The translations under genes were made by a program, and so were the position numbers. From positions 1,426,001-1,490,000 of the forward strand of contig NC_015186.1 in assembly GCF_000202835.1 (NCBI RefSeq): a stretch of DNA of 64,000 bases, given 5' to 3'. Position 1 is the stretch's first letter, and each line of letters opens with the position of its first letter. Positions 1 to 64,000 of the stretch are shown in pieces. This stretch comes from Acidiphilium multivorum AIU301 (lineage in GTDB: Bacteria > Pseudomonadota > Alphaproteobacteria > Acetobacterales > Acetobacteraceae). Below the pieces are notes generated by a model that saw only the letters and a program-made list of their open reading frames with translations, had not been told where the DNA came from and ran no database searches.

Positions 1-1066
1 GACCATCGTCGAACTCGCCGGCAAGGGGGCGAAGGTGATCGTGCTCTCGCATTTCGACCGGCCGAAGGGCAAGGTCGTGCCGGACATGTCGCTCCGCCCG
101 GTCGCCGCCGCGCTCGGCGCGGTGCTGCGCCGGCCCACCGCCTTCGCCGCTGACTGCATCGGCCCCGAGGCCGAGGCCGCCGTCGCCGCGATGGCGGAGG
201 GCGACATCCTCGTGCTGGAGAACACCCGCTTCCATCCCGGCGAGGAGAGCAACGACCCTGCCCTGGCGAAGGCGATCGCCGCCAATGGCGACATCTTCGT
301 CAACGACGCCTTCTCCGCCGCCCACCGCGCCCACGCCACCACCGAGGGTCTCGCCCATCTGCTGCCCGCCTATGCCGGCCGGCTGATGCAGGCGGAACTC
401 GCCGCCCTCGAAGCCGCGCTCAGCCACCCGAAGCGGCCGGTCGGCGCCATCGTCGGCGGCTCGAAAGTCTCCACCAAGCTCGACCTGCTGACCAACCTGA
501 TCACCAAGGTCGACCTGCTGGTGATCGGCGGCGCGATGGCGAACACCTTCCTTGCCGCCCAGGGTGCGGAACTCGGCAAGTCGCTGCAGGAACCCGCCCT
601 GCACGACACCGCCCGCGCCATCGTCGAATCGGCGGCGACGCATGGCTGCCGCATCCTGCTGCCGTCGGATTTCGTGGTCAGCGAAACCTTCGCGCCGAAC
701 CCGCCCACCGAAACCGTGCCGGCGAACGCGGTGCCGGCGAACGCGATGGCGCTCGATGTCGGCCCCGCCACCACCGAGACGATCATCGCGGCGGTGAAGG
801 AACTGAAGACGCTGATCTGGAACGGCCCGCTCGGCGCCTTCGAGACCCCGCCCTTCGACACCTCGACCATGCGCCTCGCCATCGCGGTGGCGGAAGCCAC
901 GGCCGGCGGGCTGATCTCGGTCGCCGGCGGCGGCGACACGGTGGCGGCGCTCCGCCTCGCCGGCGTCACCGATCGCCTGACCTACGTCTCCTCGGCCGGC
1001 GGCGCCTTTCTCGAATGGATGGAAGGCAAGACCCTGCCGGGCGTCGCAGCGCTCGCGCCGCGCTGA
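1..1066 (+). CDS. pgk: Phosphoglycerate kinase, 5' end cut by window edge
   Basis: Cytosolic glycolytic/gluconeogenic enzyme that interconverts 1,3-bisphosphoglycerate + ADP and 3-phosphoglycerate + ATP. The reading frame is already open at base 2 and runs to TGA at 1064-1066, so the N-terminus lies outside the window; about 354 residues are visible of a usual 390-400. Visible family signatures are SHFDRPKGK near the window start, [11 protein letters not shown] (substrate-binding region), [21 protein letters not shown] and the C-terminal [11 protein letters not shown] nucleotide-binding loop. The GTG at base 35 is internal to the protein, not a start. In many alphaproteobacteria pgk follows gap, which would be upstream. 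A strong hairpin follows the stop codon and separates it from the convergent tldD. The identification is secure. Confidence 0.97.
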
Positions 1067-1090
1067 TCCGCGCAACGCGCCACGCCAGAA

Positions 1091-1120
1091 GCCGCCGGTC
1101 CGGTCCCCCGGGCCGGCGGT
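1091..1120. terminator. Hairpin between convergent pgk and tldD
   Basis: GC-rich inverted repeat (CCGCCGG-t-CCGG, loop tccc, CCGG-g-CCGGCGG) in the 61-base gap between the pgk and tldD stop codons. It can act on both strands. There is only a weak T run (ttgccgttt) on the + side, so it may need Rho or act mainly as a 3'-end stabiliser. Confidence 0.6.
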
Positions 1121-1127
1121 TGCCGTT

Positions 1128-2579
1128 TCAGGAGGCGGTGCCGCCCACGGTCAGCCCGCCGATCAGGATGCTCGGCTGCCCCACGCCCACCGGCACGCCC
1201 TGCCCGTTCTTGCCGCAGGTGCCGATGCCGGGGTCGAGTTCGAGGTCGTTGCCGATCATCTCCACCCGGGTCAGCGCGTCCGGCCCGTTGCCGATCAGCG
1301 TCGCCCCCTTCACCGGCGCGCCGACCCGCCCGTCCTCGATCATGTAGGCCTCCGAGGCGGTGAACACGAACTTGCCCGAGGTGATGTCCACCTGCCCGCC
1401 GCCGAAATTCGCCGCATAGATGCCGCGCTTGACCGAGCGGATCATGTCCTCCCGGCTCGCCTCGCCCTCCAGCATGATGGTGTTGGTCATCCGCGGCATC
1501 GGCAGATGCGCGTAGGACTGCCGCCGCCCGTTGCCCGTCGGCGCCATGCCCATCAGCCGCGCGTTCTGCCGGTCCTGCATGTAGCCGGTCAGGATGCCGT
1601 CCTCGATCAGCACGGTGCGCCCGCTCGGCGTCCCCTCGTCATCCACGCTGAGCGAGCCGCGCCGGTCGGGGATCGTGCCGTCATCGACCACGGTGACCCC
1701 CTTCGAGCCGACGCGCTTGCCCATCAGCCCGGCGAAGGCCGAGGTCTTCTTGCGGTTGAAATCGCCCTCCAGCCCATGCCCGATCGCCTCGTGGAGCAGA
1801 ATGCCCGGCCAGCCCGCGCCCAGCACCACCGGCATCTCGCCCGCCGGCGCCGGCACGCTGTCGAGGTTCAGCGCCGCCTTGCGGATCGATTCGTCCACCG
1901 CCGCCCGCCAGAAGGCCGGCGCCGTCACCCCGTCATAGGTCGCGCGCCCGCCGGCGCCGTGGCCGCCCGATTCGCGCCGCCCGTCCTGCTCCATCACCAC
2001 GGACACATGCAGCACCACCAGCGGCCGCACATCGGCCACGCGCACCCCATCCGCCCGCACGATCTCGACCACCTGCCACTCGCCGGCCAGGCTCGCCATC
2101 ACCTGCACCACGCGCTGATCGGCGGCGCGGGCATAGGCGTCGATCTCGCCGAGCAGCGCCGCCCGCGCCGCGAAGGGCATCTCCGCCAGCGGGTTGTGCC
2201 CGGTATAGAGCCTGCGCGTCGCCGCCGCGGGGGCCACCGCCACCGTCCCGGCATCGCCCTGCCGCGCCGCCCGCAGCGTCTCCACCGCGCGCGCCAGGGC
2301 CGCGTCGGAAATCTCCCCGGCATGGGCATAGACCGCCGCCTCGCCGGTCACCGCGCGCAGGCCGAAGCCGCGCCGGCTGTCGAAATTCGCGTTGCGGATC
2401 CGCCCGTCATCCAGGCTCACCACCTCCGATTCGCGATATTCCAGGAACAGCTCGCCATCGTCGGCGGCCTCCAGCACGGGGGCGATGGCCCGCCGCGCCT
2501 CGATCACGTCGAGCCCGTCATTGCCGTGGAACAGCCGGTCGGCGGTGGCGAGCATGTCTTGCATCGTGTCGGACATCAT
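1128..2579 (-). CDS. tldD: TldD family metalloprotease
   Basis: Zinc metalloprotease of the TldD/PmbA (TldE) family. The TldD-TldE pair degrades or matures small peptides such as microcin precursors and the CcdA antitoxin in other bacteria. The protein has 483 residues, normal for TldD. The metal-binding HEAIGH motif is at residues 263-268, and the C-terminal region carries GTCGKNGQG, which contains the third-ligand cysteine. That distinguishes the catalytic TldD subunit from PmbA/TldE. The start ATG overlaps the stop of the upstream Cox15-like gene by ATGA (2576-2579), so translation is probably coupled. A pmbA partner is not in this window. The role in this organism is inferred from the family only. 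Confidence 0.95.
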   Translation of the reverse strand: MMSDTMQDMLATADRLFHGNDGLDVIEARRAIAPVLEAADDGELFLEYRESEVVSLDDGRIRNANFDSRRGFGLRAVTGEAAVYAHAGEISDAALARAVETLRAARQGDAGTVAVAPAAATRRLYTGHNPLAEMPFAARAALLGEIDAYARAADQRVVQVMASLAGEWQVVEIVRADGVRVADVRPLVVLHVSVVMEQDGRRESGGHGAGGRATYDGVTAPAFWRAAVDESIRKAALNLDSVPAPAGEMPVVLGAGWPGILLHEAIGHGLEGDFNRKKTSAFAGLMGKRVGSKGVTVVDDGTIPDRRGSLSVDDEGTPSGRTVLIEDGILTGYMQDRQNARLMGMAPTGNGRRQSYAHLPMPRMTNTIMLEGEASREDMIRSVKRGIYAANFGGGQVDITSGKFVFTASEAYMIEDGRVGAPVKGATLIGNGPDALTRVEMIGNDLELDPGIGTCGKNGQGVPVGVGQPSILIGGLTVGGTAS

Positions 2580-3652
2580 TCAGCGGCCTTCATCTCATAG
2601 ACGGGAAGCGGCACCGCCGCCGTCGCGCCGCGCAGCGCGTGGCGGCAGGCGATGCAGGCGGCGAGCAGCAGCACGGCGTTCAACTCGTGCACATAGCCGA
2701 GTTCGGCCATGCCCGAGACCAGCGTGCTCATGCCCAGGATATATTGGAGCGAAACCAGCCCGGCCAAGAGCAGGAACAGGTCGCGCGCCTTCGCCCCCAC
2801 CGGCGCGCGCAGCCCCATCGCCGCGGCAACGACGACGACGATCGCCGTCACCGTCGCCGCCACCCGGTGCTCGAACTGCACCGTCGCCTTGTTGGCGAGG
2901 AAATTGAGCCAGAGCGGGTGCAGCGCCAGCGCGTGCGGCGGCAGCGCGTGCCCGTCCATCAGCGGAAACGTGTTGTACACCTTGAGCGCCCCGCTCGCCG
3001 CCACCAGCGCGCCGAGCCCGATCGTGGCGATGATCAGCCCGATCGAGACGCTCAGCAGCCCGCGCAGCCGGGCAAGACCCGGCAGAATCGCCGGCTCGGG
3101 GTTGCGCAGCGTCAGCGCCGTCCACAGCATGGCGGTGAAGATCAGCATCGCCAGCACGAAATGCGGCCCGAGATACAGCGGCGAGGGCTGGAGGATGCGG
3201 CTCGTCATGCCCTCGTAGGTCATGTACCAGCCCATCGTCGCCTCGCCGGCGCCGAGCGCGAACAGGAACAGCAGCCAGGCGGTCAGCCGGTTCGAAATCC
3301 GCCCCCGCAGCCGGAAGGCCGCCAGCGGCACCAGGAACACCACCGCCATCAGCCGCCCCCAGTCGCGGTCGAGGAACATCGGCAGGTAGAGCGACTGGAA
3401 CTGCCCCAGCGTCATCTTCGGCTGCATCGCCTGATACTGCGCCGTCGCCTTGTAGAGGCCGAAGGCGCGCTCCCAGGCGGCATGGGTCAGCGGCGGGACG
3501 ATGCCGGTGAAGGGCTGCCAGGTCTGGATCACGAACCCCGCGCCGATCGTCCGCGCATGGCCGCCGCCCACCACCATGCCGAAGATCATGAAGCAGATGA
3601 CGAGCAGCCAGGTGCCGACCAGCCGGTCCCCCCGCGCCGCCGCACCGCTCAT
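2576..3652 (-). CDS. Divergent Cox15/CtaA-like membrane protein (second tandem copy)
   Basis: Polytopic membrane protein of 358 residues, clearly paralogous to the gene just upstream. Both share the WQPxxGxxPPLTHAAWERxF block, the HPxWxNFxxNKA segment and the C-terminal VHxLNAVLLLA helix. Three of the four family histidines are kept (H164, H262, H322). However, the ExxH motif of the first half, which carries the catalytic glutamate and a heme ligand in CtaA, is replaced by M92-F-L-D95 in the otherwise matching xxxxRxWGRL stretch. It is therefore unlikely to make heme A in the usual way. It might be a non-catalytic partner, a heme O/A-handling protein or an enzyme with changed activity. The ATG overlaps the stop of the upstream copy by ATGA (3649-3652). 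Membership of the superfamily is secure; the function is unknown. Confidence 0.85.
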   Translation of the reverse strand: MSGAAARGDRLVGTWLLVICFMIFGMVVGGGHARTIGAGFVIQTWQPFTGIVPPLTHAAWERAFGLYKATAQYQAMQPKMTLGQFQSLYLPMFLDRDWGRLMAVVFLVPLAAFRLRGRISNRLTAWLLFLFALGAGEATMGWYMTYEGMTSRILQPSPLYLGPHFVLAMLIFTAMLWTALTLRNPEPAILPGLARLRGLLSVSIGLIIATIGLGALVAASGALKVYNTFPLMDGHALPPHALALHPLWLNFLANKATVQFEHRVAATVTAIVVVVAAAMGLRAPVGAKARDLFLLLAGLVSLQYILGMSTLVSGMAELGYVHELNAVLLLAACIACRHALRGATAAVPLPVYEMKAAE

Positions 3653-4752
3653 GCCGGCCGCCCGCGCAGCTCGAACCAGGCCCACACCGCGGCGGCCAGC
3701 AGCAGCACCGCGTTGAGCTGGTGCACGATGCCGATATCGAGAATCTTGGAGACGAGCGTGGTCACGCCGAGAATATACTGCACGATCAGCAGCGCGCCCA
3801 TCACCAGGAACGCATCGCGCGCCCGCGCCGGCAGGTCGGCGCGGATCGCCGCCACCACCGCCGCCAGCACGCCCACCGCCGCCACCGTGCCGAGCAGCCG
3901 GTGGTCGAACTGCGTCGCCGCCTTGTTGAGGAAAAAATTCTTCCAGAACGGGTGCAGCGCCGCGTAATCCGGCGGCACCCAGCGCCCCTGCATCAGCGGG
4001 AAGGTGTTGTCGATCGTGTAGGCATGCGTGCCCGAGAGGAACGTCCCCGCCACGATGGCGATCGAGATCAGCACGATCGAGCCCATCGCCATCCGCCGCG
4101 CCCCCGCATAGCGCGCGGCCTCCTCCGGCGGCAGCCGCGTCTCGGCCGGCTTCAGCACGGTCAGCGCGGTGGCGAACACGGCGATGGCGAGCAGGGTGGC
4201 GAAACAGTAATGCACCGAGAGCCGGAACACCGACACCTCGGTCAGCCCCGGCTGGAAGCCGGAGGCGACCATCCACCAGCCGATCAGCCCCTGCACCCCG
4301 CCCAGGACGAACAGCGTCACCAGCCAGGGCCGCAGCCGCCGCTCGATCCGCCCGGTCCAGAGGAACCAGACCAGCGGCACGCCGAAGTCGAAGCCGAGCA
4401 GCCGCCCCCACATCCGGTGGATCCATTCCGGCCAGAAGATCGCCTTGAACCCGGCGAGGTCCATGCCGCGATTGAGCTCCTTGTATTGCGGAATCGTCTT
4501 GTAGAGCGCGAACATCCGCTCCCACGCCGCATGGGTCAGCGGCGGGATCACGCCCGAGACCGGCTGCCACGCCATGATCGACAGGCCGGCGTTCATGTTC
4601 TGCACATAGGCGCCGATCCCGAACATCTCGACGATCAGCGCGAAGCTGACGAACAGCCAGATCGCGACCATCCGCCGGCTTTCCGGGCTCGCCGCCCGCG
4701 CCTCGCCCGCCGCCGTCCTGCCGCCGATACCCGCCACCGATTGCGATGCCAT
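3649..4752 (-). CDS. ctaA: Heme A synthase, COX15/CtaA family
   Basis: Integral membrane enzyme that oxidises the C8 methyl of heme O to give heme A for aa3-type cytochrome oxidases. The 367-residue protein has about eight hydrophobic helices arranged as two pseudo-repeats. All expected heme/catalytic positions are present: E109-W-I-H112 (ExxH), H181 in SVHYCF, H284 in QFDHRLLG and H344 in VHQLNAVLLLA. Longer upstream reading frame exists, but the ATG at 4752 fits the protein family and leaves a 243-base divergent promoter region before rho. It is the first gene of a coupled three-gene unit with the divergent paralogue and tldD. No ctaB or oxidase subunits are nearby, so the partnership is inferred from the family. 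Confidence 0.92.
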   Translation of the reverse strand: MASQSVAGIGGRTAAGEARAASPESRRMVAIWLFVSFALIVEMFGIGAYVQNMNAGLSIMAWQPVSGVIPPLTHAAWERMFALYKTIPQYKELNRGMDLAGFKAIFWPEWIHRMWGRLLGFDFGVPLVWFLWTGRIERRLRPWLVTLFVLGGVQGLIGWWMVASGFQPGLTEVSVFRLSVHYCFATLLAIAVFATALTVLKPAETRLPPEEAARYAGARRMAMGSIVLISIAIVAGTFLSGTHAYTIDNTFPLMQGRWVPPDYAALHPFWKNFFLNKAATQFDHRLLGTVAAVGVLAAVVAAIRADLPARARDAFLVMGALLIVQYILGVTTLVSKILDIGIVHQLNAVLLLAAAVWAWFELRGRPA

Positions 4753-4995
4753 CAGTCCAAATCCCGACTCTGCCGATCCTGCCCCCCGATTTGCACCCGA
4801 AACCCCGCTTGTAAACCCGCGCGCCCGCCCACCTTGTTCCATCGAGCAATCTTGACCTCGCGCCCCAGTTGCGCCATCTGATCGTCGAGCGGGACAGACA
4901 CGCCCGCCGCTTCCGGCCCGCAACGGGCCCCTCCACAATTCTCCGCACCCGCCCGTCCCTTTTTCCGAACGGGCTCATCCTGTCCCGGATTCTCC

Positions 4996-6270
<1,275 letters not shown>

Positions 6271-6272
6271 CC

Positions 6273-6896
6273 ATGTCGCCCTACGCGCTGCCGCTGGCCG
6301 AACTGGCGCTCGCCAACTTCATCGGCATGATCAGCCCCGGCCCGGCCTTCCTGCTGGTCAGCCGGGCGGCGGCGGGGCGCGGCAGGGCGGCGGGCTTCGG
6401 CCTCAGCCTCGGCGTCGCCATCGCCGCCACCACCTGGGCCGCCGCCGCCTGCTTCGGCGTCGCCCTCGTCATGGCCCGCTTCGCCCCGCTCTACGAGGCG
6501 ATCCAGATCGCCGGCGGCCTCTATCTGGTCTGGATCGGCATCAGCGCCTGGCGCGCCCCGCCCCCGGAACTCGACCTCGCCGCCCCATCCGGCAGCCCCG
6601 GCTTCCTGCGCGCCGTCGCCACCGGTGCCGCGCTCAATCTCGGCAACCCGAAGATCGTGATCTTCTTCACCAGCATCTTCGTCGCCCTGCTGCCCGCCCA
6701 CACCCCGCTCTGGCTCAGCGCCGCGGCGATCGCGATCGTCGGGTTGCAGGAAGTCACCTGGTATTGCCTGGTCACCCTGCTGTTCTCCCGCGCCCGCGTC
6801 CAGCGCGCCTATCGCCGCGCCGGGCTGTGGATCGAGCGCACCGTCGGCACGCTGCTGATCGCGATCGGCGCGCGCATCCTCGGCGCCGCCGTCTAG
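6273..6896 (+). CDS. LysE/RhtB family amino-acid exporter
   Basis: Inner-membrane exporter of the LysE/RhtB superfamily with 207 residues and about six hydrophobic segments. The family hallmark near the N-terminus, [17 protein letters not shown], and the [14 protein letters not shown] and [16 protein letters not shown] blocks are all visible. Substrates in this family range over basic amino acids, threonine, homoserine lactone and others, and cannot be read from sequence. It starts 2 bases after the rho stop and so is probably co-transcribed; the functional link to Rho is not evident. The stop is followed by a 76-base gap before ahcY. Confidence 0.88.
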
Positions 6897-6972
6897 AAGG
6901 CGCCGCCGAAACCTTTTGCAAACAACCGCCCACCCCCTATATCCCGACCGGAATTCAGACGGAGACCCCCCG

Positions 6973-8280
6973 ATGCCCGACGCCAGCCAGCCCACGGATT
7001 ACAAGGTCCGCGACATCGCCCTTGCCGACTGGGGCCGCAAGGAAATCTCGATGGCCGAAACCGAGATGCCGGGCCTGATGGCGCTGCGCAGCGAATTCGG
7101 CGCCTCGAAGCCGCTCAAGGGCGCCCGCATCGCCGGCTGCCTGCACATGACGATCCAGACCGCGGTGCTGATCGAGACCCTGATCGAGCTCGGCGCCACC
7201 GTCCGCTGGTCCTCCTGCAACATCTTCTCGACCCAGGACCACGCCGCCGCCGGCGTCGCCGCGGCCGGCGTGCCGGTCTTCGCCTGGAAGGGCATGAACG
7301 AGGAGGAGTTCTGGTGGTGCATCGAGCAGACGGTGCGCGGCCCGGACGGCTGGACGCCGAACATGATCCTCGATGACGGCGGCGACCTCACCAAGCTGAT
7401 GCACGACAAATACCCCGAGATGCTGGCCGACATCCGCGGCATTTCCGAGGAGACCACCACCGGCGTGCACCGCCTGCGCGAGATGGCGCGCGACGGCTCG
7501 CTGCTCTGCCCCGCCATCAACGTGAACGACAGCGTCACCAAGTCGAAATTCGACAATCTCTACGGCTGCCGCGAAAGCCTGGTCGACGGCATCCGCCGCG
7601 GCACCGACGTGATGATGGCCGGCAAGGTCGCCGTCGTCGCCGGCTTCGGCGATGTCGGCAAGGGCTCGGCCGCCAGCCTGCGCAACGCCGGCTGCCGCGT
7701 GATGGTCACCGAGATCGACCCGATCTGCGCCCTCCAGGCGGCGATGGAAGGCTACGAGGTCGTCACCATGGACGACGCCGCCCCGAAGGGCGACATCTTC
7801 GTCACCGCCACCGGCAATATCGACGTCATCACCGCCGACCACATGCGGGCGATGAAGCACCGCGCCATCGTCTGCAACATCGGCCATTTCGACTCCGAGA
7901 TCCAGATCGAGAGCCTGCGCAACTACAAGTGGGAGAACGTGAAGCCGCAGGTCGACGAGGTCGTCTTCCCCGACGGCAAGCGCCTGATCGTCCTCTCCGA
8001 GGGCCGCCTGGTCAATCTCGGCAACGCCACCGGCCATCCCTCCTTCGTCATGTCGGCGAGCTTCACCAACCAGGTCCTCGCCCAGATCGAGCTGTGGAAC
8101 GCCCCCGCCGGCCGCTACGAGCGCAAGGTCTACGTCCTGCCCAAGCATCTCGACGAGAAGGTCGCCGCCCTCCACCTCGAGAAGGTCGGCGCGAAGCTCA
8201 CGAAGCTGAGCAAGGCGCAGGCGGAGTATATCGGCGTCGAGACCGCCGGGCCCTTCAAGCACGACGACTACCGCTACTGA
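6973..8280 (+). CDS. ahcY: Adenosylhomocysteinase (SAH hydrolase)
   Basis: NAD-dependent enzyme that splits S-adenosylhomocysteine into adenosine and homocysteine, completing the activated methyl cycle. I chose the ATG at 6973 (435 residues), preceded by GGAGA; an in-frame ATG at 6916 would add a proline-rich extension without family support. Recognisable blocks are [15 protein letters not shown], the [14 protein letters not shown] substrate loop, [19 protein letters not shown] with the catalytic lysine, the NAD-binding [10 protein letters not shown], and the C-terminal tail ending KHDDYRY that reaches the NAD site of the neighbouring subunit. A small DUF4149 gene follows after 10 bases. I looked for a SAM/SAH-responsive RNA in the 76-base leader and saw no convincing one. 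Confidence 0.97.
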
Positions 8281-8290
8281 GGAGGCGACG

Positions 8291-8689
8291 ATGGGCAGCT
8301 TCCTCGCGGTCATGGCGCTCGCCGCCCTGTTCGGCGGCATGCTGTTCTTCGGCGCGGTGATGACCCCGCTGGTCTTCTCGAAACTGCCGCCGGACGTGGC
8401 CGGCCCGTTCATCCGGGCCGCCTTCCCGCGCTACTACCTGTTCATCACGGTCACCTCGGCGCTCGCCGCCATCGGCCTGCTGATCCGCGGCAATCCGTGG
8501 TACGCGCTGCTGGCGGTGATCGTCACCGGCATCACCCTCTGGCTCTGGCTCGAATGGATGCCGCACCTCAACGCCGTGCGCGACGCCGGCAACCAGGTGG
8601 ATTTCCAGCGCGGCCACCGGCTCTCGGTCTGGGTCAACCTCGTCCAGTTCGTGATCGTGTTCGCGCTGCTCGCCGGCCTCGCCGGCTGA
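8291..8689 (+). CDS. DUF4149-like small integral membrane protein
   Basis: A 132-residue protein with four hydrophobic helices and short polar loops. It resembles the DUF4149/YccA-like small membrane proteins found across proteobacteria. Features are an N-terminal GGMLFFGAVMTPLVFSKLP segment and a polar WMPHLNAVRDAGNQVDF loop before the last helix. A GGAGG Shine-Dalgarno sequence precedes the ATG, and the gene lies 10 bases after ahcY, so it is probably co-transcribed. A strong intrinsic terminator follows at once. No biochemical function is known to me for this family. Confidence 0.7.
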   Translation: MGSFLAVMALAALFGGMLFFGAVMTPLVFSKLPPDVAGPFIRAAFPRYYLFITVTSALAAIGLLIRGNPWYALLAVIVTGITLWLWLEWMPHLNAVRDAGNQVDFQRGHRLSVWVNLVQFVIVFALLAGLAG

Positions 8690-8700
8690 CCGAACGTCCT

Positions 8701-8728
8701 CGGCCGGACTTCTGGTCCGGCCGGTTTT
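8701..8728. terminator. Intrinsic terminator after ahcY unit
   Basis: Perfect 9-bp stem CGGCCGGAC / GTCCGGCCG with a 5-base loop, followed by GTTTT on the + strand. It ends the rho/ahcY side. On the - strand it sits about 50 bases beyond the moeA stop and could also end the tryptophan/molybdenum operon. This is one of the clearer Rho-independent terminators in the window. Confidence 0.8.
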
Positions 8729-8778
8729 CCGAAAAATCAGTTACCTATGGGAAATTCCTGATCCAGCCGATCAGGCAC

Positions 8779-9984
8779 TCACATCCCGCATGAGTCGAGC
8801 CTGATCACCCGCACCATCGCCCCTTCCGGCTCGGCCGGCGCATCCGGCGCGCGCAGCAGCAGCGCATCGGCCTGCGCCAGCCGGCTCAGCATCGCCGAAT
8901 CCTGCACCGGGAACGGCGTCACCCGCCAGCCGCCCGCCTCATCCCGCGCCAGCGTCGCCCGCAGATGATCGGCCCGGTGGTCGTTCGCCGCCAGCGCCAC
9001 GGTGCAGCGCGCGGGCTCGGTCGGCGGCGCCTCGTCCGGCCGCCCGGTCAGCCGCGCGATCGCGGGGCCAAGGAACAGCACCGCGCAGACCAGCGCCGAC
9101 ACCGGATTCCCCGGCAGTCCCAGCACCGGCACGCCGCCCAGCATCCCCGCCATCAGCGGCTTGCCCGGCCGCATCGCGATCTTCCAGAAATCGACGTCGA
9201 GCCCCCGCTCGGCCAAGCCCGCCTGCACCAGGTCATGCGCGCCGACGCTCGCCCCCCCGGTCGTCACCAGCAGGTCGGCCCGCGCCGCCGCCGCCGCCGC
9301 CGCGCCGATCGCGGCGCGGTCGTCCGGCGCCACCGGCAGGATCACCGCCTCGCCGCCCGCCGCGCGGATATAGGCCGCCAGCGCGTGCGAATTCGAGCTG
9401 ACGATCCCGCCCGGCGGAATCGGCTCGCCCGGCATGGCGATCTCGTCGCCGGTCGCCAGCACCGCGACCACCGGCCGCCGCCGCACCGCGAGCCAGGGAT
9501 GGTTCGCCGCCGCCGCCAGCCCGATATCGCGCGCGCCCAGCACCCGCCCCGCCGCCAGCAGCGTCTCGCCCGCGGCGAAATCCTGCCCCGCCCGGCGGAT
9601 ATGCCGCCCCGGCCGCGCCGCCTCGCGCAGCGTCACCGAGGCGTCGTCATGCTCGGTATCCTCCTGGATGACGATGGCGTCCGCCCCCGCCGGCACCACG
9701 CTGCCGGTGAACAGCCGCACCGCCTCGCCCGGCCCCACCGTGCCCGCGAACGGGTGCCCCGCCGGCGCCGCGCCGATCACCCGCAGCCGCATCCCCGCCA
9801 CGCCATCGGCGGCGCGCAGCGCGAACCCGTCCATCGCCGAAACGTCATGCGGCGGCTGGGTCAGCCGTGCGACCACCGGCTCGGCCAGCACCCGCCCCGC
9901 AGCCGCCGCCAGCGGCACGATCTCGGCGCCCGTCGGCGCCAGCAGCGCCAGAATCCGCTCCCGTGCCTCGCCGACGCTGATCAT
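8779..9984 (-). CDS. moeA: Molybdopterin molybdenumtransferase MoeA
   Basis: Inserts molybdate into adenylylated molybdopterin, the last common step of molybdenum cofactor synthesis. The protein has 401 residues, normal for MoeA. Visible signatures are ALRAADG near the N-terminus, the GSVVPAGADAIVIQEDT domain-II region, VLATGDEI, the MoCF-type TTGGASVGAHDLV loop and the MRPGKPLMAG and GLPGNPVSALV stretches. It is the last gene of the ppiD-trpE-trpGD-trpC-moaC-moeA unit, 3 bases after moaC. In many alphaproteobacteria this order continues with lexA; here it does not, because moeA is followed by a terminator and the convergent ahcY unit. Confidence 0.96.
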   Translation of the reverse strand: MISVGEARERILALLAPTGAEIVPLAAAAGRVLAEPVVARLTQPPHDVSAMDGFALRAADGVAGMRLRVIGAAPAGHPFAGTVGPGEAVRLFTGSVVPAGADAIVIQEDTEHDDASVTLREAARPGRHIRRAGQDFAAGETLLAAGRVLGARDIGLAAAANHPWLAVRRRPVVAVLATGDEIAMPGEPIPPGGIVSSNSHALAAYIRAAGGEAVILPVAPDDRAAIGAAAAAAARADLLVTTGGASVGAHDLVQAGLAERGLDVDFWKIAMRPGKPLMAGMLGGVPVLGLPGNPVSALVCAVLFLGPAIARLTGRPDEAPPTEPARCTVALAANDHRADHLRATLARDEAGGWRVTPFPVQDSAMLSRLAQADALLLRAPDAPAEPEGAMVRVIRLDSCGM

Positions 9985-9987
9985 CGC

Positions 9988-10464
9988 TCACTCCTGCCTG
10001 AAATCGCCCGATTTCCCGCCGGACTTGCGGATCACCCGCAACCCCTCGATCCGCATCTCCCGCTCCGCCGCCTTCAGCATGTCGTACACCGTCAGCGCCG
10101 CGACCGAGGCAGCGGTCAGCGCCTCCATCTCCACCCCGGTCGGCCCGGTGGTCTTCACCGTCGCCGCGATGCGGATGCCCGGCAGCGCCGCGTCCGGCTC
10201 CAGCTCCAGCGTCACCCCAGCGATCGCCAGCGGATGGCAGAGCGGGATCAGCTCCGAGGTCCGCTTCGCCGCCATGATCCCGGCGATCCGCGCCGTCGCC
10301 AGCACGTCGCCCTTCTTCGCCGTGCCTTCGGTCACCAGCGCCAGCGTCTCCGCCCGCATCGTCACGTGGCAGGCGGCGGTCGCCTCCCGCGCCGTCTCGG
10401 CCTTGCCGGAGACGTCGACCATCCGCGCCGCCCCCCGCTCGTCGATATGGGTGAGGCGGCTCAT
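9988..10464 (-). CDS. moaC: Cyclic pyranopterin monophosphate synthase MoaC
   Basis: Converts the MoaA product (3',8-cyclo-7,8-dihydro-GTP) into cyclic pyranopterin monophosphate, the first stable molybdenum cofactor intermediate. It has 158 residues, the usual length. Characteristic stretches include [16 protein letters not shown] at the N-terminus, [19 protein letters not shown] with the catalytic region, and the [21 protein letters not shown] helix. The ATG overlaps the trpC stop by ATGA (10461-10464), tying molybdopterin synthesis to the tryptophan operon by translational coupling. This trpC-moaC-moeA linkage is common in alphaproteobacteria. Confidence 0.96.
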
Positions 10465-11273
10465 GCCCCGAGCCCGAGCAGCCGGCGCGTCGCGGCGACG
10501 ATGTCGTCCTGCCGCATCAGGCTCTCGCCGACCAGGATGCCCTGCACCCCCACCGCCTTCAGCCGCTTGATGTCGTCATAGTCGCGGATGCCGCTTTCCG
10601 CGACCACGAAACGCTCCGGCGGAATCTGCCCGGCGAGCCGCTCGGAGACCGCGATATCGGTCTGCATCGTCTTGAGATTGCGGTTGTTGATGCCGATCAG
10701 CCGGGCCTGCAGCCCGAGCGCGCGGTCGAGTTCCGCCTCGTCATGCACCTCGACCAGCACGCTCATGTCGAGCGCGCTCGCCAGCTCCTCGAAGGCCCGC
10801 GCCTGCTCGTCGCCCAGCGCCGCCATGATCAGCAGGATGCAGTCCGCCCCCATCGCGCGGCTTTCGTAGATCTGCCACTCGTCGAGGATGAAATCCTTGC
10901 GCAGCACCGGCAGGTCCACCGCCTCGCGCGCCGCCTGCAGGTGCGCGGGCTGGCCCTGGAAATATTTCCGGTCGGTCAGCACCGAAAGGCACACCGCCCC
11001 GCCCTCCTGATAGGCGCGGGCGATCGTCGCCGGGTTGAAATCGGCGCGGATCAGCCCGGCCGAGGGTGACGCCTTCTTGATCTCGGCGATCAGCCCGGTC
11101 CGCCCGGAGGCGGCGGCGTCCATCAGCGCGCGGGCGAAGCCGCGCGGCGGCGGCGTGTCCTTCGCCCGTGCGCGCATCTCCTCCAGCCCGGTCTCCGCCT
11201 TCGCCGCCTCCACCTCGGCCAGCTTGTCGGCGCAGATCGTCTTCAGCACGTCGTGTTCGATCTTGTCGTTCAT
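10461..11273 (-). CDS. trpC: Indole-3-glycerol-phosphate synthase
   Basis: Fourth step of tryptophan synthesis: CdRP is closed to indole-3-glycerol phosphate by a TIM-barrel enzyme. I chose the ATG at 11273 (270 residues); the longer upstream frame runs through the 3' end of trpGD and has no family support. Visible motifs are [12 protein letters not shown] (phosphate/catalytic lysine), [37 protein letters not shown] and the C-terminal AESGI and [10 protein letters not shown]. It begins 4 bases after the trpGD stop and is not fused to TrpF, unlike in enteric bacteria; trpF, trpB and trpA are not in the window. Confidence 0.96.
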
Positions 11274-11277
11274 CGGA

Positions 11278-12912
11278 TCAGGCCATTTCCCGGGTTGTCG
11301 CCGCTTGCGGCCCGGCGCCGGCGCGGCGCAGCCGCTCCAGCGCCGCCGCCGCGGCACCGTCATCGATCGCGCGGGCCGCCAGCGCCGCGCCCTCGCGCAG
11401 GGTTTCCGCCCGTCCCGCCACCATCAGCGCCGCCGCCGCGTTCAGCAGCACGGCGTCGCGATAGGCGCCGGGCGCGCCGGCGAGCAGGTCGCGCAGCGCC
11501 GCGGCGTTGTGCGCGGCATCGCCGCCGATGATCGCCTCCAGCGGCGCGCGGGCGAGCCCGGCATCCTCCGGGCTCACCCTCATCTCGACGATCCGCCCGC
11601 CCTCGAGCGAGACGACATGGCTCTCCCCGGCGATGGTCAGCTCGTCCAGCCCCTGGCCATGCACCACCATCGCCCGCTCGGTGCCGAGCCCGGCCAGCGT
11701 CTCCGCCATCGGCCGCGCCCAGGCGGGGTCGAACACGCCCACCAGCTGCCGCTTCACCGAGGCCGGGTTGGCGAGCGGCCCGAGCAGGTTGAAGATCGTG
11801 CGGGTGCCGAGCGCGATCCGCGCCGCGGCGGCGTGGCGCAGCCCGGCATGGTGGCGCGGCGCGTAGAGGAACACGCAGCCCGCCTCGCGCAGGATCGCCG
11901 CCAGGCTCTCGAAGGGCGGCTCCACCGGTACGCCGAGCGCGGCCAGCACATCCGCCGCCCCGGCGCGCGAGGAGAGCGCGCGGTTGCCGTGCTTGGCCAC
12001 CGGCACGCCGGCGCCGGCGAGCACGAAGGTCACCGCGGTCGAGATGTTGAGCGTGCCCACGCCGTCGCCGCCGGTGCCGCAGACATCGATCGCCCCCGGC
12101 GGCGCCGCGATCGGCCGCATCCGCGCGCGCATCGCCCGCACCGCGCCGGTCAGCTCCGCCACCGTCTCGCGCCGCACCCGCATCGCCATCAGCATCCCGG
12201 CGATCTGCGCGTCATTCGCCTTGCCGTCGATCACCGCGCCGAACGCCGCCTCGGCCAGCTCCTCGGACATCGTCTCGCCCCGCCCCAGCCGGTCGAGCAC
12301 CGGCTTGAGATCGGCGAGGATCTCGCCCGGCCCCTGGTTCCGCCCGCGGGCGATGCCGAGGAAGTTGCGCAGCAGCGTGTGCCCGTGCGCGGTGGCGATG
12401 CTCTCGGGGTGGAACTGCACGCCGAAGATCGGCAGGTCGCGGTGCCGCAGCCCCATGATCAGCCCGTCCTCGGTGAAGGCGGTGGGGATCAGCGTCTCCG
12501 GCAGCCCCTCGCGCTCCACGATCAGCGAGTGATAGCGCGTCGCCTCGAACGGGTCGGGCAGCGTCTCGAACACGTCCGAGCCCTGGTGCCGGATCGGCGA
12601 GATCTTGCCATGCATCGGCACCGGCGCGCGCACCACCCGCCCGCCGAAGGCCTGGCCGATCGCCTGGTGCCCGAGGCAGACGCCGAGAATCGGCACCTTG
12701 CCGGCCGCCGCCGCGATGAGGTCGAGGCAGATCCCCGCCTCGTTCGGCGTGCACGGCCCGGGCGAGAGCACGATCGCCTCCGGCCGCATCGCCAGCGCCT
12801 CCTCCACGCTGATCCGGTCGTTGCGGTGCACCGCGCATTCCGCCCCGAGATCGCCGAAGAACTGGACGAGGTTGAAGGTGAAACTGTCGTAGTTGTCGAT
12901 CAGCAGGATCAT
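11278..12912 (-). CDS. trpGD: Fused anthranilate synthase glutaminase / anthranilate phosphoribosyltransferase
   Basis: One open frame of 544 residues carries two enzymes. Residues 1 to about 197 are the TrpG glutamine amidotransferase: [21 protein letters not shown], catalytic C79 in [11 protein letters not shown], and the VQFHPES histidine/glutamate. From about 205 on is TrpD: the helical N-domain, [14 protein letters not shown] phosphoribosyl-pyrophosphate loop, [17 protein letters not shown], and NLLGPLANP. No stop codon separates them; the linker is only about 15 residues. A TrpGD fusion is known from enterobacteria; separate genes are the usual state in alphaproteobacteria, so it is worth noting. 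It overlaps trpE by ATGA (12909-12912). A sequencing frameshift joining two genes is possible but would have to restore a good linker by chance. Confidence 0.93.
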
Positions 12913-14423
12913 CGGGCCGGCGCCTCGTTGGGGGTGACGTACTGGCCGGCATCCTCGGCGGCGCGGAACAGCGCGCGCGCCTTGGCGTGGCTCTCGGCGA
13001 GCTCGGCGTCGGGGTCGGAATCGGCGACGATGCCGACCCCGGCCTGGACATAGAGCCGCCCGTCCCTGATCAGCGCGGTGCGCAGCGCGATGCAGGTATC
13101 CATCGTGCCGTTGGCGGCGAAATAGCCGATGCACCCGCCATAGAGCCCGCGCCGGCTGGGCTCGAACTCCTCGATGATCTCCATCGCCCGCACCTTCGGC
13201 GCGCCCGAGAGCGTGCCCGCCGGGAAGCCGGCGATCAGCGCGTCCAGCGCGTCCGCCTCGGGCCGGATGCGGCCCTCGACATTCGAGGAGATGTGCATCA
13301 CGTGCGAGAACCGCTCGATCACGAAGCTCTCGGTCACGTTGACCGAGCCGATCTCGGCGACGCGGCCAACATCGTTGCGCGCGAGGTCGAGCAGCATCAG
13401 GTGCTCGGCGCGCTCCTTCGGGTCCTCCAGCAGCTCGGTCTCCAGCGCCTCGTCCTCGGCGCGCGTCGCCCCGCGCCGGCGCGTGCCGGCCAGCGGGCGG
13501 ATCGTCACCGTGCCGTCGCGCAGCCGCACCAGGATCTCCGGGCTGGAGCCGACCGCCTGATAGGCGCCGAAATCGAGGAAGAACAGGAACGGCGCCGGGT
13601 TGATCCGCCGCAGCGAGCGATACAGCGCGAAGGGCGGGAGCGTGAATTCCTGCTCGAAGCGCTGGCTCGCCACCACCTGGAACACGTCGCCGGCGGCGAT
13701 GTAGTCCTTGCCCCGCAGCACCATCGCGCGGAACTCGTCCTCGCTCATGTTCGAGGTCGCCGGCCCGGCCGGCGCGGCATGGCCGGGCAGCGCCGGCGTC
13801 GGCCGGTCGAGCGCCGCCATCGCCGCCTCGATCCGCCCGGTCGCGAGGCTCCAGGCCTCCGCCGCCGAAACCCCCGCGCGCGGCCAGACCGGTGCGGCCA
13901 GCGTGATCTCGTCGCGCACCGAATCGAAAATCGCGAACACCCCCGGCCGCATCAGCACGGCGTCGGGAATCCCGAGCACGTCCGGCTTCACCGCCGGCAG
14001 CTCCTCCATCAGCCGCACCATGTCATAGCCGAGATAGCCGACCAGCCCGCCGGTCATCGGCGGCAGGTGGTCCGGCAGGTCGAGCCGCGTCGCCGCGATC
14101 AGGTCGCGCAGGCTCTCGAAGGCCGGGCGCGGATCGGCCGCGTAGCCTTCCGCGTCCGCCGCCGGGTCGCGGTTCACGCTCACCTGGCCGCGGTCGCACC
14201 GCCAGATCAGGTCCGGCGCGAAGCCGATCACCGAATAGCGCCCGCGCGCCGCCCCGCCCTCGACGCTCTCGAGCAGGAAGGAATGCGCCGTGCCGTGCGC
14301 GAGCTTGAGGAAGGCGGCGACCGGCGTGATCAGGTCGGCGGCGAGCAGTCGCCAGGCCAGCGCGCCCCGCCCGGCATCGTAGGCGGCGCGGAAACGGGCG
14401 TGCTGGTCGGTCTCGGATGTCAT
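12909..14423 (-). CDS. trpE: Anthranilate synthase component I
   Basis: Chorismate-using subunit that makes anthranilate with ammonia channelled from TrpG. The 504-residue length is typical. Visible are the N-terminal [18 protein letters not shown] tryptophan-binding region, and in the chorismate domain [11 protein letters not shown], the ARNDVGRV segment, [13 protein letters not shown], and [18 protein letters not shown]. The stop overlaps the trpGD start, and the gene lies 10 bases after ppiD, so transcription probably begins at ppiD or within it. I saw no obvious trpL leader peptide in the short ppiD-trpE gap. Feedback inhibition by tryptophan is expected from the family. Confidence 0.97.
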
Positions 14424-14433
14424 CTCGCTGGCC

Positions 14434-16320
14434 TCAATTGCTGATCTGGTTCAGCAGCTTCGTGTTGATCTTCACATGGTCGCGCTGGCGCAGCGCCGCG
14501 GCATAGGTCTGCAGCACGTCTTCCTGCATCGACTGGCCGAGCGAATCGGCCACCCGCTGGTGGAACGCCGCATCGCTGCCCGGCTTCGGCTCGGCGATGT
14601 CGCTCACCACGCCGACGACGAAGCCCTCCTGCGTCTGCACCATGGTGGGCGCGCCCTTCTTCAGGCTGAACGCCACCTGGGCGAGCTGCGGCGGCACGCC
14701 CTTGGCCGGCTTCGCGCGCGTCATCGGCGCCGAGGTCGTCACCGTCAGCCCCGCCGCCGAGGCCGCCGCCGCCAGGGTCTTGCCACCCTTCACCGCGGTC
14801 AGCAGCTTCGCCGCCGCCACCTCCTCCTGCCGCTCCACCTGCGCGCCGGTCCAGTCGGCCAGCACGTCGGCCTTCACCTTGTCATAGGGCTTGAGCGCCG
14901 GCTTGATGATCCGGTGCACCGCGATGGCGTAATAGCTGTCGCCCGGCCCGCTCACCGCCTGCGGGGTGTTGCCCGGCGCGGTGGCGAAAATCGCCTTGAC
15001 GATCGCCTGCCGCAGCGCCGCCGGCCCGGGAATCCCCGCCGGCTTGCCGTCCACCGTCATGCCCTCGCGGTCCACGCTCACCCGCGCCTTGGCGAGATGC
15101 AGGCTCGCCGGCAGCTTGCCGAGCGCCGTGCTGCCCGCCAGCGCGTCCTGCAGGTGGCTCAGCGTGTTGTCCACCACGTTGCGCGCCTTGCGCAGCTGGA
15201 TCTCGGCGCGGATCTGGTCCGCCACCGCCGAGAGCGGCTTGTCGCCGCCGGCGACGGCCTTCGTCACCTTGAACACATAGGTGCCGAGCGCCCCCTTCAC
15301 CGGCGCGGAAACCTCGCCCGGCGTCGCCGCGAACGCCGCCTTGGCCAGCGTGGCCGAGGGCAGGTCGGAGGGCTTCGCGTCGGTCATGACGATGGCGGTG
15401 GCCGTCGCCGCGGCGGCCGCCTTCTGCATCGCCGCCCAGTCGGCCCCGCCCTTCCACGCCTTGGCCAGCGCCGCGGCGTTCTTCGCATCCTCCGCGGTGA
15501 TGATCTCGACGGTCCGCGTCGGCGTCTGCGCGAATTTCGCCTTCTCCTGCTGGTACTGCGCCGCGATCTCCGCCTGCGACACCGCCTCGCCCCTGGCGAT
15601 CAGCGCCGGCGAGAGCACGACGACGTCCGCATCGCGCAGCGCCGGCGTCGAGAACCGCCCCGGATGATCCCGCCAGTAGCGCCGCAGCACGGTCTCGGCC
15701 GGCGCCGGCGGCGGGTTGGCGGCGGCGAAGGGCAGCTGCGCGAACTGCACCGTCCGCTCCTGCGCGGCATAGGCGAAGATCTGGTCCACCAGCGGCGCCG
15801 GCGCGCTCACCCCGGCGGTCACCGCATCGATGATCTGCGACGTCTTCAGCCCGCTGGCGATCTCCGCCATGAACGCCGCCGGCGTCAGGTTGTGGTTGGC
15901 GAGCACAGCGTTGAACGTCGCCTTGTCGAACTTGCCGTCCGGCCCGTGGAACGCCGGAATCGCGAAGACCTGCTGGCGGATCGCCGCGGGCGGTGCCACC
16001 ACCCCCATCCGTCGCGCCTCCAGCTCCATCGCCGCGCGGTCGATCGCGGTGCCCAGCGCCTGGTCGGCGAACAGCCGGCGCTCGCCCTTGCTCGGCTCGC
16101 GGCCGCTGTTCTGCGTCGCATAGGCGTTCAGCGTGCGCTGGTAGGCGGCATTCACCGCCTCGATCTTGATCGGCTGCCCGCCCACCGTCGCGATCGCGTC
16201 GGACGCGCCGATGCCCATCACCACGCTGGAGACGCCCCAGAACACGAACACGCCGATCAGCACGACGAAAAACGCGCGCACGATCCAGTTGTCGAGCAGT
16301 TGGCGGATCATCGAAAGCAT
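14434..16320 (-). CDS. ppiD: PpiD-like membrane-anchored periplasmic peptidyl-prolyl isomerase
   Basis: A 628-residue SurA/PpiD-type chaperone anchored by one N-terminal helix ([23 protein letters not shown]) with the rest in the periplasm. An SurA-N-like helical domain covers roughly residues 40-200, a parvulin-like region lies near 230-370, and a long helical C-part follows. The family helps newly secreted outer-membrane and periplasmic proteins fold at the Sec translocon. It is the first gene of the tryptophan/molybdenum operon, an order shared by many alphaproteobacteria. The start could be the ATG at 16320 or the one at 16311; both keep the membrane anchor. The parvulin domain seems divergent, so isomerase activity is uncertain. 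Confidence 0.87.
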
Positions 16321-16431
16321 GCGGCAGAACCCTCATCCAGCGGGAAAGCCGCGTCTTACCACGGGCGCGCCCGATTGCCACCCGGCCCCGCCTCGTCTAC
16401 CTCGGTCGCGCCACGTCAGGAGGACAAGCGC

Positions 16432-17193
16432 ATGCCCCAGCTGATCGCCGGAAACTGGAAGATGAACGGCACCCTCGCCGGCATTGCCGCCTATGCCGCC
16501 GCCCTGCGTCCCGCCTCCCCGGGCGCGGAGCTGCTGGTCTGCCCGCCGGCGCCGCTGATCGCCCCGCTGCGCGCCGCCCTCGACGGCGCCCCGGTCGCCC
16601 TCGGCGCGCAGGACTGCGCGGTGAAGCGCTCCGGCGCGCATACCGGCGACCTCTCGGCCGACCTGCTGGCCGAGCTCGGCGCCACCCATGTCATCCTCGG
16701 CCATTCCGAGCGCCGCGCCGATCACGCCGAATCCTCCGCGACCGTGCGCGAGAAGGCGCGCACCGCGATCGCCGCCGGCCTGGTCCCGATCATCTGCGTC
16801 GGCGAAACCGAGGCCGAGCGCGATTCCGGCGAGGCCGAAACCGTGGTCCGCGCCCAGCTCGCCGGCAGCCTGCCGGAGGAGCTGGCCGGCCAGACCGTCC
16901 CCGGCGTCGTCGCCCCCGGCATCATCGCCTACGAGCCGGTCTGGGCGATCGGCACCGGCCGCACCCCCACCGAGGAGGACGTCGCGGCGATGCACGCCTC
17001 GATCCGCGCCGCCCTGCGCCGCCAGCTCGGCGCCGCCGGCGCGACGATGCCGATCCTTTACGGCGGCTCGGTCAAGCCCTCGAACGCCGCGTCCCTGCTC
17101 GCCCTGCCCGAGGTCGGCGGCGCCCTGGTCGGCGGCGCCAGCCTCAAGGCAGAGGACTTCCTGGCGATTGCCTCCGCCGCGGCGCGGGACTAG
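16432..17193 (+). CDS. tpiA: Triosephosphate isomerase
   Basis: Interconverts dihydroxyacetone phosphate and glyceraldehyde-3-phosphate. It has 253 residues, the typical length. Catalytic elements are all visible: AGNWKMNG with the active lysine, the histidine in [24 protein letters not shown] with the glutamate base and the mobile loop 6, and the phosphate-binding [10 protein letters not shown]. The ATG at 16432 is preceded by AGGAGG about 10 bases upstream. It is divergent from ppiD over a 111-base intergenic stretch that must contain both promoters. Confidence 0.98.
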
Positions 17194-17228
17194 AGGACGC
17201 CGTCGACCCGACAATCGGGCATCCCCGC

Positions 17229-17254
17229 CCCGCCGGATGGTTCCATCCGGCGGG
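17229..17254 (+). terminator. Perfect hairpin between tpiA and secG
   Basis: Perfect 12-bp stem CCCGCCGGATGG / CCATCCGGCGGG with a 2-base loop (the turn is really TT plus the closing bases), located between tpiA and secG. No T run follows (ctgatgctct), so it may be a Rho-assisted terminator, or a processing/stability element if the two genes are co-transcribed. Confidence 0.55.
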
Positions 17255-17302
17255 CTGATGCTCTAGAACCCGCGCGTCACTCCGAAAGGCCGCCACGCTC
17301 CC

Positions 17303-20308
<3,006 letters not shown>

Positions 20309-20341
20309 CGCCGGCTTCCGCCGCCCCCTGTTCGGGCAGCC

Positions 20342-20959
20342 CTATTCCGGCAACCCGCGCCGCAGGTCCGACAGCGTCGCCTCCAGGTCGATGGCGCGGT
20401 GCGAAAGGATCTCCAGCTCCCGGTCCTCCAGCGGATCGGCGTCCGGCCGCAGCCGCCGCCGTTCCGCCAGCGCCGCATCCCGCTCCGTCAGCAGCTGCAT
20501 AATCTCGCCGCGATACAGGCCGAACACCCCGGCCACCACCCGGCTGGCGACGTCCCCGCCGGAGGGCGCATAGCGCGCCGCCACCGCCCGCGCCGCCGGC
20601 GCCGGGAGAAAAACCTCCTCCGTCACCCAGCGATTGGTGGTGAACAGCCCCGCCGGCCGCCCGGTGGCATCGAGCACGATGGCGACGAGGTGATGCGGCG
20701 CCGCCGCCGAATGCCGCCCGCCCGGCCGGTGGAAGCAATGGATATGCCCGGCCTCCGCCGCGCGCGTGCCGGAATCATGGGCGTGGAAATAGAACTGCGC
20801 CCGGCTCGCCTCGTCCCACGCATCCTCCTCCGGGTAGTGCCGGAAGGCGACGAAGGGATCGTCGCCGACGAGGGCGGCGATCAGGTTGCCGCCCCCCGCC
20901 TCGGCCTCGCGCAGCGCGGCGACCAGCCCGGCCGCCGCCAGCAGCCGCGCGTCATCCAT
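20342..20959 (-). CDS. Conserved hypothetical protein (DUF6969-like)
   Basis: A 205-residue soluble protein without signal peptide or membrane helix. It contains a histidine-rich core, QFYFHAHDSGTRAAEAGHIHCF, then PHHLVAIVLDATGRPAGLFTTNRWVTEE. These stretches match my recollection of an uncharacterised proteobacterial family, I believe DUF6969, but I cannot confirm the number. The His-rich core could bind a metal. The C-terminal third is charged and helical. It is convergent with kdsA across a 33-base gap, and its ATG abuts the stop of the Met/Ser-repeat gene upstream (same strand, no gap), so the two are probably co-transcribed. Confidence 0.65.
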   Translation of the reverse strand: MDDARLLAAAGLVAALREAEAGGGNLIAALVGDDPFVAFRHYPEEDAWDEASRAQFYFHAHDSGTRAAEAGHIHCFHRPGGRHSAAAPHHLVAIVLDATGRPAGLFTTNRWVTEEVFLPAPAARAVAARYAPSGGDVASRVVAGVFGLYRGEIMQLLTERDAALAERRRLRPDADPLEDRELEILSHRAIDLEATLSDLRRGLPE

Positions 20960-21235
20960 CTATTTCGACGAGCACTTCCCGGATTTCGACATGTCCGATC
21001 CCTTGGACATGTCCGATCCGTTCGACATGCCCGACCCCTTGGACATGTCGGATCCGTTCGACATGCCCGACCCGTTCGACATGCCGGATTTCGACGATTT
21101 CGTGGCCTTCGCGCCGGAGCACATGCCGCTGCCGCTGGTGGCGGCCTGCGCCGGCAGCGCCGCGGCGAGCCCGGCGATGGCGACGGCGGAGCCCAGGGTC
21201 AGCGCGGCACGGCTGATGGTCTTGCGTTCGGGCAT
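20960..21235 (-). CDS. Small secreted Met/Ser/Gly-repeat protein
   Basis: A 91-residue protein with a clear signal peptide (residues 1 to about 31, ending PAQAA). The mature part is almost wholly made of a six-residue repeat, (G/D)MS(N/K)G S, running SGMSNGSGMSNGSDMSKGSG and on, bracketed by two cysteines (MCSG and KCSSK). I chose the ATG at 21235, preceded by AAGGAGGA; the longer frame adds 30 residues upstream without a signal. Regularly spaced methionines with two cysteines suggest soft-metal (Cu+/Ag+) binding or methionine-based oxidant scavenging, but that is inference. I recognise no named family, although small signal-peptide proteins of bufferin type are loosely similar in plan. Confidence 0.65.
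   Translation of the reverse strand: MPERKTISRAALTLGSAVAIAGLAAALPAQAATSGSGMCSGAKATKSSKSGMSNGSGMSNGSDMSKGSGMSNGSDMSKGSDMSKSGKCSSK
20985..21095. repeat. 18-bp tandem repeat inside the Met/Ser protein gene
   Basis: About six imperfect copies of an 18-base unit of the form gacatgyccgaycckty, read on the + strand, lying in frame within the 3' half of the gene on the - strand. Each copy encodes six residues. Alternating variants of two unit types suggest that larger 36-base blocks were duplicated. Such arrays change copy number by slippage. Confidence 0.85.
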
Positions 21236-21334
21236 CGGATATTCCTCCTTCTGAATAGGTGCCCTGCACGTAGCGCGGAACCCATCGCGGTCAAGGCAGA
21301 TGGAGGCGGATTCACGGCACCGCAAAGCGGCGCG

Positions 21335-22108
21335 CTATTTCTCGACGAAGGCCTTCTCGATCACGTATTCGCCCGGCCGCGACGAGCTGCCCTCGGTGAA
21401 GCCGCGCACTTCCAGCAGCGTCGTCATGTCGTCGAGGAAGGCGGGGCTGCCGCACAGCATCACCCGGTCGTCCTTCGGCCCGAGCGGCGGCAGGTCGATC
21501 CCCGGCCCGAAATTGCCGGTTTCGAGAATCTGGGTGATCCGCCCGTTATGCCGGAACGGCTCGCGCGTCACCGTCGGGTAATACAGCAGCTGCTTGGAGA
21601 CCTGCGCGCCGATGAACTCGTCCGCCGGCAGGATCTTGGTGATGTATTCCTCATAGGCGAGGTCGCTGACATGCCGGCAGCCATGGATCAGCACCACCTG
21701 GCGGAACCGCTCGTAGATGTCCGGCTCGCGGATGATGCTCATGAACGGCGCCAGCCCGGTCCCGGTGCCGAGCAGGTAGAGCCGCTCGCCGGGGTGCATG
21801 TTGTCGGCGAGCAGCGTGCCGGTCGGCTTGCGCCCCACCAGCACCGGGTCGCCCGGCTTCACGTGCTGCAACCGCGAGGTCAGCGGCCCGTCCGGCACCT
21901 TGATGCTGAAGAATTCCAGATGGTCGTCATAGCTGGCGCTGGCCATCGAATAGGCGCGCAGCAGCTTCTTGCCCTCGACCTCGAGCCCGATCATGGTGAA
22001 CTGCCCGGCGACGAAGCGGAACGCCGGGTCGCGCGTCACGGTGAAGCTGAACAGCCGGTCCGTCCAGTGATGGACCTGCGTGACGGTCTCGGTATTGAAG
22101 GCGCTCAT
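21335..22108 (-). CDS. fpr: Ferredoxin-NADP+ reductase
   Basis: FAD enzyme that moves electrons between NADPH and ferredoxin or flavodoxin, often in oxidative-stress and Fe-S repair pathways. It has 257 residues from the ATG at 22108, typical for the bacterial (Fpr, subclass I) type. FAD-binding RAYSMASASY, the NADP/pyrophosphate loop LLGTGTGLAPFMS and the C-terminal YVIEKAFVEK ending are visible; the last two residues (EK) are typical of bacterial-type FNRs. It is divergently transcribed from glcB across about 190 bases. Confidence 0.93.
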   Translation of the reverse strand: MSAFNTETVTQVHHWTDRLFSFTVTRDPAFRFVAGQFTMIGLEVEGKKLLRAYSMASASYDDHLEFFSIKVPDGPLTSRLQHVKPGDPVLVGRKPTGTLLADNMHPGERLYLLGTGTGLAPFMSIIREPDIYERFRQVVLIHGCRHVSDLAYEEYITKILPADEFIGAQVSKQLLYYPTVTREPFRHNGRITQILETGNFGPGIDLPPLGPKDDRVMLCGSPAFLDDMTTLLEVRGFTEGSSSRPGEYVIEKAFVEK

Positions 22109-22172
22109 CTGTCGCGAAGACTCCGTCGCTCGTGCGGCCGCCGGCCGGCCCTGATCGATCAACTTAATTACG

Positions 22173-22203
22173 GACGGGGCGGTCGATATCAACCCCGCCC
22201 GTC
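22173..22203. promoter_or_regulatory. Inverted repeat in the fpr-glcB divergent region
   Basis: GACGGG-gCGG and CCcCG-CCCGTC face each other around an AT-richer centre (tcgatatcaa). The symmetry, with a one-base bulge, suggests either a regulator site between the divergent fpr and glcB genes or an mRNA hairpin in the glcB leader. No known regulator consensus is recognised. Confidence 0.3.
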
Positions 22204-22298
22204 ACAAGTCTGCCCCGGCCGGCGCAGCGGGCCTCGCCGCCCTCTCGACAAGGAGGGCCGCTTTGGCCAAAACCCGCGCAGACCAAGGAGACGAACCC

Positions 22299-24467
22299 AT
22301 GAGCCAGACCTATGTGGACGCGGCGGGCCTGCGCGTCGCCGCCGAGCTTCACCAGTTCATCGAGACCGAGGCGCTGCCCGGCACCGGGATCGAGTCCGGC
22401 GCCTTCTGGCAGGGTTTCGCCGGCCTCATCGCCCGTCACGCCCCCCGCAACGCCGAGCTCCTCGCCGAGCGCGACCGTCTCCAGGCCGCGATCGACGACT
22501 GGCACCGCTCCCGCCGCGGCCAGCCGGTCGACCCCGCCGCCTACGAGGCCTTCCTGCGCGAGATCGGCTACCTCAGGCCCGAGCCCGGCGACGTGAAGGT
22601 CACCTCCGAGCGCGTCGATCCCGAAATCGCCGCCATCGCCGGCCCGCAGCTCGTCGTGCCGGTGATGAACGCCCGCTACGCGCTGAACGCCGCCAATGCC
22701 CGCTGGGGCAGCCTCTACGACGCGCTCTACGGCACCGACGCGATTCCGGAGTCCGGCGGCCTCGAGCGCGGCAAGGCCTACAACCCGCAGCGCGGCGCCG
22801 CCGTCGTCGCCCGCGGCCGCGCCTTCCTCGACGATCATTTCCCGCTCGCCACCGGCAGCCACGCCGATGTCCGCGCCTGGCGCGTGCATAACGGCCATCT
22901 CGCCGCCGTGCTCGAAAGCGGCGAGACCGGCCTGAAGCACGCCGCCCAGTTTGCCGGCTATCGCGGCGAGCCCGCCGCCCCCACCGCCGTCCTGCTCCGC
23001 CACCACAACCTGCATGTCGAGATCGCGATCGACCCGACCAGCCCGATCGGCCGCACCGACAAGGCCGGCGTCGCCGACCTCATCGTCGAATCCGCGATCA
23101 GCACGATCATGGACGCCGAGGACAGCGTCGCCGCCGTCGATGCCGAGGACAAGGTGCTGGTCTACCGCAACTGGCTCGGCCTGATGGCCGGCACGCTCAG
23201 CGAACAGGTCGAGAAGGGCGGCAAGACCTTCACCCGCGCCCTCAACCCCGACCGCGCCTACACCGCGCCGGACGGCTCGACCCTCACCCTCCCCGGCCGC
23301 GTGCTGATGCTGGTCCGCAATGTCGGCCACCACATCTATACCGACACCGTGCTCGACGCCGCCGGCAAGCCGATCCCCGAGACGATCCTCGACCTCGTGG
23401 TCACCTCCCTCTGCGGCCTGCACGACATCCGCCGCACCGCCGGCCTGCGCAACTCCCGCGCCGGCTCGGTCTACATCGTCAAGCCGAAGATGCACGGCGC
23501 CGACGAGGTCGCCTACGCCAACGGCCTCTTCGCCGCGACCGAATCCCTGCTCGGCCTCGCGCCGGACACGCTGAAGATGGGCATCATGGACGAGGAGCGC
23601 CGCACCTCGGCCAATCTCAAGGCCTGCATCGCCGCCGCCGCCAGCCGCATCTTCTTCATCAACACCGGCTTCCTCGACCGCACCGGCGACGAGATCCACA
23701 CCTCGATCGAGGCCGGCCCGATGATCCGCAAGAACGAGATCAGGAACACGCCCTGGATCAAGGCCTATGAGGACCGCAACGTCGATATCGGCATCGTCTG
23801 CGGCCTGCCCGGCCACGCCCAGATCGGCAAGGGCATGTGGGCCGCGCCCGACGCGATGGCGGCGATGCTCGAACAGAAGGTCGGCCACCCCCGCGCCGGC
23901 GCCAACACCGCCTGGGTGCCCTCGCCCACCGCGGCCACGCTGCACGCCCTGCACTACCACATGGTCGATGTCGCCGCCCGCCAGGCCGAGCTCGCCGCCC
24001 GCCCGATGGGCTCCCTCGCCGACCTGCTGACCATCCCGCTGGCCGATCGCCCGAACTGGCGGCCGGAGGACATCCAGCAGGAGCTCGACAACAACGCCCA
24101 GGGCATCCTCGGCTATGTCGTCCGCTGGATCGACCAGGGCATCGGCTGCTCCAAGGTGCCGGACATCCACAACGTCGCGCTGATGGAAGACCGCGCCACC
24201 CTTCGCATCTCCGCCCAGCACATCGCCAACTGGCTGCACCACGGCATCGTCTCCGAGGCGCAGGTGATGGAGACGATGAAGCGCATGGCCGCGGTGGTCG
24301 ATGGCCAGAACGCCGGCGACCCGGCCTACCGCAACATGGCCCCGGGCTTCGACGGCGTCGCCTTCCAGGCGGCGTGCGACCTCGTCTTCAAGGGCCGCAC
24401 CCAGCCGAACGGCTACACCGAGTTCATCCTGCACGACCGCCGGCGCGAGGCCAAAGCCTCCGCCTGA
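22299..24467 (+). CDS. glcB: Malate synthase G
   Basis: Condenses glyoxylate with acetyl-CoA to malate; needed for growth on acetate, fatty acids, alkanes or glycolate. The ATG at 22299 (preceded by AAGGAG) gives 722 residues, matching the usual 723 of the G isoform; the TTG at 22263 is not needed. Visible stretches include [65 protein letters not shown] with the catalytic region, [16 protein letters not shown], and the C-terminal domain with [14 protein letters not shown]. Isocitrate lyase is not in the window. It would complement the alkane beta-oxidation module downstream. Confidence 0.97.
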
Positions 24468-24484
24468 TTTTTCGCGCCTCCACC

Positions 24485-24512
24485 GCCGCCGCGTCCGCAC
24501 CGGGCGCGGCGG
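24485..24512 (+). terminator. Hairpin after glcB
   Basis: GC-rich inverted repeat GCCGCCGCGTCC / GGGCGCGGCGGC with one G-T pair, about 18 bases after the glcB stop. No T run follows. It may terminate glcB or, on the other strand, the small lipoprotein gene. Confidence 0.45.
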
Positions 24513-24571
24513 CCGGCACTCCCCGCGCCCTCACGGGCCGCGGAATGTGTCAGGCGGAACGGAGCAGAAAC

Positions 24572-24775
24572 TCAGCTCCGCGTCGGCGTCGGGTCGATCA
24601 CGTTGGCGCAGGTATCGGTCGGCGCCGCCGCCACCGGCCCGACCAGCGGGACGATCTTCAGCCCCGCCGACGTCACCCGGCACGGCGCCGCCACCAGCCC
24701 ACATCCCGACAGCGCCCCGGCCACCAGACCCAGCAGCGCCGTCGTCCCGATCCATTTCATCACATTCGTGCTCAT
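24572..24775 (-). CDS. Small lipoprotein (DUF6726-like)
   Basis: A 67-residue predicted lipoprotein from the ATG at 24775. Residues 1-22 are a lipoprotein signal with the lipobox LSGC, and the mature part CGLVAAPCRVTSAGLKIVPL-VGPVAAAPTDTCANVID has two further cysteines. The pattern GLVxAPCRVTSAxLKxVPxVG matches small alphaproteobacterial proteins I associate with DUF6726, although I am not sure of the number. Function unknown. It stands alone between glcB (convergent) and the globin-EAL gene (divergent). Confidence 0.6.
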   Translation of the reverse strand: MSTNVMKWIGTTALLGLVAGALSGCGLVAAPCRVTSAGLKIVPLVGPVAAAPTDTCANVIDPTPTRS

Positions 24776-24876
24776 CCCCCCAGACTGAACCACTCCCACC
24801 CTACCGCGTCCATACCGGCAGATTGTGTCTCAGAAATGTGGAGACATTCTCATTTAGTTACGCTAATGTTTCAGTC

Positions 24877-26949
24877 ATGGTGTCCAGTCAAAATCGATCC
24901 GCTTTCGCCTATGATTATGCGGCACAACAAAATCTGGCGGTCATCCGGCCGATCGCGGAAGCATTGTCCGCCCACATGGCCGATGATTTCTATAAATTCC
25001 TCGCCGACGAACCGGACATGGCCGAAACCCTGCGCCATCTCAGCGACACGGAATTTGTCGGCCTGCAAAATAAACTGCGGAATTACGTCGGTTTCATCCT
25101 CTCGGACCGCCTGACCGACGCCGATCACCGCGCCACCGCCCGCCGGCTCGGCCGCCTGCACGGCCAGCTCGGCATCCGCCCGCGCTGGCTGATCCAGCTC
25201 TACAGCCACCTGCAATCCAATCTCCAGCAGGCGATCCGCGCCACCGTCCCCGAAAGCGAGGCGCGCGAGGCCGCCGCCGCGATCGTCTGCCACCGCATCT
25301 TCGCCGACCTGCGCGAGCAGTTCGCCGGCTACGAGGAGCTGGAGGCCGAAATCGCCGCCTCCCTCGCGCAATGCGAGACCCTCGCCCTCGAATCGACCAA
25401 CTTCAACGACCTCGTCACCGGCGTGCTCGAACTGCTGGGCGGCTTCACCGGCACGGTCTCCGCCTTCTTCGCCCGGGTCGACCATGAGGGCGAACTGCAG
25501 ATCGAGGCCTCCGCCGGCGCCGCCGGCCCGCGCTACCACCAGGCCATGGAGTCCGGCGAGGTGCCGCGGATCAGCATCGACCCCGATCTCGAGGCCGGCC
25601 GCGGCCCCGGCGGCCGCGCCTGGCGCGAGAGCCGCATCATCTGCTCGGATGCCTGGTCGATCGAGGCTGAAAACCGTCCCTGGCACGAGCTGGGCCGCCA
25701 GCTCGGCTTCCGCTCCAGCGCCGCGGTGCCGATCCTGAACGAGGCCGACCGCACCATCGCCCTGCTCAGCCTCTATGCCGGGGTGCCGCGCTTCTTCTCC
25801 GCCCCGCGCATCTACAATTTCCTCCTCCATCTGCAGCAGATGCTGAGCCACGCGGTGCAGCGCTTCAGCCGCGCCCCGGTCATCCCCCTGCACGAGCGCC
25901 AGCGCTACCGCCGCCTGCTCGATTCCGGCCGCGTCACCTTCCATTTCCAGCCGATCATCGACCTCGACGACGGCGCCCTGCGCAAGCTCGAAGGCCTCGC
26001 CCGGCTGATCGGCGAGGACGACGCCATCGTCGAGCCGAAGCATTTCATGCCCGCCTTCGGCTCGGAGGATCTCTTCCGCCTCTTCGCGATCGGGCTCGAC
26101 GAGGGAGCGAAGGCCTGCCGCGAGGTCGCCGCCCTCGGCACCGATGTCACCATCGCCCTGAACTTCCCCGCCGAGGGCATGGGCGATCCCCGCTTCATCG
26201 ACATCCTGTTCGCCAGGATGCGCGCGCACGGCCTGCTGCCCCACCAGATCCAGCTCGAAATCCTCGAGGGCCACGATTTCGGGGTGGACGAAACCGTGCA
26301 GCACGATTTCCTCCGCCGCATCCGCGACGCCGGCATCCGCATCGCCGAGGACGATCTCGGCTCCGGCCACAGCTCCCTCCTCCGCCTCGACCGCTTCGGC
26401 TTCGACGACGTGAAGATCGACCAGGCCCTGGTGCAGAGCGCGCTCTACCGCCCCGAACGGGCGCTCGAATTCATCCTCTACCTCACCCGCCTCGCCCATT
26501 CCTTCGACATGAAGCTGACCGTCGAGGGCCTCGCCAATGCCGGCATGGTCGAGGCCGCCGCCATTCTCGGCGCCGATTACGGCCAGGGCTACGGCATCGC
26601 CCGGCCGATGCCGCTGGACCGGCTCGTCGAATGGCATCGCGGGTTCCGCTACAAGGTGGAGGTCACCGCGCCGAAAACCGCGCTCGGCGCCCTCGCCGCC
26701 TATCTCGGCTGGTGCATGCGCGCGCAGCAGACCCAGTCCGAGCGCCGCGCCCTCGGCCCGGTGGATGCCGAGGCGAGGATCGCCGCCTATCTCGGCGCCC
26801 GCCCCGAGGCCGCCGCCCGCGTCGGCCCGCTGGTCGAGCGCCATTTCGCCGGCGAGTTTTCCTCGCACGAGGAAATCCGCGGCCGCATCGTCCAGGAACT
26901 CACCCTGCTCTGGTTCGACGAACTGGCCGAAGCCGGCAGCGACGGCTGA
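24877..26949 (+). CDS. Globin-coupled sensor / GAF / EAL cyclic-di-GMP phosphodiesterase
   Basis: A 690-residue cytosolic signalling protein. Residues ~15-150 form a globin-coupled sensor domain: helix pattern plus the hallmark proximal-histidine stretch LHGQLGIRPRWLIQLY with H95. Residues ~160-330 look like a GAF domain. Residues ~345-590 are an EAL domain with FHFQPIIDLDD, E372 in LEGL (EGL in place of EAL), the asparagine of ALNFPAE, the glutamate of LEILEG, EDDLGSGHSS, VKID, VEGLAN and YGQGYGIARPMP. All catalytic positions seem kept. No GGDEF domain is present, and a ~90-residue helical C-terminal region follows. It probably senses O2 (or NO/CO) through heme and hydrolyses c-di-GMP. It starts in an AT-richer leader and is a single-gene unit. 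Confidence 0.88.
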   Translation: MVSSQNRSAFAYDYAAQQNLAVIRPIAEALSAHMADDFYKFLADEPDMAETLRHLSDTEFVGLQNKLRNYVGFILSDRLTDADHRATARRLGRLHGQLGIRPRWLIQLYSHLQSNLQQAIRATVPESEAREAAAAIVCHRIFADLREQFAGYEELEAEIAASLAQCETLALESTNFNDLVTGVLELLGGFTGTVSAFFARVDHEGELQIEASAGAAGPRYHQAMESGEVPRISIDPDLEAGRGPGGRAWRESRIICSDAWSIEAENRPWHELGRQLGFRSSAAVPILNEADRTIALLSLYAGVPRFFSAPRIYNFLLHLQQMLSHAVQRFSRAPVIPLHERQRYRRLLDSGRVTFHFQPIIDLDDGALRKLEGLARLIGEDDAIVEPKHFMPAFGSEDLFRLFAIGLDEGAKACREVAALGTDVTIALNFPAEGMGDPRFIDILFARMRAHGLLPHQIQLEILEGHDFGVDETVQHDFLRRIRDAGIRIAEDDLGSGHSSLLRLDRFGFDDVKIDQALVQSALYRPERALEFILYLTRLAHSFDMKLTVEGLANAGMVEAAAILGADYGQGYGIARPMPLDRLVEWHRGFRYKVEVTAPKTALGALAAYLGWCMRAQQTQSERRALGPVDAEARIAAYLGARPEAAARVGPLVERHFAGEFSSHEEIRGRIVQELTLLWFDELAEAGSDG

Positions 26950-27010
26950 ATCGCCGGCCGCGCCCGGCTTCGTCTTGCCCACCCCCCGCCCTTCGTGGTG
27001 CTCTGCTGGC

Positions 27011-27631
27011 ATGGACGCCGCAGCACCACACCCCGACGCCGCTGCCCTGTATCCCGACGGCGCTGCCCTGGCCGCCCGCCTCGAGGCGATCGTCGCCGCG
27101 CTGTGCGAGGTGCTGGCGGCGAAGGGCCTGGCGCGCGGCCTGACCGGCGCGCTGATCGTGCTGGTCTGGACCCGGCTGCGCCGCCTCGCCGCCCGCTTCG
27201 CCATTCTTTTGCTCCGCCCCCCGGCGCCGCCGCGCTGCCGCAATTTCGCTCCGCGCCGCCCGGCGCCCGACACCAAACGCCCCGCGACACCGCGCCCCCT
27301 GCCGCGCGGCCGGTTCTGGCTGCGCCGCGCCCTGCCCGAACTCGCCGGCGTCACGGCGCAACTCGCCCACCTTCTCGCCGAACCGGAGATGGCGGCGCTG
27401 CTCGAAGCCCGCCCCGCCACCGGCCGCGCGCTCCGCCCGCTCTGCCACCTGCTCGGCCTCCGCCCGCCGCCTTCGCTGCGACTGCCCCGCCCGGCGCCGC
27501 CTTTGCGCCCACCCCGCCCGGCCGCGGTTCGGCCACAGCCAGACCCGCCCGAAGCCGCGCCGGTTTCGCGCCCGCGGCCGCCACGCCGCCGTCCCTTCCG
27601 TCCGTCCCGCGCCGCCGCGTTTCGCGCCTGA
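27011..27631 (+). CDS. Conserved hypothetical, Arg/Pro-rich C-terminus
   Basis: A 206-residue protein starting at the ATG at 27011. The N-terminal ~60 residues (LAARLEAIVAALCEVLAAKG, then ALIVLVWTRLRRLAARFAIL) form an amphipathic/hydrophobic helix pair. A second conserved-looking block, LPELAGVTAQLAHLLAEPEM-AALLE-ARPATGRALRPLCHLLG, follows at ~105-155, and the tail is very rich in proline and arginine. I associate this arrangement with an uncharacterised acetic-acid-bacterium protein, from memory only. Three-base periodicity is hard to separate from GC bias here, so a spurious frame remains possible. Confidence 0.45.
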   Translation: MDAAAPHPDAAALYPDGAALAARLEAIVAALCEVLAAKGLARGLTGALIVLVWTRLRRLAARFAILLLRPPAPPRCRNFAPRRPAPDTKRPATPRPLPRGRFWLRRALPELAGVTAQLAHLLAEPEMAALLEARPATGRALRPLCHLLGLRPPPSLRLPRPAPPLRPPRPAAVRPQPDPPEAAPVSRPRPPRRRPFRPSRAAAFRA

Positions 27632-27767
27632 GCAGCCGCATCCCGGCACGCCCTTATCGTTACGTTCACAAAACGATATAATTCCGCAACCCGGCCCCGC
27701 GCGTCCGCTCAAGCAGGATTGATGTGGCGGCTCTGGACTCCGCCCCCGCCGGACCAATCTGCCGGAC

Positions 27768-28091
27768 ATGGACAGGATCGCGCCTTTCGCTCCCGCGCTC
27801 ATCCTGGCCGCGCTCGGCATCGCCGTCCTCGGCCTGGCCGGCTGCACCACGACCGCCGGCGCGCCGTATGGCGGCTCCGCCTATTATGCCCCGCCATCCT
27901 TCGGCTACGGCGCGCCCTACGGATACGGCGCCGGCTACGGTCCGGCCTACGGCCCCATCTATCAATACCCGGACTATGCCCCGGACGACGAGCATGCCGA
28001 CGATGACGACCGGTTCGACGACGACGATCACGATGGAGATCGCGCCGGCGACCACGATGGCGACCATGACGACGACCACGACGGGCACTGA
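27768..28091 (+). CDS. Small lipoprotein with Tyr/Gly- and Asp/His-rich mature region
   Basis: A 107-residue predicted lipoprotein: signal ending in the lipobox LAGC (Cys ~26), then a Gly/Tyr-rich stretch with GYG, AYG and PYG units (residues ~33-66), then a highly acidic His-bearing tail of DDDDRFDDDDHDGD type (residues ~72-107). The acidic/His tail could bind divalent cations (Ca, Mn, Zn, Ni) at the cell envelope; that is inference from composition. No named family is recognised. It is followed by another small secreted protein gene about 130 bases downstream. Confidence 0.6.
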   Translation: MDRIAPFAPALILAALGIAVLGLAGCTTTAGAPYGGSAYYAPPSFGYGAPYGYGAGYGPAYGPIYQYPDYAPDDEHADDDDRFDDDDHDGDRAGDHDGDHDDDHDGH

Positions 28092-28223
28092 CCCGCGCCC
28101 CGTTCCATGCGTAAACGGCATGAGACTTAGCCTGAACCGGCACGTTCCGCCGCCGCCGCCGCATCGCCACCTCCGGAACCAAGGCGGGGATCGATCCCCG
28201 CGACATGAACAAGGAGTTTTCCG

Positions 28224-28421
28224 ATGCGTACTTTTGCAATCGCCGTCACCGCCCTGACCATGCTGGCCGCCCTGGCGCCGCTCGCCGCCCGCGCGGATGT
28301 CGCCGGCCCGTCCGGCCAGGCGCAACTGACCTCCGCCTCGGCCTCATCCGCGCAGTCCGGCGGCCGGGCGGTCTTCCAGCATCAGCTGAACCGGATCCAC
28401 CAGCTCGAAGCCCAGCACTGA
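28224..28421 (+). CDS. Small secreted protein of unknown function
   Basis: A 65-residue protein with a signal peptide (MRTFAIAVTALTMLAALAPL-AARA) and a 40-residue mature part rich in Ala, Ser and Gln that ends in FQHQLNRIHQLEAQH, a short amphipathic helix. An AAGGAG Shine-Dalgarno sequence sits 8 bases before the ATG, which supports translation. No family recognised. A second hairpin-forming sequence follows the gene. Confidence 0.55.
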   Translation: MRTFAIAVTALTMLAALAPLAARADVAGPSGQAQLTSASASSAQSGGRAVFQHQLNRIHQLEAQH

Positions 28422-28459
28422 GCACTCCATCCGATCAGATGATGCTCTGATCGCGATCC

Positions 28460-28484
28460 CGGCCCCGCCCTAGCGACGGGGCCG
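28460..28484. terminator. Hairpin between convergent genes
   Basis: 8-bp stem CGGCCCCG / CGGGGCCG around a 9-base loop between the small secreted protein gene and the convergent TpsB gene. It can act on both strands, but neither side has a long T run. Confidence 0.5.
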
Positions 28485-28489
28485 TGGGG

Positions 28490-30172
28490 TCAGAACCGGC
28501 CCGAGACGGCGAAGAGGAAGCGCCAGCGCTCCAGCTTCGCCGCCTCGCGCGGCTTCACCAGCTCGTTGCCGGCGCCGAGCGTCAGCTCGAAATGGCGCAG
28601 CAGCAGCATCCGCACGCCACCGCCGGCCGATGCGCCGGTATCCACCGGATACTGGTAGATCGTCTGCCGGTTCCAGATCCGGCCCCAGTCGGCATAGCCG
28701 AACGCCGCCAGCCCCGAGATCAGCTTCGGCGCGACGTGCTGGAGCAAGGGCAGCTTGTGGCTCAGCTCGGCGGACATCTCGATCCCGCTATCGCCCGCCA
28801 TCACCGCCGCCGGATAGGCCCGGCCGAACTCGCTGCCGCCGAACAGGAACTGCTCGCTCCCCGGCAGATGGTTCAGCGCGTACTGGGCGTTGGCCCGCAC
28901 GGTGAGGAAGAACGATTTCGGCAGCGCCTGCAGCCGCACCAGGCTCACGTCGAACTTGGTGAAGCCCGGCCCGCCATAGGCGAGGCTGCCGCGCCGCGCC
29001 CCCAGCGCGTTGATCCCCTCGCTCACCGTGAACGACCCGCTGTCGATCCCGTTCCAGTCCCCCGCCCGCGCGAAGATCAGCCCTTCCCGCAGCGTCCGCG
29101 TCCGCTCCGAGACCGCCGTCTGCCCGAGCAGCGCCTCGTTGCTGTTCAGGTAGTCCGCCTCCACCGAGGCATCGAGCTGCCGGGTCTGCGTATAGATCAG
29201 CGGGTCGGACAGCCGCACGCTCGCGATCTGCGCCGTCCCCGAATTGATCGCCCCGACCGGATGGGTGATCAGCTCGCCCATCGTGACGGTCACGGTCGTC
29301 CCGTTGGTCCCGATCGGCTCCTGATGCACGATCCCGTAATACTGGTAGCGGCGGATCCTCGCCGGCGCGCCGAATACCAGCTGGTCGCGCTCGCCCTGGC
29401 GGAACAGCCCGTTCACCGTCACGTTCGCCGTGCCCTGCACGATGTCGAGCTGGCGGTCGCCGGCATTGTTCACGTCGAACCCCGCCTCCACCGTCCGGCG
29501 ATGAATCCCCAGCAGCAGCCGCACGACCCCGGGCTGCCCCGGCATCGGCCGCAGCTCGCTGCCCACCTTGAGGCCGGGAATCGACTGCATCAGCAGCAGG
29601 TTTCGCTCCAGCGTCGCCCGGTGCAGCGGCTGGTCCGCGACGATCCGCGCCGCGTAATGCTTCAGCAGCCCGAGACTCGCGCCCTTCGTGTTGCCCTCGA
29701 TCGTGACCGCGCCGACATGCCCCTCGATCACCCGCACGACCACCTGGCCGCCGGCGAAGTTCTGCTGCGGCAGCGACACCGAATAGAGCGCCAGCCCCTG
29801 ATGCTGGCACAGCCGCCCGATCGCGATCAGGATCGCCGAAAGCTGCGCGCTGCCGACGCGATGCCCGACCATCCCCCGCCAGGTCGCCGCCACCGCGGCG
29901 GGCGGCAGCGTCGTGGCGCCCTCGACCCGCACCCCGCGCAGCACGAACGGCGAGATGCCCGACACCGAAGGCGTCGGCGGCTTCTGCTTCGGCACCTGCT
30001 CCTTCGCCAGGTTGGGCAGCCGCACGCTCTGCCCGAGCTCGTTCTGGTTGATGATATGCGGCGCCAGCTGCGCCCGCGCCGCCGGTGCCAGGCCGGCCAG
30101 CAGCAGTATCGCCGGCACGCCAAGGCCAACCGCGCCGCGGGTCCCGCGTCGCGCCCCGAAAGTACCCGTCAT
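28490..30172 (-). CDS. ShlB/FhaC/HecB-type outer-membrane secretion protein (TpsB)
   Basis: Predicted outer-membrane beta-barrel transporter of two-partner secretion (type Vb). From the ATG at 30172 it has 560 residues (GTG at 30184 adds four). A signal peptide ends near PAARA. Residues ~65-215 contain two POTRA-like domains (SPFVLRGVRVEGATTLPPAA; VVVRVIEGHVGAVTIEGNT). The C-terminal ~340 residues are a beta-barrel with the conserved loop FLFGGSEFGRAYPA (FRGY-type motif) and a final aromatic phenylalanine (FLFAVSGRF). A TpsA exoprotein with its N-terminal TPS domain is not visible in the window, so the substrate is unknown. The upstream gene is the Gly/Ser/Thr repeat lipoprotein, which ends in a hairpin before this gene. 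Confidence 0.87.
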   Translation of the reverse strand: MTGTFGARRGTRGAVGLGVPAILLLAGLAPAARAQLAPHIINQNELGQSVRLPNLAKEQVPKQKPPTPSVSGISPFVLRGVRVEGATTLPPAAVAATWRGMVGHRVGSAQLSAILIAIGRLCQHQGLALYSVSLPQQNFAGGQVVVRVIEGHVGAVTIEGNTKGASLGLLKHYAARIVADQPLHRATLERNLLLMQSIPGLKVGSELRPMPGQPGVVRLLLGIHRRTVEAGFDVNNAGDRQLDIVQGTANVTVNGLFRQGERDQLVFGAPARIRRYQYYGIVHQEPIGTNGTTVTVTMGELITHPVGAINSGTAQIASVRLSDPLIYTQTRQLDASVEADYLNSNEALLGQTAVSERTRTLREGLIFARAGDWNGIDSGSFTVSEGINALGARRGSLAYGGPGFTKFDVSLVRLQALPKSFFLTVRANAQYALNHLPGSEQFLFGGSEFGRAYPAAVMAGDSGIEMSAELSHKLPLLQHVAPKLISGLAAFGYADWGRIWNRQTIYQYPVDTGASAGGGVRMLLLRHFELTLGAGNELVKPREAAKLERWRFLFAVSGRF

Positions 30173-30232
30173 TTTTGTTCTCACAGTCCCGTCCGCAAGC
30201 CGCCCGATCCCAGATCACATGCAGAGACAGCA

Positions 30233-30258
30233 AGGGCGGCAGCTTGCGCCGCCGCCCT
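30233..30258 (-). terminator. Hairpin between repeat lipoprotein and TpsB gene
   Basis: 8-bp stem AGGGCGGC / GCCGCCCT just after the stop codon of the repeat lipoprotein (- strand). It is followed by ttgct with no true T run. It may terminate or attenuate transcription into the TpsB gene. Confidence 0.5.
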
Positions 30259-30267
30259 CTTCCAGAC

Positions 30268-31230
30268 TTAGAGCTGGCTTGTCGCTGTCGAGAGGACGCC
30301 TGTCACGGGCGCCAGCGGGCTTGAGCCGCCGCCGGCGCTCCCCAGCGCGCCGGTCAGCGCGCTCGTCAGCGTGCTGGCGGTCGGCGCCAGTTCGGTCGCG
30401 GCCCCGCCGGTCGAGCCGCCGGTGGGCAGCGCGCCGGTCACCGTGGAGAGCGTGCCGGTGAGCGGCGCGAGCGCGCCGGTGGCGCTGGTGGTCGAGCCGC
30501 CGGTGGGCAGGGCGCCGGTCGCCGTGTTGATCACCTGGCCGACCACGCCGGTCACCGTGCCAAGGCCGGTGCCGGTCACGCCGCCCAGCGGCGAGGTCGA
30601 GGGCAGCGAGCCGATCGCCGTGCCGGTGGCGCCGGTCAGCGTCGCCGCGCCGGTGCCGAGCGCACCCGATGCCGAACCCGTCAGGTTCGTCAGCGTCTGG
30701 CCAAGCGACGTGCCGCCCGGCGTGCTCGTGCCGCCGATCGCGTTGCTCGCCGTCACCAGCGCGCCCTTCACCGCCCCGCCCAGCACGGGCACGTTGCCGG
30801 CGCCGTTGGCCAGCGTGTCCACCCCGCCGCCGGCGGCGCCGCCCAGGCTCTGGTTCGCCGTCGCCAGCAGCGTCGAGGCCACCGGCAGCGTCGCCGTGTT
30901 GAGCGAGCCCGCCTTGAGCTGAACCACCTGCCCGTTCGACAGCACGCCGACCTGCACCGGGGAATTCGCCTGCGGCGTCGTGCTCAGCACGTTGGCGCTG
31001 ATCAGCGGCGTCACGCTGGGCGAACCCGTCGAGGTGTTCAACACACTGACATTGGCGAGGGCGTTGCTGACGGGATCGACCGCGTCGGCGACGCCGGCGA
31101 CCGTCGGCCCGACGACGGGCAGGCCGGTGAGGCCGCTGGTGCTCAGCGTCGAACCGTTGCTGCTCAGCAGGTCGCCCGTCTGGGTGACGGTGCCACCGAG
31201 ACCGTTCACGATCGAACCGACCGGGCCGCC
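30268..31230. repeat. Long dispersed direct repeat, copy 1
   Basis: Same-orientation partner of 48662-49630. From about 30,470 to 31,000 the two copies align without gaps at a constant distance of 18,400 bases; I counted five mismatches in the 180 bases from 30,601 compared with 49,001. Similarity falls off in the N-terminal coding parts but returns in the 5' leader (aactcctcgcgcgt). Confidence 0.85.
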
Positions 31231-31485
31231 GGTCTTGGTGCCGAGCGACGACAACTGGGTGCCCGCAGAGGCCACCGTGTTGCCGGCCGTGCTCACCGGC
31301 GCGCCCGCGGCGGCTCCGGCGGTCGTGCTGGCCGTGCTGACAACGCCGGCTCCCGTGCCGCTGGTGCCGCCCGTGCTGGCCATCGACCCGCCGTTCGAAC
31401 CGCAGCCGGCCAGCGCCAGCGCGGAGCCGAGCCCGACCGTGCACATCAGCGCCCTGGACGTCGCCTTCCGTATAGACTTGCTCAT
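30268..31485 (-). CDS. Gly/Ser/Thr-rich repeat lipoprotein, copy 1
   Basis: A 405-residue predicted lipoprotein; signal and lipobox LALAGC end near residue 30. The mature protein is low in charge and very rich in Gly, Ser, Thr, Ala, Val and Leu. It carries recurring units such as TSGLTGLPVVGPTVAGVAD and a C-terminal series of GALPTGGSTxxATGALAPLTGTL-like repeats, which would suit a beta-solenoid or surface fibre. One GC-poor leader with GGAG precedes the ATG at 31485. It is a near copy of the gene at 48662-49975, including its leader. Annotation pipelines may call such genes collagen-like, but there is no Gly-X-Y periodicity. Function unknown; cell-surface location is inferred. Confidence 0.75.
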   Translation of the reverse strand: MSKSIRKATSRALMCTVGLGSALALAGCGSNGGSMASTGGTSGTGAGVVSTASTTAGAAAGAPVSTAGNTVASAGTQLSSLGTKTGGPVGSIVNGLGGTVTQTGDLLSSNGSTLSTSGLTGLPVVGPTVAGVADAVDPVSNALANVSVLNTSTGSPSVTPLISANVLSTTPQANSPVQVGVLSNGQVVQLKAGSLNTATLPVASTLLATANQSLGGAAGGGVDTLANGAGNVPVLGGAVKGALVTASNAIGGTSTPGGTSLGQTLTNLTGSASGALGTGAATLTGATGTAIGSLPSTSPLGGVTGTGLGTVTGVVGQVINTATGALPTGGSTTSATGALAPLTGTLSTVTGALPTGGSTGGAATELAPTASTLTSALTGALGSAGGGSSPLAPVTGVLSTATSQL

Positions 31486-32003
31486 TGTTAAAAAAACTCC
31501 TCGCGCGTTTTCAAAATCCATTCCGTTAGCCCGCGTCTCAGGGGAGTCGGAATGTCACAGGCGACAACTACTTTGTCACCTTATGAAACATCATACCACG
31601 ATCTGCGCGGATTGGTTTCAATTTTCATAACTTTTTCCAAAAAAGAAATAAAATTCCAGACCAAGTAAAAAATATCGAATTGATATCGTTATATTTCAGC
31701 AGGTTAGGCTGTCATCGTGGGCATGCCGCCAGCCGGCGCATCACAAGCCGCCCTCCGTAACGGCGGCCGCACGTGGACCTCCGAACTGCCCCTGGACACG
31801 ACCAGCCATTTCATAACAAAATGACAACCGAGGGTTTTAGCGCACCCGCATAACGTGCAGTCAGCGATTGTATTTTCCGGAGAATTGTTATGACGATTAT
31901 TAACATTTGTTCAATTTATGTGGATTCCATCTAAAAAGAGTTGTTTGTCCTTTACGTATATGGCATGTTTTGCCACATATCGTTATATATGGAGGAAACA
32001 ATC
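31486..32003. other. AT-rich divergent intergenic region
   Basis: About 520 bases without a supported gene between the repeat lipoprotein (leftward) and the YceI-like gene (rightward); much lower in GC than its surroundings. It holds two exact copies of the 12-mer ATATCGTTATAT (31683-31694 and 31977-31988) and an inverted repeat TATGGCA-TGTTT-TGCCACATA (about 31959-31979) just before the YceI ribosome-binding site GGAGG. Promoters for both genes are expected here, but I cannot place -35/-10 boxes with confidence. Confidence 0.7.
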
Positions 32004-32570
32004 ATGAAGCGGATCGCGGCTTGCGCTGCCCTCGCGTTGGGCGGGATGATGGCAGCTGCCGGGACGGCGCGTGCGGGGAACGAACTCTTGCAACTCACGC
32101 CGGGCAACATGTTGTCGCAGACGCACTCGACCGCGGTGCTGTTCACGATCACCGGCACCTATCGCCAGCTTTCCGGCACGCTCACCTTCGATCCCACCGC
32201 GAAGACCTGCCACATCGACGTCACGTTCGTGACCAGCAGCCTCGCGCTGCCCAACGCGATCGTGCGGGGACAGGTCATGTCGAAGGCATTCCTCGATCCG
32301 AAACAGTATCCGCAGACGAGCTATATCGGCGACTGCGCGAAGAACGGCACGGAACTCGACGGCAAGCTGACCATGCACGGGCAGACCCATCCGTTCGCCA
32401 TGAAACTCACCGAGCGGATGGCTAACGGCAAGTTGGTGGGATTCGACTCGGTCGGCAAACTCGACCGCTACAACTGGGGACTCGACGGATTGAAGCTGAT
32501 GGTCGGCAAAGTGATCACCGTCACGAACGACATCTCGCTGACCGGCAAGCCGCCCAAGCCGGCGAACTGA
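32004..32570 (+). CDS. YceI-family periplasmic protein
   Basis: A 188-residue protein from the ATG at 32004, preceded by GGAGG. The signal peptide ends at GTARA. The mature part fits the YceI lipocalin-like fold, with THSTAVLFTITGTYRQLSGTLTFDPT at the start, VTFVTSSLALPNAIVRGQVMSKAFLDPKQYPQTSY in the middle and a C-terminal VITVTNDISLTGK strand. Family members bind isoprenoid or other long lipids, or amide compounds, in a hydrophobic barrel. The position next to the FadL-alkane genes would suit lipid or hydrocarbon handling, but that is inference. It uses a lower-GC leader than the genes to its left. Confidence 0.85.
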   Translation: MKRIAACAALALGGMMAAAGTARAGNELLQLTPGNMLSQTHSTAVLFTITGTYRQLSGTLTFDPTAKTCHIDVTFVTSSLALPNAIVRGQVMSKAFLDPKQYPQTSYIGDCAKNGTELDGKLTMHGQTHPFAMKLTERMANGKLVGFDSVGKLDRYNWGLDGLKLMVGKVITVTNDISLTGKPPKPAN

Positions 32571-32992
32571 GCCGGCCCGCGGAAGTCCCGCGCGGCCTTG
32601 CGCGAGCAGGCCGCAAGGGACCGCTGTTTCCGTAACACGGCGCGTGGCCGAGCATGATCGGCCCGCGCATCTGCCGGCGCATGACAGATGCCGGCACAGC
32701 CAGCCGCCGCTCCGGCAAGGCCTGACGCCGGAGGGCTGCGGGAGGCGCTGTCATGTTACGAACCGTTTCGAAACATTCATCTTGCGGGAGGCGAGTTGCG
32801 CTTTCCTTTGCTGCCCGTTCGACACGGAATTCTTCGGTTTTACTTTCGGGCACCGCTTGCGTGACTTTCTGCCGCCCTTGCATGTCTTGGCACGACGATG
32901 GGTCGGCCGGTTCTGGCAAGCATACGATTCGTTGTTGCCCATTACGTCAATTGACGGTATGAAACGGAAATATCTTTTTTGGGAGATCGTCA
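32571..32992. other. Intergenic region before fadL
   Basis: About 420 bases without a supported gene. It holds a hairpin CCTTGCG / CGCAAGG (32596-32618) suited to ending the YceI transcript, a second inverted repeat GCATCTG / CAGATGC (32667-32691), and near the right end the palindrome at 32945-32956. Short frames across this stretch lack coding features. Confidence 0.65.
32945..32956. promoter_or_regulatory. Palindrome upstream of fadL, possible operator
   Basis: Perfect 12-base palindrome CGTCAATTGACG, 36-47 bases before the fadL start. The extended sequence TTACGTCAA here also occurs in the alkB upstream region (48344-48357, read on the - strand) at nearly the same distance from the start codon. 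The shared half-site suggests a common regulator for the two ends of the alkane module. Confidence 0.4.
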
Positions 32993-34333
32993 ATGAAAGA
33001 AAGAAAAATTCTAATTTGTCGTAATTCCTCGCAGATCGCGTTGCTCGTTGCGCTCGCCGTGCCCGGTCTGGCGCAGGCGGCCGGGCTCGGCCTGGCCGAT
33101 CAGAGCACCGGAATGGTCGCCCGCTCCTATGCCGGCGCGACGGTCAGCGCCACGCCCTCGACAGCCTTCTACAACCCGGCCGGACTCGTGATGCTGAAAG
33201 GCAACCAGTTCGAGGGCGCCTTCAACTATTACGACATAAGATCGAAATTCAGCGGGACCGATGAACCCTATTTCGGCCAGGGCACGTCGTCCGGCTTCGT
33301 CGAATCCACGCTGGTGCCGGGGAGTTTCGGCGTCATCAGCCTGCCGCACGGGATGAAGCTCGGCTTCTCGGTCACCACGCCGATCGGCGGGCGGATCAAG
33401 TATCGGCCCGGGTTCGTCGGCCAGTATCAGGGCACCGAGGCGCTGCTGACCACCATCCAGGTCGGGCTGTCGCTGGCGATTCCGATCACCAGGACCCTCT
33501 CGATCGGCTTCGGTCCGGAGATCAACTATTTCCAGAACATCCTGGCCCTGGACCAGAATCTCGGCGTGCTGCAACCCGCCGCCGGCCAGTTCTCGGGCAA
33601 GAGCTACGCCTTCGGCTACAATGCCGGCGTGATGTACCGCCCGGCGCCGGGCACGCGGATCGGCCTCGACTACCGCTCGCGGATCAGCCAGAGCGTGAAG
33701 GGCGTCGAGCGGATCGGCATCCAGCTGCCCTCGATCGTGCCGCCGGCGGTGGACTCGCTGCTGACCTCGCTCGGCGGCCTGCCGCCCGCAGCCTCGAGCG
33801 CGTCCGACAAATGGACCTTCCCGCAGCAGATCTCCTTCGGGGTCTATCAGCGGCTGACGCCGCGGCTCGCGGTGATGGCCAGCGCCCAATGGACCAACTG
33901 GGCGCAGCAGCAGTCGCTGATCATCAGCGACCCGTCGACCGCGAATTTCACCCATGGCGCGATCTATACGCCGTTCGACTACCGCAACAGCTGGACGGTC
34001 GGCGTCGGCTTCGATTACCGGGCGACGAAGCGGCTGACGCTGATGGGGGGCGCCGGATACGACGAGAGCCCGGTCACTTCGAAATACCGCCAGGATCTGC
34101 TGCCGGATGCGAACCGCACCTCGCTCAGCGCCGGCATGAGCTTCAGGCTGCTGCCGAACGCGACGCTGATGGCCGGCTACCAGCACATCTTCGTCCAGAA
34201 CGGATCGATCAGCCAGACCCGCGTCGGCCTGCAACCGAACGGGACAACGCAGACGACCTATTCAGGCACGCTGGACGGCACATATTCGCTGAGCGCCAAC
34301 GTGTTCTCGACCGGCGTGGTCATGAGTTTCTGA
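32993..34333 (+). CDS. fadL: FadL/OmpP1-family outer-membrane hydrocarbon or fatty-acid channel
   Basis: A 446-residue outer-membrane beta-barrel that takes up hydrophobic compounds (long-chain fatty acids, alkanes, aromatics). The signal peptide ends at GLAQA, and the mature protein opens with AGLGLADQSTGMVARSYAGA and STAFYNPAGLVML, the conserved FadL N-terminal hatch motif (NPA). The C-terminus ends in phenylalanine (VVMSF), as expected of a barrel. A GGGAG Shine-Dalgarno sequence precedes the ATG at 32993. Directly downstream in the same direction come a GMC alcohol dehydrogenase and an aldehyde dehydrogenase, so alkane or alkanol uptake is likely (AlkL-like role). Confidence 0.9.
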   Translation: MKERKILICRNSSQIALLVALAVPGLAQAAGLGLADQSTGMVARSYAGATVSATPSTAFYNPAGLVMLKGNQFEGAFNYYDIRSKFSGTDEPYFGQGTSSGFVESTLVPGSFGVISLPHGMKLGFSVTTPIGGRIKYRPGFVGQYQGTEALLTTIQVGLSLAIPITRTLSIGFGPEINYFQNILALDQNLGVLQPAAGQFSGKSYAFGYNAGVMYRPAPGTRIGLDYRSRISQSVKGVERIGIQLPSIVPPAVDSLLTSLGGLPPAASSASDKWTFPQQISFGVYQRLTPRLAVMASAQWTNWAQQQSLIISDPSTANFTHGAIYTPFDYRNSWTVGVGFDYRATKRLTLMGGAGYDESPVTSKYRQDLLPDANRTSLSAGMSFRLLPNATLMAGYQHIFVQNGSISQTRVGLQPNGTTQTTYSGTLDGTYSLSANVFSTGVVMSF

Positions 34334-34380
34334 ACCACCCGCACGTTTCGTGCCCGCACAGAGGATGGCAAACATCCCGC

Positions 34381-34420
34381 CCCGCCGCCGGCCGCAACGG
34401 CTCCCGCCGCCGGCGGCGGG
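34381..34420 (+). terminator. Strong hairpin between fadL and the alcohol dehydrogenase gene
   Basis: Inverted repeat CCCGCCGCCGGCCG / CCGCCGGCGGCGGG with 13 of 14 positions paired, in the fadL-GMC gap. No T run follows and a good Shine-Dalgarno sequence (GGAGGA) comes right after it, so it more likely protects or processes the fadL mRNA, or attenuates, than fully terminates. Confidence 0.5.
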
Positions 34421-34447
34421 CGCAATCAACGGAGGAGACATCAAGGC

Positions 34448-36073
34448 GTGAGCAGCGAGAGTTTCGATTACGTGGTGGTGGGCGCCGGCTCGGCCGGTGC
34501 GGTGATCGCCAACCGGCTGAGTGCCGATCCGCAGGTCCGCGTCTGCCTGCTGGAAGCCGGGAAGCCGGACAAGTCGCGCATGATCGACACGCCGCTCGGC
34601 ATTGTCGGCCTGCTGCGGTTCAGGACCTATAACTGGTATTACTACACCGCGCCGCAGGCGGAACTGAACGGCCGGCGGCTCTACTGGCCACGCGGCAAGA
34701 CGCTGGGCGGGTCGTCGTCGATCAATGCGATGATCTACATGCGCGGCCATCCCGAGGATTACGACGAGTGGCGGGATCTCGGCGCGCCGGGCTGGGGGTG
34801 GGACGACGTGTTTCCCCTCTTCCGGGCGATGGAGCGCAACGAGCGCGGGGCGGATGCGTTCCACGGCGATGCGGGGGAACTCAATGTCGCCGATCTCGGC
34901 AATCCGAATCCGCTGGGGGCGGCGTTCGTCCGCGCCGGCGTCGAGGCCGGGCTGCCGGCGAATGCGGATTTCAACGGCGCGGTGCAGGAGGGCGTTGGCC
35001 CGTATCAGGTGACGCAGAGGGATGGAAAGCGGTTTTCCGCCTCCCGCGCGTTCCTCGACGGGATACGCCAGCGGGCGAACCTGCGGATCGAGACCGGCGC
35101 GCATGTCGCGCGGGTGCTGCTCGAAGGGACGCGGGCTGTGGGCGTCGAGGTGCGGATCGGCGGGGCGATGCGGCGGATCGGGGCGCGGCGGGAGGTGATC
35201 CTGTGCGGCGGGGCGATCAACTCGCCGCAACTGCTCATGCTCTCGGGCATCGGGCCGCGGGCGGCGCTGGCGCGGGCCGGGGTGGAACTCGCGCATGAGC
35301 TTCCGGGCGTCGGCGCCAACCTGCAGGACCATCTCGACGTGTCGGTGATCGTGCCCGACCGGAGCGGCAATTCGGTGGGGGTGGCGGGCAACACGCTGCC
35401 GCGCGCGGTTGCGGCGTTCTTCGAGTATCGCCGCAAGGGGACCGGGATGTTCCAGTCCAACGCGGCGGAGGCGGGCGGGTTCGCGCGGCTGACGCCGGAA
35501 TCGCGGCGGCCGGAAATCCAGTTCCACTTCCTGCCGACGATCCTGCGCGACCACGGGCGCAAGCCGGTCTGGGGCCACGGGATGACGCTGCATTGCTGCC
35601 AGTTGCGGCCGAAGAGCCGCGGCAGCATCACGCTGCGCTCCGCCGACCCGTTCGCCGAGCCGGTGATCGATCCCGCCTATCTCAGCCATGCCGACGACCT
35701 CGGCGAGCTGCTCGCGGGGCTGAAGCTCGGCCGGCGGATCATGGCGAGCCCGGCGATCGCCGCCCTCAGCGGCGGGCGGGAGATCGATCCGGGGCCGGCG
35801 CGCCAGGACGACGCGGCGCTGGTCGATTTCATTCGCGCCTCGGCGGAAACCATCTATCATCCGGTGGGCACCTGCCGGATGGGCCAGGACGAGATGGCCG
35901 TGGTCGACGACCGGTTGCGCGTGCGGGGGATCGACGGGCTGCGGGTCGCCGATGCCTCGATCATGCCGCGCCTGATCGGCGGCAATACCAACGCGCCCTG
36001 CATGGTGATCGGCGAGAAGGCGGCGGGGTTCATCCGCGCCGAGCGCAACGAGCCGGCGGCGGCAATGGTCTGA
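34448..36073 (+). CDS. alkJ: GMC-family FAD alcohol dehydrogenase (AlkJ-like)
   Basis: A 541-residue FAD-dependent oxidoreductase of the glucose-methanol-choline family, membrane-associated in AlkJ. It would oxidise medium/long-chain 1-alkanols to aldehydes, feeding electrons to the quinone pool. Seen are the N-terminal FAD motif VVVGAGSAGAVIANRLS, the GMC signature WPRGKTLGGSSSINAMIYMRG, second signature GAINSPQLLMLSGIGP, and the C-terminal histidine region YHPVGTCRMG and GGNTNAPCMVIGEKAA. The start is a GTG at 34448 preceded by GGAGGA. Choline dehydrogenase (betA) is related; the context of fadL, aldehyde dehydrogenase and alkB favours the alkanol role. Confidence 0.85.
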   Translation: MSSESFDYVVVGAGSAGAVIANRLSADPQVRVCLLEAGKPDKSRMIDTPLGIVGLLRFRTYNWYYYTAPQAELNGRRLYWPRGKTLGGSSSINAMIYMRGHPEDYDEWRDLGAPGWGWDDVFPLFRAMERNERGADAFHGDAGELNVADLGNPNPLGAAFVRAGVEAGLPANADFNGAVQEGVGPYQVTQRDGKRFSASRAFLDGIRQRANLRIETGAHVARVLLEGTRAVGVEVRIGGAMRRIGARREVILCGGAINSPQLLMLSGIGPRAALARAGVELAHELPGVGANLQDHLDVSVIVPDRSGNSVGVAGNTLPRAVAAFFEYRRKGTGMFQSNAAEAGGFARLTPESRRPEIQFHFLPTILRDHGRKPVWGHGMTLHCCQLRPKSRGSITLRSADPFAEPVIDPAYLSHADDLGELLAGLKLGRRIMASPAIAALSGGREIDPGPARQDDAALVDFIRASAETIYHPVGTCRMGQDEMAVVDDRLRVRGIDGLRVADASIMPRLIGGNTNAPCMVIGEKAAGFIRAERNEPAAAMV

Positions 36074-36098
36074 AGCGACCGAAGCAAGGAGAGTGGGA

Positions 36099-37514
36099 AT
36101 GGACATGATCGAGACGATGATGCCGGATGGTGTCGCGGGGCTGGATACGCTGTTCGCCCGCCAGCAGGCGCGGGCGATCGCGCTCCGCAGTTCGGGCGCG
36201 GAGGCGCGGATCGCGAAGCTGCGGGCGCTGGAGGCGGCGGTGCAGGCCTGGCGGCCCCGGCTTTACGCCGCGCTGCAGGAAGATCTCGGCAAGCCCGAGG
36301 CGGAGGCCGACCTGTCGGAGATCCTGCCGGTGCTTTCGGAAATCCGCCACGCGCGGCGGCATCTGAAATCGTGGATGAAGCCGCAGCGCGCGGCGCCGAC
36401 GCTGACCACCTTCGGCACGCGGGCGCGAATTCGCCACGAGCCGCGCGGCGTGTGCCTGATCATCTCGCCGTGGAACTATCCGGTGAACCTGGCGCTCGGG
36501 CCGCTGGCCTCGGCGATCGCGGCGGGGAATACCGCGATCCTGAAACCCTCGGAAATGGCGCCGGCGACCTCGGCGGCGCTTGCCGCCATGCTCGCGGAGA
36601 TCTTCGCGCCGGACGAGGTGGCGGTGCGGGAGGGCGACGCCGCGATCGCCACCGCGCTGCTCGACCTGCCGTTCGACCACATCTTCTTCACCGGCAGCCC
36701 GGCGATCGGCAAGGTGGTGATGACGGCGGCGGCGCGGCACCTGAGCTCGGTGACGCTGGAGCTTGGCGGCAAGTCGCCCGTCATCGTCGATGCGGGAGCG
36801 GATCTCGCGAAGGCGGCGAAGGCGATCGCCTGGGGCAAGTTCACCAATTGCGGGCAGACCTGCATCGCGCCAGACCATCTCTATGCCCATGAGGCGGTGC
36901 ATGACGAGCTGGTGCGCCGGGTGCGGGCGGAGACGGCGCGGATGTATGGCGCGGCGCCGGGGGCGGATTACGGGCGGATCGTCAACGAGCGGCATTTCGA
37001 CCGCATCCTGCGCCTGCTCGACGATGCGCGCGGCCGGGGCGCGACTGTCGAGGGCGGGGCGGCGGACCGGGCGCGGCGGCTGATCGCGCCGGCCTTCGTT
37101 TCCGGCGCGCCGCGGGAGTCGGCGGTGATGCAGGAGGAGATCTTCGGCCCGGTGCTGCCGGTGATCCGCTTCCGCGACGCCGCCGAGCCGATCGAGGCGA
37201 TCAACGCGGCGCCGAAGCCGCTGGCGCTCTATCTCTTCGCGCGCGACCGGCGCTTCACCGACCGGGTGATCGGCGAGACCTCGTCGGGCGGGGTGGGCAT
37301 CAACACGACGATGCTGCACTTCCTGCACGGCAACCTGCCCTTCGGCGGGGTGAACAATTCGGGGATCGGCAACGCGCACGGGTTCTACGGCTTCCGCGCC
37401 TTCAGCCACGAGCGGGCGGTGCTGAGGGATGTGGCCTCGGCGACGCCGATGCTGTTCCCGCCCTATACGAAGCGGGTGCGGATGATGGTGAAATCGGTGC
37501 TGCGGCTGGCCTGA
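36099..37514 (+). CDS. alkH: Aldehyde dehydrogenase, AlkH/coniferyl-aldehyde type
   Basis: NAD(P)-dependent enzyme that would oxidise fatty aldehydes to fatty acids. I chose the ATG at 36099, 6-7 bases after AGGAGAG, giving 471 residues; a GTG at 36093 is the alternative. The protein is of the short class-3 type: ISPWNYPVNLALGPL, NTAILKPSEMAP, FFTGSPAIGKVVM, catalytic glutamate in VTLELGGKSPVIV, catalytic cysteine in FTNCGQTCIAPDH, and QEEIFGPVLPV. A hydrophobic C-terminal tail (RMMVKSVLRLA) may aid membrane binding. It is the third gene of the fadL-alkJ-alkH unit. Confidence 0.9.
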   Translation: MDMIETMMPDGVAGLDTLFARQQARAIALRSSGAEARIAKLRALEAAVQAWRPRLYAALQEDLGKPEAEADLSEILPVLSEIRHARRHLKSWMKPQRAAPTLTTFGTRARIRHEPRGVCLIISPWNYPVNLALGPLASAIAAGNTAILKPSEMAPATSAALAAMLAEIFAPDEVAVREGDAAIATALLDLPFDHIFFTGSPAIGKVVMTAAARHLSSVTLELGGKSPVIVDAGADLAKAAKAIAWGKFTNCGQTCIAPDHLYAHEAVHDELVRRVRAETARMYGAAPGADYGRIVNERHFDRILRLLDDARGRGATVEGGAADRARRLIAPAFVSGAPRESAVMQEEIFGPVLPVIRFRDAAEPIEAINAAPKPLALYLFARDRRFTDRVIGETSSGGVGINTTMLHFLHGNLPFGGVNNSGIGNAHGFYGFRAFSHERAVLRDVASATPMLFPPYTKRVRMMVKSVLRLA

Positions 37515-37519
37515 GCGGG

Positions 37520-37551
37520 CCGGGCGCGCTCAGGAGAGCGGGCGCGCCCGG
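37520..37551. terminator. Bidirectional hairpin between convergent alkH and DUF4442 genes
   Basis: Perfect 10-bp stem CCGGGCGCGC / GCGCGCCCGG with a 12-base loop between the two convergent stop codons, overlapping the last codons of the - strand gene. No T run. Confidence 0.5.
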
Positions 37552-38069
37552 GGCTTCAGCCGCACGTAGAGCTGGCGGCGGGCGCGGGCGACGAGGGTGC
37601 CGGCGGCGTCGCGGATCTCGTTGCCGAACCAGGGCTCGACCTTTTCGCCACCGGCGGCGGCGGTTCGTATTTCGGCCTCGCGTTCCGGCGGGATCGCGAA
37701 CTCGGTGAAGACGGTGCCGCGGCCGGGGCTGACATATTCGATGTCGGCGGCGCGGTCCCACACATAGTAGTCGGGGCCGAGGAGGCGCATCAGCATCAGC
37801 GCCCAGGGGCCGTCGGTCACGGCGAAGAGGGTGCCGCCGAAGATCGTGCCGACGGCGTTGCGGTTGTACCAGCGCAGCACGATGCGGGCACGGCAGTGGC
37901 GCCAGTCCGCCGAGATGGAATCGATGCGGATGCCGGAGAACAGGTAGGGCGGGTAGAGGTTCATGCCCCAGCGCATCCGCCCGGGGGTGACGCCGACGCG
38001 GTGCAGCAGGGTGCCGCGATCGGGCCCCTGCCCGGCCGCGTCGCCCGGCGGACGCGCGCCGTCAGGCAT
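37530..38069 (-). CDS. DUF4442 hot-dog-fold protein, likely thioesterase
   Basis: A 179-residue protein with a single hot-dog fold. The core reads YNRNAVGTIFGGTLFAVTDGPWALMLMRLLG, with the PaaI/YiiD-type NAxGTIFGGTL entry to the long helix, followed by strands ending RRQLYVRLK. Family members are predicted acyl-CoA thioesterases. It is the last gene of the beta-oxidation operon and overlaps the acyl-CoA synthetase stop by 8 bases, which suits a role in releasing or editing stalled acyl-CoA. Activity is inferred. Confidence 0.8.
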   Translation of the reverse strand: MPDGARPPGDAAGQGPDRGTLLHRVGVTPGRMRWGMNLYPPYLFSGIRIDSISADWRHCRARIVLRWYNRNAVGTIFGGTLFAVTDGPWALMLMRLLGPDYYVWDRAADIEYVSPGRGTVFTEFAIPPEREAEIRTAAAGGEKVEPWFGNEIRDAAGTLVARARRQLYVRLKPRARPLS

Positions 38070-39780
38070 CGTGCTGGGCCCGCAATTCGCGGCGGAGGAT
38101 CTTGCCGACCGGCGTCTTGGGCAGCTCCTCGTGGCGGAACTCGACGATCTTGGGCATCTTGTAGCCGGTGAGGTTGCGCCGGCAATGCGCGAGCAGCTCG
38201 GCCTCGGTCAGGGTGTCGGACCGCGGGACGACCACGATCTTGACGCGCTCGCCGGAGGCCGCGTCCGGCACGCCGAAGGCGGCGACCTCGATTACGTCGG
38301 GATGCATCATCACGACTTCCTCGATCTCGGAGGGATAGACGTTGAAACCGGAGACCAGGATCATGTCCTTCGCGCGGTCGACCAGGCGGAGGAAGCCGCG
38401 CTCGTCCATGATGCCGATATCGCCGGTGGCGAGCCAGCCCTCGGCATCGAGCACCCGGGCGGTCTCGTCCGGGCGCTGCCAGTAGCCGCGCATCACCTGC
38501 GGGCCGCGCACGCAGACCTCGCCCGCCTCGCCGATGCCGGCCCAGGCGCCGTCGGTGCGGCGCAGCCGGACCTCGGTCGAGGGCAGCGGCAGGCCGACGG
38601 TGCCGTTGAAGCTCATGCGTTCGGGATGGTCGAGATCGATCGGGTTGGTGCAGACGATCGGCGAACACTCCGTCAGCCCGTAGCCCTCGCTGATCGGCCG
38701 GCCGGTGACCTCCTGCCAGCGCTTCGCGACCTCGGCCTGCGTCGCCGCACCGCCGGCGATGACGAGGCGCAGCTTCGAGAAGTCGAGCCGGCGGAAATCC
38801 TCGTTGTCGAGAAAGCTGTTGAACAGCGTGTTGATGCCGGCCATGCCCTCGAACTTCTCGTTGCGGATGATGCCCATCACCCGCTTGGTGTCGCGCGGAT
38901 TGGCGATCAGCACGTTGCGCCCGCCCAGCGCCATGAACATGAACAGGTTAACGGTGAGTGAGAAGATGTGATAGAGCGGCAGCAGCGTGAGATTGTTCAC
39001 GCCCTCGCCGTGGAACTGGTCGCCATTCCAGGCGAAGGCCTGCAGCACGTTGGCGATGATGTTGCGATGGGTGAGCATCGCCCCCTTGGCGACGCCGGTG
39101 GTCCCGCCCGTGTATTGCAGGAAGGCGATGTCCTCGTGGCCGAGCTCGACCGGGCGCAGGCCGGCGCGGCGGCCCTCCGCCAGGGCGGCACGGAAGCGCC
39201 GCGCGCGCAGCCCATGCTTCGGCACCGCCTTCTGGACGTGGCGGAGGACGAAGTTCAGCGCCGGGCCCTTGAGGCCGCCGAGCAGGTCGCCGATGCCGGT
39301 GAGCACCACCGTCTCGACCGCCGTGCCGGCGAGGCCCTGTTCGGCGGTGCGGGCGAAGTTCTCGAACACGACGAGGAGTTTCGCGCCGCTGTCGCGCAGC
39401 TGGTGGTTCAGTTCCCGCGCCGTGTAGAGCGGGTTGACGTTGACCACCGTGCCGCCGGCGAGCAGCGTGCCGAACACCGCGATCGGGTATTGCAGGGAAT
39501 TCGGCATCATGATCGCGACGCGGTCGCCCTTCGCGATTCCGCGCGCCTGCAGGAAGCCGGCGAAGGCGCGGGCGCGGGCGTGGGTTTCGGCGTAGGTCAT
39601 CGGCGTGCCGATGCTGACGAAGGCCTCGCGCGTGGCATAGGTCCGCGCCCAGGTTTCGAGCATGTGGTTGAGCGACGGCGTGCGCGCGAGCTCGTCGCCA
39701 ATGTCGTGCGGCACCCCTTCGCGGTAGGAGGCGAACCAGATTCCGTCGGTTTGGACATTGTCCTGCATCGTATCGGTCAT
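38062..39780 (-). CDS. fadD: Long-chain fatty acid-CoA ligase
   Basis: Activates free fatty acids to acyl-CoA with ATP via an acyl-AMP intermediate; cytoplasmic face of the inner membrane. I chose the ATG at 39780 (572 residues); the upstream extension is antisense-like and lies within the thiolase gene. Motifs: AMP-binding YTGGTTGVAKGAMLTHRN, EGYGLTECSPI, WLATGDIG, DRAKDMILVSGFNVYPSEIE (fatty-acyl-CoA synthetase signature) and the C-terminal lysine in LPKTPVGKILRRELR. It takes the product of alkH into the beta-oxidation genes encoded upstream in the same operon. Confidence 0.95.
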   Translation of the reverse strand: MTDTMQDNVQTDGIWFASYREGVPHDIGDELARTPSLNHMLETWARTYATREAFVSIGTPMTYAETHARARAFAGFLQARGIAKGDRVAIMMPNSLQYPIAVFGTLLAGGTVVNVNPLYTARELNHQLRDSGAKLLVVFENFARTAEQGLAGTAVETVVLTGIGDLLGGLKGPALNFVLRHVQKAVPKHGLRARRFRAALAEGRRAGLRPVELGHEDIAFLQYTGGTTGVAKGAMLTHRNIIANVLQAFAWNGDQFHGEGVNNLTLLPLYHIFSLTVNLFMFMALGGRNVLIANPRDTKRVMGIIRNEKFEGMAGINTLFNSFLDNEDFRRLDFSKLRLVIAGGAATQAEVAKRWQEVTGRPISEGYGLTECSPIVCTNPIDLDHPERMSFNGTVGLPLPSTEVRLRRTDGAWAGIGEAGEVCVRGPQVMRGYWQRPDETARVLDAEGWLATGDIGIMDERGFLRLVDRAKDMILVSGFNVYPSEIEEVVMMHPDVIEVAAFGVPDAASGERVKIVVVPRSDTLTEAELLAHCRRNLTGYKMPKIVEFRHEELPKTPVGKILRRELRAQHDA

Positions 39781-39791
39781 ATCACTTTCCC

Positions 39792-41090
39792 TCAGCGCTC
39801 CACCACTGCGACGACACCCTGCCCGCCCGCGGCACAGATCGAGATCAGGCCGCGCCCGGCGCCCTTTTCGGCCAGCATCTTCGCCAGCGTCGCCAGAATC
39901 CGCCCGCCGGTCGCGGCGAAGGGATGGCCGGTGGCGAGCGAGCTGCCGTTGACGTTGAGCCGCGCGCGGTCGATGGCGCCTGGCGGGGCGTCGAGTCCGA
40001 GGCGGTCGCGCGCGTAATCGGGGCTTTCCCAGGCGGCCAGGGTCGAGAGCACCTGGGCGGCGAAAGCCTCGTGGATTTCGTAGAAATCGAAATCCTGCAG
40101 GGCGAGGCCGAGCTTGCCGAGCAGGCGCGGCACGGCATAGGCGGGCGCCATCAGCAGGCCTTCCTCGCCATCGACGAAATCGACGGCCGCCGCCTCGCCG
40201 GCGCGCAGATAGGCGAGAATCGGCAGGTTCCGCGCGCGCGCCCACTCCTCGGAGGCGAGCAGGACGACGGCGGCGCCGTCGGTCAGCGGGGTGGAGTTGG
40301 CGGCGGTCATGGTGCCGCCCTTGCGGTCGAACACCGGCGGCATCGCCGCGAGCTTCGCCGGGTCGATGTCGGGGCGGAGATTGCCGTCCTTCGTCAGGCC
40401 GCGAAACGGCACGATGAGATCGTTGAAGAAGCCGCGCCCGTAGGCGGCGGCGAGGTTGCGATGACTTGCGACGGTGAGCTCGTCCTGGGCGGCGCGGGGG
40501 ATGCGCCAGCGTTTCGCCATCTGCTCGCAATGCTCGCCCATCGACAGGCCGGTGCGCGGCTCCGCGTTGCGCGGCAGCGCCGGGCGGAGCAGCATGGACG
40601 GGCGGATGCCGGCGAGGGTTTTCACCTTCTCGGCGGTGGTGCGGCCGCGATTGGCCTTGAGCAGCAGCTTGCGCAGCTTTTCGTTGAGCGCGATCGGCGC
40701 GTCGGACGTGGTGTCGACCCCGCCGGCGATGCCGGCGTCGATCTGGCCGAGGGCGATCTTGCTGGCGACCAGCAGGGCCGCTTCGAGCCCGGTGCCGCAG
40801 GCCTGCTGGATGTCATAGGCCGGGGTGTCGTGGCCGAGCGTGGTGGAGAGCACCGCCTCGCGGGTGAGGTTGAAGTCGCGGCTGTGCTTGAGCACGGCGC
40901 CGGCGACGACCTCGCCGAGCCGTTCGCCGCCGAGGCGGTAGCGGTCGACCAGGCCCTGCAGGGCGGCGGTCAGCATGTCCTGGTTGGAGGCCTCGGCATA
41001 GGCGGTGTTGGCGCGGGCGAAGGGAATGCGCGTGCCGCCGATGATCGCGACGCGGCGGAGCGAGGGGGCGGTGAGCATTGATGTCTCCAT
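39792..41090 (-). CDS. fadA: Acetyl-CoA acyltransferase (3-ketoacyl-CoA thiolase, FadI/FadA type)
   Basis: Last step of beta-oxidation: cleaves 3-ketoacyl-CoA with CoA. From the ATG at 41090 it has 432 residues (41078 is an alternative). Catalytic elements: nucleophile cysteine in DIQQACGTGLEAA, the NVNGSSLATGHPFAATGGR histidine block and the second cysteine in ISICAAGGQGVVA. The start codon overlaps the stop of the upstream MaoC gene by one base (TGATG). In the mycobacterial fadE5-fadA2-fabG4-htdX locus the same four activities are neighbours. Confidence 0.93.
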   Translation of the reverse strand: METSMLTAPSLRRVAIIGGTRIPFARANTAYAEASNQDMLTAALQGLVDRYRLGGERLGEVVAGAVLKHSRDFNLTREAVLSTTLGHDTPAYDIQQACGTGLEAALLVASKIALGQIDAGIAGGVDTTSDAPIALNEKLRKLLLKANRGRTTAEKVKTLAGIRPSMLLRPALPRNAEPRTGLSMGEHCEQMAKRWRIPRAAQDELTVASHRNLAAAYGRGFFNDLIVPFRGLTKDGNLRPDIDPAKLAAMPPVFDRKGGTMTAANSTPLTDGAAVVLLASEEWARARNLPILAYLRAGEAAAVDFVDGEEGLLMAPAYAVPRLLGKLGLALQDFDFYEIHEAFAAQVLSTLAAWESPDYARDRLGLDAPPGAIDRARLNVNGSSLATGHPFAATGGRILATLAKMLAEKGAGRGLISICAAGGQGVVAVVER

Positions 41091-42022
41091 CAGGCGGCGG
41101 CGCGGAAGGCGAGCGTGCCGCGCAGATGCGGCTTCGTCTCGCGCCGGTCGCGCAGTTCGATCAGGCGGGTGCCGCCGGGCGGGCCGGCCATCAGGCAGGC
41201 GCCGCCGGGCAGGAAGGCGGGAGTCTTGAAGGCGATCGCGGCGGTGAGGGTCTCGACCGGGGCATTTGGCAGCAGGGCGGCGATGGCGCGGGCCTTGCTC
41301 CACATGCCGTGGGCGATCGGCCGGGGAAAGCCGAACAGCCGCGCCGCCGCCGCCGAGGTGTGGATCGGGTTGGCATCGCCCGAGACCGTGGCGTAGCGCC
41401 GGCCGAGGGAGGCCGGCAGGTCGAGCCGCAGCATCGTGGAGAGCGGGACATCCGGCGTCGCCACCGGCTGGTGCGGGCGGCCCCGGATGTCGCGCGCGCC
41501 GAGGCGGAGATAGACGCTGCGGCTCTCCCAGACGAGGCTGCCGGCACGGAGCGCGCGGGTGTCGATCGCGAGGGCCTGCCCCTTGTCGTGGGCGAGCCAG
41601 CCGGCGAAGCGGGCCTCGATCTCCAGCGCGTCTGCGGACTCGAGGCGGACGTGCTGGCGGATGGTGTTTTCCAGATGCACGAGGCCGATGACCGGGAAAG
41701 GAAAACCGGGGCGCAGCAGCAGCGCCATGTGCAGCGGGAAGCCGAGGAGGTGCGGAAAGGTCGGCGGGATGCCACAGCGCTCGCCGAAGCCGCAGAGCGC
41801 GGCGTAGGCATGGGCGCGGCGGGCGTCGATCACGGCGCGGCGGCGGAGCACCACGGGATCGGGCGCGCCGGCGGCGCCGCGGCGGAGCAGCGTGGCAAGG
41901 GCCCGGCGGCGGATGGCGCCGGCGGCGGGCACGGCCTTCAGCGTTTCCTGCGGCGCGGCGCGCCAGGGATCGGGGTCCGGCGCGGGCGCGATGTTGCCGG
42001 CCGGGATCGGGAAGGCCTCCAT
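41090..42022 (-). CDS. MaoC-like (R)-specific enoyl-CoA hydratase
   Basis: A 310-residue double hot-dog protein, chosen from the ATG at 42022; the longer frame to 42121 is unlikely. The C-terminal half has the R-hydratase motif YATVSGDANPIHTSAAAARLFGFPRPIAHGMW with its catalytic Asp/His pair; the N-terminal half is a degenerate hot dog, as in HtdX/MFE-2-type proteins. It would hydrate trans-2-enoyl-CoA to (R)-3-hydroxyacyl-CoA, supplying the FabG-type reductase encoded next to it. A 1-base gap separates it from fabG. Confidence 0.85.
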   Translation of the reverse strand: MEAFPIPAGNIAPAPDPDPWRAAPQETLKAVPAAGAIRRRALATLLRRGAAGAPDPVVLRRRAVIDARRAHAYAALCGFGERCGIPPTFPHLLGFPLHMALLLRPGFPFPVIGLVHLENTIRQHVRLESADALEIEARFAGWLAHDKGQALAIDTRALRAGSLVWESRSVYLRLGARDIRGRPHQPVATPDVPLSTMLRLDLPASLGRRYATVSGDANPIHTSAAAARLFGFPRPIAHGMWSKARAIAALLPNAPVETLTAAIAFKTPAFLPGGACLMAGPPGGTRLIELRDRRETKPHLRGTLAFRAAA

Positions 42023-42023
42023 C

Positions 42024-43427
42024 TCAGGCGCCCAGCAGGCTCTGGCCGCAGACGCGGACGATGTTGCCGTTGACCCCGGCGCTGCGCGGCTCGGCGAGCC
42101 AGAGGATGGTCTCGGCGACATCTTCCGGCAGGCCGCCCTGCCCCATCGCGTTCATCCGCCGTCCGGCCTCGCGGATGGCGAAGGGGATGGCGGCGGTCAT
42201 CCGGGTCTCGATGAAGCCGGGGGCGACGGCGTTGATCGTGGCTCCGCGCGCGGCAAGGCGCGGGGCGAGCGCATCGACCATGCCGATCACGCCGGCCTTG
42301 GTCGCGGCATAGTTGGTCTGGCCGAGATTGCCGGCGATCCCGGCGATCGAGGAGACGCCGACGATGCGGCCGTTGGGCCCGAGCGCGCCGGCGCCGAGCA
42401 GGGCTTCGGTGATGCGCAGCGGGGCCAGCAGGTTGACCTGCATGACCTGGTCCCATTCGGCGCGGCTCATGCGGGCGATGGTGCGGTCGCGGGTGATGCC
42501 GGCATTATGGACGACGACGTCGTAGCCGCCATGGGTCGCGGCGTCCTCGAGGATCACGGCATCCGAAGCGGGATCGGTGATGTCGAGGGCGAGGCGGCTG
42601 CCGCCGAGGCGCTGGGCGAGGGACAGCAGGTCGGCCCCGGCCTGGGGCACGTCGAGGGCGACGACCTTCGCCCCTTCGCGGGCGAAGGCTTCGGCGATGG
42701 CGGCACCGATGCCGCGGGCGGCGCCGGTGACGAGAACGCGGCGGCCCCGATGGGCGCGCGGCGCGGCTTCGGGCAGGTCCACGACCGGCGCCGCGACGTG
42801 GACGACCTGTCCCGAGACATAGGCGCTGCGGCGGGAGAGGAAGAAGCGGAGCGTGCTGTCGAGCGCGGCGGCATCGGCATCGGCGGCGACGCGGACGAGC
42901 TGCACCGCGATGTTGCGCCGCGCCTCCTTGCCGAGCGAGCGGGTGAAGCCTTCGAGGGCGCGCTGGGCAATCCTTGCATCGGCGTCGGCGCAGGTTTCCG
43001 GCGGCGCGCCGAGGACGACGATGCGGCCGTCCGGCGCGATCTCGCGGACGCAGTGGTGGAAGAAGGTGTAGAGCGCGTCGAGCCCGGCCGGATCGGCGAT
43101 ACCGGTCGCATCGAACACCGCCGAACCGGCGCGCCCGCTCTGCCCCGGCAGGAAGCGCGCCGCCATGACGCCGTGGCGGGCGGCGAGACCCGGCCAGTCG
43201 GCGGCATCGCCCTCGAACAGCATCGCGGCCGGCGTACCGGCGAGGGTCGCGACCACGGCCTCGGCGAGACGGCCGCCGGGGGCGGAGCCGGCGAGGACCG
43301 GGCCGATCACCGCGGGCTGCCCCTCGGCGTGGCGCAACAGCGGACGGGGCTGCGGCAGCCCCAGCCGGCCGGTGAGGAAGCGGCCGACCGGCCGGTTGGC
43401 GAAGGCGAGGTAGCGGTCAGCCATCAT
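42024..43427 (-). CDS. fabG: High-molecular-weight FabG (FabG4-type) 3-oxoacyl-CoA/ACP reductase
   Basis: A 467-residue short-chain dehydrogenase of the long FabG4 type. Residues ~1-215 are a flavodoxin-like/degenerate Rossmann N-domain; residues ~220-467 are the active domain with LVTGAARGIGAAIA, the HNAGITRD block and the Ser-Tyr-Lys set in VSSIAGIAGNLGQTNYAATKAG. In the FabG4 family the NADH-dependent reaction interconverts (R)-3-hydroxyacyl-CoA and 3-ketoacyl-CoA. Together with MaoC it replaces FadB. Its ATG overlaps the fadE stop by ATGA (43424-43427). Confidence 0.9.
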   Translation of the reverse strand: MMADRYLAFANRPVGRFLTGRLGLPQPRPLLRHAEGQPAVIGPVLAGSAPGGRLAEAVVATLAGTPAAMLFEGDAADWPGLAARHGVMAARFLPGQSGRAGSAVFDATGIADPAGLDALYTFFHHCVREIAPDGRIVVLGAPPETCADADARIAQRALEGFTRSLGKEARRNIAVQLVRVAADADAAALDSTLRFFLSRRSAYVSGQVVHVAAPVVDLPEAAPRAHRGRRVLVTGAARGIGAAIAEAFAREGAKVVALDVPQAGADLLSLAQRLGGSRLALDITDPASDAVILEDAATHGGYDVVVHNAGITRDRTIARMSRAEWDQVMQVNLLAPLRITEALLGAGALGPNGRIVGVSSIAGIAGNLGQTNYAATKAGVIGMVDALAPRLAARGATINAVAPGFIETRMTAAIPFAIREAGRRMNAMGQGGLPEDVAETILWLAEPRSAGVNGNIVRVCGQSLLGA

Positions 43428-46000
43428 TCGGCCGCCGTCGGTGCGCGCGACGACCGCGCCTTCGCGCCGCCCCTGCCGATCCGGGCGATGCCGGGCGCCT
43501 CGCCGCCATCGCGCTCGGCCCAGTAGGCGGCGCGGGTCTGCAGGGCTTCCGCCATGCCGAAATCCTGCGGGAAATCATCGACCGCGATGACCTTCGCCGC
43601 GTTGTCGGCGAAGGTGCGGATCAGTTCGGCCTCCTCCGCGTCGATCAGGCCCTTCTGCCGCGCCTCGCCGGCCCAGTCGACGAGCAGCGGCAGGGCCTGC
43701 GGCAGGCGGCCGATGGTGCCGGCGCGGATCGAGTCCTTCAGGCGGCGCTCGATCGCCTCGATGCGCGGATAGGCCATCGCGGCGGGTTCGAGGGCGCCGA
43801 GCAGCGGCTCGATGTCCGGGCGCGGCTGCCACGCACCTTCGAAAAGACGCGCGCGGGTCGGCCCCATCTCGCGCAGGAGCGCGGAGATCTCGGCATGCAG
43901 GCGGTCGGAGGGTGCCGCGGCCGGCACGCCGAAGGGGAAGCACAGCAGGCGGAGCGCAATTCCGACCGGGCGGATCGGGTAGTTCGCGTAGAGCTCGCGC
44001 AGGGCGGTGTGGGCGCGGTGCAGGGCGTCCTGCGCGGCCCAGTGGACCAGCGGCAGGTCGGCGCCGGGGCGGCCGTCATCCTCGTAGCGCTTGAGCACGG
44101 CGGAGAGGATGTAGAGCTGGCTCAGCACGTCGCCGAGGCGGGCGGTGACGCTTTCCTTGCGCTTGAGCGCGCCGCCGAGGGTCGCCATCGCGATGTCCGA
44201 CGACAGGGCGAGGACGACGGAGAGACGGTCGGCCGCGCGGTAGTAGCGGGCGAGTTCGGGCGCCGCACCTTTCGGCGCGCGGCGGCGGACGCCAAGACCG
44301 GCGAGGCCGGCGCGCAGCGCGTTGCTGGCGACGAAGCCCATGTAGCCGAAGAAGGCGCGGTCGAAGTCGCGCAGCGCCTTGCGGCCGTCGCTCTCGGCGC
44401 CGGCGTGCATCAGCCTGAGGATGTAGGGATGGCAGCGGATCGCGCCCTGGCCGAAGATGATCAGGCTGCGGGTCATGATGTTCGCGCCCTCGACCGTGAT
44501 CGCGATCGGGATCTGCTGCCAGGCGCGGGCGAGGAAGTTGCCGGGGCCCATGCAGATGGCCTTGCCGCCGGCGATGTCCATCGCATCGGCCACCACCATG
44601 CGGCCGCGTTCGGTCATGTGGTATTTGGCGATGGCGGAGATGACCGAGGGCTTCTCGCCGATATCGATGGCGACGGTGGAGAGCTTGCGGGTGGCGTCCA
44701 TGGCGTAGAGGTGGCCGCCCATGCGGCCCATCGGCTCCTCGATCGCCTCGAACCGGCCGACCGGCATGTTGAACTGGCGGCGGATGGCGGCATAGGCGCT
44801 GGTGCCGTTGGTGGCGATCTTGGCCGCGCCGGTGGCCGAGGAGGGCAGCGAGATGGCGCGGCCGGCGGCGAGGCATTCCATCAGCATGCGCCAGCCCTTG
44901 CCGACCTGGGCATGGCCGCCGATGACCATGTCGACCGGGACGAACATTTCGTGCGCGCGGATCGGGCCGTTCTGGAAGACGGCGTTGAGCGGCCAGTGGC
45001 GACGGCCGATCTCGAGGCCGGGATGCGCGCGCGGGATCAGCGCGCAGGTGATGCCGGGCTCGGGATTGTCGCCGAGCAGGCCTTCGGGGTCGCGGACGCG
45101 GAAGGCGAGGCCGACCACGGTCGCGACCGGGGCGAGGGTGATGTAGCGCTTGTCGCAGGAGACCAGGAAGCCGAGGGTCTCGCGGCCTTCCCACATGCGG
45201 CGGACGACGATGCCCGTGTCGGTGATCGAGGCGGCGTCGGAGCCGGCATAGGGGTTGGTGAGGGCGAAGCAGGGCACGTCCTCGCCGCGGGCGAGGCGCG
45301 GGAGATAGTGGTTCTTCTGCTCCTCGGTGCCGTAATGGAGGAGAAGTTCGGCCGGGCCGAGGGAGTTCGGCACCATGACCGAGACCGCCGCGGCCGAGCA
45401 GCGGGTGGCGAGCTTGGTGACCACCGCGGAATGCGCGAGTGCCGAGAAGCCCTTGCCGCCATACGATCGGGGGATGATCATGCCGAGGAAGCCGGCTTCC
45501 TTGGCATAGTCCCAGGCGGCGGGCGGCATGTCCTGCCAGATCTGGGTGCTGTCCCAGTCATTGGCGAGGTCGCAGAGGCGCTCGGTCTCGTTATCGAGGA
45601 AGGATTGCTCCTCGGGGCTGAGCACCGGCTTCGGGGTGGCGAGCAGCTTCGACCAGTCGGGGCGGCCGGCGAAGAGCTCGGCATCCCACCAGACGGAGCC
45701 GGCCTCGATGGCGCTGCGCTCGGTCTCGCTCATCTTCGGCATGATGCGGCGGAACACCGGCAGCAGGCGGCGGCTGAGCAGGCGCTGGCGGGTGCCGGTC
45801 GCCGACAGCAGGGCCGCCGGCGCGCCGATGACGACCAGCAGGATGATGCTCGCGATCCAGCCGGCGGCGCCGATCAGCCAGCCGATGACCAGCCAGGCCA
45901 CGAGGCCGGCAAGAAACAGCCGCGCGGGGCGGCGCGCGGCAATGAGGGCGCCGGCGCCGGCGATGCCGGCGAGCCACCAGAGGGCAGTGATCAAGTCCAT
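43424..46000 (-). CDS. fadE: Acyl-CoA dehydrogenase, FadE long form
   Basis: First dehydrogenation step of beta-oxidation. The 858-residue length fits the membrane-anchored FadE class (E. coli FadE 814) rather than the 380-residue soluble kind. Two N-terminal hydrophobic helices (residues ~1-65), then the ACAD core with FALTNPYAGSDAASITDTG, GRFEAIEEPMGRMGGHLYAMDATRK and HMTERGRMVVADAMDIAGGKAICMGPGNFLARAW, and a long C-terminal DUF1974-like region. It starts at 45998-46000 and follows the ferredoxin reductase by 32 bases. It is the entry enzyme of the R-type beta-oxidation set. Confidence 0.95.
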   Translation of the reverse strand: MDLITALWWLAGIAGAGALIAARRPARLFLAGLVAWLVIGWLIGAAGWIASIILLVVIGAPAALLSATGTRQRLLSRRLLPVFRRIMPKMSETERSAIEAGSVWWDAELFAGRPDWSKLLATPKPVLSPEEQSFLDNETERLCDLANDWDSTQIWQDMPPAAWDYAKEAGFLGMIIPRSYGGKGFSALAHSAVVTKLATRCSAAAVSVMVPNSLGPAELLLHYGTEEQKNHYLPRLARGEDVPCFALTNPYAGSDAASITDTGIVVRRMWEGRETLGFLVSCDKRYITLAPVATVVGLAFRVRDPEGLLGDNPEPGITCALIPRAHPGLEIGRRHWPLNAVFQNGPIRAHEMFVPVDMVIGGHAQVGKGWRMLMECLAAGRAISLPSSATGAAKIATNGTSAYAAIRRQFNMPVGRFEAIEEPMGRMGGHLYAMDATRKLSTVAIDIGEKPSVISAIAKYHMTERGRMVVADAMDIAGGKAICMGPGNFLARAWQQIPIAITVEGANIMTRSLIIFGQGAIRCHPYILRLMHAGAESDGRKALRDFDRAFFGYMGFVASNALRAGLAGLGVRRRAPKGAAPELARYYRAADRLSVVLALSSDIAMATLGGALKRKESVTARLGDVLSQLYILSAVLKRYEDDGRPGADLPLVHWAAQDALHRAHTALRELYANYPIRPVGIALRLLCFPFGVPAAAPSDRLHAEISALLREMGPTRARLFEGAWQPRPDIEPLLGALEPAAMAYPRIEAIERRLKDSIRAGTIGRLPQALPLLVDWAGEARQKGLIDAEEAELIRTFADNAAKVIAVDDFPQDFGMAEALQTRAAYWAERDGGEAPGIARIGRGGAKARSSRAPTAAE

Positions 46001-46032
46001 GTCGTCAATCTCCCTTTCCGGGCCGCCGTCGC

Positions 46033-47103
46033 TCAGGCGGCGGCGATCGCGCCGGTCGAGCGGTCGGTGAAGGCGTCGTAGTGAATGTCGGCCGCCGCGA
46101 TGCCCGCCGCGCGCAGCACCGGCAGTGCGGCGTCGATCATCACGGGCGGACCGCAGAGATAGGCCTGATGGCCGGCGAGTGCCACGCCGAGCGCGGCGAG
46201 ATGCTCGTGCACGAAGCCCCGCGCGCCGGACCAGTCCGAGTCGGCCGGCTCGGCCGAGAGGACCGGCACGAAGGTGAAACGGGAAATCCAGCTGCGGGTG
46301 AGAAGCGAAATCTCGTCGAGCGCGTAGAGATCGGCCCTGGTGCGGACGCCGAAAATCAGGATCGCGTCGCGCGGCACGCGGTCGGCCCGCGCCTGTTCGA
46401 GCACCGCCTTGACCGGGCCGAGCCCCGATCCGCCGGCGATGGCGACGATGGGGGCGGTGCCGGGGCGGAGCCAGAAATCGCCGAACGGGCCGCGCAGGTC
46501 GAGCGTGTCGCCGGGGCGTGCCGCCTCGAACAGCCAGGAGGTGAAGGCGCCGCCGGGGACGTGGCGGATGAAGAAGCGGGCGGTGGTCGCCGCCGGGCCG
46601 GAGGGCGGGTCGATGAAGGAGAACTGCCGCGCCTCGTCGCCGGGCCGTGCCAGCTCGGCATACTGGCCGGCGGTGTAGGCGAGCGGGGCATCGAGCGTCA
46701 CCGACAGGCGCATGATGTCCGGCGTCATGCGGTCGAGTGCTGCGATGCTGGCGCGGGCGGCGATCACGTCATGCCGGGGGCCGCCGAGGGAAAGCCGGTC
46801 GTTCTCGAGAACGACCGGGCCCTTCGGCACCGACTGGCAGGCGAGGATGACGCCGGCGCGCATCTCCTCGTCGGTCAGGAGGTAGGATTTGTCGGTGAGT
46901 TCGCGCACCTCGCCCTCGACCAGCCTGGTCTTGCAGGTGCCGCAGGAGCCCACACGGCAGCTGTGCGGATAGGCGATGCCCTGGTCGAGCGCGGCCTGCA
47001 GGATGGTCTGCTTCGGCGGCACGTCGAAGCTGAGATCCGCGGGCAGGACGCGGACGCTCGCCGCGCCCTGCCTGCCGCCGAAGAGACGGTCGAGCAGCCC
47101 CAT
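46033..47103 (-). CDS. Fused [2Fe-2S] ferredoxin / ferredoxin-NAD(P)H reductase
   Basis: A 356-residue electron-transfer protein. The N-terminal domain (residues ~15-100) is a plant-type ferredoxin with C49-x4-C54-x2-C57 and C89 as cluster ligands (PHSCRVGSCGTCK; ILACQS). Residues ~115-355 form an FAD- and NAD(P)H-binding reductase (RQFSFIDPPSG; LRGPFGDFWLRPG; AGGSGLGPVKAVLEQA). It lies 3 bases after alkB on the same strand, so it almost certainly supplies AlkB with electrons from NAD(P)H. AlkB normally uses rubredoxin and its reductase; neither is present here. Similar reductases serve other hydroxylases, so the partnership rests on gene position. Confidence 0.9.
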   Translation of the reverse strand: MGLLDRLFGGRQGAASVRVLPADLSFDVPPKQTILQAALDQGIAYPHSCRVGSCGTCKTRLVEGEVRELTDKSYLLTDEEMRAGVILACQSVPKGPVVLENDRLSLGGPRHDVIAARASIAALDRMTPDIMRLSVTLDAPLAYTAGQYAELARPGDEARQFSFIDPPSGPAATTARFFIRHVPGGAFTSWLFEAARPGDTLDLRGPFGDFWLRPGTAPIVAIAGGSGLGPVKAVLEQARADRVPRDAILIFGVRTRADLYALDEISLLTRSWISRFTFVPVLSAEPADSDWSGARGFVHEHLAALGVALAGHQAYLCGPPVMIDAALPVLRAAGIAAADIHYDAFTDRSTGAIAAA

Positions 47104-47106
47104 CGG

Positions 47107-48309
47107 TTACTCCGCCGCGGCCAGGGTGGCGAGATGCGCGCGCGAGGCGGCAAACTCGGGCACGCCGCTGCGGGCATTCGCCGCCTCGATCAGCGGGAAT
47201 TCGGCGGGGATCGCGTAGCGGCGGTCCCAGTCGAGCACCAGCGGGTGGACGATGCGCCGGAACACCGAGGGCGCCAGCGCGAGATAGATCATCGTCAGGT
47301 AGCCGAACGGCATCATCGGCGCGTCCGGATAGGAGCGGAGTTCCCAATAGGGCTTGTCGCCCATGGCGTGGTGATGCGAGTGGCGGGTGAGGTTGAACAG
47401 CAGCCAGGACGAGACGCGATGGTTGCAGTTCCACGAATGCCGCGGTTCGATCGGCGCGCCCGGCACGCGGACGATGCCGTAATGCTCGATGTAGTTGACC
47501 GCCTCGAGATAGCTTTTGCCGAACAGCGATGTCGCGAAGAAGACGGCGACGCCGACCCAGCCGGCGAAGAGGAGAAAAAGTCCGGCATAGGCGAGGGTCA
47601 TCAGCCAGCCGGTGAACATGCGGTTGCGCGGGCTCCAGACCGGTCGGCCGAGGCGCTTCAGCCGCGCCGCCTCGATGTGCCAGGCGCCGGCGATCTGCCC
47701 GAGGGTGGAGCGGACGATGAAGTGATAGACGGATTCGCCGCGATAGGCGGTGGCCGGGTCCTTCGGCGTGCCGAGATTGGCGTGGTGTCCGTAGACATGC
47801 TCGATCGAGAAGCTCGCATCCGAGGTGAGCGCCAGCAGCCAGCGGCCGACCAGCATGGCCGGCCGGCTCCATGTGCGGTGCGTGAGTTCGTGGCCGACCA
47901 CGGTGCCGAATCCCGCCCAGATCGTGCCGAGCGCATAGGCGCCGACGACGAGCTCGATCAGGGTGACATGCGCGCGGGCGGCGAGCAGGTCGACGCCGGT
48001 CAGCGCCGCATAGGCGTGGCCGAGCCCCAGCGTGTCGCCGCGGATGCCGAGATAGCCGCCAAGGAACCAGGCGTAGAAGACGAGGTAGACCACCATCAGC
48101 GGCAGGACGAGATAGAGCTGGAGGTTCATCTGCGTCGGGTTGCGATAGACGGGGTCCGAAAGTTCCATGCCGCCGACGAGGTCGAGACCGACGAAGACGG
48201 CGGTGATGATCGCCGCGGCAATGAAATAATGCCACCCGCCCAATGTCATCAGGGCGGTGAAGACGACGGCGATGGCGGTGATCGAAAGCGATCTTGCTGT
48301 GGCTTGCAT
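47107..48309 (-). CDS. alkB: Alkane 1-monooxygenase AlkB
   Basis: Inner-membrane non-heme di-iron hydroxylase that converts n-alkanes to 1-alkanols. The 400-residue length is typical. It has about six membrane helices and the full set of histidine motifs: H140-E-L-T-H144, E170-HVYGH-H176, the alkB hallmark NYIEHYG at 272-278, and LTRHSHHHA at ~308-315. GGAGC precedes the ATG at 48309. It is the first gene of the alkB-fdr-fadE-fabG-maoC-fadA-fadD-DUF4442 unit, so alkane oxidation is in line with beta-oxidation. No AlkS/TetR-type regulator is adjacent. The chain-length range cannot be given from sequence alone. Confidence 0.95.
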   Translation of the reverse strand: MQATARSLSITAIAVVFTALMTLGGWHYFIAAAIITAVFVGLDLVGGMELSDPVYRNPTQMNLQLYLVLPLMVVYLVFYAWFLGGYLGIRGDTLGLGHAYAALTGVDLLAARAHVTLIELVVGAYALGTIWAGFGTVVGHELTHRTWSRPAMLVGRWLLALTSDASFSIEHVYGHHANLGTPKDPATAYRGESVYHFIVRSTLGQIAGAWHIEAARLKRLGRPVWSPRNRMFTGWLMTLAYAGLFLLFAGWVGVAVFFATSLFGKSYLEAVNYIEHYGIVRVPGAPIEPRHSWNCNHRVSSWLLFNLTRHSHHHAMGDKPYWELRSYPDAPMMPFGYLTMIYLALAPSVFRRIVHPLVLDWDRRYAIPAEFPLIEAANARSGVPEFAASRAHLATLAAAE

Positions 48310-48343
48310 GGGCTGGACGCTCCTGTTTATGTTTTGGAGAGCA

Positions 48344-48357
48344 CGTTGACGTAAACG
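48344..48357. promoter_or_regulatory. Imperfect palindrome upstream of alkB, possible operator
   Basis: CGTTGAC-GTAAACG, six of seven positions symmetric, 35-48 bases before the alkB start. Read on the - strand it contains TTACGTCAA, also found in the fadL upstream palindrome (32943-32951) at a like distance. It may be bound by a TetR- or GntR-like regulator encoded elsewhere. Confidence 0.4.
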
Positions 48358-48623
48358 ATAGTTTTGCCCTGATGCAAGTTATTTTTTGGATAGTTTAGGC
48401 GAATTAATCCTGTTTTTGGGATTTTGATCAATTTATGACGATTGCCCCGAGCGCTGCGGGAGCAGTGCCTGTCGCGGCACATTTGCGGGCCGGCACGCTG
48501 CCGACGACGCGGAGGATCACCTGCAAATCGCCGCAGCCAGCCGCGCTCGGCAGAGGCATGCGCCGGCGCGGAGAGATCTAGAGGCCGGGCTTCAGGAATG
48601 GCGCCGGCATGACGAAGCCGGCC

Positions 48624-48651
48624 GGGGCGGCGACGCTGACGGCGCCGCCCC
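48624..48651 (-). terminator. Hairpin after repeat lipoprotein copy 2
   Basis: Perfect 9-bp stem GGGGCGGCG / CGCCGCCCC with a 10-base loop, starting 11 bases beyond the stop codon on the - strand; a second GCCGGC inverted repeat follows. No long T run. Confidence 0.55.
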
Positions 48652-48661
48652 TCACGCGGTC

Positions 48662-49630
48662 TTACAGCTTGCTTGTCAAACCGGGCAGAAGGCCGGTCAC
48701 GGGCGCAAGCGGGCTCGTGCTGCCCGTGGTTCCCGTGGCGCTGGAGAGCGTGCCCGTCACCGCCGTTACCGCGCCGGTCACCGGTGCCAACAGGGTGGTC
48801 GTGCCGGTCGTCGAACCGCCCGTGGGCAGGGTGCTGGTGGCCGTGGCGAGCGTGCCGGTGATCGGCGCGAGCGCGCCGGTGGCGCTGGTGGTCGAGCCGC
48901 CGACCGGCAGGGCGCTGGTCGCCGTGTTGATCACCTGGCCGACCACGCCGGTCACCGTGCCAAGGCCGGAGCCGGTCACGCCGCCCAGCGGCGAGGTCGA
49001 GGGCAGCGAGCCGACCGCCGTGCCGGTGGCGCCGGTCAGCGTCGCCGCACCGGTGCCGAGCGCGCCCGATACCGAACCCGTCAGGTTCGTCAGCGTCTGG
49101 CCAAGCGACGTGCCGCCCGGCGTGCTCGTGCCGCCGATCGCGTTGCTCGCCGTCACCAGCGCGCCGTTCACCGCCCCGCCCAGCACAGGCACGTTGCCGG
49201 CACCATTGGCCAGCGTGTCCACCCCGCCGCCGACGGCGCCGCCCAGGCTCTGGTTCGCCGTCGCCAGCAGCGTCGAGGCCACCGGCAGCGTCGCCGTGTT
49301 GAGCGAGCCTACCTTGAGCTGAACCACCTGCCCGTTCGACAGCACGCCGACCTGAACCGGGGCATTGGGCTGCGGTGACGTGCTCAGCACATTGGCGCTG
49401 AGCAGCGGAGTCACGGTCGATGAACCGGTCGATGTGTTCAGGACCGTGACATCGGCGAGCGCGTTGGTGACGGGATCGACCGCGTCGGCGACGCCGGTGA
49501 CCGTCGGCCCGACGACGGGCAGGCCGGTGAGGCCGCTGGTGGTCAGGGTCGAGCCGGTGCCGCTCAGCAGGTCGCCCGTCTGGGTCACCGTGCCGCCGAG
49601 ACCGTCCACGATCGCGCCGAGCGGGCCACC
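48662..49630. repeat. Long dispersed direct repeat, copy 2
   Basis: Same-orientation partner of 30268-31230 at a constant offset of 18,400 bases in the best-conserved block. The two copies bracket the whole alkane module. Confidence 0.85.
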
Positions 49631-49975
49631 CGTGGTCGAGCCGGTCGAGGACAGCTGGGTGCCGACCGTCGACACCGTATTGCCGAGCGTGGTGACGAGA
49701 CCACCCGTCGCGTCGCCCGATACCGAACTGGTGGTGGCGATGGCGCCGGTCGCCGAGCCGCCGGAACTCGCGGTCGAACCGCCGCCCGAGCCGAGGCCGG
49801 AGCCGCCGGTCGAGCCGCCGCCCGCGCTCGCGGTGGAGCTGCCGGCAGCCCCGGTGACGGCGCCCGCCGCAGGCGAGGTCGCGCTGGACCCGCAGCCGGC
49901 CAGCGCCAGCACGGAACCCAGGCAGACCGTGCAGAACAGAGCCGAAGATAACGTCTTGCGAATGGACATGGACAT
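48662..49975 (-). CDS. Gly/Ser/Thr-rich repeat lipoprotein, copy 2
   Basis: A 437-residue predicted lipoprotein (lipobox LALAGC), paralogous to the gene at 30268-31485. The central 260 residues are nearly identical, e.g. TSGLTGLPVVGPTVTGVADA and SLNTATLPVASTLLATANQS. The N-terminal 40-90 stretch is different: a Gly/Ser-rich spacer (TASAGGGSTGGSGLGSGGGS). The ATG at 49975 is followed by a second in-frame ATG at codon 3. The 5' leader motif aactcctcgcgcgt is shared with copy 1. Probably a cell-surface protein with stacked beta-type repeats; role unknown. It is divergent from the 2OG-oxygenase pair. Confidence 0.75.
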   Translation of the reverse strand: MSMSIRKTLSSALFCTVCLGSVLALAGCGSSATSPAAGAVTGAAGSSTASAGGGSTGGSGLGSGGGSTASSGGSATGAIATTSSVSGDATGGLVTTLGNTVSTVGTQLSSTGSTTGGPLGAIVDGLGGTVTQTGDLLSGTGSTLTTSGLTGLPVVGPTVTGVADAVDPVTNALADVTVLNTSTGSSTVTPLLSANVLSTSPQPNAPVQVGVLSNGQVVQLKVGSLNTATLPVASTLLATANQSLGGAVGGGVDTLANGAGNVPVLGGAVNGALVTASNAIGGTSTPGGTSLGQTLTNLTGSVSGALGTGAATLTGATGTAVGSLPSTSPLGGVTGSGLGTVTGVVGQVINTATSALPVGGSTTSATGALAPITGTLATATSTLPTGGSTTGTTTLLAPVTGAVTAVTGTLSSATGTTGSTSPLAPVTGLLPGLTSKL

Positions 49976-50324
49976 TAAAAGAAACTCCTCGCGCGTGTTC
50001 AAATTCATCCTGACCCGCACCTGTTTCCGGGCGTTCGGATGGCGGGCGATGACATTTGAACTGCCACGCCCTGCAGGTGTGCTTACCATGACCGGCGGAA
50101 ATTAGTTTCAATTTTAGCGACAATTAGCAAAAAAATTTCACTATCGCATTATTTATCGGAACTTTATGTATCAACGGTTACTTCACGACGGTTTTCATCA
50201 ACCAAGGATTGAAAATTTGACACAATGTTTGCGGTCGTTTTTCACCTTTCGGTTTCAGACTGCATGAATGACACAACTCACGATGGCACCTGGCGCGATG
50301 GCCGCCGCCGGCATGTGTTGATTC
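49976..50324. other. AT-rich divergent intergenic region
   Basis: About 350 bases between repeat lipoprotein copy 2 and the 2OG oxygenase genes. The part next to the lipoprotein gene carries the leader shared with copy 1; the middle is AT-rich (around 50,100-50,240). I see no gene, tRNA or clear operator in it. Confidence 0.6.
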
Positions 50325-51011
50325 ATGTCAATGAACCCGCCCGAGGGCCCGGCTAACCGGACGTCAAATCTGGCGGATGACGATTTCATGGCGATTCTCG
50401 ATCTCGATGCCTTCCGGGCGACACCGCTCACCGAAGCCCCCTTCCAGTATCTGGTGACACCGCATTTCATTGCCCGGGAGCAGGCGCGGGCCGTGCTGCA
50501 GGACTTTCCCCGGATCGAGGTTCCGGGACTTCTGCCGCTCGAGGCGACCGATCCGGGGCCGTTGTTCCGGGCGCTGATCGACGAGCTCACGGGCAGGGAG
50601 ATCACCGCCGCCGTCTCGGAGAAGTTCGGCGTCGATCTCACCGGGCGGCCGACCATGATCACCCTGCGCGGCCGCGCCCGCGAGCGCGACGGCCGCATCC
50701 ATACCGACAGCGAGGCCAAGCTGATCACCGCCCTGCTCTATTTCAACGAGGCATGGGAAGCCGAAGGCGGCCGGCTGCGGCTGCTGCGCGGGCCGGACAA
50801 TCTTGACGACATGCTGGCCGAGGTGCCGCCGCTGCTCGGCACGCTGGTGATGTTCCGCCGCTCGGACCGGTCGTTCCACGGCCACGAACCCTTCGTCGGC
50901 GTGCGCCGCTACGTGATGATCAACTGGATGACATCGAGCCTGACCGCACAGCGCGAACTGATGCGTCACCGGCTCTCGGCCCAGGCAAAGCGGGTGCTGA
51001 GCCATGTCTGA
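50325..51011 (+). CDS. 2OG-Fe(II) oxygenase, first of a pair
   Basis: A 228-residue predicted non-heme iron dioxygenase of the prolyl-hydroxylase-like kind. The iron ligands are readable as H126-T-D128 and H185 or H187 (FHGHEPF), with the 2-oxoglutarate-binding arginine at R194/R195 (VGVRRYVMINW). The core strand pattern LITALLYFNEAWEAEGGRLRLLRG is typical. Starts at 50325, 50331 or 50388 are all possible. The 3' end overlaps the next oxygenase gene by 8 bases. The substrate is unknown; related proteins modify proteins, small molecules or surface sugars. Confidence 0.8.
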   Translation: MSMNPPEGPANRTSNLADDDFMAILDLDAFRATPLTEAPFQYLVTPHFIAREQARAVLQDFPRIEVPGLLPLEATDPGPLFRALIDELTGREITAAVSEKFGVDLTGRPTMITLRGRARERDGRIHTDSEAKLITALLYFNEAWEAEGGRLRLLRGPDNLDDMLAEVPPLLGTLVMFRRSDRSFHGHEPFVGVRRYVMINWMTSSLTAQRELMRHRLSAQAKRVLSHV

Positions 51012-51651
51012 CGCCGCCGCCTCGATCCGCCGCGCGCTGGCGGGGGCCGATGCCCGCACCGAACCCTACCGGCACTGGCTGCTCGCCGAGGTGCTGCCCG
51101 GCGAGGCCGTGAGCGCCATCCTCGCCCTGCCCTTTCCGCCGCCCGAGATCGGCGAGACGGCGGGGCGGCGGGAGACGCACAATTCCACCCGCCGCTTCTT
51201 CGCGCCGGAGGAACAGGCGCGGCATCCGGTCTGCGGGGCGCTCGCGGCCGCGTGGCAGGCGCCGGACACGATCGCGGCGATCGAGGCGATGTGCGGCGTT
51301 GATCTCGGCGGCAGCCTGCTGAGGATCGAATACTGCCAGGACCGCGATGGATTCTGGCTCGAACCGCATACCGATATCGGCGCCAAGTTCTTCACCATGC
51401 TGGTCTATCTGGCCGATCCGCCGGCCGGCGAGGACTGGGGCACCGACATCTTCGCCTCGCCCGACGAATATGTCGGCTCGGCCCCGGCCCGTCGCAACGC
51501 GGGGCTGATCTTCATCCCCGGCGAAAACACCTGGCACGGGTTCCGCCAGCGGCCGATCAGCGGGGTGCGGCGCTCGCTGATCGTGAACTACGTGACACCG
51601 GACTGGCGCTCGCGCCACGAACTCGCCTTCCCCGACCGGAAGGTGGCGTAG
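51004..51651 (+). CDS. 2OG-Fe(II) oxygenase, second of a pair
   Basis: A 215-residue protein with the same double-stranded beta-helix plan but little direct similarity to its neighbour. Iron ligands H122-T-D124 (EPHTDIGAKFFTMLVYL) and H178 (GENTWHGF), co-substrate arginine at R189/R190 (SGVRRSLIVNYV). The ATG overlaps the previous gene by 8 bases, so the two are translated together and may act on one substrate or as a heteromer. It is convergent with the PrpF-like gene across only 3 bases. Function unknown. Confidence 0.82.
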   Translation: MSDAAASIRRALAGADARTEPYRHWLLAEVLPGEAVSAILALPFPPPEIGETAGRRETHNSTRRFFAPEEQARHPVCGALAAAWQAPDTIAAIEAMCGVDLGGSLLRIEYCQDRDGFWLEPHTDIGAKFFTMLVYLADPPAGEDWGTDIFASPDEYVGSAPARRNAGLIFIPGENTWHGFRQRPISGVRRSLIVNYVTPDWRSRHELAFPDRKVA

Positions 51652-51654
51652 CTC

Positions 51655-52809
51655 CTACAAACGCGGGCCGACATGGAGCACCTCGCCCTGGAACAACCGC
51701 CGCGCGGTCCGGAACACGGTGGCGTGCGAGACCCGGGGCCCGTCCGGCCCTGAGGATACGCCGGCGGCGACGAGGATCGCGCCGGAAGGATGGCCGACCC
51801 GCACCGGATCGGCCGCCTCGCCCGGCCGGACCAGGTCATGCGCCACGGTGCCGGGCAGCCGGCAGGCCACGGCGAGGCAGAGCGCGCCGGTCAGCGGCAC
51901 CGCGCGATGCGGCTGGCCGGACGACATCATGCGCGCCAGAATGTCGACGCTCGCGGCCGTCTGCACCGCCCCTGACAGGACGGGCGCATCCGCCGGCGGC
52001 GCGAGAATGCCCACTTTCGGCACGCTGATGATCCGCGCCGCCGCCTCGAGATCGGCGGCCAGGCCCATCCGCACCGAAGCCGCGCGCCGCAGCGCCTCGA
52101 TCCCGGCGATCAGCGCGGTGTCGCGCTCCATCGCCGCCGGCGTTTCGGTCGCGGTCATCCCGAGATCGGCGGCGGCGACCAGCACGCAGGGATTGGCGGC
52201 GTCGATCAGGGTGACGCGCAGCGGCCCGAGGCCCGGCACATCGAGCCGGTCCGTCAGGTTGCCGGTCGGCAGCAGGCGCCCGGTGCCGGCACCGCCGGGA
52301 TCGGTGAAATCGAGGCGGATCGGTGCCCCGGTGCCGGCGACGCCGTCGATCGCGAGGTCACCCGTCACCGCGGCGCGGCCATCTTCCATCGGGAACCGGG
52401 CGACGATGATCTTGCCGGTATTGGTGTTGTGGATGCGCACCACCGCCTCGTTCCCCGCAGGCGGGGCGACCAGCCCCTCATCCACCGCGAAGGGGCCGAT
52501 CGCCGAGGACATGTTGCCGCAATTGCTGGCGTAATCGACCTCCGGCCGGTCGATCGCGACCTGCGCGAACGTGTAGTCGACATCCGCATCCGGCCGGCTC
52601 GGCGGGCCGACGACGCAGCATTTCGACAGCGAGGACACGCCGCCGCCCATGCCGTCGAGCTGGCGCATCGCCGGGTCCGGCGAGCCCATCGCGGCGAGGA
52701 AGATCGGCGCCCAGTCCGCCCGATCGGCGGGGAGATCGCCGGCGCGGAAGATCAGCGCCTTCGAGGTGCCGCCGCGCATGAACACGGCGCGGATTGCCCG
52801 GAGCGCCAC
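51655..52809 (-). CDS. PrpF-family isomerase (methylaconitate/methylitaconate/oxalomesaconate type)
   Basis: A 384-residue enzyme of the PrpF superfamily, diaminopimelate-epimerase fold. Family members move double bonds in unsaturated tricarboxylates or dicarboxylates (2-methylaconitate isomerase, methylitaconate delta-isomerase, oxalomesaconate tautomerase). Visible are VFMRGGTSKALIF at the N-terminus, LDGMGGGVSSLSKCCVV, and SNCGNMSSAIGPFAVDEG with the catalytic cysteine. It lies 4 bases after gntR on the same strand and is probably regulated together with the divergent mmgE-MFS-dehydrogenase genes. The exact substrate is open. Confidence 0.85.
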   Translation of the reverse strand: MALRAIRAVFMRGGTSKALIFRAGDLPADRADWAPIFLAAMGSPDPAMRQLDGMGGGVSSLSKCCVVGPPSRPDADVDYTFAQVAIDRPEVDYASNCGNMSSAIGPFAVDEGLVAPPAGNEAVVRIHNTNTGKIIVARFPMEDGRAAVTGDLAIDGVAGTGAPIRLDFTDPGGAGTGRLLPTGNLTDRLDVPGLGPLRVTLIDAANPCVLVAAADLGMTATETPAAMERDTALIAGIEALRRAASVRMGLAADLEAAARIISVPKVGILAPPADAPVLSGAVQTAASVDILARMMSSGQPHRAVPLTGALCLAVACRLPGTVAHDLVRPGEAADPVRVGHPSGAILVAAGVSSGPDGPRVSHATVFRTARRLFQGEVLHVGPRL

Positions 52810-52813
52810 CGGA

Positions 52814-53521
52814 TCAGCCCGATGCCGCCGGCGCGGCGGATGCCGGACCCGGGACCAGCGCCTGGCCGGTCAGCCGGCGATAGCCGTTCTCGACATGCGC
52901 GCGCATCGCCGCCGCCACACGGTCGGGATGGCGCGTCGCGAGGGCGGCGACGATCGCGCGGTGCTCCTCCTGCGAGCCGGCGCTGCCCTGTCCCTCGTCG
53001 AAATTGCGCCGGCGGAGCAGGTGCATCCGGTCGATCAGCTTGCGATAGAATTCGATCAGGGTCGCATTGCCGGTCAGCTCGACCAGACGGTCGTGAAAGC
53101 CGATGTTCAACGGGAAATAGGCGGCCATGTCGCCGGCCCGCGCGGCATCGGCGAGGCGGGCGAGCCAGCCGTCGAGTTCGGAGAGGATCTCGCCGGTGAC
53201 GCGCGGGGCGAGCTGGCGGCCGGCCATTTCATCGAGCGTCGCGCGCAGTTCGTAGAGTTCGTGCGCCTCGGGCTCGCGGATCTCGCGGACGAACACGCCG
53301 CGGTTCTTCTCCAGCCTGACAAGGCCCGCTTCCTCGAGCGCGCGGAATGCCTCGCGGATCGGCGCGCGGCTGACGTTGAAATGCTGGGCGAAGCTCTGTT
53401 CGCTCAGCTTGTCGCCGGCCACGAGGTCACCGCGCTTGATCAGGCCGATGATTTCTTCCCGCACCAGGTCGGCGACCGACCGGGTCTGGAGGATCCGCAG
53501 GTGGTTGAGGGGCGCGTTCAT
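52814..53521 (-). CDS. GntR-family regulator, FCD (FadR) subclass
   Basis: A 235-residue transcription factor. Residues ~12-75 form the winged helix (LVREEIIGLIKRGDLVAGDKLSEQSFAQHFNVSRAPIREAFR pattern); residues ~80-215 form the all-helical FCD ligand domain with LYELRATLDEMAGR and histidines NIGFHDRLVEL and EEHRAIVAAL that usually bind a metal to hold a carboxylate. I chose the ATG at 53521; the longer frame is antisense to mmgE. An ATTGTCGACAAT palindrome lies 55 bases upstream, between this gene and mmgE, and is probably its operator. The ligand is probably the carboxylic acid degraded by the cluster. Confidence 0.9.
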   Translation of the reverse strand: MNAPLNHLRILQTRSVADLVREEIIGLIKRGDLVAGDKLSEQSFAQHFNVSRAPIREAFRALEEAGLVRLEKNRGVFVREIREPEAHELYELRATLDEMAGRQLAPRVTGEILSELDGWLARLADAARAGDMAAYFPLNIGFHDRLVELTGNATLIEFYRKLIDRMHLLRRRNFDEGQGSAGSQEEHRAIVAALATRHPDRVAAAMRAHVENGYRRLTGQALVPGPASAAPAASG

Positions 53522-53568
53522 GGGTCCGTTATTGCCGTGCCGACGGGGTTTCGCCAAGAGGTTGCCAT

Positions 53569-53587
53569 ATTGTCGATTGTCGACAAT
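53569..53587. promoter_or_regulatory. GntR/FCD-type operator between gntR and mmgE
   Basis: ATTGTCG-ATTGTCGACAAT: a perfect 12-base palindrome (53576-53587) preceded by one more half-site. It matches the TTGTNNACAA-like plan of FadR-subclass regulators. It sits 31 bases before the mmgE start and 55 before gntR, so one bound dimer could control both directions. Confidence 0.7.
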
Positions 53588-53617
53588 ACTACGATTCAAC
53601 CACCAAGGAGGATCTGC

Positions 53618-54985
53618 ATGCCCGACCACGCCCCACCAGCCGGCAAGGTGGTCCCCGTCACCCGCATCCTGGCGGAATACGCCGCCGCCGCATCGCCGGA
53701 GACGCTGCCAGCGCCGGTGCGCAAGGAAGCCGCCCGCACCTTCCTCAACTGGCTTGGTTGCGCGATCGGCGGCTGCCGCCACGAGGCCGTCGATGCCGCG
53801 ATCGCGGCGCTTTCGCCGTTCGCCGGGCCGGGCCGCTCGGTCGTTGCCGGCCGCACCGAGCGCCTCGATCCGCTGAACGCCAGCCTGATCAACGGGATCA
53901 GCTCGCATGTCTTCGATTTCGACGACACCCATCTGCGCACCGTGATCCATCCCGCCGGGCCGGTCGCGAGCGCGTTGCTGGCCTATGCGGGCGTGCAGCC
54001 GATTTCGGGGCGCGATTTCGTCAATGCGCTGGTCGTCGGCATCGAGGCGGAGTGCCGGATCGGCAATGCCGTCTATCCCGAGCACTACGATGTCGGCTGG
54101 CATATCACCGGCTCGGTCGGCGCCTTCGGCGCGGCCGCCGCGATCGGGCGGATCCTCGGGCTCGACGGCGAGCGGATGGCCTGGGCGCTCGGCATCGCGG
54201 CGAGCCAGCCGGTCGGGTTGCGCGAGATGTTCGGCAGCATGACCAAGAGTTTCCATCCCGGCCGCGCGGCGCAGAACGGCATGACGGCGGCCCTGCTCGC
54301 CGCGAAGGGCTATACGAGTTCGCCGCAGGCGCTGGAGGCGAAGCGGGGCTGGATGAACGTCCTCAGCACCCGGCACGACGCGCGCGAGATCACCGAAGGG
54401 CTGGGGTCACAGTTCGAGATCCTGGCCAACACCTACAAGCCGTTCGCCTGCGGCATCGTGATGCATCCGGTGATCGATGCCTGCATCCAGCTTCGCGAGG
54501 AGCACGGCGTGGACGCGGGAAGCGTCCGCTCGGTCGCGCTGCGCGTCCATCCGCTGGTGCTGGAACTGACCGGCAAGACCGCGCCGCAAAGCGGGCTCGA
54601 GGGCAAGTTCAGCATCTATCATGCCGCCGCGGTGGCGCTGACCGAAGGCGATGGCGGCGAGGAGCAGTTCAGCGACCGCGCCGTCAACGATCCGGCCATC
54701 GTGGCCCTGCGCGGCCGGGTGAACGCGACGGTCGACACCGCCATGCCGGCCGATGCGGCGCAGGTGGTGCTGACCCGCACCGACGGCACCACGACCGAGA
54801 TCCGGATCGACCACGCGATCGGCAGCCTGGCGCGGCCGATGTCCGACCGCGACCTTGAACGCAAGTTCACCGGACTTGCCGCACCACACCTCGATGACGA
54901 CGCGATCAGGCGGCTCATCGATCTCTGCTGGCGCCTCGAAGCGCTCGATGACGTCTCGCTCATTGCCGAGGCGTCAACCCGCTAG
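53618..54985 (+). CDS. MmgE/PrpD family protein
   Basis: A 455-residue member of the MmgE/PrpD superfamily, which includes 2-methylcitrate dehydratase (PrpD) and cis-aconitate decarboxylase. Seen are TFLNWLGCAIGG near the N-terminus, the HVFDFDDTHLRTVIHPAGPVASALLA active-site block, GWHITGSVGAFGAAAA, and FHPGRAAQNGMTAALLAAKGYT. AAGGAGG precedes the ATG at 53618. The gene begins the unit MmgE-MFS-dehydrogenase controlled from the GntR operator. PrpB and PrpC are missing, so this is not a methylcitrate cycle; hydration/dehydration or decarboxylation of a related acid is likely. Confidence 0.88.
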   Translation: MPDHAPPAGKVVPVTRILAEYAAAASPETLPAPVRKEAARTFLNWLGCAIGGCRHEAVDAAIAALSPFAGPGRSVVAGRTERLDPLNASLINGISSHVFDFDDTHLRTVIHPAGPVASALLAYAGVQPISGRDFVNALVVGIEAECRIGNAVYPEHYDVGWHITGSVGAFGAAAAIGRILGLDGERMAWALGIAASQPVGLREMFGSMTKSFHPGRAAQNGMTAALLAAKGYTSSPQALEAKRGWMNVLSTRHDAREITEGLGSQFEILANTYKPFACGIVMHPVIDACIQLREEHGVDAGSVRSVALRVHPLVLELTGKTAPQSGLEGKFSIYHAAAVALTEGDGGEEQFSDRAVNDPAIVALRGRVNATVDTAMPADAAQVVLTRTDGTTTEIRIDHAIGSLARPMSDRDLERKFTGLAAPHLDDDAIRRLIDLCWRLEALDDVSLIAEASTR

Positions 54986-55045
54986 GGATTCCGCCTCTCG
55001 CGCCCGCGCAAAAGAACAACAAGGCTTGAACAGGAGGAAACGATC

Positions 55046-56446
55046 ATGGAACAGGTTCTGGACAGGACGGCAGCGCGACATACCGTGCTGGCGCGCATCG
55101 ACCGCCTGCCGCCATCGCGGCATCTGGTCGGGCTGGTCGGGCGTATCGCGGCCGGTGGCTGGTTCGAGTTCTATGAACTCTTCATGCCGGGCTTCATCTC
55201 GCTCGGCCTCGTGCGCGCGGGCATTTTCGTCGCGAAGCCCGGCAGCATGTTCGATCCGCACCTGTTTGCGAGCTTCCTCGCCAGCTTCTTCATCGGCATG
55301 CTGCTGAGCACGGCCGGGTTCGGCTTCATCTCCGACCGGTTCGGCCGGCGGGCGATCTTCGTCTATTCCATGGCCGTCTATTCGCTTGCGCAGCTGACCA
55401 TCGCCTTCCTGTCGAACCCCGCGGCGATTGATGCCGCGCGCTTCGTCGCCGGCCTCGCGGTCGGGATGCAGCTCATCAACAATGACAGCTTTCTGACCGA
55501 GCTCACGCCCCGCGCGGCCCGCGGGCGCTACATGGCGGCGTCGTTCATCTTCGTGCTCACCGCGATACCGGTGGCGGCCTTCCTCGCGGCCATGCTGGTT
55601 CCCGCGGCGCCGTTCGGCATCGCCGGCTGGCGCTGGGTGGTGGCGATCGGCGCCCTCAGCGGCGTGGTGGTCATGTTCGTTCAGCGCGGGCTTCCGGAAT
55701 CGCCGCGCTGGCTCGAAGTGCATGGCCGCTACGACGAGGCGGACCGCGTCGTCGCGGCGATCGAGGCGAGGATCGAGGCGGAAACCGGCAGGAAGCTGCC
55801 CGATCCCGTCGCCGATGTGCCCGACGCGACGGCCGCGAGCGGACACTGGAGCGAAATGTTTTCCTCCTTCTACCTGCCGCGCACGCTGATGATCTCGATC
55901 TTCCAGTTCGCGCAGACCATCGCGGTGTTCGGGTTTACCGCCTTCGTTCCGATGCTGCTGGTCAAACAGGGATTCACGATCATCCACTCGCTCTACTACA
56001 CGACGATGATCGTCCTGCTCGCGCCGGTCGGCGCGATCTGCGGCACGATCTTCGCGGAACGGATCGAGCGCAAGTGGCAGCTCGTCGGCACGGCGGTGCT
56101 GATCGGCGTGAGCGGCATCGCATTTGTCCACGCGCATACGGTGGCTCTGGTGATCATCAGCGGCGCGCTGATCGCGCTCGGAAACAACTGGATGATCGCG
56201 ATTTTCCATCCCTATGCGGCGGAGCTGTTTCCAACCCGCATCCGCGCGCGAGCCGTGGGCTTTACCTTCGCCTGGAGCCGCGTGAGTTCGATCTTCATCG
56301 GCTACTGGGTCGCCGACCTGCTGGCGGGATTCGGCCCGGCCGGGGTGTTCGTGATGATCGGCCTCGGCATGCTGGCGATCATCCTTTCGGTCGGCCTGTT
56401 CGGCCCGCGGACGAACGGGCAGAGCCTGGAAATCCTGTCTCCCTGA
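55046..56446 (+). CDS. MFS transporter, probably for an organic acid
   Basis: A 466-residue major-facilitator protein with about 12 membrane helices. It has the loop 2-3 signature GFISDRFGRRAIFVYSM and the repeat PESPRWLEVHGRYDEADRVV between helices 6 and 7, which places it with the sugar/metabolite-H+ symporter group (SP/AAHS-like). AGGAGG precedes the ATG at 55046, 60 bases after mmgE. The operon context suggests uptake of the acid handled by the PrpF, MmgE and dehydrogenase proteins. The N-terminal residues GGWFEFYELFMPG are like those of aromatic/organic acid transporters. Confidence 0.87.
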   Translation: MEQVLDRTAARHTVLARIDRLPPSRHLVGLVGRIAAGGWFEFYELFMPGFISLGLVRAGIFVAKPGSMFDPHLFASFLASFFIGMLLSTAGFGFISDRFGRRAIFVYSMAVYSLAQLTIAFLSNPAAIDAARFVAGLAVGMQLINNDSFLTELTPRAARGRYMAASFIFVLTAIPVAAFLAAMLVPAAPFGIAGWRWVVAIGALSGVVVMFVQRGLPESPRWLEVHGRYDEADRVVAAIEARIEAETGRKLPDPVADVPDATAASGHWSEMFSSFYLPRTLMISIFQFAQTIAVFGFTAFVPMLLVKQGFTIIHSLYYTTMIVLLAPVGAICGTIFAERIERKWQLVGTAVLIGVSGIAFVHAHTVALVIISGALIALGNNWMIAIFHPYAAELFPTRIRARAVGFTFAWSRVSSIFIGYWVADLLAGFGPAGVFVMIGLGMLAIILSVGLFGPRTNGQSLEILSP

Positions 56447-56477
56447 ACCCAAAACTGCAAAGAAGGCAATCGAGATA

Positions 56478-57539
56478 ATGAAGATCGGCATACTCAACGG
56501 CGACGATATCGGGCATGAAATCGTGCCGGAGGCTGTCAGGGTCATGCAGGCCGCCGCGGCCCGGACCGGGCTCGCGATCGAGTGGCAGGATATCCCGATC
56601 GGCCGGGCGGCGCTTGACAGCCTGGGTTCCACCCTGCCGGACGGAACCATCGAGCGGCTCGACGCCCTGGATGGGTGGCTGCTTGGCCCGATCGGGCACA
56701 TGGCCTATCCGAAGATACCTGAGGCGATCAACCCGCATCCGCTGCTGCGCAAGCATTTCGACCTGTTCGCGAATATCAGGCCGGTGAAGTCCCATGCCGC
56801 GCTGCCCTGCCTGCATCAGGGCGTCGATCTCGTCATCGTCAGGGAAAACAACGAGGGCTTCCAGCCGGACCGCAACGTCGTCGCCGGTTCGGGCGAGTTT
56901 CGGCCAACGCCGGACGTGACGATCTCCGTGCGGGTCATCACCCGGAACGGGTCATCGAAAGTCGCGCGGGCGGCATTCGAACTGGCACGGGCGCGCCGCC
57001 GGCATCTGACCGCCGTGCACAAGGACACCGTGTTCAAGCTCGGTTGCGGCATGTTCGCCGAGGAATGTCGCAGGCTGGCGGCGGAATATCCCGATGTGAC
57101 CTATGACGAGGCAATCGTCGACACGTTTGCGATGCGCCTGGTGATGACCCCGCAGCGCTACGACGTCGTCGTGACCACGAACATGTTCGGCGACATCCTG
57201 ACCGACGAGGCCGCCGGCCTGGTCGGCGGTCTCGGGATGGCGGCAGGCCTGTGCGCCGGGCCGCGCCATGCGATGGCGCAGGCGACACACGGTTCCGCAC
57301 CTGACATCGCAGGGCGCGGGATCGCCAATCCCTATGCAATGATCATGTCAGGCCAGATGCTGCTCGACTGGCTCGGCCGCCGCCATGCCGAACCCGCGGC
57401 AACCGCCGCGGCGCACCTGATCGAGCAGGCCGTGGCAAACGTGATCGAGGGGCGCCGCGCGCTGACCCCCGATCTGGGAGGTCAGGGGACGACCGCAGGC
57501 ATGGGCTCGGCGATTATCGAGGCGATGACCGAGAGTTGA
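56478..57539 (+). CDS. Isocitrate/isopropylmalate-dehydrogenase-family enzyme, unknown substrate
   Basis: A 353-residue beta-decarboxylating dehydrogenase: GILNGDDIGHEIVPEA at the start, the substrate-site stretch LVIVRENNEGFQPDRNVV, KDTVFKLGCGMFAEECRRLA, metal aspartates in EAIVDTFAMRLVMTPQRYDVVVTTNMFGDILTDEAAGLVGG, and the nucleotide site HGSAPDIAGRGIANP. The REN-N-EG loop does not fit leuB (RELTGG), icd or the tartrate/D-malate dehydrogenases (RENTEG) exactly, so the substrate cannot be given. HGSAPDIAG favours NAD+ over NADP+. It is the last gene of the operon and would oxidise a 2-hydroxyacid made by the preceding steps. Confidence 0.85.
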   Translation: MKIGILNGDDIGHEIVPEAVRVMQAAAARTGLAIEWQDIPIGRAALDSLGSTLPDGTIERLDALDGWLLGPIGHMAYPKIPEAINPHPLLRKHFDLFANIRPVKSHAALPCLHQGVDLVIVRENNEGFQPDRNVVAGSGEFRPTPDVTISVRVITRNGSSKVARAAFELARARRRHLTAVHKDTVFKLGCGMFAEECRRLAAEYPDVTYDEAIVDTFAMRLVMTPQRYDVVVTTNMFGDILTDEAAGLVGGLGMAAGLCAGPRHAMAQATHGSAPDIAGRGIANPYAMIMSGQMLLDWLGRRHAEPAATAAAHLIEQAVANVIEGRRALTPDLGGQGTTAGMGSAIIEAMTES

Positions 57540-57542
57540 GCA

Positions 57543-57563
57543 CGCGCCCGGGGGGCGGGCGCG
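57543..57563. terminator. Hairpin between convergent dehydrogenase and GH15 genes
   Basis: Perfect 8-bp stem CGCGCCCG / CGGGCGCG around a short G-rich loop, filling almost all of the 24-base gap. It could serve both transcripts; no T run. Confidence 0.5.
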
Positions 57564-59348
57564 CTATCCGGCGTCCTGCCCCTCCTCGCTCAGGCGGAGC
57601 GCTGCGTTCACGAGCGCAACATGCGTGAATGCCTGGGGGAAATTGCCGATCTGTCGCCGGTTGACCGTGTCGTACTCCTCGGCGAACAATCCGACGTCGT
57701 TGCGCAACGCCACCAGCTTTTCGAACAGGGCTTCGGCATCCGCGCGCCGGCCCATCATCACGTAATTGTCGACCAGCCAGAAACTGCACGCGAGAAAGAC
57801 ACCTTCATTGCCGGTCAATCCATCCTTTCCTGTTTCGGTGTCATAACGGCGCACGAATCCATCTTGCAGAAGATGCCGTTCGATCGCGGCGACGGTGCCA
57901 ATGATGCGCGGATCGTCGGGCGGTAGAAAGCCGACGATCGGCAGCAGCAGCAGGCTCGCATCCAGCGCCTTCGAGCCATAGGCCTGAACGAAGCTGTTCA
58001 TCTCCGCGTCGAAGCCGTTCTGGCAGACCTGATCGTGAATCTGCTGGCGGATCGCGCGCCAGTGTTCGACCGGACCGTCGTAGCCGTAATCCTCGACGGA
58101 GCGGATCGCCCGGTCGAACGCGACCCAGGCCATCACTTTGGAGTGGACGAATTGCTGGCGGCCGCCACGCACTTCCCAGATACCCTCGTCCGGCTCGGCC
58201 CAGATCTTCTCCAGGGTTTCAAGCAGGACGAGGCGGATGTTCCAGCTGTTCTCATCCCGCCGCACCCCGCCGACATGTGCCTGATAGAGAGCATTCATCA
58301 GTTCACCGAAGACGTCGAGCTGACGCTGGCCCGCGGCCGCATTGCCGGCACGGACCGGCTTTGAACCTTCATAGCCTGGCAACCAGTCGATCTCGCGTTC
58401 GGTCAGAAGGCGCTCGCCGGCCACGCCATACATGATCTGGATGTCCTCGGCACCACCGGCGATCGCACGATCGAGCCAGCGCGACCACGCATGTGCCTCG
58501 TCCCGGTGCCCCGCATTCATCAGCGCCTGGAGTGTGAAACTCGCATCGCGCAGCCAGCAGAACCGGTAATCCCAGTTGCGCTCGCCGCCGAGTTGCTCGG
58601 GCAGCGAAGACGTCGCCGCCGCTATGATTCCGCCGGTTTCCCAATGTGTCAGGGCCTTGAGCGTGATGAGCGACCGCCGCACGATTTCGGCCCAGCGCCC
58701 ACTGACCGGCGCGCGCTGCGCCCAGCTGCGCCAGCGGTCTGACGCCTGCTCGATTCCCATTTTCATATCGAAACGATGTGGCACCCGCTTGTGCGAGGGC
58801 AACCATTCGAGGCCGAACAGGAATTCCTCACCCGCCTCGATTGTGAATTGCGCTTCCGTGTGCTGATTGCGGCCGGTCATCGGCACGTCGCCCCAGACCA
58901 CGACCATGTCGGGTCCGGCGACCGCCACGAAACCTTCATGGCCGGGCAGCCGCTGCACCCAGGGTACGACGCGGCCGAAGCCGAATCTGAACACGATGTC
59001 CAGCCGCATCTCCACTCGTCCGGACAGGCCGCTCACCATGCGGACCAGCCGCGTGGTGTCATGCGGGTGGGGGACCATGCAGTCGGTCACCCGCACCACG
59101 CCGTCATCGATATGAAAGTCGGTTTCAAGCACAAGGGTCTCGGGGCGGTAACGCCGCTCCACCCGCAGGGGCGATGCAGCCGGTGCGATCAGCCACCGCC
59201 CGTTCTCGCGCGTTCCAAGCAGCGACGCGAAGCACGGATCGGAATCGAACCGTGGCAGACAAAGAAAATCGATCGAGCCGTCCTTGCCGACAAGGGCCGC
59301 TGTCTGCCGGTCTCCGATGATTGCGTAATCCTCGATTCTCAGGCTCAT
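57564..59348 (-). CDS. Glycoside hydrolase family 15 protein (glucoamylase/trehalase-like)
   Basis: A 594-residue cytosolic GH15 enzyme: N-terminal beta-sandwich (RIEDYAIIGDRQTAALVGKDGSIDFLCLPRFDS) and C-terminal (alpha/alpha)6 barrel (GGERNWDYRFCWLRDASFTLQALM). Candidate catalytic glutamates lie in WAEPDEGIWEVRGG and LFAEEYD. Members are glucoamylases, glucodextranases or, in mycobacteria and some archaea, trehalases. It is the last gene of a pentose-phosphate operon, suggesting release of glucose from trehalose or a maltosaccharide for entry via glucose-6-phosphate. No signal peptide is seen. The exact substrate is not decided. Confidence 0.88.
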   Translation of the reverse strand: MSLRIEDYAIIGDRQTAALVGKDGSIDFLCLPRFDSDPCFASLLGTRENGRWLIAPAASPLRVERRYRPETLVLETDFHIDDGVVRVTDCMVPHPHDTTRLVRMVSGLSGRVEMRLDIVFRFGFGRVVPWVQRLPGHEGFVAVAGPDMVVVWGDVPMTGRNQHTEAQFTIEAGEEFLFGLEWLPSHKRVPHRFDMKMGIEQASDRWRSWAQRAPVSGRWAEIVRRSLITLKALTHWETGGIIAAATSSLPEQLGGERNWDYRFCWLRDASFTLQALMNAGHRDEAHAWSRWLDRAIAGGAEDIQIMYGVAGERLLTEREIDWLPGYEGSKPVRAGNAAAGQRQLDVFGELMNALYQAHVGGVRRDENSWNIRLVLLETLEKIWAEPDEGIWEVRGGRQQFVHSKVMAWVAFDRAIRSVEDYGYDGPVEHWRAIRQQIHDQVCQNGFDAEMNSFVQAYGSKALDASLLLLPIVGFLPPDDPRIIGTVAAIERHLLQDGFVRRYDTETGKDGLTGNEGVFLACSFWLVDNYVMMGRRADAEALFEKLVALRNDVGLFAEEYDTVNRRQIGNFPQAFTHVALVNAALRLSEEGQDAG

Positions 59349-59363
59349 CGCGCCCTCCCCTCG

Positions 59364-60638
59364 CTAGTTTGCTGAAACCTGGCCAGCCTGCAGCGACCAC
59401 ATGATGCTCCGCACGATGCCGACGGGAGACTCATCGATCGAGACGACAATCGCATCCTCTCCGGCCTGCGGCGGCTCGAGCGCCGCGAGCTGGCTGTCGA
59501 GCAGGGATGCCGGCATGAAGTGACCGCGCCGTGCGGCGATGCGCGCGGCCAGCAGATCGCGCGATCCATCGAGATGCACCAGCGTGAACGGGCCAGCACC
59601 GCCGCGCACCAGATCGCGATAACGCCGCGTCAGAAGAGAGCTGACAATGACGCCGCCGCATCGTCTCGTCCGCCATTCCGCAAGGCGCATGGCGATGCGA
59701 TGCAGCCAGGGCATCCTGTCTTCATCGTCGAGCGGACGGCCGGAGCGCATTTTCTCCCGGTTCGACTCCGGATGCAGATCGTCGCCATCGCAGAACGGCA
59801 CGCCCAGAAGTTCCGCCAGCAAAAGCCCGATCGTGGATTTGCCGGATGCGGAAACACCCATCACGGCGATCAGTGGCGGAATGTTCGGCTTCGGCAGGCC
59901 GAGGCAACGCAGCGTGGCCGCGGCGGGTGCGAGGCCGGCCGCGGAGACCGCGTCGCCATCGAACTGGCGGGTCGAGCCATCGGGATAGCCAATGATCGCG
60001 CAGGCGGAACCCGACAGGAAGAGGCCGGTGCCGACAACGCCGGCAATCGAGCGGAGGGCAGACTCGACGGCTTCGGGCACGATGCCTTTCGGCATGGTGC
60101 AATCGGCAATGAAGTGGCCGCCATCCGAAACGAAGGGACTGCCGGCATTCGCGCGCAGAACGGGCGCAAGATCCAGTTCGGCGAGCCTGGCACAGGTGCG
60201 GTCCGCGCCATGGCGGACGATCTCGACTGGCAGTTTCGAATGCGCGCCGAGCCGTGTCACCAGCTTGCTCCGGTCGGCGATGACGACAAAGCGCCGTGCC
60301 GATTGCGCCACCAGCTTTTCCCGCAGCAGGGCACCACCCAGCCCCTTGATCAGGCGGAGCGTTCCGAACTCCACCTCATCGGCTCCGTCAACCGCAAGAT
60401 CGAGGGAACCATCGAGCGGCACGAGGCGCAGGCCGAGGAACTCCGCCCTGGCTGCCGTGAGATCGGATGTCGCGACGCATTCGATGTCGAGCCCTTCGGC
60501 GCGGACGCGTGCGCCGAGCTGATCGATGAAATGGGCGGCGGTTGACCCCGTGCCGAGGCCGACGCGCATTCCGGATTCGACGAGACCGACGGCCAGCCGC
60601 GCGGCCGCACGCTTGCCATTTTCGAAATCGGTTCCCAT
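59364..60638 (-). CDS. rpiA-gntK: Fused ribose-5-phosphate isomerase A / gluconokinase
   Basis: One 424-residue frame with two enzymes. Residues ~5-225 are RpiA: VGLGTGSTAAHFI, the DGADE active-site aspartates (D84, D87), and IKGLGGALLREK with lysine and glutamate. Residues ~256-424 are a GntK-type gluconate kinase: Walker A GVSASGKST, PFCDGDDLHPESNREKM, DDEDRMPWLHRI and the ARRGHFMPASLLDSQL substrate loop. The fusion would make 6-phosphogluconate from gluconate and isomerise ribulose-5-phosphate, on both sides of Gnd. I chose the ATG at 60638, which has AAGGGGG in front; an earlier ATG at 60665 overlaps pgl. Confidence 0.9.
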   Translation of the reverse strand: MGTDFENGKRAAARLAVGLVESGMRVGLGTGSTAAHFIDQLGARVRAEGLDIECVATSDLTAARAEFLGLRLVPLDGSLDLAVDGADEVEFGTLRLIKGLGGALLREKLVAQSARRFVVIADRSKLVTRLGAHSKLPVEIVRHGADRTCARLAELDLAPVLRANAGSPFVSDGGHFIADCTMPKGIVPEAVESALRSIAGVVGTGLFLSGSACAIIGYPDGSTRQFDGDAVSAAGLAPAAATLRCLGLPKPNIPPLIAVMGVSASGKSTIGLLLAELLGVPFCDGDDLHPESNREKMRSGRPLDDEDRMPWLHRIAMRLAEWRTRRCGGVIVSSLLTRRYRDLVRGGAGPFTLVHLDGSRDLLAARIAARRGHFMPASLLDSQLAALEPPQAGEDAIVVSIDESPVGIVRSIMWSLQAGQVSAN

Positions 60639-60652
60639 GCGATGTGCCCCCT

Positions 60653-61390
60653 TCAGTCCGCCCATCGTCCGGCGGCATCGCGATCCGCGAGCCAGATCAG
60701 GCGTCCGACCGGCCTGAGGCGGGCGGCGGGCACGTCACGATCCGAACCGCTCAGGACGCGATCGAGCATGTCGCGCTTGCCGGCGCCGGAGACGAGAAAC
60801 ACCACGACCCGCGCGCTTTCGAGGATCGGGTAGGTCAGCGTGACGCGCGCTTCCGGGCGTCCCTTGGTCACCGGAATCACCCAGCGTTGCCGTTCACCGA
60901 GCAGATCGTCCTGACCGGGCAGAAGTGACGCGGTATGACCGTCATCGCCCATGCCAAGCAGGCATAGATCAAAGAATGGCCTCGAAGGATCGAGAGTCGC
61001 TGCGCCATGGACCTCGGCCAGATCCCGCTGATATGCCGCGGCGGCCTGATCGACCGTCATCCCGTCGAACGGCACCTGATGCAGGCGGGGCGCCGCCGGC
61101 AGATGCGCGGTCAGGGCGTCGCGGATCATTCGGACATTGCTCTTGTCGTCATCCGGCGCGACGAACCGCTCATCGCCGAGAACGAGATCGATGCGTGTCC
61201 AGTCGATGCTGTCGCGCCAGGGCGCAGCAGCCAGCCGTTCGTACAATGCCCGCGGCGTCGATCCGCCGGCGAGGCCGGCCACGAACCGGCCGCGCGCGGC
61301 GGCGGCCTCTTCCGCAAAGAGGCGCGCTCCGTATTCGGCGAAGGCCTTCGCATCGGGCACGACGACGAGTTCGCCACGCACAGGTTTCAT
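60653..61390 (-). CDS. pgl: 6-phosphogluconolactonase
   Basis: Hydrolyses 6-phosphogluconolactone to 6-phosphogluconate. A 245-residue protein of the NagB-fold (DevB/Pgl) type, with GLAGGSTPRALYERLA, WTRIDLVLGDERFVAPDDDKSNVRMI and LCLLGMGDDGHTASLLPG. Its ATG overlaps the stop of the HAD gene by one base (TGATG at 61390). It sits between zwf and the RpiA-GntK fusion gene, as expected of the oxidative branch. Confidence 0.95.
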   Translation of the reverse strand: MKPVRGELVVVPDAKAFAEYGARLFAEEAAAARGRFVAGLAGGSTPRALYERLAAAPWRDSIDWTRIDLVLGDERFVAPDDDKSNVRMIRDALTAHLPAAPRLHQVPFDGMTVDQAAAAYQRDLAEVHGAATLDPSRPFFDLCLLGMGDDGHTASLLPGQDDLLGERQRWVIPVTKGRPEARVTLTYPILESARVVVFLVSGAGKRDMLDRVLSGSDRDVPAARLRPVGRLIWLADRDAAGRWAD

Positions 61391-62208
61391 CAGCGTCTCC
61401 CCTCGAGCACGAAGCGCATCATCGCTTCGGCAAAGCCATCTTCCTCATTGCCGCGTGTGGCATGATCCGCCTTCCGCTTGACACTGTCATCGGCATTGCC
61501 CATCGCGATGGAAAGGCCGCTGCGGGCAAACATGGCAACATCGTTCGGCATGTCGCCGATGGTCGCGATACGCTCGTGCGGGATGCCGAGCTCGCTCGAC
61601 ATCGCATCCACCACCGCGCCCTTGTTCGCATGTGCGCTGGTGATATCGAGATAATAGGGCTGCGAGCAGTCCGCCGTCACGCCGTCACCGAACGCCTTGT
61701 GCGCGGCGGCAAGGCAGGATTTCATACGCTCGGCGTCATCGGTCACCCCGACGATCTTCACGACGCCATGAAGAGACGATACATCGTAGCGCTCGACGGT
61801 CTCCGGCTCGAACGCGACGGTACGCTGTTCGCGATCGACATGCGGCGCCGCGGCATCGCGGACCAGCCAGCGATCATGCGTGTAGACCCAGGCATCGAGG
61901 CCATGGTCATCGAGCAGATCGATGGCCTTGCCGATCACGTCGTCCTGCAGGTCGTGCGAGGCGACGACGCGGCTGAAATCGGGGGCCATCATCACGCCAC
62001 CGTTGAACCCGGCCAGCGGCGTGTCGATGGCGAGCGGTTCGCTCAGCATCCGCATGCCGCGCGGCGGCCGCCCGCTGGTGATCGCGAAGCGGATGCCCGC
62101 CTCGCGAAGCGCATCGACCGCCTGCTTCGTCGCCGCCGTCAGGCGCTTGTCATTGGTGACCAGGGTGCCATCGACATCGGCAATCACGAGATCGACCGCG
62201 CGGCTCAT
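61390..62208 (-). CDS. HAD-superfamily Cof-type phosphatase
   Basis: A 272-residue sugar-phosphate or cofactor phosphatase of HAD subfamily IIB. Motif I DVDGTLVTND holds the nucleophile aspartate, motif II is TSGRPP, and motif IV is IGDMPNDVAMF. The cap is of the C2 type. It is fully enclosed in the PPP operon, between zwf and pgl, and is linked to both by start-stop overlaps, so its substrate may be a pentose-phosphate intermediate or by-product; that is inference. Confidence 0.88.
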   Translation of the reverse strand: MSRAVDLVIADVDGTLVTNDKRLTAATKQAVDALREAGIRFAITSGRPPRGMRMLSEPLAIDTPLAGFNGGVMMAPDFSRVVASHDLQDDVIGKAIDLLDDHGLDAWVYTHDRWLVRDAAAPHVDREQRTVAFEPETVERYDVSSLHGVVKIVGVTDDAERMKSCLAAAHKAFGDGVTADCSQPYYLDITSAHANKGAVVDAMSSELGIPHERIATIGDMPNDVAMFARSGLSIAMGNADDSVKRKADHATRGNEEDGFAEAMMRFVLEGRR

Positions 62209-63809
62209 TGCCCGCTCTCCGCCGGATCGAGCGCGACCGGTCGCCAGCGCCGCGTCGGCTCATCATCCGCAAGCAGCTTGTCCGCCGCATCCGGTCCCGC
62301 GCTGCCGCTGCGGTAGTTCGGGAAATCGGCGGCTCGGTCTCTGCCCCAGGCTTCCAGAACACGGCCGACCACACGCCACGTCTCCTCGACCATGTCTGCC
62401 CGCTGGAACAGGGTCTGATCGCCGATCATGCAATCATACAGAAGGGTTTCGTAGCCGACGTTCGGTTCCGGTTCGAAACGGTCACGATATCTGAACTGCA
62501 TCCGGGCGGGCGCCAGCCGCATGGTCTGGCCGGGTTGCTTCACCTCGAACTCGATGGCGATGCCTTCATCGGGCTGGATGCGCAGAACCAGCCAGTTCGG
62601 CGGCAGGCCATCGAGCGATGCGCCCTGGAACGGCGCAAGCGGCTGCTTGCGGAAACGGATGGCGATTTCGGTCATCCGCTCGGAAAGATGCTTGCCGGTG
62701 CGAATGTAGAACGGCACGCCGGCCCAGCGCCAGTTGTCGATGGCAAGCCGCAACGCGACATAGGTTTCGGTATTCGAGTCCGCAGCAACACCTGGCTCCT
62801 CGCGATAGCCGCGCGCCGATTGGCCGGACACCTCGCCCGCGCCATACTGGCCACGCACGGCATCCTCCGGACGCAAGGTGCGGATGGCGGAGAAGAGTTC
62901 CAGCTTCTTGTCGCGGATCGCCTCGGCCCGCACACCAACCGGCGGTTCCATCGCCACCATGGCGACGAGCTGGAAGACGTGGTTCGGCACCATGTCGCGC
63001 AACGCGCCGGCCTGCTCGTAGAATTTCGCCCGTCCCTCGACGCCGACCGTCTCGGCGACGGTGATCTGCACATGGTCGATTCGATCGCGATTCCAGAGCG
63101 GATCAAAGATTCCGTTGCCGAACCGCAACGCCATGATGTTCTGAACGGTTTCCTTGCCAAGAAAATGGTCGATCCGGTAGATCTGCCGCTCGTCGACCAC
63201 GCTCAGAAGCCGTCGGTTCAGGTCCTGAGCCGATGCAAGGTCGTGGCCGAACGGCTTTTCGATGATGATCCGCCGCCACGTCCCCCCGCCCGACTCATCC
63301 TCGGTCACGAGGCCGGCCTTGCCCAGATGCTCGACGATCGGTGCGAAGAACCGGTCGGCCACCGCAAGGTAGAACAGCCGGTTGCCGCCCGTGCCTTGCG
63401 AATTTTCGATCGCTTCGAGGCGGGACTTCAGGGTTTCGTAGAATTCGTCCCTGGTGAAATCACCCTGAACGTAATCGGCATGCGCCGTCAGGCGATCCCA
63501 TGCGGCGTCGTCAACTTGCTTGATCTGGTCTTCGGCTTCCGGATCGCCGACGAAGCTCTCCAGCATCTCGCGCAGCGAGCCGGTCCAGTGCTTTGCGTCG
63601 AGGTCGGCGATATCGGCGCCAAGCAGGCCGAACTTCTCGGGCACCAGGCCGGTATTCGCAAGATTGTAGAGCGCCGGCACCAGCAGCCGCTTGGTCAGAT
63701 CCCCCGCGGCACCGAAAATCACGACGCTGCAGGGGCCCGCGGGGGAGGCCGAGGCGGCGCCGGAGGATCCGGCCTCTGACCGGAGCGGGTGTTTTGCCAG
63801 CAGGTTCAT
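62205..63809 (-). CDS. zwf: Glucose-6-phosphate 1-dehydrogenase
   Basis: First step of the oxidative pentose-phosphate (and Entner-Doudoroff) pathway, producing NAD(P)H and 6-phosphogluconolactone. The 534 residues include [21 protein letters not shown] (nucleotide-binding fold), [12 protein letters not shown], the active-site block [22 protein letters not shown], and the C-terminal [20 protein letters not shown]. The start ATG overlaps the gnd stop by ATGA (63806-63809), and its own stop overlaps the HAD start by ATGA. Confidence 0.97.
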
Positions 63810-64000
63810 GCGCCACCTCCCTGCTTGGCAGCAGCCGGTCCCTGCTCGACATGACCGCCGAAGCCCTGTCGCATGGCAGACAGGATCTTCTCGCCGAACG
63901 TATGATCGAGCCGGGAGCGGAACCGCGCATAGAGTGCGGCGGTGAGCACATCGGCCGGAACCGCCTCCTCGATCGCGGCGTTGATCGTCCAGCGTCCCTC
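63806..64000 (-). CDS. gnd: 6-phosphogluconate dehydrogenase, C-terminal end (partial)
   Basis: The last 64 codons of a gene that continues beyond the window edge. The frame reads [20 protein letters not shown], then [20 protein letters not shown] and [11 protein letters not shown] before a short tail and TGA. This matches the C-terminal end of the decarboxylating (GndA/YqeC, NAD-type short form) 6-phosphogluconate dehydrogenase. The stop overlaps the zwf start. It gives ribulose-5-phosphate, which the RpiA-GntK fusion then isomerises. No start codon is in the window. Confidence 0.9.

Follow-up and report, generated by a model that had tools for sequence, protein, structure and literature searches.

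A ribose-5-phosphate isomerase–gluconokinase fusion in the oxidative pentose-phosphate operon of Acidiphilium

The window, a 64,000-nucleotide stretch of DNA from Acidiphilium multivorum AIU301, contains on its minus strand a frame, uninterrupted by stops, that encodes ribose-5-phosphate isomerase (RpiA) and a gluconokinase (GntK) in one protein (Table 1). The fusion is real, conserved and lineage-restricted. We consider it likely that the product is a bifunctional enzyme that was born of an in-frame join between two operon neighbours, rpiA and gntK, and most likely both halves would be active as their families are. The protein consists of two ordinary enzymes of one operon, and a changed GntK signature is the only feature that could raise its interest. 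It adds to oxidative pentose-phosphate metabolism a two-enzyme fusion for which we found no published description among open-licence PMC papers.

Table 1 Features of the rpiA::gntK locus, in window coordinates.
Feature	Position	Strand	Evidence and remarks
rpiA::gntK fusion gene	59364..60638	-	424 aa + stop; open frame, matched in 8/13 genus genomes
AAGGGGG, ribosome-binding-like site	60647..60653	-	sequence; precedes ATG 60638
RpiA domain, residues 9-222	59973..60614	-	TIGR00021; D84, D87, K98, E107, K125 retained
Linker, residues 223-254	59877..59972	-	predicted short helices, pLDDT about 60-70 over most
GntK/IdnK-type gluconokinase domain, residues 258-408	59415..59867	-	TIGR01313
GntK P-loop GVSASGKS, residues 261-268, with G264A	59835..59858	-	A in 8/8 genus fusions
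SSLLT, residues 333-337, replacing CSAL[K/R/A]	59628..59642	-	8/8 genus fusions, 0/43 others
GH15 trehalase-like glycoside hydrolase	57564..59348	-	Glyco_hydro_15 293.5 bits, TREH_N 61.1 bits
pgl, 6-phosphogluconolactonase	60653..61390	-	TIGR01198 181.5 bits; upstream of fusion
Cof-type HAD-IIB phosphatase, zwf/pgl interval	61390..62208	-	TIGR00099 179.7 bits
zwf, glucose-6-phosphate dehydrogenase	62205..63809	-	TIGR00871 587.9 bits
gnd 3' end (6-phosphogluconate dehydrogenase, short NAD type)	63806..64000	-	rest beyond window; PF00393 match

Both halves pass the cut-offs of their curated NCBIfam models. The N-terminal half matches the rpiA model at 220.1 bits (cut-off 126.4) over positions 2–217 of 218, and the Pfam family Rib_5-P_isom_A (PF06026) at 164 bits. 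The C-terminal half matches the gluconokinase model near full length (165.8 bits against a cut-off of 113.75; positions 2–154 of 164), while in Pfam it falls into general P-loop families and nothing more specific. These matches bear out the original prediction that the two enzymes share one protein, and its coordinates and domain limits were right within a few residues. The mechanically called ORF begins upstream, at 60,665, and has 433 aa. A search of solved structures leads from the RpiA half to 1uj4 (E = 2.4e-39) and from the kinase half to the gluconate kinases 3t61 and 1knq. The fusion is the sole RpiA and the sole GntK of the whole genome, which also encodes an RpiB-type isomerase. The practical bearing is chiefly on annotation, where naming the gene after its better-scoring half would hide the sole gluconokinase of the fusion-bearing genomes.

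The RpiA half resembles its family over its full length, in catalytic residues and in fold, and differs from it by the extra C-terminal kinase domain and by drift. When the fusions of eight Acidiphilium genomes were compared with 64 other RpiAs, 45 of 53 conserved columns were unchanged in all eight and the remaining eight had drifted; all five residues listed for this domain in Table 1 are retained in every fusion. The first four of these we take to correspond to the E. coli catalytic residues D81, D84, K94 and E103. For the kinase half, the reference was the 39 columns that are at least 90% conserved among 43 other GntKs, and 35 of these are unchanged in all eight fusions. G266, K267, D286, H289, D305, D307, R308, R366, R370 and H373 are retained in 8/8, and P302 in 7/8. 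Like the GntK/IdnK family, this half keeps the P-loop lysine, the acidic and basic residues and the fold; it differs in standing behind RpiA and in two places in its sequence. One is the P-loop substitution G264A (G in 41/43 other GntKs). The other is a loop in which all eight fusions carry C333S (C in 43/43 others), A335L (A in 42/43) and T at position 337, which is K in 38 of the others, R in three and A in two, so that SSLLT stands where 42 of the 43 others read CSAL and the typical motif is CSALK. CSAL[K/R/A] is a regularity seen among these 43 proteins, not a published definition or a defining feature of TIGR01313, and we count SSLLT as a departure within the curated GntK family; a separate GntK elsewhere in the family Acetobacteraceae, that of locus L027, reads CSLLK. 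Of the active-site motifs originally called intact in both domains, those of RpiA are so and those of GntK mostly are, but the claim fails for SSLLT and G264A. Among open-licence PMC papers we found nothing usable on the substrate-contact residues of GntK, and PMC4045858 offers no data at the level of single residues.

A structure model of the fusion, built from seven sequences, has a mean pLDDT of 84.6 and a pTM of 0.61, with a weak stretch at about 230–250, and it can be taken as reliable for the domain folds but not for the relative placement of the domains. In the model, residues 3–228 superimpose on RpiA 1uj4 (Z 33.4, rmsd 1.4, 223 aligned), and the kinase half superimposes on 4eun (residues 253–417; Z 23.3, rmsd 1.4, 165 aligned) and on 1knq (residues 252–418; Z 22.0, rmsd 2.3, 167 aligned).

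If the altered loop reflects a change of substrate, the kinase half would be a GntK-family kinase acting on a polyol or on a sugar acid other than gluconate, a change that would then mark the fusion. The uniform SSLLT speaks for this, as does the absence of a GntP-type gluconate permease from all 13 Acidiphilium genomes, and we counted on the same side that the loop presumably corresponds to the one on the substrate side in shikimate-kinase-type folds. We nevertheless regard a changed substrate as unlikely, since the changes in the conserved columns are few and conservative, the TIGR01313 score remains well above its cut-off, the CSLLK of L027 is a variant in a separate GntK, and 5/43 others have R or A in place of the K. 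We likewise doubt that repeated joining of the two genes was selected, fixing the ratio of, or coupling, gluconate entry and pentose-phosphate exit around 6-phosphogluconate dehydrogenase (Gnd), and that SSLLT marks a kinase half retuned in this genus to another substrate or to cross-talk with the RpiA half.

A kinase half devoid of catalytic activity, kept as a structural element of RpiA or as its ATP sensor, is very improbable. In its favour, the P-loop position and the motif are altered, and five of the 13 genus genomes have no GntK over the cut-off; against this, K267, D286, H289, D305, D307, R308, R366, R370 and H373 are kept in every fusion, and the GntK dN/dS is not above that of RpiA in most pairs. 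Pairwise counts of the Nei-Gojobori type, which are rough at the distances compared, gave dN/dS values of 0.07–0.27 for RpiA over seven pairs among the fusions, 0.06–0.29 for GntK in six of the seven (the seventh being saturated) and 0.20–0.39 for the linker, taken as residues 222–254, in all seven. The linker is identical in length across the eight fusions, with no stops and no indels. Purifying selection acts on both domains and on the linker.

Two genes joined by a sequencing, assembly or frame error can be dismissed as an explanation, for although several family members outside the genus carry rpiA and gntK in the same frame, one or two stops apart, both domains lie in a single open frame in 8/13 Acidiphilium genomes, AIU301 included (60–100% identity), down to about 60% protein identity; this was also the outcome of checking for the frame correction into two genes that the original prediction had named as its refutation.

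Across the genus, GntK over the cut-off occurs in the same eight genomes, every time as the fused copy, and a second GntK over the cut-off is found in none of the 13. Three of the five GntK-less genomes (G002, G005 and G008) have the order pgl-rpiA-GH15 without gntK, and in the other two (G001 and G009) rpiA, gntK and GH15 are all absent after pgl. G001 and G009 have two RpiB-type matches apiece; the other genus genomes have one or none. In a quick tree, the RpiAs of the first three branch as sister to the eight fused ones (SH-aLRT support 94 and 92), and no linker remnant is visible at their C-termini. These lineages may have shed the kinase half or may never have carried a fused gene.

The gene order in relatives indicates how the fusion could have arisen. 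In eight loci laid out from elsewhere in the family (L009, L012, L015, L016, L018, L019, L026 and L027), rpiA and gntK are adjacent but separate, in the order rpiA-gntK in seven and gntK-rpiA in L026, and pgl adjoins them in all except L027. In a further locus (L077, genome G357), which groups with Acidiphilium on the RpiA tree (support 97), the two genes lie in one frame with a lone TGA between them, followed by GGAGG and a GTG start, so loss of a single stop would fuse them. In published gene lists, Acetobacter pasteurianus 386B has separate, consecutively numbered genes for pgl, rpiA and gluconate kinase (PMC3751514), rpi and gluconokinase of Gluconobacter oxydans are GOX1708 and GOX1709 (PMC6191907), and G. 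xylinus has rpiA and one gntK under neighbouring locus tags (14185, 14180; PMC5908849). Given this adjacency, the fusion reads as a join of operon neighbours, the choice of partner following gene order. The original prediction had the fusion join gluconate entry to ribose-5-phosphate exit. As a purposeful link this is not supported: adjacency is the simplest reason for the pairing, and Gnd, whose step lies between the two reactions, is a separate protein.

A second fusion is present in another genus of the same family, g58, which we guess to be Acetobacter. There, RpiA and GntK lie in one frame in 12/49 genomes, 11 confirmed by pattern and the twelfth (L133), whose P-loop misses the pattern, by frame reading. 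It shares with the AIU301 protein both domains and their order, with 41–47% identity per domain, but its linker is longer, variable and dissimilar, and it retains CSALK. The GntK tree led to rejection of a single origin of all fusions (p-AU 5e-5); it was a quick tree in which the tested group was named only after a first tree had been seen; four rows (L035, L036, L037 and L082) were dropped before the test, and L088 and ten duplicate loci are excluded from the trees. The first tree, of 51 rows, likewise placed the Acidiphilium and g58 fusions apart. With the all-fusions-together tree rejected, the joining probably arose at least twice in the family. Fused and separate copies are intermixed within g58, where a fused copy (L085) is sister to a separate one (L089) and a separate copy (L086) sits among fused ones, and fusion or fission may have happened there more than once. 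With this second, apparently independent case, nature provides a replicate in which the roles of chance and selection in the fusion of operon neighbours can be compared.

Among the matches listed for 398 genomes sampled across the phylum, only AIU301 had both domains without a stop, and at least 18 of 395 genomes sampled across the order did (7 in Acidiphilium, 11 in g58); at most four candidates per genome were scored in both samples, and a fusion that has diverged may have escaped notice. In none of the 484 matching plasmid records did a single site span 80% of the query. The original statement that no characterised example was known agrees with our literature search, and the available part of PMC6558740 does not mention an RpiA-GntK fusion.

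We propose that the in-frame joining of rpiA and gntK, neighbours in an oxidative pentose-phosphate operon, took place in an ancestor shared by some members of the genus. In the resulting protein, the N-terminal half would interconvert ribulose-5-phosphate and ribose-5-phosphate, and the C-terminal half would convert gluconate to 6-phosphogluconate, which would then pass to Gnd or Edd, both encoded in AIU301. The route runs from gluconate through 6-phosphogluconate and Gnd to RpiA. Channelling between the halves is unlikely because neither one's product, by known chemistry, is the other's substrate, and Gnd, the product of a separate gene, intervenes. The benefit, if any, would rather be equal amounts of the two enzymes (a fixed stoichiometry) or shared assembly, and the fusion may bring no gain at all, the loss of a stop codon being tolerated in a tight operon. 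RpiA forms dimers and tetramers. Human GntK is a dimer according to the available part of PMC4045858, and, each half being from an oligomeric enzyme, the fusion may assemble through both. The protein would be made as a single chain. Within 40 codons before the P-loop, no start in the eight fusions has more than 4/6 matches to AGGAGG, and the sole start near the P-loop common to all eight is a methionine within the kinase's first strand, so a separate internal start for GntK is unsupported.

Several observations count against a bifunctional enzyme of this kind. SSLLT and the P-loop change could mean altered or weaker gluconate phosphorylation. RpiB-type genes are present in 12/13 genus genomes, so the RpiA activity may be redundant. 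The missing GntP permease and the five genomes without GntK weigh on the same side. In the genus, gnd is found in 12/13 genomes and edd over the cut-off in 10/13. Quinoprotein dehydrogenases that match the model of the membrane PQQ glucose dehydrogenase weakly, below its cut-off, occur in all eight genomes with GntK, whereas the five GntK-less ones have none. The pattern would suit a kinase supplied by sugar oxidation in the periplasm, but it is only a hint, since the five genomes are of smaller size, in part incomplete and not independent of one another.

The fusion gene lies in a tight minus-strand operon with the order tal::pgi-gnd-zwf-HAD-pgl-rpiA::gntK-GH15, separated from the pgl stop upstream by 14 bases and from GH15 downstream by 15. 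The two enzymes had been predicted to flank the 6-phosphogluconate dehydrogenase step, and gnd, zwf and pgl are indeed found directly upstream. In L074, gnd lies at 807–1811 (TIGR00872, 391.9 bits). Just beyond the window, upstream of gnd, is tal::pgi (L074:1931–4762, minus strand; 943 aa; NF007080, 1488 bits), so the operon holds two different enzyme fusions. Like rpiA::gntK, this transaldolase/phosphoglucose isomerase joins two central sugar-phosphate enzymes, but the enzymes are different and NF007080 is a recognised, named family.

The HAD phosphatase could have a metabolite-repair role against by-products that inhibit 6-phosphogluconate dehydrogenase, an idea prompted by the available part of PMC6449344. 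A HAD gene also stands beside pgl in nine fusion-less loci (L009, L012, L015, L016, L018, L019, L026, L075 and L076, the last two being those of G001 and G009). GH15 comes directly after the fusion in all eight genus loci. Its product has a trehalase-like N-terminal domain, yet at 384 against 820 bits it is far below the trehalase cut-offs. Convergent with the GH15 gene, on the plus strand at 55,046–57,539, an MFS transporter gene lies together with one for a dehydrogenase of the isocitrate/isopropylmalate type, which passes no curated NCBIfam cut-off.
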